Shown: piece by piece, positions 1 to 38,361 of the stretch
How the letters are laid out: every line of letters begins with the position of its first letter
How positions within the stretch are numbered: the stretch's first letter is position 1
Origin: Chloroflexota bacterium
Lineage (GTDB): Bacteria; Chloroflexota; Dehalococcoidia; Bin125
Direction of reading: 5' to 3'
DNA length: 38,361 nt
Assembly: GCA_009838915.1 (NCBI GenBank)
Contig: VXQT01000012.1
Location: 68,671 to 107,031 of the forward strand
Position numbers and translations under genes: made by a program
Notes under the pieces: generated by a model
What the model was told of the DNA's origin: nothing
Seen by the model: only the letters and a program-made list of their open reading frames with translations
Database searches by the model: none

Positions 1-1317
1 CGCCCGGTCGTAGGGATACCGCTGTGGGTCTTGCGTTGGCCCGGGCATGAACAGCGCCCGCGTCGCCGGACGCGCCGCCCACTCAAGTTTGACCACGTCC
101 GCGCCCAGATCGCCCAGGTGCCGACCTACGATCGGCCCCGCCCAGTTGCTGGTCAGCTCCACCACCCGCATCCCCGCCAGCGGGAGATCGGTCGTCGCCA
201 TCGCCGGCGGCGGACTCGGCGCAGGCGTCTCGGAGAACTCCTCGGCCAGCGACTCCGTGTGCGCGCCCGGCGCGGGTGCGGGACCGCCGCGCTCGGCCGG
301 AGTCCTCGACATCAAGTAGGCCGGACCTGGGAATCGCAGGTCGCCCCACTCGGCGTCCTCGCCCTGCTCCCACCAGTCCCGCGTCGCAAGCTGGATGTTC
401 TCGTCCAGACCCTTCGCGTCCAGCACCGGGGTGCACGCGATCCGCAGCTCCTGCGCCAGCGTCGCCACCTCGACCGAGTCGTGATCCTGCGCCCACTCCT
501 CGACATCCGCGTAGAGCTGCGCGAGCTGGCCGCGCCACTCGTCGAGGTTCGTGATCTCGACCGACTCCATCCGTTCGGGCTGGCCGATCAGCAGGAAGAT
601 GTTCGGATTCGGCACCGCGCGCATGAACAGCGCCCAGCCGTCCTGGGTCCTGGTGAAGTCGTGGGGCACCCGATTGAGCGGCAGCCCGCTCGCGATCCAG
701 GACGAGATCAGCCACGCGTGGGCCGACAGGTTTGCCTCCAGCGCCGAGATTTCGACCGTCTGCCCGTGTCCCGAGCGCCGCCGCTCGCGGATCGCCGTCA
801 TCGCCGCGATCGCCGCGTGTACGCCGGCGTGCAGCTCCGATTGCCCGCCCGGCAGCATTAGCGGCCAGCCGTCGGGGTCTCCCGTGAAGAACATGTAGCC
901 GCCCATCGCCCAGGTGGCGATGTCCGATCCACGCCAGCCCGCGTACGGCCCGTCCGATCCCCAGGGCGACATCTCGACCCGCACCACGCGCTCCGGCAGC
1001 GTGGTCGGCAACTCCGATCGCCAGTGCGAGTCCTGGTCGAGGATCACGATGTCCGCCGCCCGCGACAGCCCGCTCAGCAACAGGCGGGCCGACTCCGCGT
1101 CCACCGGCGCCGCCGACTCCTTGCCCGCGCTCAGATGCGCCCACGGTCCGCCCCATGCCCGTCCCTCCGCTGCCCACGTGCGCAGCGCCGATCCCTCCGT
1201 CGGCTCAACCACGATCACGCGAGCCCCCAGGTCGGCCAATAGCTTGGAACAGTACGCGCCGCCCAACCCAGTACTCAGGTCAACGACCAGCATTCCGTCC
1301 AGTGATCGGGAGCTCAT
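1..1317 (-). CDS. CaiB/BaiF-type CoA-transferase, double-domain fusion (3' end cut by window edge)
   Basis: The frame is open from an ATG at 1317 down to base 1, giving 439 codons with no stop, so the C-terminus lies outside the window. The N-terminal half is a complete CaiB-like unit: an N-terminal Rossmann start (GMLVVDLSTGLGGAYCSKLL, then LGARVIVVEP) and the family motif SGHGQTVEISALEA. After a Pro/Ala-rich linker (around codon 355-370) a second CaiB start appears (AGMRVVELTSNWAGP, then LGADVVKLEW), so two transferase domains are fused in one chain. CaiB/BaiF enzymes move CoA between carboxylic acids through an aspartyl-CoA intermediate. By eye, the first domain has Leu where formyl-CoA transferase has its catalytic Asp (GGQSELHAG region), so catalysis there is doubtful. 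It lies 13 bases downstream of the SCO1664-like gene on the same strand, probably in one transcript. Confidence 0.85.
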   Translation of the reverse strand, partial: MSSRSLDGMLVVDLSTGLGGAYCSKLLADLGARVIVVEPTEGSALRTWAAEGRAWGGPWAHLSAGKESAAPVDAESARLLLSGLSRAADIVILDQDSHWRSELPTTLPERVVRVEMSPWGSDGPYAGWRGSDIATWAMGGYMFFTGDPDGWPLMLPGGQSELHAGVHAAIAAMTAIRERRRSGHGQTVEISALEANLSAHAWLISSWIASGLPLNRVPHDFTRTQDGWALFMRAVPNPNIFLLIGQPERMESVEITNLDEWRGQLAQLYADVEEWAQDHDSVEVATLAQELRIACTPVLDAKGLDENIQLATRDWWEQGEDAEWGDLRFPGPAYLMSRTPAERGGPAPAPGAHTESLAEEFSETPAPSPPPAMATTDLPLAGMRVVELTSNWAGPIVGRHLGDLGADVVKLEWAARPATRALFMPGPTQDPQRYPYDRA

Positions 1318-1330
1318 ATCGGCAGTCCTC

Positions 1331-2086
1331 TCAGACCAGCGGCCAGGGATACGATCTGCGACTCGTCGGCGGCTCCGGCAGTCGGCCCTGCTCCAGCACC
1401 AGCGCGGCCCGCAGACGCAGCACCTCGATTTCGCCCTCGCTCAGCAGCCCGCTCAACGCATCTGCCGCGTCGCCGCCCGATTCGAGCCTCGGAATCAAAC
1501 CCTCCACATCTTCCAACAACCGGGCATCAATCGGCTCGCCCGCGTAGTCCCAGATCACGGTGCGCAGCTTTTCTTCCTCATGGAACGAGAGGCCGTTGTC
1601 GATCCCCCACAGCTGGTCGCCCTCGCCTTTGAGCACGTGTCCGCCCTTGCGATCCGCGTTGTTCGACAGCCAGTCGAACAGGGCGAAGCGCCGCATCACG
1701 TCGGCGTGTTCCTCCCGCAGCTCGAAGAACGTGCAACTGTAATCCGTCGGGATGTACGCCTGCAGCGAGCCAATCCCGTACTCCATGCCTTGCTCGCGTT
1801 CGACCGTGGGCGGAATCAACTCCCAACCCAGCGCCGCCGACAGCCGATAGGCCGCCACCTCGCGTCGGTACAGGTTCGGCGGAAAGTCCCACAGCGGATT
1901 CTCCCCCTTGCCCGGCTTGTAGACGGCATAGCCGAGCGTCGGCGCATCGTCGTGCTGCAACTCCAGGAGAAAGACGAAGTTCGACGCATACGGAATTCGA
2001 GCCCCGTCCGTCACCGCCGCCGACGCCAACCACCCGGGCACGCGCGCATCCAGCGGATCCCACGAAACCTCCGGAAAGCGCTCCAT
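1331..2086 (-). CDS. SCO1664-family (PI3/4-kinase-like) protein
   Basis: This 251-residue protein has the layout of the SCO1664 family, a short protein related to the phosphatidylinositol 3/4-kinase fold and best known from actinobacteria. Visible motifs are a candidate nucleotide-binding lysine in YAVYKPGKGE (about residue 57), a catalytic-loop-like NNADRKGGH (142-150) and a metal-binding-like GIDNGLSF (161-168). The substrate is unknown in the family. In actinobacteria the family often sits near a phosphomutase-like gene and a DUF3090 gene; neither is visible here. The start is the ATG at 2086, just below a hairpin repeat. The stop is 13 bases from the downstream CaiB start, which suggests co-transcription. 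Family assignment is from recognition; kinase activity is inference. Confidence 0.8.
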   Translation of the reverse strand: MERFPEVSWDPLDARVPGWLASAAVTDGARIPYASNFVFLLELQHDDAPTLGYAVYKPGKGENPLWDFPPNLYRREVAAYRLSAALGWELIPPTVEREQGMEYGIGSLQAYIPTDYSCTFFELREEHADVMRRFALFDWLSNNADRKGGHVLKGEGDQLWGIDNGLSFHEEEKLRTVIWDYAGEPIDARLLEDVEGLIPRLESGGDAADALSGLLSEGEIEVLRLRAALVLEQGRLPEPPTSRRSYPWPLV

Positions 2087-2115
2087 GGCGGCAATCGTAA
2101 GCGATCACTCTGAAA

Positions 2116-2175
2116 TCTCTCCCCCCGCCGTCAGGCGGGGGGAGATGTCACGTAGTGACAGAGGGGGGCTCCCGC
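2116..2175 (+). repeat. Dispersed GC-rich hairpin repeat, copy 1a
   Basis: This copy has the form TCTCCCCCCGC - loop - GCGGGGGGAGA followed by an AGAGGGGGGCTCCC tail. The middle segment (TGTCACGTAGTGACAG) differs from the TGCCGAAGGCAG of the other copies, but it is also a small palindrome. It is followed at once by an inverted copy (1b), so 2116-2240 can fold into one large imperfect hairpin. It sits in the gap between the MOSC and SCO1664-like genes, both on the minus strand. No T-tract follows, so a simple intrinsic terminator is not supported. Confidence 0.8.
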
Positions 2176-2189
2176 TCGCAGCATCTGTG

Positions 2190-2240
2190 CGTGCCCCCCT
2201 CTGCCTTCGGCATCTCCCCCCGCGGAGCGGGGGGAGAGGG
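2190..2240 (-). repeat. Dispersed GC-rich hairpin repeat, copy 1b (inverted)
   Basis: This is the inverted copy of the repeat. Read on the minus strand it is CTCTCCCCCCGC - loop - GCGGGGGGAGATGCCGAAGG followed by the CAGAGGGGGGCA tail. It matches the copies at 5672 and 10351 almost base for base and forms a head-to-head pair with copy 1a. Confidence 0.85.
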
Positions 2241-2253
2241 AAGAGGAGGAGTC

Positions 2254-3033
2254 CTACTCCACCACAGTCAACTCATCCCCAACCTGCACCTCACCACCGA
2301 CGACCACGTTCGCCTCGACGCCGAAGTTCAGGTGCCCGTACTCGGCATTCAGCACTTTCATCAGGTCCAGATCCCGCCCCTCGCCCGTCGGTGACGCATT
2401 GACCGCGTTGCAGCGCTGGATCGGCGCGGTCACGTCGATCTCCACCGACTCGCCAATCTTGACCCGCTTGCCGACCCACTCGAACTCGTCCCACTCTCCG
2501 ACGCCCTCGACCGAGAAGTTGAGTCGGAAGCGCCGCATATCGACATCGACGCCCGCCTTGTCCGACAGGTCGGCCAGCGAGTCCAGCCCGCCCAGCGAGA
2601 TCTGCGTCGGCCCTCGATCGGTGAAGCGCGAGGCGCCGTCGCCCAGCAGTCTCAGCGGCTCTCGCTCGGGACGACCGCGCAAGGGATTCTCAGGCAGTCC
2701 CAGCACCACGTCGGTCATCCACTCCGACATCTCCGCCCGCGACGCCGGATCGTCCACATCCGCTTTCCGTGTCTGCTCCATGACCGTGACCGTCAGCTCC
2801 CGGGTCTCCGGATCCCAGCCCGACTCGATCCAGGGCAGATAGGGCGTGTTCAGCATCGTCACCGACTGCCGCTTCGAGACCCAGCCGATCGACCCCATCA
2901 TCTCCGCATTGCCAAAGGCAAAGATGAACGCACGGTCGCCGACCACGGACTCCCCCGGCCGAAGCTCCAGCGCCGGCATCGAGTGAGTCGTCATCCCTTT
3001 CACCGGATACGTGTAACAGGCCGCGATCCTCAT
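2254..3033 (-). CDS. MOSC domain-containing protein
   Basis: This 259-residue protein begins MRIAACYTYPVKGM, the usual opening of the MOSC N-terminal beta-barrel domain. The C-terminal half is the MOSC domain, with the expected cysteine in APIQRCNAVNASP followed by a DLDLMKVL segment. MOSC proteins bind sulfur or the molybdenum cofactor through this cysteine (MOCO sulfurase C-terminus, YiiM/mARC relatives); the actual substrate here cannot be told. I chose the ATG at 3033 over an in-frame ATG 39 bases upstream because it gives the canonical N-terminus. It also creates an ATGA overlap with the stop of the upstream aminopeptidase gene (3030-3032), so translation of the two is probably coupled. 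Confidence 0.85.
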   Translation of the reverse strand: MRIAACYTYPVKGMTTHSMPALELRPGESVVGDRAFIFAFGNAEMMGSIGWVSKRQSVTMLNTPYLPWIESGWDPETRELTVTVMEQTRKADVDDPASRAEMSEWMTDVVLGLPENPLRGRPEREPLRLLGDGASRFTDRGPTQISLGGLDSLADLSDKAGVDVDMRRFRLNFSVEGVGEWDEFEWVGKRVKIGESVEIDVTAPIQRCNAVNASPTGEGRDLDLMKVLNAEYGHLNFGVEANVVVGGEVQVGDELTVVE

Positions 3034-5615
3034 GACTGACTCCTCGCCTGCGACGCCGCGAACTCCTGGCACGCCCGAGCGCGCTTCGCCTCGTCGACCG
3101 CTTCGCGGAGCTGACGGGCAAGCACCGGCTGGTCTGCGCCGAGGTCGTCAAGCACCGACTCCGACCGCTCGATTACGCGATCCGAGGTATCCATCTGCGC
3201 CGGATACAGCGCGCCGAAGAAACGCGAAGCGTACTCCTTGTCCTTGTCTGCGAATACGTCCTCAATGTCGTCGAAGAAGCGATCGACGTACGGAGCCAGC
3301 AGCTCGGCCTGCGGTTTCCACCAGAACCCGTGCATCGACGCCGTCAGCATCTGCAAGGAGGCGTCCGTGTCCTCCTGGTAGCGTGACCAGGCCTCGGCTT
3401 TGACCTCGGCGTCGGCCCGCGAGGTGCGAATCCGCTCCGCCGCGCGACGGCCGCGGTCGGAACCGTCGCGCTCCAACTCGGCATCAAGCCGCTCATAGCC
3501 GCCCTCGACCCCGTACGCCGTCGCCTTAGTCACCAGCGACCAGCGCATGTCCTGATCGAGCTCGAAGCCGTCGATCCCGGTGCCGACGTCAACCAGCGCC
3601 AGCGACTCGGCAATGTGCTCGACGTTTTGCGCCGCGCCGATCATCACCCGCGACCACATGATCCGGAAGTCCGGCTCCGATGTCGCGAAGAGCTGGTCGC
3701 GAGCGAACCCGTACAGCCCCGCCGCGCTTTCCAGGCGCATGTCATCCGACAGGTACGAGCCCACGGCGTGCAGGGCGTTGTACGCCACCGTCTGCGCGAT
3801 TTCTAGCGTCCCCTCCGAGCCCAGTTTGTCGGTCGCCAGAGCCGCGTAGTCGGCCGCCGAGAACTGCTGATCGCGCACCATGTCCCACAACGTGTGCCAG
3901 AGCAAGAGGCGCTGGAATCCGTCGGGGAAGCGGTCCAGCTCCGCGCGCACAAACTCAAGTGACCGATCGTCCAGCGCGATCTTGGCGAAGGCGTGATCGT
4001 CGTGATTGGGGAAGACCGCCGCCGGCGCGGGCATGCCCGACAGCTCCTCGATCACCGTCGACGCGCCGTCGATATCGACCGGCTGCGCGTCGCGCAGCTG
4101 CGGCCCGGCGTCCGAGCGGTCATAGACCGCGATCTCAGTACGGTGCGGACGCAGCGTCGGATGCTCGGCCGGCGCGGTCTGCTCGATCGTGAACGAGTTG
4201 ACCGCGCCCTCGGCGACGTCCCACTGCGGCGCAATGGTGTTGACCCCGGCCGACTCCAGCCAGAGCTCCGACCAGCGCCCCAATTCGCGTCCCGAGCCGC
4301 GCTCCAGCGCCGCCAGGAACTCGGTCAGCGTCGTGTTGCCCCAGGCGTGGGTGCGGAAGTAGTCGCGCATCCCGTCGCGGAAGCCGTCCGCGCCGATGAA
4401 CGCGACGAGCTGCTTCAGCACCGCCGCGCCCTTGCCGTACGTGATTCCGTCGAAGTTCAGGAAGGTCGCGTCCGTGTCCGGCACCTCGCCCGCAATCGGA
4501 TGCGTGGTCGGCAACTGATCCTGCTCGTAGGCCCATGCCTTCATCCGAGCATGGAACGCCGACCAGGCGCTCTCCGACCAGCGGGTCGCATGCTCCATCG
4601 CCAGGTAAGCCATGTAGGTCGCGAACGACTCGTTCAGCCACAGGTCGTTCCACCAGCGCATCGTGACCAGGTCGCCGAACCACATGTGCGCCATCTCGTG
4701 CAGCACCACCTCGGCCCGGTTCAGCCGCTGAATCTCGGTCGGCGGGTCGCGGAAGATCATCCGCTCCGAGAACGTGATGCAGCCCACGTTCTCCATCGCG
4801 CCCATGTTGAACTCGGGCACGAAGACCTGGTCGTACTTGTCGAACGGATAGCGGAAGTCGAAGAACTCCGAGAAGAACGTCAGTCCGTCCCGTGTCACCT
4901 GGAAGAACTCGTCCGGGTCGAAGTAGGGAGCAATCGACTCCCGGCAGAGCACGCCCAGCGACGTCTCACCCGCCGCGTCCGACCATGTGTCCTCATACCG
5001 CTTGTACGGACCCGCGATGAACGCGAACAGGTACGTCGAAATCCGCGGCGTCTCCGTAAACACGTGCGTGGTCCGGCCCTCGCCCAAGTCCGACGACGAG
5101 ACCACCGGATAGTTCGCCGCCACTTCCCACTCCGACGGCGCGGTCACGGTCAGGTCCAGCGACGCCTTGATGTCGGGCTGGTCGAAGCAGGGCAGCAGGC
5201 GGTGCGCGTCGTAGGGCTCGAAGTGGGTGTAGAGATACTCCTCGCCGTCTTCCGGATCGACGAACTGGTGCAACCCTGCCCCGATGTGGTCGTACTCATT
5301 GGTGTAGGAGATCTCGACCACGTTCTCGGCGGAGAGGTCCGAGCCGTCCAGGTACAACCGATTGCGCTCGTGTTTGACATCGACCTCCGACCCGTTCACC
5401 GAGAGCGACGCAATCGACTTCGAAGTGCAATCGAGGAACGTGCCCGCCGGTGGGTCAACCAGATTGAAGCGGACGGTCAACTGCCCGTCGTAGGTCGGCG
5501 ATCCCTTGCTCAGGCTCAACGAGAGCGTGTACGCCACATCCGATACCCGCCCTGCACGCTCCTGCGCTTCAACCTCGGTCAGTACGTTCAGCGTGTCCGT
5601 CGAACCGTTCGCCAT
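3030..5615 (-). CDS. pepN: M1-family zinc aminopeptidase (aminopeptidase N type)
   Basis: This 861-residue protein has the full M1 layout. An N-terminal beta-sandwich is followed by the substrate-binding GAMEN motif (about 272-276), the zinc motif HEMAH (306-310) with the third ligand Glu in NESFATY (about 329), and a long helical ERAP1-like C-terminal half. M1 enzymes release N-terminal amino acids from peptides; no signal peptide is visible, so it should be cytoplasmic. The ATG at 5615 is preceded by AGGGGAG. The frame stays open 41 codons further upstream, but that extension is translated from the dispersed repeat at 5672-5732 (it reads CLRHLPPLRGG) and should not be taken as protein. The product resembles the Streptomyces lividans type of aminopeptidase N. 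It is translationally coupled to the MOSC gene. Confidence 0.93.
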   Translation of the reverse strand: MANGSTDTLNVLTEVEAQERAGRVSDVAYTLSLSLSKGSPTYDGQLTVRFNLVDPPAGTFLDCTSKSIASLSVNGSEVDVKHERNRLYLDGSDLSAENVVEISYTNEYDHIGAGLHQFVDPEDGEEYLYTHFEPYDAHRLLPCFDQPDIKASLDLTVTAPSEWEVAANYPVVSSSDLGEGRTTHVFTETPRISTYLFAFIAGPYKRYEDTWSDAAGETSLGVLCRESIAPYFDPDEFFQVTRDGLTFFSEFFDFRYPFDKYDQVFVPEFNMGAMENVGCITFSERMIFRDPPTEIQRLNRAEVVLHEMAHMWFGDLVTMRWWNDLWLNESFATYMAYLAMEHATRWSESAWSAFHARMKAWAYEQDQLPTTHPIAGEVPDTDATFLNFDGITYGKGAAVLKQLVAFIGADGFRDGMRDYFRTHAWGNTTLTEFLAALERGSGRELGRWSELWLESAGVNTIAPQWDVAEGAVNSFTIEQTAPAEHPTLRPHRTEIAVYDRSDAGPQLRDAQPVDIDGASTVIEELSGMPAPAAVFPNHDDHAFAKIALDDRSLEFVRAELDRFPDGFQRLLLWHTLWDMVRDQQFSAADYAALATDKLGSEGTLEIAQTVAYNALHAVGSYLSDDMRLESAAGLYGFARDQLFATSEPDFRIMWSRVMIGAAQNVEHIAESLALVDVGTGIDGFELDQDMRWSLVTKATAYGVEGGYERLDAELERDGSDRGRRAAERIRTSRADAEVKAEAWSRYQEDTDASLQMLTASMHGFWWKPQAELLAPYVDRFFDDIEDVFADKDKEYASRFFGALYPAQMDTSDRVIERSESVLDDLGADQPVLARQLREAVDEAKRARACQEFAASQARSQS

Positions 5616-5671
5616 CGGTCTCCCCTGTTCCTTACTCCCCCGCTCAATCCATGCGGGAATGTCGGATCGCT

Positions 5672-5733
5672 CCGCTCTCCCCCCGCGCAGCGGGGGGAGA
5701 TGCCGAAGGCAGAGGGGGGCTCCCCTGCACGCC
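5672..5733 (+). repeat. Dispersed GC-rich hairpin repeat, copy 2
   Basis: CTCTCCCCCCGC - GCA - GCGGGGGGAGA is followed by TGCCGAAGGCAGAGGGGGG and CTCCC. It is almost identical to copies 1b and 3. It lies between two divergent genes (the aminopeptidase starting at 5615 on minus and the hydrolase starting at 5813 on plus), a place where a terminator is not expected. Confidence 0.85.
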
Positions 5734-5812
5734 CTCACATCCGCGAGGGTACCAGCGAGCCTGCCGTACCATGCCGCTGGAAACGCAGAACCGAGGTAGA
5801 GAGGCCGCCACC

Positions 5813-6580
5813 ATGTCCAATGGCTACACCGAGTCCACGATCGAGGTCGCCGGCCTCCCGATCGAGGTCCGACGCGGCGGCGACGGCCCCAGCGTCCTCG
5901 TCATCCACCACGAAACCGGCAATCCCGGCTGGCTCGAGTTCCACGACGCCCTCTCCGCCCAACGCGACGTGATCCTGCCCACGCTGCCGGGCTGGGACGG
6001 CACCGAGCGTGGCGACTGGATGCGCAGCGTCCGCGACATAGCCGCTGTCTGCTCCCTGCTGCTCGATGAGCTCGGCGTCGGCGATGCGACCGTCGTCGGT
6101 CTCGGCTTCGGCGGCTACATCGCTGCCGAAATGGCCACCGCCAATCAGTCGCGCCTCAGCGGACTGGTCCTCGTCAACGCCATGGGCATCCAGCCCGAGG
6201 ACGGTGAAATCCGCGACCAGTTCCTCGAGGCCCACGCCGACTACGTCAAGTCCTGCTTCGCAGACCCCGCCAACTTCACTGCCCTCTACGGCGAGGAAGT
6301 CTCGACCGAACAGCTCGTCGCCTGGGACGCCAATCGCGAGATGACCGCGCGCACCGCCTGGAAGCCCTTCCTCTACAGCCAGACACTCCCGCATCTGCTG
6401 CCCAACGTGAAGACGCCGACCAGAATCGTGCGTGGGACTGGTGACACCGTCGTCCCCGCCACCGCCGCCAACCAGTATGTCGCCCTCCTCGGAGACGCCG
6501 AGTTGATCGAGATCGCCGGAGGCCACAACCTCGAATCCGACGCCCCAGAAGCACTGGCCGAGGCGATCGTGGCCAGCTAG
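5813..6580 (+). CDS. Alpha/beta hydrolase-fold protein lacking the nucleophile serine
   Basis: This 255-residue protein has the alpha/beta hydrolase core: VLVIHHETGNPG (oxyanion-hole strand and loop), a nucleophile-elbow segment VVGLGFGGYIAAEM, an acid-loop-like GTGDTVVP and a C-terminal GGHNLESD with the expected His. The elbow reads G-L-G-F-G, so the position normally held by Ser/Cys/Asp is Gly, and a classical hydrolase mechanism is not possible there. It may be a non-hydrolytic member (cofactor-free lyase or oxygenase-like, binding or regulatory). The ATG at 5813 begins the first segment with fold similarity; the frame is open further upstream into the repeat, but that part has no fold support. 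It is divergent from the aminopeptidase gene and 38 bases before the secreted peptidase gene. Confidence 0.82.
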   Translation: MSNGYTESTIEVAGLPIEVRRGGDGPSVLVIHHETGNPGWLEFHDALSAQRDVILPTLPGWDGTERGDWMRSVRDIAAVCSLLLDELGVGDATVVGLGFGGYIAAEMATANQSRLSGLVLVNAMGIQPEDGEIRDQFLEAHADYVKSCFADPANFTALYGEEVSTEQLVAWDANREMTARTAWKPFLYSQTLPHLLPNVKTPTRIVRGTGDTVVPATAANQYVALLGDAELIEIAGGHNLESDAPEALAEAIVAS

Positions 6581-6618
6581 CCTCATGAAGCGGCGGATGT
6601 GCCGTTATCGTTGGTGGG

Positions 6619-9015
6619 ATGCGCCTCACCGCTCGTCACATCGTCGTTATAGTTGGGCTCCTCTTAGCGCTCGCCGCAGCCACGTTCGAAAATGCCGTGC
6701 CGTTCTCGCAGGCGCGGGCTCAAGAGGTACATGGCGCGGAAGTTCGTCTTGCCGCCCGAGACTCCGGCTCAGGAGCCGTCTCCGTTGGCCTGCAATATCG
6801 AGTCAGCGGCAAGTGGCAGTTCCTTGCGCCGACTCGCAATGTCCTGCCCGCTACCGCCGGCTCTGACCGCTGGCTTGTCTCCTCCGGCTTGGAAATCGAC
6901 GTAGCCCAGGCTAGAGCCGAGATCGGGATTCAGAATCGGCGCTGGACCACGACTTCCGGACCTGAACAGTTCGCTATCACTCTCGGCGACCGCCGTTATC
7001 TCGCTCGCTGCGGCATCCTGACCTTGTCGCTTCTTAGCGACGGCCTTGAGCTGCAGACAGGTACGAGGAACTGCGAAGATATCATCACGGTTACCCCGCC
7101 TGAGTTGACCGATCCGACAGGTGTCGGCAAACAGGTAGTACGAATCGCCGCGCGGCGTCTGTCATCGGGAAGCATCGAACTGGGCCTGCAGCGACTGGTT
7201 GACGGTCAATGGGAGGTGTTGCGTCAACCTGTTCGGCCCGTGCTGTTCGTCCGTTCCAGCTCGACCTGGCGATTCACTTCCGCCATAAACCTGCCGCGAC
7301 TAGCCGGGGACGTTTCGGGCGAGTTGAGGCGTGGCGTGTCGATTACGACGCGGAACGGCGAGTTTGATCTCGAAGTTGACGGGCGCGCCTATCGCACGCA
7401 TTGCGGCGTGCTGGTGCTCGACATCCTGGCCGAGCACATCCTCGTAGACACGCGGGATGACCAATGTCAGCGGAGCGTTCCGCTGCTCACGATTTGTCCG
7501 ACATCCAACTGCGATGTCCAACAGAACGCCGCTTACGCGTGGGAGTCGCGACAGATTGGTTCAAGCCTCGACAGTGTCGAGCTGACGCTGTCGCAGGCGC
7601 GTGGAGTGGTCAACGCCCTGTTCGACGACTACTTCCCTCCGTTTGATCCTCCGCGTGTGAGCTTTAGCGACGAACAAGAACATGGCCACGGATCCAGGAG
7701 TGAGATCGTGCTTGGCATTCGTACGCGGAATCTGGGCGCGGCGGTCCACGAGCTTGCGCATGCGCTGGTTGATCGCTCCAACGTCAGGGATGCCGGGCAC
7801 GGCGGCGCCTTCATTGCGATGCTGCTTGACGTATGGGAGCGATACTTCCCAATCGTCGATGTCGAGGCAGCCCGCGACGACGCCCGCCGCTCGGGTCTGG
7901 AGATCGCGTCAACGCCACCGGCCCGCGCCCTCCGCAACGAGGCCGCAGACACCCTCAGCGCCCTTCTGTGCACCCATCGCTTGCTCTCGATCGAGTTGTG
8001 CTTCGCGTCTCTCGGCGTGATGCCTTCAGCGACAGAGGAGTCATTAGCCGGTCGCTACGTAGGTTTCGGAGGCGCAGTCGCCGAGGGGTTCTGGTGGAGT
8101 GCGCACAAGGATGACGGTGGGCAATTTCGGACACACTTGTCATTGGATTCGAAGGATGCACCGTATGGACAGTCAGTCGCGCGACTGAGCATCGAATGCA
8201 ATGTCGACAATGTGCTGGAGGTAGATGTCTGGTGGCGCGGCGTACGGCAGCTCCCAGCTTCGTTCACTTACCGCTTCGGCGATGGTGGTGCCACTACTGC
8301 GTCATGGCGGCAACTGACCGGAACCTGGGGCAACGACTCATGGGCCATACACCAGGCGCCGGATGCGACCGCGTTCCTGCACCAACTCAGTTGGCAGGCA
8401 CGGTTTGGCCAGCCACTGGTCGTTCAGTATGAGCAGTCCGGCGTAGACCACCAGGCGACATTCGACCTCACTAGGATCTTTGACACACCTGCGCAACGCA
8501 ATCTGGCGCGGTGCGGCACGGAGGCGGTCGCCGCCAACAACGACGGGCTTGTGATCGACTTCGGTAGCGCCGGAGACGACTTCTGGTGGGGCGTGGACGA
8601 GGACGACAACCCGCCGACCACCTGGGTCGTGAAGCAGACAAACATCATCGACTCTGAGCGCAAGGCGCGGCTACAGATCAAGTGCGAGGATGGCGACCTC
8701 AAGTTTGATCTGCACTGGGAGGTGGACCGCGATCTGCACCAGACTGTCAGGTACATCGCTGGAGGAAGAGACAGCGTTGATGAGGAGTGGCGGATCGGCA
8801 CTTCAACGTGGGGCGCTGACGAGTACAAGTGGGCGGGCAGCAATGATGCTGAGTCGCTCATAACCTCTTTGGCTTGGCAGGCGCAGTCCGAACGATGGTT
8901 CGCTGCCAGAGTCTGGGAGCGTCACAACACTACACGCAGCTATGCGGCCACCTGGAACCTCGACGGCCTCTTCGACACGCCCGTCCAACCCAATCTCGCC
9001 CGCTGCTCCCGCTAG
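6619..9015 (+). CDS. Secreted putative zinc metallopeptidase with duplicated N- and C-terminal domains
   Basis: I do not recognise a named family for this 798-residue protein. Residues 1-34 form a Sec-type signal peptide (hydrophobic run 8-21, possible cleavage after QARA). Two related units of about 110 residues follow (roughly 37-152 and 170-285); each has a pattern of a short VRLAAR/VRIAAR strand, a Y/RLVSGKW- or LVDGQW-like turn and a single Cys in an ARCG/THCG strand. The central part contains AAVHELAHALV (HExxH at 377-381) and GHGGAF with a third His at 394, a zinc-peptidase signature of the HExxH(x12)H type. The C-terminus carries two units of about 150 residues (roughly 482-638 and 645-798), each beginning with an FWW motif and ending in FDTPxQxNLARC. 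Peptidase activity is inferred from the motif. Start: ATG at 6619 after GGTGGG. Confidence 0.8.
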   Translation: MRLTARHIVVIVGLLLALAAATFENAVPFSQARAQEVHGAEVRLAARDSGSGAVSVGLQYRVSGKWQFLAPTRNVLPATAGSDRWLVSSGLEIDVAQARAEIGIQNRRWTTTSGPEQFAITLGDRRYLARCGILTLSLLSDGLELQTGTRNCEDIITVTPPELTDPTGVGKQVVRIAARRLSSGSIELGLQRLVDGQWEVLRQPVRPVLFVRSSSTWRFTSAINLPRLAGDVSGELRRGVSITTRNGEFDLEVDGRAYRTHCGVLVLDILAEHILVDTRDDQCQRSVPLLTICPTSNCDVQQNAAYAWESRQIGSSLDSVELTLSQARGVVNALFDDYFPPFDPPRVSFSDEQEHGHGSRSEIVLGIRTRNLGAAVHELAHALVDRSNVRDAGHGGAFIAMLLDVWERYFPIVDVEAARDDARRSGLEIASTPPARALRNEAADTLSALLCTHRLLSIELCFASLGVMPSATEESLAGRYVGFGGAVAEGFWWSAHKDDGGQFRTHLSLDSKDAPYGQSVARLSIECNVDNVLEVDVWWRGVRQLPASFTYRFGDGGATTASWRQLTGTWGNDSWAIHQAPDATAFLHQLSWQARFGQPLVVQYEQSGVDHQATFDLTRIFDTPAQRNLARCGTEAVAANNDGLVIDFGSAGDDFWWGVDEDDNPPTTWVVKQTNIIDSERKARLQIKCEDGDLKFDLHWEVDRDLHQTVRYIAGGRDSVDEEWRIGTSTWGADEYKWAGSNDAESLITSLAWQAQSERWFAARVWERHNTTRSYAATWNLDGLFDTPVQPNLARCSR

Positions 9016-9050
9016 ACTGCGCCACGACACCGCAGCGAACGGAGCCTGCC

Positions 9051-10301
9051 ATGCACCTGATGTACTTCACCGAACAGCCGATGTCGGCCTATGACGAACA
9101 CGCCGCCGAGGAGGGCGTCACCGCGCTGCTCTTCTCCAACTCCAACTTCGACCCCGTCGCCGGCTCGCAGCTCTACAACGACCGGCTGACCGAGTACAAG
9201 CTGGCCGAGGAGGTCGGAGTCGACGGGATCATGCTCAACGAGCACCACAACGCGCCCTTCTGCATGCAGGCCAAGTGCAACATCTGGGCCTCGGTCCTCG
9301 CCGGCGCCACCGAGCGGGTCAAGATCGTCCTGCTCGGCAACCCGCTGCCGCTGGCCGACAACCCCATCCGACTGGCCGAAGAACTGGCCATGATCGACAT
9401 GATCTCCGGCGGCCGCCTCGTCTCGGGATTCGTCCGCGGCGGCGGCACCGAGCAACTCGCCACCGGCGTTAATCCGGCCTACAACCGCGAGCGCTTCGAG
9501 GAAGCGCATGACCTGATCGTTGAAGCCTGGACCCGGCCGGGACCGTTCCGCTGGGAGGGACGCCACTACCAGCACCGCGTGGTCAATCCCTGGGCCCTGC
9601 CGATGCAGCAGCCCCACCCGCGCATCTGGATCCCCGGCGTGCTCTCGCGCGAGACCGTGGTCTGGGCGGCCAAGCACCGCTACCCCTACATCGCGCTCAA
9701 CACGACGATCGAAGCGACCAAGCGCATCTGGCAGACCTACGACGAAGCGGCGCACGAGGTCGGCTATGACCCGGGCCCCGAGAACCGCGGCTACCTGCTC
9801 CGCGTCCACGTCGCCGACACGACCGAGAAGGCGATGCAGAACGCCTCGCAGTTCATGTGGATGCAGGGCGAGTTCACCGGACTCGCGCACCCGGTCTGGT
9901 CGAACCCCGCCGGCTACGCTTCGCCGCGTAACCGCGAGGCGCTGGTCGAAGTGATGAACGGCCGCCGCCCGCCGCCGCGCGCGCAGTCGTTCGACAACCA
10001 GATTGAGAACATGCAGATCATCGCCGGCACGCCGGACGAATGCATCCGCAAGCTGCGCACCATCCTCGAGGAGACCCGACCCGGCATCCTCGCCCTCTGG
10101 GGCAACGACGGCCGCGTCACCCACGAGGACTCGATGCGCTGTATCGAACTGCTTGGCACCGAGGTGATGCCCGCCCTGCGCGACATGGGAGCCGAGCTCG
10201 ACCTCGACGGCCCCTTCGACTCCAACCCGCCGGTCAGCATCAACTACGACGAAGCCGCCAAAGCCCGCGCCGCGTCCGCCGCCGCGGCCTCCGGCGACTA
10301 A
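9051..10301 (+). CDS. LLM-class (luciferase-like) flavin-dependent monooxygenase
   Basis: This 416-residue protein opens with MHLMYFTEQPMSAYDE and shows the bacterial-luciferase-like TIM-barrel pattern: LAEEVGVDGIMLNEHHN, a strand VKIVLLGNPLPL followed by NPIRLAEELAMIDMISGGR, and GFVRGGG. These enzymes use reduced flavin (FMNH2 or F420H2) and O2 to oxidise small organic molecules. The substrate cannot be told from sequence. The ATG at 9051 has GGAG eight bases upstream. It lies 35 bases after the secreted peptidase gene and before a hairpin repeat. Large numbers of LLM proteins are typical of some Chloroflexota and Actinomycetota. Confidence 0.9.
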   Translation: MHLMYFTEQPMSAYDEHAAEEGVTALLFSNSNFDPVAGSQLYNDRLTEYKLAEEVGVDGIMLNEHHNAPFCMQAKCNIWASVLAGATERVKIVLLGNPLPLADNPIRLAEELAMIDMISGGRLVSGFVRGGGTEQLATGVNPAYNRERFEEAHDLIVEAWTRPGPFRWEGRHYQHRVVNPWALPMQQPHPRIWIPGVLSRETVVWAAKHRYPYIALNTTIEATKRIWQTYDEAAHEVGYDPGPENRGYLLRVHVADTTEKAMQNASQFMWMQGEFTGLAHPVWSNPAGYASPRNREALVEVMNGRRPPPRAQSFDNQIENMQIIAGTPDECIRKLRTILEETRPGILALWGNDGRVTHEDSMRCIELLGTEVMPALRDMGAELDLDGPFDSNPPVSINYDEAAKARAASAAAASGD

Positions 10302-10350
10302 CAACGATCCCTCTCCCCACGCGCCGCGAGAAGAGCTGGCCGAACCATCT

Positions 10351-10412
10351 TCCCCTCTCCCCCCGCGAAGCGGGGGGAGATGCCGAAGGCAGAGGGGGCT
10401 CCCCGCTTCCCG
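10351..10412 (+). repeat. Dispersed GC-rich hairpin repeat, copy 3
   Basis: CTCTCCCCCCGC - GAA - GCGGGGGGAGA is followed by TGCCGAAGGCAGAGGGGG and CTCCCC. It is nearly identical to copies 1b and 2. It lies between two plus-strand genes, the LLM monooxygenase and the MBL-fold hydrolase. Confidence 0.85.
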
Positions 10413-10438
10413 CAAATCGAGACGAAAGACTCCTAGAA

Positions 10439-11212
10439 ATGGCAACGCTCGACATCCTCCTTCCCGGCTACTCGTTCGGCACCGACTCCGGCACGCCCGC
10501 CTTTTGCGCTGTGATCCTGGTCGAGTCCGACGGACGTCGCATCCTCGTCGACACGGCGCACGTCGGACGCCGTGTGCAGCTTCAGGAGCAGCTGGCCAAG
10601 CGAGGACTGTCGGTATCGGATATCGACCTGATCCTGATGACCCACGCCCACTGGGATCACGTGCAGAACTTCGACGCCTTCCCCGACGTGCCCATGGCGA
10701 TCCATCCGCACGAGCGCAAGTACGCCTCCGAGCCGCACGTCAACGACTGGGCCACGCCGCAGTGGACCGGCGCCGCCATCGAGACGCACCCAATGACCGA
10801 GGTCGACGAGGGCGACGAGCTGGCCAAGGGCGTCAGGGTCATCCACCTGCCCGGTCATTCCCCCGGCAGCATCGGACTGCTGGTCGAGACCGAGGCCGGT
10901 ATCTGCGGCATCACCGGCGACGCCATGCACACCGCCGCCGTGGGCAAGGCCGGACGCAGCCCGCTCGTCTTCTACAGCGAATCCCAGGCCAACGAGTCCA
11001 TCGCCCGTGTGATGAGCGCCTCCGACATCCTCTATCCCGGCCACGACCGACCGTTCCGCATGGTCGACGGCGATCCCGAGTACGTCGAGGAGTACAAGCT
11101 CACGCTCAGCGGCGTGCAGCCCAATATGGAGGGCCTGACTTTCGCCGACCCGCCGACCGAGCTCGTCACCTGGGTCATGCCGGGCATCGAGGATCAGCCC
11201 ACTTATGAGTAA
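10439..11212 (+). CDS. MBL-fold metallo-hydrolase
   Basis: This 257-residue protein has the metallo-beta-lactamase-fold metal motif THAHWDH (68-74), a second ligand region LPGHSPGS, the bridging Asp in ITGDAMHT and a C-terminal His in YPGHDRPF. The pattern is that of dinuclear zinc hydrolases near the lactonase and glyoxalase II branches. The substrate is unknown. The ATG at 10439 follows repeat copy 3; the frame is open upstream through the repeat and the end of the LLM gene, so that extension is not real. The stop (TAA, 11210-11212) abuts a GTG start of the next alpha/beta hydrolase gene, so the two are probably co-translated. Confidence 0.9.
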   Translation: MATLDILLPGYSFGTDSGTPAFCAVILVESDGRRILVDTAHVGRRVQLQEQLAKRGLSVSDIDLILMTHAHWDHVQNFDAFPDVPMAIHPHERKYASEPHVNDWATPQWTGAAIETHPMTEVDEGDELAKGVRVIHLPGHSPGSIGLLVETEAGICGITGDAMHTAAVGKAGRSPLVFYSESQANESIARVMSASDILYPGHDRPFRMVDGDPEYVEEYKLTLSGVQPNMEGLTFADPPTELVTWVMPGIEDQPTYE

Positions 11213-12100
11213 GTGCGACTAGCACTGATCAAGGGCCGCCGTGTCGCCTACGAACGCTCAGGCGATCCCGCCGGCCAACCCGTCCTGATCATCCACGGCG
11301 CCTGGGGCGGCCCTTCCTCAACCCTGTGGAACGGCTCGCGCATACGCTGGTCGGCGCCCACCGACGGCCTCAAGCTGATCTGGTACGACCGCCGCTGCGC
11401 CGGCCTCTCGCAGTACGACACCGAGCCCTTCACCCTCGAAAATCTCGCCAACGACGCCGTCGACCTGCTGGACTATCTCGACATCGATCAAGCCGCCGTC
11501 ATCGCCACGTCGGCAGGCGGCCCTGTTGGCATGCGCCTGGCCCTCGATCATCCCGAGCGAGTGGAGTCGCTAGTCCTGCTCAACACCGGCGCTTCGCAGA
11601 TGTCGCTTACACCCACCGGAATCGATCCCGACGACCCGTTCGTCGCCGATCGGCTATCCACCGTCGCGAAGCGTCTCGCGCTCCTCGACCTGCTGAGTTC
11701 GAAGGGCATTCATGCCGTGATCGCCGAGTCCGAAGACGAGTGGCGAATACCGCCGCAGCCGCCCGAACCGGACCCGTCGCTCTCGACGTATCGCGAGAAC
11801 CGGCACCGGCTCCTGCAGGGCATCGGCAACGCGGAACTGGCCCGCCTGGCGCGAGGCGCGTTGCTCAACATGCAAGCCCAGCGAGACATCGATCTCAGCG
11901 GCGACATCAGCCGGATCAGGTGTCCCGTGCTCATCGTCCACGGCGATGCCGACACGACGGTACCGTTGGCGTTCGGCCAAGCGCTGGCAACTGCAATGCC
12001 GAATGCTGAGTTCGCGACGCTCGTGGGAGATGGCCACGGGCTGATTGTGAAACCCAAGGCTCAGCGGATAGCCACGAGCTGGCTTCGGCAGTACGCCTAA
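11213..12100 (+). CDS. Alpha/beta hydrolase
   Basis: This 295-residue protein starts at a GTG (11213) directly after the stop of the MBL gene. It has LIIHGAWGGPSS (oxyanion-hole loop), the nucleophile elbow ATSAGGPVG with Ser, the acid loop VHGDADTTVP and GDGHGLIV with the catalytic His, so the triad is complete, unlike the hydrolase at 5813. The overall pattern resembles proline-iminopeptidase or esterase-like hydrolases. It is tail-to-tail with the CaiB gene on the opposite strand, the two stops overlapping by 4 bases (12097-12100). Confidence 0.88.
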   Translation: MRLALIKGRRVAYERSGDPAGQPVLIIHGAWGGPSSTLWNGSRIRWSAPTDGLKLIWYDRRCAGLSQYDTEPFTLENLANDAVDLLDYLDIDQAAVIATSAGGPVGMRLALDHPERVESLVLLNTGASQMSLTPTGIDPDDPFVADRLSTVAKRLALLDLLSSKGIHAVIAESEDEWRIPPQPPEPDPSLSTYRENRHRLLQGIGNAELARLARGALLNMQAQRDIDLSGDISRIRCPVLIVHGDADTTVPLAFGQALATAMPNAEFATLVGDGHGLIVKPKAQRIATSWLRQYA

Positions 12101-13350
12101 TCCAGCTCCGACAACACCTCATCCGTGTGCTCGCCGAGCAGCGGCGGGCGGCGCGTGATGCCCCAGCTTCCCTTCGTCAACTGGTAGGGCGCGCCCGGAT
12201 AGATCACTTCCCGGCCCAGCTCTGGATGCTCCACCTTGACCTGCATGCCCCGATCGACGAAGTGCGGGTCCTCCAGTGCTTCTTCGGGACTGTGGATCAC
12301 GCCGACCTGGAAGCCGAAATTCTGCGCCTTGGTGAAGAACTCGTAGGCGGTCAGCTTCGAGGCGAGCAGATCAAACGCCGCGCGACCGGCCCCGAAGATC
12401 GCCAGCAACTCCTCGTTGTCGCCCCGGAACACGTCTGCCAGCGAAAAGCTCTCCAGCTCCGCGCCGACCAGGAGCAGCGCCGCCTCGGGCAGTTGGTCCA
12501 GCAGACCCTCGTCCTCCAACCACCGGTAGCAGAGGCCGAACTCGGCCGGTCGACGCGGCGGAATGCCGGTGTTCACGTAGCGGCCGTCGGCGCACTTGAT
12601 CTGCGAAGGCATCGACGGCGCGACGCCCGCGTGACGCCCGGTCTGGCGCTGCACCGTCGAGTGCGAGACCAGCCAGGAGTACGAGCCTGCCTCGGTGGTC
12701 ACGTTGACCGATCCATTGATGTTGACGTTGATGTGCTGCCCGACGCCGGTGGCGTCGCGGTGCAGCAGCGCAGTCAGGATTGACATGAAGGCGTAGTTGG
12801 AGCCCGTGTGGTACGCCTGTTGACCGCCGCCGCGCACCGGCGGCAACGAGTGGTCGTCATAGCCGTTCATCCAGGCGAATCCGCCATTGGCGGCCAGGGT
12901 CAGATCGGTCTGTGGTTCATCGTCCCGCGACGATCCGAAGCCGAAGTTCGTGATCGTGCACCAGATCAAGCCGGGATTGTCCGACATGATCTGCTGATAG
13001 TCAACGCCCAGGCGGCCGACCGGATCGTATGTGTTCGTGTCGAGAATCACGTCAGCCGTGCCGACCAGTTTGAGGAATGTCTCGGCATTGGAGCGATCGT
13101 CGAAGTCCATCACGATGCTGCGCTTGGAGGTGTTGTAGTACCAGAAGAACAGTGATCGCTCGTGGTGCGGTTCGTCGTCGACGAACGGTTCGTACTGTCG
13201 CGACGGGTCCCCCTCGGGCGGTTCGATCTTGATCACGTCCGCGCCCATGTCGGCCATCAGCTTCATGCACCATGCGCCGCGTTCATCGCCGATCTCCAGC
13301 ACGCGCAGGTCGTCGAGCGCCATCATGCCGTGACTCGGATTGGTCGTCAT
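12097..13350 (-). CDS. CaiB/BaiF-type CoA-transferase (probably lacks the catalytic Asp)
   Basis: This 417-residue protein has the CaiB Rossmann start (LDDLRVLEIGDERGAWCMKL, then MGADVIKIEPPEGDP), the conserved segment TGVGQHINVN, and a C-terminal LLGEHTDEVL. Aligned by eye on the TG(x20)GxGQ stretch, the residue matching the catalytic Asp of formyl-CoA transferase is Tyr (QAYHTG). Its partner at 13350-14624 keeps Asp at that place. Its ATG overlaps the stop of that partner by one base (TGATG at 13350-13352). The two genes therefore are co-translated and could form a mixed dimer with one active subunit. The substrate is unknown. Confidence 0.88.
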   Translation of the reverse strand: MTTNPSHGMMALDDLRVLEIGDERGAWCMKLMADMGADVIKIEPPEGDPSRQYEPFVDDEPHHERSLFFWYYNTSKRSIVMDFDDRSNAETFLKLVGTADVILDTNTYDPVGRLGVDYQQIMSDNPGLIWCTITNFGFGSSRDDEPQTDLTLAANGGFAWMNGYDDHSLPPVRGGGQQAYHTGSNYAFMSILTALLHRDATGVGQHINVNINGSVNVTTEAGSYSWLVSHSTVQRQTGRHAGVAPSMPSQIKCADGRYVNTGIPPRRPAEFGLCYRWLEDEGLLDQLPEAALLLVGAELESFSLADVFRGDNEELLAIFGAGRAAFDLLASKLTAYEFFTKAQNFGFQVGVIHSPEEALEDPHFVDRGMQVKVEHPELGREVIYPGAPYQLTKGSWGITRRPPLLGEHTDEVLSELD

Positions 13351-14624
13351 CAGAGCACGCCCTCTTCGTACAGCCCCGCGATCTCGGACTCACTCAACCC
13401 CAGCAACTCGCCGTAGACGTAGTCGTTGTCTTCGCCCAGCACCGGCGCGCCGCGTGTCATAGACCAGTTGGTCTTGGTGAACTTGGCGGGGATGCCGTCG
13501 ACTCGGACACGACCCATCTCGGTCTGCCGAATCGTCGGCCAGAGCTGCGACTCGGCCGAGTTCACATCCTGGTCGATGCGTTGTTCCGGCGTCTGCACCG
13601 CGTTGGCCGGCACGCCTGCCTCGCGCAGCAGCTCAGCCGATTGAAACGGATCCCGACTCAGGCACCACTCGCCGATCCGCGCGTCCAGTTCGACCTGGGC
13701 CGCCATTCGGCCCGCGAGCCGGCCGTAGTCGTCGTTCGCCGCCCAGTCGCAGCCGTCGGCGAGGAGCACGTCGCGCATGGCGTGCCAGTCCTTGTCGTTG
13801 CGGCAGGCGATCGCGATCCAGGCCTCGTCGAACGATCCGGGGATCGGCTTGGCCGCGTAGATGTTGTGCGGCGCCATCGCCGGATGCAGCGAGTGGTTCG
13901 CGTCGGGATATCCTTCGCGCCGCAGTGGACGCGCGTTGACCGTGTAGTCGAGCAGCACCGGACCGTTCAGCGTCAGCGCCGCCTCCGTCGCTGCGACATC
14001 GACGTACTGACCCTCGCCGGTGCGGTTGCGGTGGTGGATCGCCAGCATGATCGCCATCGCCATGAAGTAGGCGCCGGTGTGGTCCATGTAGGAGTAGCCC
14101 CAGCCCGCCGGGGGCTGGTCGGGAATCGCCGAGGACATGGTCAGGCCGCTGGTCGCCTGGACGATCGGACCCCAGGTCTTGAACTTCTCGTAGGGCCCCG
14201 AGTGCCCGAAGCCGCAGTTGGAGACATAAATGATGTCTTCCCTCAGCTCCTTCAGCCTGTCGTAGTCGTAGCCCCAGGAGCGCAGCACACCGGAGGAGAA
14301 GTTCTCGGTTACGCAGTCCGAGATGCCGACCAGCCGCTCGAACAGCTCGCGGCCCTTCTCCGTCTTGATGTTCAGCGTGATCCCCAGCTTGCCCACGTTG
14401 TGATTGTTGAACGGTCCGCCCAACTCGGGACCCCGCCGATCGTCGACATAGGGCGGCATCCCGCGCAGGATGTCCCAGCGGCCGTGATTGGTCGGATCCT
14501 CGATCCGGATCACCTCCGCGCCGAACGCGGCCATGAATTTGGTCGCGCCCGCGCCGGCCAACTGGCCGGTGAAGTCGCAGATGCGCAGATGTGAGAGCGC
14601 CTGGCTCTTGACATGATGGGGCAT
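13350..14624 (-). CDS. CaiB/BaiF-type CoA-transferase
   Basis: This 424-residue protein is a standard CaiB: ALSHLRICDFTGQLAGAGAT, FGAEVIRIEDP, the Asp-containing YMDHTGAYF (match to the catalytic Asp), TGEGQYVDVAATEA and a C-terminal VLGEDNDYVYGELL. It moves CoA between acyl donors and carboxylate acceptors in acid or carnitine-like compound catabolism. The ATG at 14624 is chosen because CTGGAGGAG lies just upstream; an in-frame ATG 51 bases further up has no such support and falls in the promoter region shared with the divergent SDR gene. It is the first gene of a two-gene operon with the CaiB at 12097. Confidence 0.9.
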   Translation of the reverse strand: MPHHVKSQALSHLRICDFTGQLAGAGATKFMAAFGAEVIRIEDPTNHGRWDILRGMPPYVDDRRGPELGGPFNNHNVGKLGITLNIKTEKGRELFERLVGISDCVTENFSSGVLRSWGYDYDRLKELREDIIYVSNCGFGHSGPYEKFKTWGPIVQATSGLTMSSAIPDQPPAGWGYSYMDHTGAYFMAMAIMLAIHHRNRTGEGQYVDVAATEAALTLNGPVLLDYTVNARPLRREGYPDANHSLHPAMAPHNIYAAKPIPGSFDEAWIAIACRNDKDWHAMRDVLLADGCDWAANDDYGRLAGRMAAQVELDARIGEWCLSRDPFQSAELLREAGVPANAVQTPEQRIDQDVNSAESQLWPTIRQTEMGRVRVDGIPAKFTKTNWSMTRGAPVLGEDNDYVYGELLGLSESEIAGLYEEGVL

Positions 14625-14689
14625 CGTCCTACTCCTCCAGCGGAAGTCTAACTGGCGGGTATCCTCAGACCCCACAGGGAGAAACCATC
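14625..14689. promoter_or_regulatory. Divergent promoter region between CaiB operon and SDR gene
   Basis: The 65 bases separate two divergent starts (14624 minus and 14690 plus), so both promoters must lie here or inside the flanking coding ends. Ribosome sites are visible on both sides: GGAGGAG on the minus strand for the CaiB gene and CAGGGAG on the plus strand for the SDR gene. A TATCCT at about 14660 could be a -10 box for the SDR gene, but I see no convincing -35 partner. Confidence 0.45.
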
Positions 14690-15463
14690 ATGGCCAAAGT
14701 CGCATTCATCACCGGCGCCAGCCGAGGCATCGGCAAACAGCTCGCCCAGGACTTCGCGATCGCCGGCTACGACATCGCCGCCGTCGCCCGCTCGACCGCC
14801 GACACGCCGACCAAGCTGCCCGGCACGGTCAACGAGACCGCTCAACTCGTCGAAGAAGCAGGACAGCAGTGCCTGCCAATCGGCGCCAACCTGGCCAAGG
14901 TCGAGGACCTTGATGCGGCTGTGGCCCAGACCTATGACCGCTTCGGACGGATCGACGTGCTGATCAACAATGCGGCAATCGCGCCGCCCGGACTGGCGCT
15001 CGAGTCCGGACGCCACCTCTGGGGACTCGCGGTCGAGATCAACGTCAACGCGCCCTTCTACCTGACCCATGCCGTCGCGCCGAAGATGGCGGAGGGAGAC
15101 GGCGGCGCGGTGATTAACATCGGCTCAGGCGCCGCCGTCAGCCCCGACTTCGGCCGTGCCAGCTACACCACCACCAAGCGCGCTCTGGAGGCGATGTCTG
15201 AGTCGCTGGCCAGTGATCTCAAGGGCACCGGCGTGTCCGTCAACTGCCTCAGGCTCGAACTCTCCGTCTGGAGCGAGGGCTACGCCTTCACGCTCGGCGA
15301 GCGGGCCAAGGAGATGGACTTCGAGGACCCGATCATCATGTCCGACGCCTGCCTCTGGATAGTCGCCCAGGGCCCCGACTGGACCGGTCGCATCGTCACC
15401 ATCGCCGATCTGCGCAAGTACGGCGCCGTCCGTCCCCGAACCCGCAAAGAGTTCGACGAGTAG
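14690..15463 (+). CDS. SDR-family NAD(P)-dependent oxidoreductase
   Basis: This 257-residue classical short-chain dehydrogenase has the nucleotide-binding TGASRGIG (8-15), the structural NNAA, the catalytic Ser in INIGSGAAV, and Tyr/Lys in SYTTTK. These enzymes oxidise or reduce alcohols and ketones with NAD(P)(H). The length is normal for the family. The substrate is unknown; being divergent from a CaiB pair, it may act on the same acyl-CoA or hydroxyacyl intermediates, which is inference. It is the last clearly metabolic gene before the accessory region. Confidence 0.92.
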   Translation: MAKVAFITGASRGIGKQLAQDFAIAGYDIAAVARSTADTPTKLPGTVNETAQLVEEAGQQCLPIGANLAKVEDLDAAVAQTYDRFGRIDVLINNAAIAPPGLALESGRHLWGLAVEINVNAPFYLTHAVAPKMAEGDGGAVINIGSGAAVSPDFGRASYTTTKRALEAMSESLASDLKGTGVSVNCLRLELSVWSEGYAFTLGERAKEMDFEDPIIMSDACLWIVAQGPDWTGRIVTIADLRKYGAVRPRTRKEFDE

Positions 15464-15703
15464 CTTCGAGGCCGCTCGGAAACCCGCGCCGTACCGCAGC
15501 ATCAGCGCTCGCGCGCCGAACTCCGCTCAACCATCGGCTTTGCCACCCGAGTCATCCCGCGCCTCGGCCGATCGTTCGCGTCTCCATGACGTATTGGTGG
15601 GCGTAACGCTACCGAACTGCGAACTTTCTCATTGGAGGTTGATCTGTAGGTGCAGACAGCGCGCGAGCCGTCCTACCGCGGCAACATCCAGCCGTACGTT
15701 GGA
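15464..15703. other. Convergent gap and probable left border of the accessory region
   Basis: This gap lies between the SDR stop on the plus strand and the Res stop on the minus strand. I see no gene, tRNA or clear terminator in it. It separates the compact metabolic half from the defence-rich half. No attachment-site repeat could be recognised by eye. Confidence 0.4.
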
Positions 15704-18529
15704 TCAGCCGACGGTGCCGACGCCCGCGTGCCCTCCGTGCTTCCCCAGAATCTGCCTTACGGCTCCAGGCTCCGTGGACTCATCAACCAGCCACCTCCCA
15801 AAGCCGCCATGTTGATTGACCGCCTTCGCCCACTGCTCTAAGGCATGCCGTTTGGTCCGGCTCTGCTGGCCTGGTTGCCCCTTAACCTCCAGGACCAACA
15901 TGTCGCCCGACTTGAGACGCACGAGATAATCCGGGAAGTACTTCCTCACCACTCCCCTGTACACGTAGAGCACCTCGAATCCAAGGTGGTCGTTCTTGAC
16001 CCAGGCATCGACGTGGGGACTCTGGTCCAGCTCGAAAGCCTCAGTGGCTTCCCACGTCCCGTCGTAGACGCATAGGTTGATGTGGCTGCGCTCAGCAGGG
16101 TGGCATGGCTTGCTCGTGTACCAGGTCGGCATGTCGCTGGTCGTGCGGATTGGTTGCGCCTGGTCGAAGACAGGCTCCAGTTTCTCGGAGTTCTCAACCT
16201 GCACAGCATCGAAGACATGCTGGACGACCTTCGTCATGTTCAGGGTGATCACGAGCCGGCGGGCGGTTCCATCCTGATAGAAGAGCGGAGGTGTGATGCG
16301 CAGCCTGTCTGACACCACAAACTGCTCAACGAGTTTCACGAGCTGAGCAATGAGCGACTCCCTGCTTCCCGACCACGGGGCCTTCATCTGATCGAAGACG
16401 CGCTTCGCTGTCTCGAACACGATCCTCTGCGTGCGGTATTCGCGAGCAAGCGCTTCGAGATCGATGCTCTGGACTCTGGAGAGATCCGGCTTGCCATCTA
16501 CGATCGGCGCGAGTTCGGCTATCTGCAAGGTCTCAGCGGCATTGAGCTCCAAGGGCTCCAAGCGTTCAAGGCTCAGTGTCAATCGAGGGCGATAGACATG
16601 CTCAATGCGAATGATGTTGGGCCAAGAGATGGCGAAGGCCGCCTTTTGCGCCACCGGCTCGATCAGCGACTTAGGAGCAGGCGGCTTGGGCGTTACTCGC
16701 TCATCCGACTCGTGGGGTAGGAATGTGAACGGGACTCCGAAGATGTTCACGTACTCGGGTTCGAACATGCCAGTCTCGTCGTTTACGTCGTACGACGTGC
16801 GTCGGAGGCCGCGCCCGACGACTTGCTCGCACAGCAGCTGACTGCTGAACGCTCGCAGCCCCATGATGTGGGTCACGGTCTTGGCGTCCCAACCCTCTGA
16901 GAGCATTCCGACCGAAATGACGTTTTGAATCCGCTCCCCTGGCTGCCCGGGGCGTCCGACAGTGTCGACCTGCCTTCTGAGGTGCTCGGCTCTCTGTCCT
17001 GCGGTCATGTTGCGGCCAGTCCCCAGTGCATTAGCGCCGTGGGTGGCATCTTCTACCTCAAACCGAGTGATCGATTCATCGGCCAGCTCGGCCCTTTGAA
17101 GTACGCGAGAGTCGATGTGCAACGTGCGATCTGAATCGCAAAGCTCGCCAACCGGGATCATGTGGCTGTCGAAGGCGTGCTTCACTCGGGCTGCCGTCTC
17201 TGTGCGGTTGGCCACGGTGATCATCACTGGCGGCGTGTTGAGGCCGGCGCTTCGCCACTCGCGGGCCGCCTCCCTCCAGTCATATCCCAGCAGGTGGTAG
17301 CCGTTGATCACTAGATCGGGGAGCGGCTCGTCCTCTTTCGCTCTGCGGTTGAGATCGTCCCGCACCTCTGGGTCGTTGTAGATGTGGTAGAGGCGCGACC
17401 TGTAAGTCTTGGTGTCGGGAAGTGCATCGTCTCGAACAACCACACGTGGGGTCTTGACCAGCCCAGATTCAATTGCGTCATTCAGACCGAAATCGCTCAC
17501 GATCCAGTCGAACAGCGCCTCTTCAGAGCTCTTCTTGCCTGAAGGAGTGAAGGGAGTGGCCGAGAAGTCGTAGCAGTCGAGGATGCCGCGCGCGCGATGA
17601 ATCCGGTCCAGGCCGCCTACCCACTTGGTGGCCTCGTCAACGTCGGTCTTCGGCACTCCCTTGACCTTTGACTCGGTAGGCACGCGCCAAGCATGGTGTG
17701 CCTCATCGTTGATAACAAGGAGGTTGCGGGCTCTGGCCATCTCGCCAAGCACGCTGCGGACGTATGCTTCGTCACTCTTGGCGCCGCGCTTGTCAACACT
17801 CCGCTTCCGCCGGATCTGCTCTTCGGTCTCCCAATCGAGGGCATGCCAGTTACGGACGATTACCCGTCCTTGGCGAAGCTGTTCGAGCAGCGCTGGCGGA
17901 ACGACGCGGAAGGCCTCGTAGTAGTTCTCCGAGTGAGACGGTTCCAGAACAGCCAGACGGCTGCGGACCGTGAGGCCAGGAGCAACGATCAGCACATTCC
18001 TGGCAAAGCGTGTATCGGTCGGGAACGCTACCTTGTTCAATATCTGCCAAGCGCAGATCATGGCCATCACCACGGTCTTGCCGGTGCCCGTGGCCATCTT
18101 CGCGCACAGGCGCCGGAAATCGCCGCCGTCGTCAGGAATCTCGATGCCGACACGATCGCTGGGAAGGGACTCGGTTAGCCAAATCAGCGTCTCAGTGGCC
18201 TCCAGCTGACAGAAGAAGAACCTTCGCTGCTCGAATTCCTCACGGTCCGTCCAGTAGGCGAGAAGTCGTTTCGTGATCGCGGTGACACCGGGATATCCGG
18301 CCTCGCGCCACGCCTTCACACGTGGCCGAATCTGGTTGACCAGCGGAATCTCGACAAACGCACCTGGATCATCGAACGCTCTGGAATCTCCCGACGCGAT
18401 CAAGTAGCCCGCCGGCCTGCGGCCGGCCCGGCGGGAGAACGTGCGCCTCTCCCGGTTGTAGCTCCAATGCTCCCGAGGTTCCTCGTAGGGCCTGTTGATG
18501 ATGAGTTGGTCGATTGACGACTGTTCCAT
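15704..18529 (-). CDS. res: Type III-like restriction enzyme Res subunit (DEAD-box helicase plus PD-(D/E)XK nuclease)
   Basis: This 941-residue protein has SF2 helicase motifs: Walker A ATGTGKT (146-152), Walker B NDEAHHAW (274-281), FSATPF (motif III) and VVGRGLRRT (motif VI). Near the C-terminus FPDYLVRL and VLEVKGQ give a PD-(x)n-ExK nuclease centre. It resembles the large Res-like proteins that pair with a beta-class methyltransferase (the type sometimes annotated as BPTD_3080-family restriction endonuclease). It would translocate along or unwind unmodified DNA and cut it. The ATG at 18529 has GGAG inside the end of the PIN gene; the gap to that gene is 6 bases. It is the last gene of the mod-PIN-res operon. 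Confidence 0.9.
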   Translation of the reverse strand: MEQSSIDQLIINRPYEEPREHWSYNRERRTFSRRAGRRPAGYLIASGDSRAFDDPGAFVEIPLVNQIRPRVKAWREAGYPGVTAITKRLLAYWTDREEFEQRRFFFCQLEATETLIWLTESLPSDRVGIEIPDDGGDFRRLCAKMATGTGKTVVMAMICAWQILNKVAFPTDTRFARNVLIVAPGLTVRSRLAVLEPSHSENYYEAFRVVPPALLEQLRQGRVIVRNWHALDWETEEQIRRKRSVDKRGAKSDEAYVRSVLGEMARARNLLVINDEAHHAWRVPTESKVKGVPKTDVDEATKWVGGLDRIHRARGILDCYDFSATPFTPSGKKSSEEALFDWIVSDFGLNDAIESGLVKTPRVVVRDDALPDTKTYRSRLYHIYNDPEVRDDLNRRAKEDEPLPDLVINGYHLLGYDWREAAREWRSAGLNTPPVMITVANRTETAARVKHAFDSHMIPVGELCDSDRTLHIDSRVLQRAELADESITRFEVEDATHGANALGTGRNMTAGQRAEHLRRQVDTVGRPGQPGERIQNVISVGMLSEGWDAKTVTHIMGLRAFSSQLLCEQVVGRGLRRTSYDVNDETGMFEPEYVNIFGVPFTFLPHESDERVTPKPPAPKSLIEPVAQKAAFAISWPNIIRIEHVYRPRLTLSLERLEPLELNAAETLQIAELAPIVDGKPDLSRVQSIDLEALAREYRTQRIVFETAKRVFDQMKAPWSGSRESLIAQLVKLVEQFVVSDRLRITPPLFYQDGTARRLVITLNMTKVVQHVFDAVQVENSEKLEPVFDQAQPIRTTSDMPTWYTSKPCHPAERSHINLCVYDGTWEATEAFELDQSPHVDAWVKNDHLGFEVLYVYRGVVRKYFPDYLVRLKSGDMLVLEVKGQPGQQSRTKRHALEQWAKAVNQHGGFGRWLVDESTEPGAVRQILGKHGGHAGVGTVG

Positions 18530-18535
18530 CGCGGC

Positions 18536-18952
18536 CTAGCTCCGCTTCATCAGGACGGTAAAGCCCTCCTGCTCGAAGTTGTGGTCACTGGTCAGGACAT
18601 CCGTGATGCCTTCCTCTTCCATGACCCTCATTGAAACGCAGTCCTGGAGGCTGTATCCCTTGTCCAATCGGCGCTCGTAGAGGTCAAGACCGTCCAGCAG
18701 AGATTGGCGCGACTGGGGAACGACCGTGATCGCTCCACTGGTCAGCGCCTCGCGAACAGTCAGCGCGGCCCGGCGGCGCACCGCCTCGCCTGATTTGGAC
18801 AGGGCGGTCAGGAACTCGGCCAGAACCTCATCCGTCGTGACCATCGAAACATTGCCAAGCTGTGCGCGCGCAGTTTCGGCGGCTTGCCTCCATTGGTCGT
18901 TCTGCCTTGTCCGTGCGATGAAGTACGCAGTGTCTACGAATACGGCGGTCAT
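18536..18952 (-). CDS. PIN-domain ribonuclease (VapC-like toxin) inside the R-M operon
   Basis: This 138-residue protein begins MTAVFVDTAYFIA, the standard PIN N-terminus with the first acidic residue at D7. The remaining acidic positions are present: E42/E46 in TTDEVLAEFL, D104 in LQDCVSMRVM and D118/D123 in ITDVLTSDHNF. PIN enzymes are Mg-dependent RNases, most often the toxin of a toxin-antitoxin pair. No separate antitoxin gene is adjacent; its ATG overlaps the Mod stop by 4 bases (ATGA). The Mod protein ends in an antitoxin-like tail (see the mod entry). Its place between mod and res, with tight coupling on both sides, says it works as part of the R-M system, probably as a back-up or abortive effector; that role is inference. 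Confidence 0.87.
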   Translation of the reverse strand: MTAVFVDTAYFIARTRQNDQWRQAAETARAQLGNVSMVTTDEVLAEFLTALSKSGEAVRRRAALTVREALTSGAITVVPQSRQSLLDGLDLYERRLDKGYSLQDCVSMRVMEEEGITDVLTSDHNFEQEGFTVLMKRS

Positions 18953-21729
18953 CGCTTGTCCGCGTCGTAGACGTAGTGGTCCATGTTCTCAATGAAGTCA
19001 TCGGGGAGGTCATCCCACACCGATTGCGGCACATCGCCGAAATGATCGTCGATGATCTCCTCAAGCGACCGCCCCTTCTCGTTGGAGACGCTCGTCTCAC
19101 CTCGGACAACGTCCAACCCGACCACCTTGAGGCTCTCGATGCCCCGGTCGTCCACGATCTTGACCGCGACCCGCCGGTGCTCTCCGGGTTCGAAGGCCAG
19201 CGACCTAGTCCCCCGGTATGCCTCAATGAGCTCCTGGTCGATTTCAGCCTTGAGGTTCCGCGCGAGGCGCGCCCAGCCGTCGTTCGAGCCAGCCATTGGA
19301 AAGAAGACCTGGCGCGGGTACAGGCTACGTCCGTCGTAGTCCGTGTCGAGCATCCACATGGCGATCTTTTCCGCGCCGCCTGACTCCACGTTCCCCGTCT
19401 TGGTGTTGTAGTAGTCGAAACCGTGAACGTTGACGCGATACTTGCCTGCCTCGTCCCCGTCGGAGATCGCCTCGACTAGCACGTCCGGTTGACCGATGAG
19501 CCAGAAGCTCTCGTTGCTGGCACGCTTGCGTTTCAGGTCTTCCGTCAGCAAGTCGGCGTTCATCTGCGCCTTGAGCAACGTCACACCCGGCCAGTTGGTC
19601 TCATCAATGTCTTTGGCCGCCTCCGGGTCAAACTGGAATGCAGCGAAGACAAGGACCCGCGGTGTGGGTAGCAGCGTCTGCGCCTCCTCAAGAGCCTGGT
19701 TGACCTGGCGCTGCTCCAGGGGCGCGTGATCCGGCCCGAAGGAGACCACTACTCTCTGCGCCTCATAGGCTGCGCCTGTTTCCCTAAAGGCGCTTTCGCC
19801 ATCGTCGTTGGGACGGCTCTCTCCGTCTGCATGCAACCAACGACAGGCGGGAAGGGGCTCCAGACGAGCGAAGTGGATGAACTGTCCCGCCTTGCCCCGA
19901 ATACCAGTCTTTAGGAGTTCATCCCTCCAGTCTGTCTGTCGTAGCGTCTCGCCGGCGCGAGCGACCGAGGCATCAGCGGGCGCTGGTTCAGGCTCGGCCG
20001 CCTCGTCAACCGGCTTGACTGCGGGCGCCGGCACAGCTTCCACGCTGAAAGGGCCGCTAACTCGTCTCTTGTCCGTGTCCTTGAGTGGCTGGTCGTAGAG
20101 GGTCAAAATCTCCGCGTGACGTGAGATGGCAGATTCTACTTCAGCCTGTGTCATGCCTTTCCGAATATCGGGATTATTGGCGACTGATTTCAGAGTCACT
20201 CGCGGCACCGACTTGTGTCTGAATCCGCTGCCGATCCCTTCGTTCGGATGCGCCAACTGGAAGTAGTCGTACGTGCCGGTCATCAGCCTGTGTTTCGCGA
20301 GAAAAATCGAGACGCGGGAGGTGTCACAGGCAATCCAGCGCCGACCCCAATGCTCGGCGACGTAGGCAGTAGTTCCAGATCCACATGTCGGGTCGAATAC
20401 AAGGTCTCCGGGATCAGTTGTCATTAGAATACACCGAGCAACAACACTCTCGTTTGTCTCGACGACGTATCTTTTGCGCTGCGCCGGCGCCGTGTCATGC
20501 CAAGGATGCGTGAGTTTACGATAGGGGAAGTCGTCGTGATAGCTCACGAATCTTGGGGAGTCTCCTTCGACATACAGCCGCTTCGACGATGCCAACACAT
20601 GCATTTTCTCCTCAGAGGTTATCCAGCATTGGCCAGGCGATGGACGATACTCACGACCCTCAAACTCAAATGGGTAGACGTTGGCTCGGCTAAAGGACGG
20701 AGCCCACTGAGAGACAGTCCCGAATAGCCTGCAGTCCGATGGAATCAGGCTGAGGTCGTTTCTTTCTTCTGGCGTCAGGCGCCTGAACTCACCGTTTTCC
20801 TGGAGCACACCAGTCCACCGCCCTCGCGTGTCCGGCTCAGTCTCGACATATAGCTGGTTGTACTTCACTTTGCTTTTGTCTTTGGCGTACCACACCAGGT
20901 AGTCACCCATGCTCTCAAGCGTTTTACCTCCGAGCGGCATGAGCTTCTTACGAAACGAAATCTGTGCGATGAAGTTGTCCCTGTCGAATATCTCGTCCAT
21001 TACGTTGCGAACAAGGTGAACTTTCTCTTCATTGATCTGCACGAAGACGCTGCCAGAGTCGGTGAGCATTTCACGGCCCAGGAGTAGCCTATCCCGCAGA
21101 TAAGCCAGGTAAGAGTGTATGTCGAGTTCCCACGTGTCTCGATAGGCTTTGATCGTCTCGGGTTCCTGGCTAAGGTCCTCATCTTTGTCGTCACCAACCG
21201 TCCGCCGGTTGACGAACGGCTGGAAGTTGGACCCGTAGCTGATCGCGTACGGCGGGTCGATGTAAATCATCTGCGCTCTACCCGCCATGCCCTCCTTTTC
21301 CAGCAGGCTATTCATGACCAGGAGGCTGTCGCCCGCCACTAGGCGGTTTGTCCAGTTGTGTCGGTGCTGGTAGAACTCAATAGCACTGCGGATGGGCGGG
21401 TTCTCTTCTTGCGTCTCAAACAGTCGGGGCTGCAGCTCTGGCCCGTTCCCGTTGCGTCGGCGCGTTGCCTCCACGATGGTCCGAGGATCGATGCGCTCGT
21501 GTACATGGAGCGAGACTGTGGGCACTTCGAAGGAAGTGTGCTCCGCCTTGCCCGCCCACTCGAGCTGCGGATCCAGGTGAGGGTCGTACGCGTAGGTCGT
21601 TCGGCCGCCGTCCTTGTCGGTCTCCGGCGTAACGAGGCCAACTGGCGGATTGTTCAACCTGTCCTTGTCCCGGTGGTCATAGGACTCGATTGGACGCTTG
21701 CCTCGGCGTGATCCCCTCCGAGCGGGCAT
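18949..21729 (-). CDS. mod: Type III-like DNA adenine methyltransferase Mod with antitoxin-like C-terminal tail
   Basis: This 926-residue methyltransferase has motif IV DPPY (158-161) before the AdoMet-binding FDPTCGSGTT (about 445-454), the order of beta-class amino-methyltransferases such as type III Mod. DPPY points to N6-adenine methylation. The middle region (about 260-440) should hold target recognition. After a long C-terminal extension, the last 39 or so residues read like a small PIN-partner antitoxin: EEIIDDHF, VPQSVWDDLP, then NMDHYVYD and a basic end. I recall such V-W-x-x-L-P ... DHYxY endings from small proteins encoded directly upstream of PIN toxins; here the PIN gene follows at once with an ATGA overlap. 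The start is the ATG at 21729 with GGAG upstream. Methyltransferase call is firm; the tail call is inference. Confidence 0.9.
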   Translation of the reverse strand: MPARRGSRRGKRPIESYDHRDKDRLNNPPVGLVTPETDKDGGRTTYAYDPHLDPQLEWAGKAEHTSFEVPTVSLHVHERIDPRTIVEATRRRNGNGPELQPRLFETQEENPPIRSAIEFYQHRHNWTNRLVAGDSLLVMNSLLEKEGMAGRAQMIYIDPPYAISYGSNFQPFVNRRTVGDDKDEDLSQEPETIKAYRDTWELDIHSYLAYLRDRLLLGREMLTDSGSVFVQINEEKVHLVRNVMDEIFDRDNFIAQISFRKKLMPLGGKTLESMGDYLVWYAKDKSKVKYNQLYVETEPDTRGRWTGVLQENGEFRRLTPEERNDLSLIPSDCRLFGTVSQWAPSFSRANVYPFEFEGREYRPSPGQCWITSEEKMHVLASSKRLYVEGDSPRFVSYHDDFPYRKLTHPWHDTAPAQRKRYVVETNESVVARCILMTTDPGDLVFDPTCGSGTTAYVAEHWGRRWIACDTSRVSIFLAKHRLMTGTYDYFQLAHPNEGIGSGFRHKSVPRVTLKSVANNPDIRKGMTQAEVESAISRHAEILTLYDQPLKDTDKRRVSGPFSVEAVPAPAVKPVDEAAEPEPAPADASVARAGETLRQTDWRDELLKTGIRGKAGQFIHFARLEPLPACRWLHADGESRPNDDGESAFRETGAAYEAQRVVVSFGPDHAPLEQRQVNQALEEAQTLLPTPRVLVFAAFQFDPEAAKDIDETNWPGVTLLKAQMNADLLTEDLKRKRASNESFWLIGQPDVLVEAISDGDEAGKYRVNVHGFDYYNTKTGNVESGGAEKIAMWMLDTDYDGRSLYPRQVFFPMAGSNDGWARLARNLKAEIDQELIEAYRGTRSLAFEPGEHRRVAVKIVDDRGIESLKVVGLDVVRGETSVSNEKGRSLEEIIDDHFGDVPQSVWDDLPDDFIENMDHYVYDADKR

Positions 21730-22040
21730 GTCAACACTCCAGTCCTCTGAGCGAGGATTCCGTCAGGCCATCTTACCCCGTGCCCACGGTCCCTTCCAAT
21801 CGGCGCCAAGTGGTCGGACTGGCTCGGGTCGGCTGCTTGCCGCCAACCAGCTGGATTCACTTGGAGAACGTGCCCTGGTGGCAAATGCCCTTCACCACCG
21901 CTCTCAGCAGCGAGCAACCGGGTAGATGTGCAAGGCATCCCTAGGCTGTGCCATGGGTCCGATACCGAGGTCGGCCTAACTCAGAGGGCTGAACGCCGCA
22001 CGGACTTGCCTCTGGCCCTCGTCGGCCGACTCGTACTGCC
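21730..22040. other. Gap upstream of mod, probable promoter region
   Basis: This 311-base gap lies between the HEPN-like gene (ending at 22041, minus) and mod (starting at 21729, minus). I see no credible gene. It should hold the promoter of the mod-PIN-res operon on the minus strand; I could not fix -35 and -10 boxes with confidence. Confidence 0.35.
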
Positions 22041-23327
22041 CTACTCCAGTATCAGCCGATTGAAGTGCTCCTGTAGTTGCTGCCCGGTGGTGAAGGTCTG
22101 CACGTTCTCGTCTGTGAGCAGCTGTGCGATGGTCTCAATCGCGATCGTCATCGCCAGGTCTTGATCGTCCTCGGTTACCTCGAATCTCCCGTCGTGAACC
22201 AGCTTCGAACGCAGCCCGTAAAGTCTCCTGACATCCCTTGAGATCTTCTGGCGGGAAACAGCGTCCCGGCCTAATGTGCGGGCCACCAGCAGCGAGAGAC
22301 GAAAGCTGAGCTCGCGATCGCTCCCGGACAGCAGCAGGGACTCGAGCGCGACGACAGAGAACAGGAACTTGTCCTCGAAGCTCTCCGACTCTGCCGCTCT
22401 GCCGGCCCATCGCACCGCTCTGATCAGCGAGTTCTCCACTTCGTTCGGTGCGTGCTGAGCCAGGAGCTCATCGATGCGCCGGATCACGTCGGCGCCGGGT
22501 CCAGCGACCTCTCGCAGCTTGTCGAACGAGTATGTCCAGGGATGGCGGGCCGCCGAATCAGTTGTGTAGGAGCCGTCCTTGGCGATCGAGACTTGCGCCC
22601 CAGAGCCTCCGGCGGTCCTGCCGGGAGCCATACGCAGGTGGCCGCGGTTGTATGGAATCAACTCCCCGACGAAGTTCAGGCAGTCCAGCGTCTGCTGAAC
22701 GTCACGTTCCGCGAGCGAGCGTGCCGCGCCTGCGTCCCTGGCCTCCACGCATTGGATCGCGATCACGCGGCCGAGCAGTTGGGCGGACTCGCGTTCGTCG
22801 AGGTTCTCGAGTTTCTCGGAGACCTGGACCTGGTGCTTCGTCCGAACGATGTCCCTCAGCAAGTCGATGTGAAGCGGGCCGACAACGCAGAACGTCGTCC
22901 GCCCGAATCCGGCAGGCAGGCTGTGAATCTCTGGGCCGGTGATTTCAATCCAACACTCATAGCTCTGCGGCTCAGCCTCGAGAAACGAACGCAGGTCGGC
23001 GATCGCGGCGTCGAGTCGGCCTTCGTGTTCAGCTTCTTCTGGAGCGGTCGTGTCGACGACCGCGAAGATCGCGTCCTTGAGGGCGGAGTCCAGCGCCTTC
23101 TCCGAGAGGTCATCGAGTGGCGTGAGTTTTCGCTGGGCATCTCTCAGAAGTCGCCGGAACCGGATCGCTTCATCGTGGGAGAGGCGCAAGTATCTCTCTC
23201 GACGTATCCAGAGCACCGGCAAGTCCGCAGACATGGCATCGCTTCCGCGGACGATTCCAGACAGGAACTCCTCCAGGTACTCCCGAATGAATGTCAGGTC
23301 TCGCGAGCCCTTCTTGCGCTTCGGCAT
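22041..23327 (-). CDS. HEPN-motif protein (Apea-like), paralogue A
   Basis: This 428-residue protein ends in an all-helical region with a HEPN RNase-like motif, R-x4-H in RSKLVHDG (R373-H378), preceded by FSVVALESLLL and followed by RFEVTEDD. This is the pattern of Apea-like HEPN domains, often found in defence genes as metal-independent RNases or RNA binders. The N-terminal 280 residues are not recognised; they hold a well-kept block SEKALDSALKDAIF (75-88). A second gene at 28900-30186 encodes a protein of the same length (428 aa), colinear and roughly two-fifths identical by eye. It lies upstream of, and in the same direction as, mod-PIN-res. An effector role is inference. Confidence 0.8.
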   Translation of the reverse strand: MPKRKKGSRDLTFIREYLEEFLSGIVRGSDAMSADLPVLWIRRERYLRLSHDEAIRFRRLLRDAQRKLTPLDDLSEKALDSALKDAIFAVVDTTAPEEAEHEGRLDAAIADLRSFLEAEPQSYECWIEITGPEIHSLPAGFGRTTFCVVGPLHIDLLRDIVRTKHQVQVSEKLENLDERESAQLLGRVIAIQCVEARDAGAARSLAERDVQQTLDCLNFVGELIPYNRGHLRMAPGRTAGGSGAQVSIAKDGSYTTDSAARHPWTYSFDKLREVAGPGADVIRRIDELLAQHAPNEVENSLIRAVRWAGRAAESESFEDKFLFSVVALESLLLSGSDRELSFRLSLLVARTLGRDAVSRQKISRDVRRLYGLRSKLVHDGRFEVTEDDQDLAMTIAIETIAQLLTDENVQTFTTGQQLQEHFNRLILE

Positions 23328-23900
23328 CCTTGCTCCTTCGTCTCTTTCCGCATCGTCGCCTGGTTCCGGGGCAACCGGGTACGTTTCGCTCCACCTGACT
23401 CTGGCCGGCAGTCCTGGAACCTAGTGAGCCAATCGCCGACACGCCTGCCAGAGCGACTTGCCGCTTGTCAGGGCAACGACACATCCGTTGGTGGTTGACG
23501 CCCTCTTGGATCAGAAGATGCCCCGGAGGATCCTTACAATCCTCGAGATTTCGCGCCTGCTGCTGTCCGTTCTGGTGGGTCGTGGTCCCCGCACTCATCA
23601 TCAGCGACCTGCAGGTCCGAACACAAGCCGCTGTCTCTCGCCCGCCGACGCCGAGTCCTGCCGCTCAGTGAAGTGCTCGACACCATCATCGATGATCTCG
23701 TCAATGCGAGGGTCAGCATCCGTGTACAGATACCCCCCCCGTGGCGCCCAGATGTGCCAATCCGCTCTTGCCAGCGGGCGCTCATTGCGCCCATCCAGGC
23801 CACTTTGCTGGTCAACGACCAAAAGACGATGTCGGTTGCGCTCCAACCGCATCAAGTCCGGCCGCCTTGCCCTCAGCAGCCTTCGCGTAGAAGATGAAGA
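23328..23900. other. Gene-poor gap with possible decayed coding sequence
   Basis: About 570 bases lie between the start of HEPN paralogue A (minus) and the hypothetical gene on the plus strand. Short open frames exist on both strands. The plus-strand frame around 23661-23897 (LPLSEVLDTIIDDLV region) looks mildly protein-like, and so does the minus-strand frame 23601-23855, but both cannot be real and neither has a ribosome site. I see no intact gene here. The minus-strand promoter for the HEPN gene should lie near 23330-23400. Confidence 0.3.
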
Positions 23901-24794
23901 ATGCTGTCATATGGCAGGGAGGAATCTGTCGTGCGGACTGTTTGGAAGATTGGACACACCCACCTTGAAGCTGACGCGGTCGAGATTCCGGACGTCCTGC
24001 ACGGGGCGATCGGGGCCCACGAACCGCTTGCTCGACTTCCCCTGAGTCCTCGGAGGAGTGGCGGAGGCGTGAGGCGCACTCCCATAAGGAAGCCAAGTGT
24101 CGATATCAGAATGGATGTGCCAGTAGAGTTCTGCCAAGAACACTTGACCACCAGCAAGCCAGTGTATCTCTGGATCACTCACTTCGATGAACGAAATGAA
24201 ATCTACGGCACCTCCTGCAACCAGTATCTCATTGCAAGAGCGAGTCCGAAGGACTACAAGGCTGACACCACGCACATGACGGTACATCTGTCACCTGTTT
24301 ACCGTGGAACCTTCACGAACACTCAGGATCTTCTGGACGCGCAGAGGACACGACCAGACGGAGACTTTGTCAACGAGAACTGTGGCTGCAGAGGTGTGAA
24401 GGAGGGGTTCCGGGATTGGATAGAGCGAGTGTTTCGCAAGTCCCCTTACACGTACTCGCTCTCCCAGGTTCCTGCACGGCAATCAGAGGTTGGTGCAGAT
24501 ACTCAAGTCCGTGCGCCTGGATTCTACGTCTCCAGGATAAGCCGTTCCGGACGGATTGACTGGCAGTGCATCTGTGGGGCCTGGACACAAATTGAGCCGA
24601 TGGACCTAGGCAAGCTGGATGTCAACCCCCTTGTCTTCGCAGATGCACGTTCGGCGCACGATCATGTTCGCAGGCTCCGAAACGGTGTACCTCAAAACTG
24701 GGAGCTAGTCGTAGCGTTTTTCTCACTGGTCAGCGCGACAGCGCTTGTGTTTGGTGAGATCATCTGGCCGCTCATCAACTCCCACTTGCACTGA
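23901..24794 (+). CDS. Hypothetical protein with C-terminal membrane anchor
   Basis: I do not recognise this protein (297 aa from this ATG). The last 30 residues contain one strong hydrophobic helix (ELVVAFFSLVSATALVFGEI) followed by a short tail, typical of a tail-anchored protein. Cysteines occur in NENCGCRG and WQCICGAW, which could bind a metal. The first 70 residues are basic, Arg/Gly/Pro-rich and look less protein-like. A later ATG at 24111 (MDVPVEF) gives a 227-residue protein and may be the true start; neither start has a good ribosome site. It is the only plus-strand gene amid minus-strand neighbours, and its stop lies just before the IS21 remnant. It may be a passenger or a disrupted gene. 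Confidence 0.5.
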   Translation: MLSYGREESVVRTVWKIGHTHLEADAVEIPDVLHGAIGAHEPLARLPLSPRRSGGGVRRTPIRKPSVDIRMDVPVEFCQEHLTTSKPVYLWITHFDERNEIYGTSCNQYLIARASPKDYKADTTHMTVHLSPVYRGTFTNTQDLLDAQRTRPDGDFVNENCGCRGVKEGFRDWIERVFRKSPYTYSLSQVPARQSEVGADTQVRAPGFYVSRISRSGRIDWQCICGAWTQIEPMDLGKLDVNPLVFADARSAHDHVRRLRNGVPQNWELVVAFFSLVSATALVFGEIIWPLINSHLH

Positions 24795-24810
24795 GCGGGT
24801 CGCGCGCGCC

Positions 24811-25455
24811 GCGATCAGCTCGATTGTCTCGGCTTCCTGCAGATCGTCCTCGCCGACGAGGTCGGTCGCCGCGACCACCGGCCGCTGGAACTGCGTATGC
24901 GCCAGGGAGAGGGAGGTCGACCAGGCCTGAAGCCTGGAAGACTTCGACTGGGCCGCCCAGGCCACGCCCGACCGGCGGCTGCTCAACGCCGCCTGCTCGG
25001 TGCAGTTGGTCGACCGCCGCGAGTGCGTGCTGCTCGTCGGTCCGGACGGGGTGGGCAAGATGTTCCTCGCCCCGGCCGACCGCTGCTTCGGCGAGAGGGC
25101 CCAGTCCCGCGTCGACCGGTCCGTCGACAAGACATTCCGCGGCTTCCTCGCACCCGACCTGTTGATCCTTGACGACCTCGGTCTGCACCGGCTCGACCAT
25201 CAGCAGTCGATCGGCCTCAACGAACTGGTCATCGCTCGCAACCGCAGCGCGAGCTTCGCTATCACGTCACCCCCCCCCGTCGAGGAGTGGCTCTGCCTAG
25301 TCGACGTCCCGATCCTCGGCAACAGCACCCTCGACCGGCTCGCCAACGCCAGCCTCCAGCTCGTCATCGACGGCGAGAGCTACCGACAGCGACTCTCGCC
25401 GCACCGAGCCCTGCTCGAACAGAAGGAGGTGGTTGACGCCCCAACCGCACATTGA
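24811..25455 (+). pseudogene. istB: Broken istB (IS21 transposition helper ATPase)
   Basis: Translated fragments match the istB plan. An N-terminal piece (LGFLQIVLADEVGRRDHRPL) ends near 24910; after a frameshift and an in-frame TGA the sequence continues as SLEDFDWAAQATPDRRLLNA and then VLLVGPDGVGKMFLA (Walker A region), LLILDDLGLHRL (Walker B), ASFAITS and a C-terminal LSPHRALLEQK. IstB normally has GPxGVGKT/S; here the last position is Met, so ATP binding is probably lost as well. The longest intact piece runs 25000-25455. The gene cannot give a full-length product. Confidence 0.75.
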
Positions 25456-25530
25456 TATCCAACCATCTACCGGCCGCTCACCTGGTCAAATAACTTTGGC
25501 GATGAGTGGTCAAGACATCCTGGCTATCGA
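24811..25530 (+). mobile_element. IS21-family insertion sequence remnant
   Basis: The segment holds a broken istB gene and, to its right, two copies of TGGTCAA (25483-25489 and 25507-25513), 24 bases apart. Repeated short motifs near the ends are a feature of IS21-type elements. No istA transposase was found upstream, where the hypothetical gene ends at 24794, so most of the element has been lost. The right border is approximate; the left end is not recognisable. Confidence 0.6.
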
Positions 25531-25849
25531 CAGCTGCTCGCTTAGCTGCTGACCGAATCGCTGCTCGTCGACAATCAACTGGCCTAGGTCAAGAGGGATC
25601 AAATCACCCGTCTCACGAGTGTGGCATGCGAGGCCCAGCGCACGCCTCGAGAATGCCTGGCTCGCATTGACCCCGACCAGAGTACCAACGGTTGCCTGCT
25701 CACGAGCGAGCAAACACTCGGCGTCCATCGCTAACGGCCGTGAACGTAGACCGCACTTTTTGCCATTTCCGTTCATCATCGTCTCGAGAGACGCAGCGCG
25801 TACTTGGAACGACCGCGATGACTCTTGGAGGAGAGGGAGTGAGCACCCT
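25531..25849. other. Gap between IS21 remnant and membrane-protein gene
   Basis: A minus-strand open frame (25510-25917) overlaps the end of the membrane-protein gene. Its lower part (VGTLVGVNASQAF, then GLACHTRETGDLIPLDLGQL) reads somewhat like protein, so this may be a relic of an older gene or element. I see no intact gene. Confidence 0.3.
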
Positions 25850-27652
25850 TTAGTCGGCGCCACCCAGTTCCAGCCACTCAACAGTCTGTTGGCGCACTTC
25901 GTCCGTGCCTTCACCATCGGTGTCGTCGACCGGCAACAGTGAGCCTTCTAGCTCATTCCGCAGGATCTTCAACCGCTCTGACACGACAGGGTCACCTATC
26001 GGAAGCTCTCTGATCTTGTCGCCAACTCCAGGCTGCATGGCAAGCCACAGATATCCGACAAGCACGTATCCTCCGCCGCCAAAGAGATTAGCTGATGCTC
26101 CCCCGCCCCCGTCTCTCCGTTCGTCGGACCAAGTGCCCCAGGTTTGCGAGAAGCCCGAGGGATGATCAGTCAACGACACAGTTCCAGCTAGTTTTTCGGT
26201 GACCGATGCGAGGCCTTGGCCACCAGCCGACTGACTCCGGATGCTATCGAGAACCCCAGCTGAGCCCTGCTCAATCGCGCGACCGATCAGCGCCAGGATG
26301 CACAGCAGCGCCACTTCCTGGACCGAAGGCTGGCCGCCGACTCGATTCGAGAACTCGCGAAACTCGAGGTCACCTAGTTGCTGGTGCGGAACGGCGTAAC
26401 GGATCAGATCGGCTACCCACCTGGAGGCCTCTGAACTGGCGCTTTTGCTGAGCAGGAGTCCGCCATAGCGATGCATCGCGTCCAGCAGAGTGATTGAGAT
26501 TGTCCGTACCGTATGCGGATTCAGAGGATGGCTAGTGTGGTAGCGCACCTGCCTCGCTGAGTAGAGCATGAGAGACGTAGCCCTTCGGGCAACCTGCACG
26601 GCGCCTTCCCGAGTCGCCTCTGAATCTGCCAGCGTGTACTCCCGAGTGAGACTCGCTAATGCTGCGTGCAAGGCATCATCGTTGCCCCAGGCAGCCGCGT
26701 AACGGACCCAGGTCTGTCGCAGATAGTGGAGGCGTTGAGAATGGTCCGCGAGGCGCTCGCGAAGACACAGCCGGTCCAATCGCTCTAAGCCGAACACAAG
26801 CTCATTGCCAATCGGCCACGGCATCGGAAACGCTGAAGCACTCGACTGTTCCACCTCGCTCAAGTCGATCCGACCGTCCGCGATGCCAGCCTTCAACGCC
26901 TCTTCAATCGTCTCCAGGCTGTCCGCGAAGTCGGTGAAACGCGCACTTCGGATTGCCATTTCCGCGTCGTCGATGACTCGACCAACTGCGCGGCCTGCCC
27001 GGTGCGACAGCTCCACCTCTGCAGTTCCGTCAAGAGTTTCACCGTCAACGAACGCGCGACCTAAACGAGCATAGGCCCGAGCTGCAGACTCTACGGCGTC
27101 GACCGTTACGTCTCTCTTGTAGGACCGGTACCGGTTGGGACGAAGAACATGCAGCCCCCACAGGGCGAATCCGATAATCACGAACACGCCTGCGGCCATC
27201 GAGCCGCCGGCGAAGAGAATCAAATTTGGTGTCGCGCACTGACCGCACGTCCGAGCAAGGAAGTACGCGACGCCGGTTCCAAGTGTCAAGGCCGCAGTGA
27301 GGGTGAAGACGGGTCGGACAAACGCCTTCGTCAGGAACCATTCGTAGAGCGGGTCGTCTAACTCCTCGCGTCGCTGCACGCTCCCGACGACGAACGCGAC
27401 CACCGCAAGTGATATCGCCATCATCGCCGCCTGAGCCTGCAGCACCGTCTCGACAATGCTCGTGGCGGTAGTGAGGCTCTTTGGCAGCACATCCAGATCG
27501 CCGAGCACCATTGCTAATGTCAACCCGCCCCCAACCAAGCAAACCGCTATGACGAGTGAGATAAGAGTTCCCGTCCAAAACGCCATCGGCACGACTCTGC
27601 GCGGCTGATCGTTCAACTCGGATTGCTTAGATTTCGCTTTATCGATTGTCAC
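25850..27652 (-). CDS. Membrane protein of unknown function with large cytoplasmic domain
   Basis: This 600-residue protein has four predicted membrane helices in its first 170 residues (about 25-50, 69-92, 112-133 and 143-167), followed by about 430 soluble, mostly helical residues. I recognise no catalytic motif. The arrangement (a small membrane bundle with a big helical domain) is reminiscent of DUF2254-like or membrane-anchored effector proteins, but I cannot assign a family. The start is the ATG at 27652 ([15 protein letters not shown]). It lies between the IS21 remnant and a decayed stretch, flanked by the two HEPN paralogues. A role as a membrane-acting defence component is possible but has no direct support. 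Confidence 0.72.
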
Positions 27653-28899
27653 CCGTCCAGAGTAAGGCGAGTTCCAGTCAACTCAACCGAAGGCAGATCG
27701 GATCCGAGTTTGCGTGGTCGGTTGGATAGAGGACGTGGTGTTCTTCTGCTCGTAGCGAGATCAGGCACTCTCTGAGCAATCGCTGTTACGTCCAGAGAGC
27801 GCCCGACTCGAAACTCACGAGGCGAGGCCAACAATGCGGATCAAGTGCCGAGTCTCGGTCTGAGTTGAACGGACCGATTGGGTGCATCGGTCCTGTAGGC
27901 GGCGGGGCTAAGCGGGCTAGTCCTCTGGCGCCTCGACGATCGTCAGCCAGGCGCCCCGCGTCGTCTCGGCGCAGAGCCGGCCGTCCTCCAGCGTGGTGTC
28001 GAGGACTTGCCAATGCTGGTCGAGGCGCCCTCGGACGGCGATCCTGGTTTGGTCGGCGTCTCGGGAGGGGGCGGGGATGCACACCTCGATCGCTTCGGCC
28101 AGGGTGTGCGGGGGGCGGGGGCGTAAGGCGTCGCCGAGCGGTTCGATCGTGTTGACGCTGGTCGAGGCGCGGTGGCAGATGTGCCAGAGCTTGATCCGCA
28201 GGGGCGGTCTACGGATGCGCGACATGTGGTTGTTCATCCTCGGCGGCCAAGAAGTGGGCGCCGCATGGCGCGCGCTGGACAAGCGCGGGTTGCTCTCCGA
28301 GGCCGAAGACCTGCGAGGTGACGAGCAAGCCCTGCGAGGCCCGCAGCCGCGCTTCCGCGATCGAGGCGTGGATGCCGGTCAAGTCGAGCGAGCCCGAGGC
28401 GTCGGCAGATCGTTCGAGCGGAGCTCCGACATCCTATTGGCGAAGCCCTGCGTTGAGCCGTCCCCTTCGCCGTTCCACAGGACCGCACCGCCGGCGAAGT
28501 TCGGCGGGTCGGCGGCGGCGCCAAGCCCTGCTACGTGTCCTGTTGCGGCGTGGTCGCGCCCGAGGCTCGCTAGGCCGCGATTGCTGAGGCGGCGCTCCAG
28601 CATCCAGCAACTGCCCTTGGCGAACTGGTCCCAGCGAGAGCCCATGCTGAAGTCTTATCCACGCCGAACCGCGAGCGATTCCTTGAAGCTGAGATTGTGG
28701 CTATCATTTGGTAGTCCAATCCTCTCTCCAGTCACCGGAATCATGTCGATACTGAGGCTGGCCGTAACGCAAACGCCCGCTGCCCGGTCGAAGGCGACCT
28801 GAGGCCGATCCTCGGATGCCTATGAGGTCTTCTACTTGAGCCGAACCGGTGCGGCCGGTCGTGCAATCGATCCAAGCCATGCGCGGTGCGCGCTCGCGG
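27653..28899. other. 1.25-kb gene-poor stretch with decayed coding sequence
   Basis: No intact gene is convincing here. Open frames are short, overlap on both strands and lack ribosome sites. Minus-strand fragments in different frames look like the remains of one gene (see the pseudogene entry). The right end should contain the terminator of HEPN paralogue B. Confidence 0.4.
27917..28440 (-). pseudogene. Possible decayed minus-strand gene
   Basis: Two adjacent minus-strand fragments read like protein but lie in different frames. The upstream one (about 28440-28210) contains SLDLTGIHASIAEARLRASQ, LLVTSQVFGLGEQPALV and CGAHFLAAEDEQPHVAHP and has no start codon after the preceding stop. The downstream one (28282-27917) contains RIKLWHICHRAS, IEVCIPAPSRDADQTRIAV and CAETTRGAWLTIVEAPED. 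Together they look like one gene broken by a frameshift and stop. I do not recognise the family. Confidence 0.3.
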
Positions 28900-30186
28900 T
28901 CACTCTGCGACTCGATAGTCGAATATGACTTGCAGGTCGTCGAGCTTCGTAGTTTGCGCTACTTGTTCGTCATTGACTATGCGAGTGATTGCTTCATGTG
29001 CAAACACAGAGGCTTGAACCTTGTCATCTTCAGTTACCTCAAAGCGGCCATCATGCACGACCTTGGATCTCAGATCGTACAGTCGCGCGATGTCCTTCGC
29101 CAACTGGTATCGGCTGTCCTGGTCCTTGCCCAGTACCCGTGCCACGAGACGTGAGAGGCGAAAAGAGAGTTCCCCTGATCCGCGGGGAAGGAGGAGCGAC
29201 TCCAAGGCAATGAGGGAGTAAAGAAGGGTGTACTCCGGGGTTTCAGCGGCAGCAGAGCGGCCGCCCCACCGGACTGCTCTGAGCAGCAGATCTTCAACTT
29301 TGGTGCGGCGTTTCACGGATAGGAGGGCCTCAACTCGCTCAAGTGCCTTCGCTGCGGGCGGGGTCAAGTCAGCGTGTCTGGCGAACGAGTAGGTCCAGGG
29401 CGGCTTGGTCTTCGGTTCGGTTAAGAATGATCCCTCGCTAGCCAACGTGAGGCTGGTAACCGTGCCTGAAGGTGGGCCATTTCTGGCCACGGACAACGTG
29501 CCTCTGTTATAGGGCATCATTTCGGCGAAGAAGTTCAGGCATTCGATGGTCTCGAGCACCGCTCGTTCGGCGAGCATCGAGCCTGCGTCCTGGTCGCGGG
29601 CGGGCACTCGGTGGATCGCCACGATCGCCCCCAGAAACTCCGGGGCAAGATGACGGTTGATGTGGTCCAGCTTGCCTTGTACGTCCGCTGTGTGCTTGGT
29701 ATGAACGATGTTCTTCAGTCGATCGATGTCCGTATCGTCAATCACGCGGAAATCAGTCGAGGCGAAGGTCGCAGGGAGGCTCTTGGGATCTGCGCCGGCG
29801 ATCGGAACCCAGCACTCAAACTCTTCCGGTTCAGCCTGCAAACGGTCACGAAACTCCACCATCGCCTCGTCAATCCGGCCCTTGAGTTGTTCTGCGTCGG
29901 GCGCGCTGTCCCCGACGACCGTGAAGATCGCATCCTTGAGTGCCGAATCCAGGGCCTTTTCCGACATGTCTTTGTTGGGGGCGACGCTCTCCATCGAGTG
30001 CTTGAGGAGCCGCTGGTACTCGAGCGTCTCCTGCTGGGACAGATGAAGCGAGTGGTCTTTTCGGCCCCAGAAGGTCGCGTAGACTCCCTGGTCGCTCTCC
30101 CGCCCTCGATTGACGTTGGCCGCGAACTCCTCGAGGTAGGTGCGAAGGAACGGCAGGTCGAGTTGACTTGCTCGGCGCTCTGGCAC
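28900..30186 (-). CDS. HEPN-motif protein (Apea-like), paralogue B
   Basis: This 428-residue protein is colinear with paralogue A (22041-23327) over its full length. The best-kept blocks are SEKALDSALKDAIF, TYLEEF/EYLEEF near the start, PPWTYSF/HPWTYSF, YSLIALESLLLP and the HEPN motif region LYDLRSKVVHDGRFEVTEDD. I chose the GTG at 30186: it has AGGAG seven bases upstream, aligns with the first residue of paralogue A and gives the same length. An upstream in-frame ATG (30255) would add 23 residues absent from the paralogue. The family usually acts as an RNase or RNA-binding effector; that is inference here. The gene follows a 530-base gap and has no close partner. Confidence 0.8.
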   Translation of the reverse strand: MPERRASQLDLPFLRTYLEEFAANVNRGRESDQGVYATFWGRKDHSLHLSQQETLEYQRLLKHSMESVAPNKDMSEKALDSALKDAIFTVVGDSAPDAEQLKGRIDEAMVEFRDRLQAEPEEFECWVPIAGADPKSLPATFASTDFRVIDDTDIDRLKNIVHTKHTADVQGKLDHINRHLAPEFLGAIVAIHRVPARDQDAGSMLAERAVLETIECLNFFAEMMPYNRGTLSVARNGPPSGTVTSLTLASEGSFLTEPKTKPPWTYSFARHADLTPPAAKALERVEALLSVKRRTKVEDLLLRAVRWGGRSAAAETPEYTLLYSLIALESLLLPRGSGELSFRLSRLVARVLGKDQDSRYQLAKDIARLYDLRSKVVHDGRFEVTEDDKVQASVFAHEAITRIVNDEQVAQTTKLDDLQVIFDYRVAE

Positions 30187-30718
30187 TTCCGGCTCCTGCC
30201 GACATCGGGGGCCCGATCGTAGCACTCGACGGCGCGAGTTTGAGAGAAGGAGCATTCAGAAGACTTCATCCACCGGGGCAGGGCGAGGGCATTGAGGCGA
30301 CGTCTGGTATCGGGTTTCGGACGCAAGCTTGAAGTGATACATGACGCGGTGGACATGCCTACGATCCGTGGTAGAGGAGCAACTTCGCTGCGGTCCTGCT
30401 GGGGCTAGTCGCCAAACTCGCTTCCGCCTCAAGTTCGACAGTCCGAACTCGCCAGCGATCCTCAATTGCCTCAAGAATAGGATCCATCGGATTCCCGATC
30501 TGCCAATGGGGATCCGCCAGCCGGCGGAGACACCTGGAAGAAAGAGACGCCGAGTTCACGTGAAGGTTTCATCGAGTCATACGCACCAGCGAGCTCGTTG
30601 CCCCTCGCACCAGATGAACGCTGGCTCGGCGGCGAAGCTGTCGACCCGACTTACCTGTGCTCACCGATTTCGGTCGGCTGAAGGCCGCCACGGGCGGGCT
30701 ACGCCTGAAAGCGGTCGT
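30187..30718. other. Gap between HEPN paralogue B and the helicase gene
   Basis: About 530 bases with only short overlapping frames. A minus-strand piece (near 30365-30490, MDPILEAIEDRW then VRTVELEAEASLATS) looks faintly protein-like, but it has no ribosome site and is too short to support a gene. The minus-strand promoter of the HEPN gene should be near 30190-30260. Confidence 0.3.
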
Positions 30719-33634
30719 CTATGGGATCACCTGACCCCGCGTGCGTCGCGCCGCACGGGGGTCAGCTCGTCGGTCGCGAGTGAAGTCGCAGGACGGGTCG
30801 GCCCCGAATCGGGAGCATCCCCAGAAGGGACCGTAGGGACCGTGACGCTCGACGAGCACCCCTGAGTAGCACCTGGGGCAGTGCTCGGGCGCAGCGTGAC
30901 AGCCGGCGTTGGTGCAGCGAACTCCGAAGTCATCTCCAACCAAGATGTGTCCCGCGCCGCAGGCACAGCGCGAAGCGAAGTAGTCGCAATGCGGTGCCAG
31001 GCTGCAGCGCAGCGACTGGCCGCGCCGCGCCTGGATCAGCCGGCCGCCCTCGCAGCGCGGGCAGCGCACCATCTCCCTAGGGCTCACGGCGACGTCGCCG
31101 ACGAGCCGCAAGTCAGTCCCCGAGTGTTCGAGCAGTTCGGTGACGAAGGGCGAGGGGCGCAGCGGGTCGGCGATCAGGTAGACCCCGTGGCGGGCCCGGG
31201 TCAAGGCGACGTAGAAGAGGCGGCGCTCCTCGGCGAACTCGTGCGCCTCCATCGGCGGCGCAACCAGGTCGAGCAGCGGGTCGTCCTCGAACTGCGAGGG
31301 AAAGCCGCGGCGTTCGTCCTTGAGATCGAGCACGACCACGTAGTCCGCCTCGCGGCCCTTGGCCGAGTGGACCGTGCTCTGCTGCAGCGTGCGGTCCCTG
31401 ACCTGAACGCTGGGCAGACTCTGCCGGTAGCGGCTGAGGACCAAGACCGTTGCCTCGCGGCTCACATCCAGGCGATCGAGGTCAGCCGCGGCCTGGGCAA
31501 CACCGAAGCTCGCCTCGCTCGTCCAGATCAGCGCGATGCCGTGGTCCGGGGTTCGCGCGGCCGGCTGCAGCGGGCGGGTCGTCTGGGCGGGATTGCGCTG
31601 GACGAAGCCGCTCGACGGAGCCAGGATGCCATCTGCGAAGCGGAAGGTCCGGCTCAGCGTCCGTTCCTCGACCGGTCCCAGCCAGCGCTCACAGTCACGC
31701 ACGAGACCGACATCGCTGCCGGCGAACCGGTAGATCGACTGCCAGTCGTCCCCGACCAGGAAGTAGGCCGTCCCCGCCCGCCTCAGTGCGGCCAGCAGCT
31801 TCATCCGCCCGCGCGAGATGTCCTGGAACTCGTCCACCAGCACGAAGTCGTAGGGCGAGTCCCACCGGCCCGCGCGGATCGCCCGCGCTGCTAGGTTGAT
31901 CAGGTCGTCGAAGCCGTACTCGTCGGCCAGCGCCGTCCGATAGGCGGCGTGGACCTCGCGGAACAGGTCGAGAAACGTCTGCGCCCGCTCCGGATCCGTG
32001 ACTTCTGAGGCGCGCCGTCTGAGTTCCTCCTCCGAGAAGTCGCCGGACGTCACGTGTTGGAGGAAGGAGGCGACCAGGCGGCTCAGCTGCGAACGGCGCA
32101 TCAGGCGCCTGAGCCGTTCGACCAGTTCCTCGACCGGACGTGGCTCGAGCACGACCCCCGATGCCTCGAGCCGCTCCCGCAAGGCGCGCTCCCAGACGCC
32201 GGCCCGGTGCTGCCAGCTGTATGTCTCCAGTAGCCGCGTGCCGTGCTGGGCGTGAATCGCTCGCTTCCATTCGACTCCGCGCCGGTACTCCTCGCGTTCA
32301 ACCTCTCGCCAGCGCGGCGGCGGTTCGCCCTGCCGGTCGACGCCGAAGTGTTCGATGTAGAGATCGTGCTCGGGCAGATAGAAGTCGGGCTTGTACTGCC
32401 GCTGCGCGGTCGTCGCCGTCGGCACTGGATAGGCGGCCTCGTAGTAGTAGGGAACGCCGTGCAGCGCCAGGAAGTTGGCGATCTTGAGCTCCTCGAAGCT
32501 CTTGACCTGCTCGCCCTGAAGCGCGCGCAGCTCAACCCGGCGCAGATACTCGAAGTAGTCCCCGGACCGCTCGAAGTCGTGCGCGGCGCGGTACTCGCCC
32601 AGGTTGTAGAGGATGAACTGGTGCAGCGCCTCGCCGCGCTCGGCGTCGCGCAAGAGCAACTCAAGGGTGTCGTCTACCAGCCGGCGCAACTGGAGTTCAT
32701 CCTCGGCCAGGGGTGAGATGGAGGGGGCCAGATCGCTCTGGGCGACGATGTACCGGGCGAAGGCGTGGAAAGTGGCGACATCGACGCCGGCCTGACTGGC
32801 CTCAAGACGCTCGCGCAGCTCTGTGGCGGCCTTGCGGTTGTAGGCCAGCACCAGAATGCGCTCCGGCGCGACCGCGCGATCCGCGATCAGGTGCGCGACC
32901 TTGCCCGTGATCACCGCCGTCTTGCCCGTGCCCGCTCCGGCCAGCACGAGCGTCACATCCTCGTCCGTCGCCACCGCCTCGGCCTGCTCTGCGATCGGCC
33001 GGAATCCGCTCACGCCACTTATCGCCTCGACAGCGCGCTTGGACTCGCGCGCAACATATCTGTCGTTCGCCCTCCGCCGGGCCCGCTCGAATCCGTCCTC
33101 CGCGCTCACGTCCTGGAGAAGGGACAACGCCTTCAGGCTCTCCCGCGACAACTGCCGCAAGGTCAGTTGGCCAGAGGCTGGAAACACCTGGCCAGCCAGA
33201 TCATCCAGTTGCTCGCGCACCGCTTGCGCCTCAGAGGCGCGCACGTAGGCGGCGCCCGCGAACCATTCATCGAGCTGCGCGGCTATCGTCTGGCCCTGTG
33301 TGTCCAGAGCCCGCGCCAGCGCGTGAGCCCGCTGCTCGACCGTCGCCGCGACCAGGGCGGCCTCGTCGGGCGACAGTCCCCCGACCACGAACCGGCGTCC
33401 GCCGCTGGTCTGGAGCCAGATGCGGGCGCCGAGACCACCACGATGCCAGCCGACGGCGTTGACCGCGGCGATTGGAACCCGCTCACTTCCGCCCGTCGCT
33501 GAGCGCACCAAGTCGACGAAGACCTCGCCCACACGGATCGAGCGGTAGCGCCAGAGGTTCGAGAGCCGGCCCCAGACGCCCGAGGCCGAAGCGCTGACAA
33601 CGGCGTAACTGCTTCGTTGCGAATCTGGAGCCAT
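30719..33634 (-). CDS. UvrD/Rep-family DNA helicase, helicase IV (HelD)-like, with C-terminal zinc-finger region
   Basis: This 971-residue protein has a helicase IV-like N-terminal domain (about 1-205) and SF1 motifs: Walker A AGAGTGKT (232-239), LVLAYNRKAATELRERL (motif Ia), LVDEFQDISRGRM (motif II), GDDWQSIYRFAGS (motif III), HSAKGREADYVVVLDL and ALTRARHGVYLI (motifs V and VI). Between motifs Ia and II lies the insertion typical of helicase IV, with KPDFYLPEHDLYIEHFG, which resembles a PD-(D/E)XK-like fold. The last 100 residues hold a run of Cys pairs (VRCPRCEGG, SRCACGAGH, HCPRCYSG, WGCSRF), a topoisomerase-type zinc-ribbon region, likely for DNA binding. It would unwind DNA 3' to 5' in repair or defence. 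The ATG at 33634 gives the usual helicase IV layout. Confidence 0.9.
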   Translation of the reverse strand: MAPDSQRSSYAVVSASASGVWGRLSNLWRYRSIRVGEVFVDLVRSATGGSERVPIAAVNAVGWHRGGLGARIWLQTSGGRRFVVGGLSPDEAALVAATVEQRAHALARALDTQGQTIAAQLDEWFAGAAYVRASEAQAVREQLDDLAGQVFPASGQLTLRQLSRESLKALSLLQDVSAEDGFERARRRANDRYVARESKRAVEAISGVSGFRPIAEQAEAVATDEDVTLVLAGAGTGKTAVITGKVAHLIADRAVAPERILVLAYNRKAATELRERLEASQAGVDVATFHAFARYIVAQSDLAPSISPLAEDELQLRRLVDDTLELLLRDAERGEALHQFILYNLGEYRAAHDFERSGDYFEYLRRVELRALQGEQVKSFEELKIANFLALHGVPYYYEAAYPVPTATTAQRQYKPDFYLPEHDLYIEHFGVDRQGEPPPRWREVEREEYRRGVEWKRAIHAQHGTRLLETYSWQHRAGVWERALRERLEASGVVLEPRPVEELVERLRRLMRRSQLSRLVASFLQHVTSGDFSEEELRRRASEVTDPERAQTFLDLFREVHAAYRTALADEYGFDDLINLAARAIRAGRWDSPYDFVLVDEFQDISRGRMKLLAALRRAGTAYFLVGDDWQSIYRFAGSDVGLVRDCERWLGPVEERTLSRTFRFADGILAPSSGFVQRNPAQTTRPLQPAARTPDHGIALIWTSEASFGVAQAAADLDRLDVSREATVLVLSRYRQSLPSVQVRDRTLQQSTVHSAKGREADYVVVLDLKDERRGFPSQFEDDPLLDLVAPPMEAHEFAEERRLFYVALTRARHGVYLIADPLRPSPFVTELLEHSGTDLRLVGDVAVSPREMVRCPRCEGGRLIQARRGQSLRCSLAPHCDYFASRCACGAGHILVGDDFGVRCTNAGCHAAPEHCPRCYSGVLVERHGPYGPFWGCSRFGADPSCDFTRDRRADPRAARRTRGQVIP

Positions 33635-33887
33635 AGCTGCACACTCTAGCCGTCAGATCACACCTCAGTCCCGGCAGCTCACCCCCCAGCGGCGGTTTTC
33701 ATGCCTCTATGGCTCCGGCAACCACTGACCCAAAGTTGCTAAGCGCGACAGTCGCTGATATGTCCGGCTGCCTGTCCGCGCTGGCGTAACCTGCGCTGAG
33801 GCACCCATGCTGCAAGAGCTAGCCCGCAATCTCCTGGGGCCGCAAACGCGTCAGGCTCTCGTGCCTCAACCGAAGGGAGCATTGCCC

Positions 33888-34394
33888 ATGGCCGATCAGT
33901 TCACCCAACAACTGCACACAGAACTGACCGCGATCCAGGCCGAGATAGAGCAACTCGAGGCCAAGCGCCGCCTGGTCGAGGAGCTGCTGGATCTAGAGAA
34001 GGACACCGGCGCTACTGCAACGGCGACTCCGACCCGGCGGGCTGCCCAGCGACCGGCGGACACGTCCAAGCCCCGCCGCCTGCCGCGCGGGTTGATCAGC
34101 CGAACGGTGCGCGAGTTCCTCGCCCAGCAATCCGAACCCGCCCACGCGACCGCGATCCTAGCCCACCTCGCGAGGAGCGGCGCCGCGCCTCAGGGCGCCA
34201 AGCCGATCGCCAACCTGCAGTCCAACCTGCAACGGATGAAAGAGGCGGGCGAGATCGAGAATGCGGGCCGCAACCGCTGGAGGCTGCGAGAGGCCGAGGG
34301 CAGCGAGGCGCCTGCCGCTCCGGCAGCACCCGGCGCCACGCCTGCCGTCGTCACTTCGGCCACGCTCCTCGGCCGACCTCAGGCGAGCGGGTAA
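33888..34394 (+). CDS. Small coiled-coil and winged-helix-like protein
   Basis: This 168-residue protein has an N-terminal coiled coil (about 5-45, Glu/Leu/Lys-rich), a basic Pro/Ala/Thr linker and a winged-helix-like domain (about 70-130) with LISRTVREFLAQQSEP, HATAILAHLARSG and MKEAGEIENAGRNRWRL, which reads as a wing ending in Arg/Trp. The C-terminal 40 residues are Ala/Pro-rich. I chose the ATG at 33888 because AAGGGAG lies 9 bases upstream; the frame is open 27 codons further up without support. It could be a transcription regulator or DNA-binding partner; no named family is recognised. It is divergent from the helicase gene. Confidence 0.7.
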   Translation: MADQFTQQLHTELTAIQAEIEQLEAKRRLVEELLDLEKDTGATATATPTRRAAQRPADTSKPRRLPRGLISRTVREFLAQQSEPAHATAILAHLARSGAAPQGAKPIANLQSNLQRMKEAGEIENAGRNRWRLREAEGSEAPAAPAAPGATPAVVTSATLLGRPQASG

Positions 34395-34437
34395 TCCGGG
34401 CGAGCATGCGGGAGCCGACGCTTCGCTCATCGCGGGG

Positions 34438-34689
34438 ATGGGGCGGGTGGATACGACGGATCCGATCGCGGCCGCACTTGCGCAGGCCCGACCGGAACTC
34501 GTCAATGGCGGGCGAACGGCGAACGCGCTGGCCCGTGAAGCCCGGCGCGCACTGGAGCGTTGGGGCCACGGCGAACACGAACTCGTGCTGGAGCGAGTCA
34601 GCGCGTTCGGCGATCCGCTGCGGTTGCGCTGCCTGTTCTGGTGCGAGAGCTGCCACGTCCCCCAGCAGGTGATACTGCCCGGACCGTGA
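34438..34689 (+). CDS. Small hypothetical protein with a CxxC motif
   Basis: This 83-residue protein starts MGRVDTTDPIAAALAQARPE and ends in a segment with FWCESCHVPQQVI. The single CxxC pair plus a following His could be half a metal site. The start is tentative; the frame is open to 34261 but overlaps the preceding gene. It lies 43 bases after the winged-helix gene on the same strand, so the two may be co-transcribed. Its stop is tail-to-tail with the EEP nuclease gene. The function is unknown. Confidence 0.5.
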   Translation: MGRVDTTDPIAAALAQARPELVNGGRTANALAREARRALERWGHGEHELVLERVSAFGDPLRLRCLFWCESCHVPQQVILPGP

Positions 34690-34742
34690 GTCCGATAGAG
34701 GAGGGCGTGGCGGCAGACGCAGCTGAGCGGAGAGGCGACGGG

Positions 34743-35618
34743 TCAGTCCACCTCGATCACGATCCGGCAGTGGTCGCTGGAACCCCAGTCCTCGACGGAG
34801 TTCAGGGCGCGCACGCTGACCGATTCGTGGAATCCTCGCGAGGCGAAAACGTAGTCGAGCTGATGCTCCGCGGTCGCCGGGTCGCGTTGGCTGGAGTGAT
34901 AGGTGGGCACGTTGCGAGGATCGTGGGGCGGCTCGGGAGGCGGGGCTGCCGGCCGACCATTGGGATACCGCGGCCCCATGAGTTCCATGCCCAGCGCCTC
35001 CATCCGGGCAAAGACCGTGCGCTCGCGTTCGGCGAACGACTCGGGCCGGTCGGGCGGCAGCTTGTAGGCCATGTTCAGGTCGCCGGCGGCGATGATCCGG
35101 TGGCTGGATGGATCGGTGTCGCCGATGAAGGCGGAGAGGTCGGAGATGATTCGGTGGGCAGACCCGTCGGGCGCCCCGACCCGCCACTTACTGCGCGTGG
35201 ACGGGTGCGGGCGCATCCAGCGCGCGTACATCGAGACGGCGATGAACGGCTGAGTATCCGAGTCCAGGGGAACCACTCGCGCGGCCGCAATCGTGCCGAT
35301 CCCGCTGACCGCGATCTCGTTTGCGCGAACCTCGCTGATCGGACTGACCTGCTGGAACCACTCCACCCGGACCCGGTCCGAGAGCAGCGCGACCATCGGC
35401 CAGCGGTCGAGCAGACGCGGGTAGCGACCCTCGAACCAGCGCGAGTTCCAGCGGTGCGAGTCGTAGTGCGACTCAGGGCCGAGCCAGACCCGGTCGCCAA
35501 GGTCCGGCGGAACGCGACCAGCCTCCTGAAGCAGCGCGACATCAACGTCTCCCATGGAAACAAGGTCGCGCCAGGGCTGATGCCGCTTAGCGATGTTCCA
35601 ACTGACCAGCGTGATCAT
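34743..35618 (-). CDS. Endonuclease/exonuclease/phosphatase-fold protein
   Basis: This 291-residue protein opens MITLVSWNIAKRHQPW (Asn of the EEP fold), with the metal-binding Glu in ALLQEAG (about 32), the catalytic GDLNMAY, and the C-terminal SSDHCRIVIEVD with the Asp-His pair. Members of this fold hydrolyse phosphodiesters in DNA, RNA, lipids or inositol phosphates, so the substrate is open. The ATG at 35618 is the start of the conserved fold; the upstream in-frame ATG at 35699 adds 27 residues without fold similarity. Given the context of nucleic-acid enzymes, a nuclease is likely, but that is inference. Confidence 0.83.
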   Translation of the reverse strand: MITLVSWNIAKRHQPWRDLVSMGDVDVALLQEAGRVPPDLGDRVWLGPESHYDSHRWNSRWFEGRYPRLLDRWPMVALLSDRVRVEWFQQVSPISEVRANEIAVSGIGTIAAARVVPLDSDTQPFIAVSMYARWMRPHPSTRSKWRVGAPDGSAHRIISDLSAFIGDTDPSSHRIIAAGDLNMAYKLPPDRPESFAERERTVFARMEALGMELMGPRYPNGRPAAPPPEPPHDPRNVPTYHSSQRDPATAEHQLDYVFASRGFHESVSVRALNSVEDWGSSDHCRIVIEVD

Positions 35619-36057
35619 TTCGCTCAGGATGCCCTCCCTCGGCGAGTCTACCCACCCAGTGCGTTCGGCCTGTGGTGAAGGAACGGCGACTCGGAACATG
35701 TTTCGACGCCCGCTGCCGACATGAGGGCAGGGGCAATCTCGTCGTCCAACGATCGGGGCATAAGGCTCCGCGCTGGGATCACCAACGCGTCATCGCACCG
35801 TCGCCAGTCAGGACGCACCTCGACGGACGTCGAGCTAACAGACCCGCGGCTCGGTCCGGCTTGTCCCCAGAGTGACTTCCTCCGTCGACGATTTCCAGAC
35901 TGAGAAGCCCGTTGACGCAAGCGGTCACCTACGTCAGAGCGAGTAACCTCCATTCGCAGGCTGCTGCTGACTCAGCCTCCCACAGACTCGTTGGTGAGCT
36001 GACACCGATTTGCTCATCGATTGCCGAACCCAGCCTGCGGAAAGTAGCACTCTGCCG
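35619..36057. other. Divergent gap between the EEP gene and the PD-(D/E)XK gene
   Basis: About 440 bases between two divergent genes. Short frames exist on both strands, but none has a ribosome site or a protein-like composition. Both promoters should be in this gap. No repeat, tRNA or clear hairpin was recognised. Confidence 0.35.
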
Positions 36058-37374
36058 ATGTCCTTGAGCCAGTCGAGCGCCCCCAGGAACCGCCCGAGAG
36101 TCGCGGCGATCGGACTGGATGAGTCCGAGCTGGCCGAGATCCGCCCGTTCTGCGGTGACCTCAGGCCGGCCCAATCCGTAGATGACTATCTGAATCACCA
36201 GCGCTTTAGCTGGTCCGAAACGGACATCGTGGTCGCCAGCGGCCTGGAGTGGGATGAGATTGACCCTGGCGTTCATCTCTTGACGATCGGACCGATGTCA
36301 ATTGGGGTCATGCAGTGGAGTGGCGATCGGCCCGGCCCTCAGTGGCAAGAATACGTGAGGGTTGACACGCAGAATCGGGAACGGGAGGTGGCGGTCGCGT
36401 TTGCAGGCCGGGGGATGTACCGCGGACCGGCCGAGCAGGTCGCCAAACAGCTGGGCGAGGCCCCAGAACCGCCGCCGACCGTCACCGTGACCGACGCCGG
36501 CGAGTTGCTTCAACAGCCTAACGTTGAGACCTCGCGGAAGCACCCGGTGGCGTTGCGGCTGCAATGGGCGGACCGCGTCTGGGGCGGCGAGGGGGGTCCA
36601 ACAGTCGACGTCGTGGCGCTGCATTTGCCCAGCGGAGCGTCCCTCTCACCCTGGTTCAGGGCGTTCTTGACCGACATCAGCGAGTTCGACCCGAAGCGAG
36701 TGCCTGAGCCTCCCTCTCTGCTCAGTGATTCGTACTATTGGTACACGCCCGAGGAAGACGCCATCGCCGGCGCCATCTCCGAGATCGAGCGCGAGCGCGA
36801 GCGCCTGGAGCGTGAGAGGCAGCGTCTCGTAGAGGACCTCGCACGAGTGGGAAGCCAGGCCGAGGCGACCGTCCGCCGCACGATTCGGGAGGACGGCGAT
36901 CAGCTGGTCGACGCGGTCGGCGAGATGCTGGAGGAGATGGGCTTCGCCGTCGAGCGGATGGACGAGGCGAAGCAGACGCACGAAGCGAAGCACGAAGACC
37001 TGCGCCTGACGCTCGCCGCCCAACCAGAGTGGGAGGCCATTGTCGAGGTCAAAGGCTACACCAAGGGCATTAGAGCTAACGATGCCCGACAGGTTGGAAT
37101 GCACAGGGAGCGCTACATCTTGGAGACTGGGCGAAAGCCCGGCTTAACGCTTTGGCTGGTCAACCCGTGGCGCGAGATGGAGCCATCAGACCGCCCCAGT
37201 CCCGACAAGCAGATTGACGAGAACGCCAAGATGGTCGGTGCAGTCTGCATGCTCACGACGGATCTCTACCTGCTGTGGAAGTCGCTCAAGACAGGCGACA
37301 GTTCCCCGGACGAGATCGTGCGGCGGTTGGTCGAGGCCGAGGCTGGCCTGTTGCGGCCGTCCTCGGAACCCTGA
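36058..37374 (+). CDS. Coiled-coil protein with PD-(D/E)XK nuclease-like domain
   Basis: This 438-residue protein has three parts. Residues 1-235 are not recognised and may be a sensor or substrate-binding region. Residues about 238-275 form a highly charged coiled coil (SEIERERERLERERQRLVED). Residues about 285-420 look like a restriction-endonuclease fold: LLEEMGFAVERMDEA, an Asp in HEDLRL (314), IVEVKGYTKG with the ExK centre (330-332), NDARQVGMHRERY and LWLVNPWRE. This is the Mrr-like pattern of PD-(D/E)XK nucleases. I chose the ATG at 36058 (MSLSQSS); an ATG at 36010 is also in frame. It probably acts on DNA in defence; cofactor and target are unknown. Confidence 0.72.
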   Translation: MSLSQSSAPRNRPRVAAIGLDESELAEIRPFCGDLRPAQSVDDYLNHQRFSWSETDIVVASGLEWDEIDPGVHLLTIGPMSIGVMQWSGDRPGPQWQEYVRVDTQNREREVAVAFAGRGMYRGPAEQVAKQLGEAPEPPPTVTVTDAGELLQQPNVETSRKHPVALRLQWADRVWGGEGGPTVDVVALHLPSGASLSPWFRAFLTDISEFDPKRVPEPPSLLSDSYYWYTPEEDAIAGAISEIERERERLERERQRLVEDLARVGSQAEATVRRTIREDGDQLVDAVGEMLEEMGFAVERMDEAKQTHEAKHEDLRLTLAAQPEWEAIVEVKGYTKGIRANDARQVGMHRERYILETGRKPGLTLWLVNPWREMEPSDRPSPDKQIDENAKMVGAVCMLTTDLYLLWKSLKTGDSSPDEIVRRLVEAEAGLLRPSSEP

Positions 37375-37622
37375 AGCCCCGCAGCCATGCCACCAGCGTC
37401 GCCTCTTCGACCAGCCATCTTCACGAACGCCCTCCTGTCTTCCAGACCAAGATCGAGACGTGTGTATATCGTGGTTGCCACGCAGCGATTCGGCGGTCGC
37501 CGCGGTATGCTCGGACTTCGGGAGGGAGCCGGCGATCGACGCGGGCCTCGAGCCCCGGCGCGGAAGCGCACCGGTCCCGTGAGGGCCTTGAGCCCCGCTC
37601 CCTCCCCAAACTCACCTATCCG
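37375..37622. other. Convergent gap
   Basis: The 248 bases lie between the stops of the PD-(D/E)XK gene (plus) and the HTH/coiled-coil gene (minus). I see no gene and no clear terminator hairpin. Confidence 0.3.
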
Positions 37623-38361
37623 TCAGCGCTCGCTCGTTCGTCCCCAGCGTCCCAGCGTCAACGCCCGAAGCAGCCAGTGCAGACACCAGGTCAGCGGCAG
37701 CTGCCAGCGCAGCCGCCTGAGCGCCCGTCGCCGCCAGTCGACTTCCTCATCGCGTCGCCGCTCCCCCCAGGGTGCGTCAGCCGGGGGAGTGGTCAGCCCG
37801 AACACCCCAATCAGCCGAAGCTCCAACTCCAACCGCCGCCGCTCCGCCCGCAGCCAGTCCAGGGTGTAACGCGCCTGCTTGCGGTCCGCCCAGGCCTCGC
37901 GCCACTCGAGGACCTCCTCGGCCGCCGCCCCGTAGATCTGCTCCTCGCCCGGTTCCGCCTCCTCCGTGATCAGCTCCGGGAAGACGCGGCGTGGCGCTGT
38001 CACAGACCGCTGTTGCTCCACCGCGTGCCTGGCATCCACATCGTCCACATCGACCCCACCACCTCCGTCATCAGGCAACCGTGAGACGCGGCCCTCAGCC
38101 ACCTCCACTCGCTCTCGGAGCGACGCCAGTTCGACCCGCAACTCGTCCACTGCCCGCCGCCAGTCCTCCTCGGTTTCCTGTAGCCGGGCATCCTCCCCAC
38201 CCTCCGGTTCATCCGGTGCCGCCCCGTCAGGCACAGGAGAACTCGCCTGCTCCTCCCGCTCAGTCTGTTCGCGGAGGTGCCTCTCCAGCGCCTGGCGCAT
38301 CCGCCTGCTGACGTGCCGCTCTTCGAGACACTTGGCCGCCGTGCGGTAGTTGACGCCCAGC
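37623..38361 (-). CDS. HTH and coiled-coil protein (5' end cut by window edge)
   Basis: The frame stays open from 38360 (incomplete first codon) to the stop at 37623, so the N-terminus lies to the right of the window. The first visible residues, LGVNYRTAAKCLEERHVSRR, look like the recognition part of a helix-turn-helix. They are followed by RQALERHLREQ, an acidic Pro/Glu-rich linker, a coiled coil (about 38170-38080) and a helical region with ERRRLELELRLIGVFGL. The C-terminus has a basic stretch (RRRALRRLRWQ) and a moderately hydrophobic segment (LPLTWCLHWLLRALTLG), possibly a membrane or dimer contact. An in-frame ATG at 38300 exists but would remove the HTH part, so it is not the start. A regulator is likely; the family is not recognised. 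Confidence 0.65.
   Translation of the reverse strand, partial: LGVNYRTAAKCLEERHVSRRMRQALERHLREQTEREEQASSPVPDGAAPDEPEGGEDARLQETEEDWRRAVDELRVELASLRERVEVAEGRVSRLPDDGGGGVDVDDVDARHAVEQQRSVTAPRRVFPELITEEAEPGEEQIYGAAAEEVLEWREAWADRKQARYTLDWLRAERRRLELELRLIGVFGLTTPPADAPWGERRRDEEVDWRRRALRRLRWQLPLTWCLHWLLRALTLGRWGRTSER

Follow-up and report, generated by a model that had tools for sequence, protein, structure and literature searches.

SprT and Spartan are intracellular proteases that act on DNA-bound proteins. They belong to a wider group of zincins, the SprT-like and YgjP-like proteins (PF10263, together with YgjP-like proteins picked up by its model), with which the protein described here shares a HExxH motif, a third His 12 residues on, a Gly after this His and, in most orthologs, an aromatic residue two residues later. 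It differs from them in staying under the Pfam cut-off, in being predicted to be exported and in being flanked by repeats. IalB, the invasion-associated locus B protein of Bartonella henselae, has a role in host-cell invasion and shares with our protein the predicted fold of its C-terminal repeat (PF06776; 3dtd). Lipobox lipoproteins, SLH domains and sorting C-termini provide the third comparison: like them, the N-terminal module reported below is a short terminal module on unrelated exported proteins, found at either chain end and, in the frames compared, not alongside a lipobox. Unlike them, it has no recognised Pfam or NCBIfam family, known ligand or sorting enzyme.

The source genome is of the same genus as bin125 (MPNM01000029), described as a metagenome-assembled genome binned from the sponge Aplysina aerophoba (PMC5649159), and Bin125 has been placed within the Dehalococcoidia (PMC10608941). 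Published SAR202 sponge genomes are reported to be without peptidoglycan synthesis genes (PMC6306507), a statement made about those published genomes. The literature returned by our search, as far as its accessible text goes, contained nothing on the N-module or on an exported SprT-like peptidase.

Domain organization of the protein

The gene is a single open reading frame of 798 amino acids at positions 6619-9015 (+ strand, as for all features below) of the window, that is, of the whole 38,361-nucleotide stretch analysed, which is located on contig G000:C11 of the 2.87 Mb source genome (G000). The product starts with a signal-like segment (residues 1-35; 6619-6723), in line with the signal peptide of the original prediction. 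Its hydrophobic stretch (KD15 2.86) lies 15 residues ahead of the first N-module, and the AlphaFold2 model has a helix at residues 3-25 followed by a low-confidence linker. The segment is weakly conserved across the aligned orthologs.

Two N-terminal repeats of ~123 residues and two C-terminal repeats of ~150 residues surround a central core. N-terminal repeat 1 covers residues 37-158 (7092 being its last position, from 6727) and contains Cys131 and Cys152; repeat 2 covers residues 168-290 (7120-7488) and contains Cys262 and Cys283. The C-terminal pair consists of C-module 1 (residues 486-636; 8074-8526; Cys527 and Cys632) and C-module 2 (residues 645-798; 8551-9012; Cys689 and Cys796). When alignments were scored as z against 1000 shuffles, the N-repeats (residues 36-158 versus 166-290) gave 37/107 identities and z 20.2, and the C-repeats (residues 485-640 versus 641-798) gave 48/145 identities and z 25.4, whereas an N-repeat aligned with a C-repeat reached only z 0.6. 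The protein thus contains two different repeat families, as had been proposed from the sequence.

The 12 cysteines fall in pairs, one per N-repeat, two in the core and one per C-repeat. Ten of them, including both in each N-repeat, are invariant in 8/8 aligned proteins, and the pair of C-module 1 is missing only in G001, where that repeat is absent. This conservation suggests six probable disulfides.

Neither Pfam nor NCBIfam has a family that is found in the 798-residue protein, even at E ≤ 10, so that the earlier view that no named family has this layout held in these two databases. No convincing relative emerged when the PDB was searched by sequence with the full-length protein or with profiles of the C-module, the core and the N-module. 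The full AlphaFold2 model, built from eight sequences, has a mean pLDDT of 74.2 and a pTM of 0.39; a model of this kind would not fix the relative placement of the domains, and we count this against our main reading. Whole-model Foldseek matches, mostly of immunoglobulin type across several domains, were set aside (rmsd mostly >14).

A distant zincin core

The core (residues 291-470; 7489-8028) is delimited by alignment A4, by profile comparison and by a helix-strand-helix arrangement in the model. It contains the predicted HExxH(x12)H: HELAH at residues 377-381 (7747-7761) holds putative zinc ligands and the putative catalytic Glu, and His394 of a GHG (7798-7800), the putative third zinc ligand, follows after 12 residues. 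H377, E378, H381, G393, H394 and G395 are all invariant in 8/8 aligned proteins, whose pairwise identity goes down to about 37%.

Alignment A4 joins to these eight proteins three more diverged ones (L044, L046 and L036). In profile-profile comparisons the core matched YgjP-like proteins with a probability of 92.2% (E 5.8e-7), SprT-like proteins with 74.0% (E 2.8e-5) and an M48-like control with 1.4% (control alignment of three rows). At the profile level the core is therefore closer to SprT/YgjP than to M48, another HExxH family represented here by those three rows, and the peptidase-like middle foreseen from the sequence can be given a type. The comparison used 24 of 30 loci (11 SprT-like, 10 YgjP-like and 3 M48-like), picked by the appearance of the HExxH surroundings, and left out L181, L202, L203, L206, L207 and L208; of these, L206 and L203 resemble further SprT- and YgjP-like cases.

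The Pfam SprT-like model touches three of the seven orthologs, with a best E of 0.082 that lies under its cut-off, and PF10263 had no match in the source genome at E ≤ 0.001. Because the profile match is strong but the Pfam cut-off is missed, we class the core, by sequence comparison, as a distant SprT/YgjP-type zincin and not as a member of PF10263. The hydrophobic N-terminal segment argues against an intracellular, DNA-associated role. The core profile had matches in at least four of 400 genomes sampled across the phylum, and the matches listed were all in this genus; the counts for core, N-module and C-module in this sample are lower bounds, since weak members were possibly missed.

A relative of the core in the same genome (L036 4192-5799, region of G000:C28:460533-461141) is without the zinc motif, with NRIAR replacing HExxH and GYG replacing GHG in alignment A4, and is likely a pseudo-enzyme. 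Its relatives in G005 (L046) and G017 (L044) retain the motif. The loss in L036 would mean that a non-catalytic role of the zincin fold exists in this genome.

C-terminal repeats with a predicted IalB fold

The C-terminal repeats had been described as starting with FWW and ending with FDTPxQxNLARC. Both repeats of the window protein have FWW, which is not kept in the orthologs, where GWYG, LWWL, LFWG and similar sequences stand instead; the ending stood the comparison better, since TPxQxxL..C near the repeat end is conserved in orthologs.

Structure prediction, among the checks suggested at the outset, gave a recognisable fold for the C-module and, for the N-module, a confident model with no clear relative (see below). 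C-module 1 (model residues 482-635) aligned by VIA-align with 3dtd_D, the IalB of B. henselae, at Z 10.6 and rmsd 4.1, with 139 of 145 residues aligned and 12% identity; the next unrelated row had Z 6.1. The pLDDT over this part of the model is about 56-85, and C-module 2 has the same order of strands and helix. The match surfaced in VIA-align only, 3dtd being absent among the best 50 whole-model Foldseek rows. The Pfam IalB model recognised 0/13 C-modules, had no match in the source genome at E ≤ 1 and had none above its cut-off in 21 genomes. A fold match that the family model does not recognise speaks for a shared fold and not for membership, and we accordingly predict that the C-module shares the IalB fold outside the IalB family. 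A further difference from IalB is that the window protein has tandem copies in a multidomain chain.

A profile search with this repeat found it in 14/20 genomes of the family and in at least 3/400 genomes of the phylum sample, where the matches listed were all of this genus. Besides the orthologs, the N-module also occurs on 10 of 17 distinct C-module frames in the fetched loci, some of the 17 being cut by locus ends. The genus also has a protein family of ~1170 amino acids (L033 5816-9301, L039 4940-8422 and L040 5012-8593) with two N-modules and then a series of segments ending in TPVQxNxxxC. This family appears to combine the two module types on a larger scale.

A lineage-specific N-module

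The N-module, as we call the initial ~57 residues of either N-terminal repeat, constitutes a separate family (profile A2), found in the window protein at residues 38-93 (6730-6897; E 5e-19) and at residues 170-224 (7126-7290; E 2e-14). The source genome has 31 N-module places at E ≤ 0.01. Within the family, the module is present in 18/20 genomes, with 10-47 places in each of the 15 genus members, 36 in G017, 7 in G018 and 3 in G016; the search found none in G015 and G019. At least 9/400 genomes of the phylum sample have it: four of this genus, G101 (two proteins, E 6.1e-9) and four with weak partial matches (E 2e-4 to 7e-4). The two stretches in G101 (L137 4096-4677 and L138 3377-3889) lie near the C-terminus of frames of 894 and 879 amino acids, which are possibly related to a PPC-domain protein of the source genome (L135).

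The 84 N-modules of alignment A6 matched six Pfam and five NCBIfam families with one member each (best E 0.022), which is chance level. PhpD, obtained in the PDB sequence search at E 0.034 over 27 positions, was likewise taken as chance. The module itself is modelled confidently (pLDDT 90.1), and searches of the PDB gave no clear fold relative (Foldseek best E 0.64; VIA-align Z ≤ 3.3, the best being 3.3). Any anchoring role is consequently read from context.

As to this context, other exported proteins of the genome carry the same modules as separable units, which was another of the checks initially suggested. The stretches fetched from the source genome contain 23 frames with an N-module. In 17 of them the module follows a hydrophobic segment at a distance of up to 33 residues, and none of these 17 has a Cys between the two. 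The module is near the C-terminus in four of the 23, and two are unassigned. Two giant frames, of 3252 amino acids in the source genome (L034) and 4772 in G008 (L141), end in two tandem N-modules, which follow Ig-like sequence (L034 4303-4800; L141 2726-3247); by their sequence these frames look like adhesins. A Pfam scan of 18 N-module proteins (two further scanned proteins were relatives of the peptidase) identified the sugar-binding Peripla_BP_4 in seven, the thioredoxin-like AhpC-TSA in two (the module of one, L136, being marginal), and one case each of Sod_Cu (Cu/Zn superoxide dismutase), sCache_2 and PPC; six gave no significant family. The module usually stands ahead of its partner domain. 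Sharing among so many exported proteins points to a general envelope role and not to a substrate-specific one.

N-module and lipobox exclude each other

In the source genome, none of the eight Peripla_BP_4 frames with an N-module has a lipobox; one of them, L224, has an N-terminus without a hydrophobic segment and may be incomplete. The module is absent from three Peripla_BP_4 frames, namely one with a lipobox, one with a TM-like segment and no lipobox, and a fragment. SBP_bac_5 proteins (family-5 binding proteins) present the opposite picture, with 0/16 N-modules and 15/16 lipoboxes, the 16th (L241) running into a poly-Gly stretch. Overall, a lipobox is present in 0/8 frames with the module versus 16/19 without (Fisher p 7.4e-5 for 27 frames, which span two protein families and are not independent cases). 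N-module and lipobox exclude each other.

Orthologs and evolution of the locus

Orthologs with nearly the full plan occur in six of the 14 genus-mates (G001, G005, G008, G010, G011 and G014), and the one in G001 has lost one of its two C-terminal repeats. A seventh is on contig VYAQ01000169.1 (L051 1-4020), labelled Gemmatimonadetes. Over 3538 bases, flanks included, this contig is collinear with the RHO1_bin_20 locus of G011 (L031) and shares 86.2% of its nucleotides with it, so that a transfer outside the phylum was rejected; it is probably a mis-binned Chloroflexota contig. The zinc motif is kept in all seven orthologs.

Four loci (L027, L028, L029 and L042) preserve the genes neighbouring this one, with identities of 71-98%, and the window protein itself is only 52-56% identical at the conserved locus. 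Against L027, L028 and L029 the gene has dS 1.63-1.72 and dN 0.38-0.41, compared with dS 0.35-1.11 and dN 0.008-0.217 for neighbour genes; for the M1 aminopeptidase, the rows against L028 and L029 were used for dN/dS, and the L027 and L042 rows and derived pairs were left out. The dN/dS of the whole protein, 0.16-0.24, indicates purifying selection. Third-position GC is 0.704 in the gene versus 0.797-0.912 in six neighbours. In G013 an open reading frame of 93 amino acids is a remnant of the gene (53% identity over 73 residues); at that locus (L042 5527-7837), the remnant and two open reading frames without counterpart at the window locus take its place. The fetched stretches around the orthologs L030, L031 and L032 contained none of the window neighbours. 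Rapid divergence, or replacement of alleles while the locus itself persists, would fit a surface protein, and the patchy distribution (long orthologs in 6 of 14 genus-mates, and one remnant) counts against our main reading.

Discussion

Our main reading, to which we give about an even chance, is that the gene encodes a surface-retained zinc endopeptidase whose N-modules are a lineage-specific retention tag. The endopeptidase would be exported by its signal peptide, as the hydrophobicity of the N-terminus suggests, and the exported protein would be stabilised by six disulfides and held at the cell surface by the two N-modules, members of a lineage-specific family of ~57 amino acids that many exported proteins without lipidation carry. 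The SprT/YgjP-like zincin in the middle would face outside and cleave proteins there, while the two C-terminal domains of predicted IalB fold would bind either the substrate or a partner on the surface or in the host matrix. We infer the proteolysis, the surface retention and the binding target alike. The module is read as a tag because of its partners, because it can occupy either end of a chain and because it stays apart from the lipobox. Further points that weigh against the main reading are the lack of matches to the SprT and IalB Pfam models in the source genome at the thresholds given, the absence of 3dtd among the 50 Foldseek rows, the motif loss in L036, the lack of a fold relative for the N-module and the fact that the lipobox contrast compares two protein families.

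The same module could instead assist export or folding, or mediate oligomerisation, from its place beside the signal peptide, with the peptidase released and soluble in the sponge matrix. Its position straight after the signal segment in 17/23 frames would suit such a role, as would several linkers that by eye end in a signal-peptidase-like A-x-A, and no fold relative names a ligand for it. We nevertheless find this rather doubtful: a folding aid is less expected at the very C-terminus, where L034 and L141 have tandem N-modules, and release would bring no obvious gain for binding proteins or superoxide dismutase, other binding proteins being lipid-anchored. Catalysis, too, might be dispensable, and the protein a binding protein or adhesin in which the zincin fold has lost catalysis or retains it only incidentally. 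The NRIAR and GYG of L036 provide a precedent in the same genome, and all but one of the five folded parts are repeats resembling binding modules; however, HExxH and the third His are kept in 8/8 proteins at identities down to about 37%, which would be difficult to account for if zinc chemistry played no part and leads us to regard this alternative as unlikely.

The evolutionary data could also be taken to mean that the protein turns over rapidly as a surface antigen, or travels as mobile cargo, its sequence driven by recombination and its biochemical details mattering little. The drop to 52-56% identity beside neighbours at 71-98%, the raised dS and dN, the lower third-position GC, the truncation in G013 and the repeat lost in G001 all agree with this, yet purifying selection across the whole protein and the retention of the zinc and Cys residues make it quite improbable in our estimation.

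Returning to the surface-retained peptidase, the proposed tag is a more interesting claim than the enzyme that carries it. In a broader form, which we put forward tentatively and hold at somewhat less than even, the N-module may be a hitherto undescribed tag with which a sponge-associated Dehalococcoidia family retains proteins at its surface. It would replace the lipobox by an attachment that is neither lipid nor covalent, for tens of enzymes and sugar-binding proteins as well as giant proteins resembling adhesins, and the zincin with its IalB-like domains may be one tool displayed in this way for work on the sponge matrix. Uncultured sponge symbionts of this group need some way to hold exported proteins. 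If the proposal is true, an exported branch would join a group of zincins whose known members are mainly intracellular, and a 57-residue tag at 31 places would offer a way into the surface proteome of such a symbiont from sequence alone.
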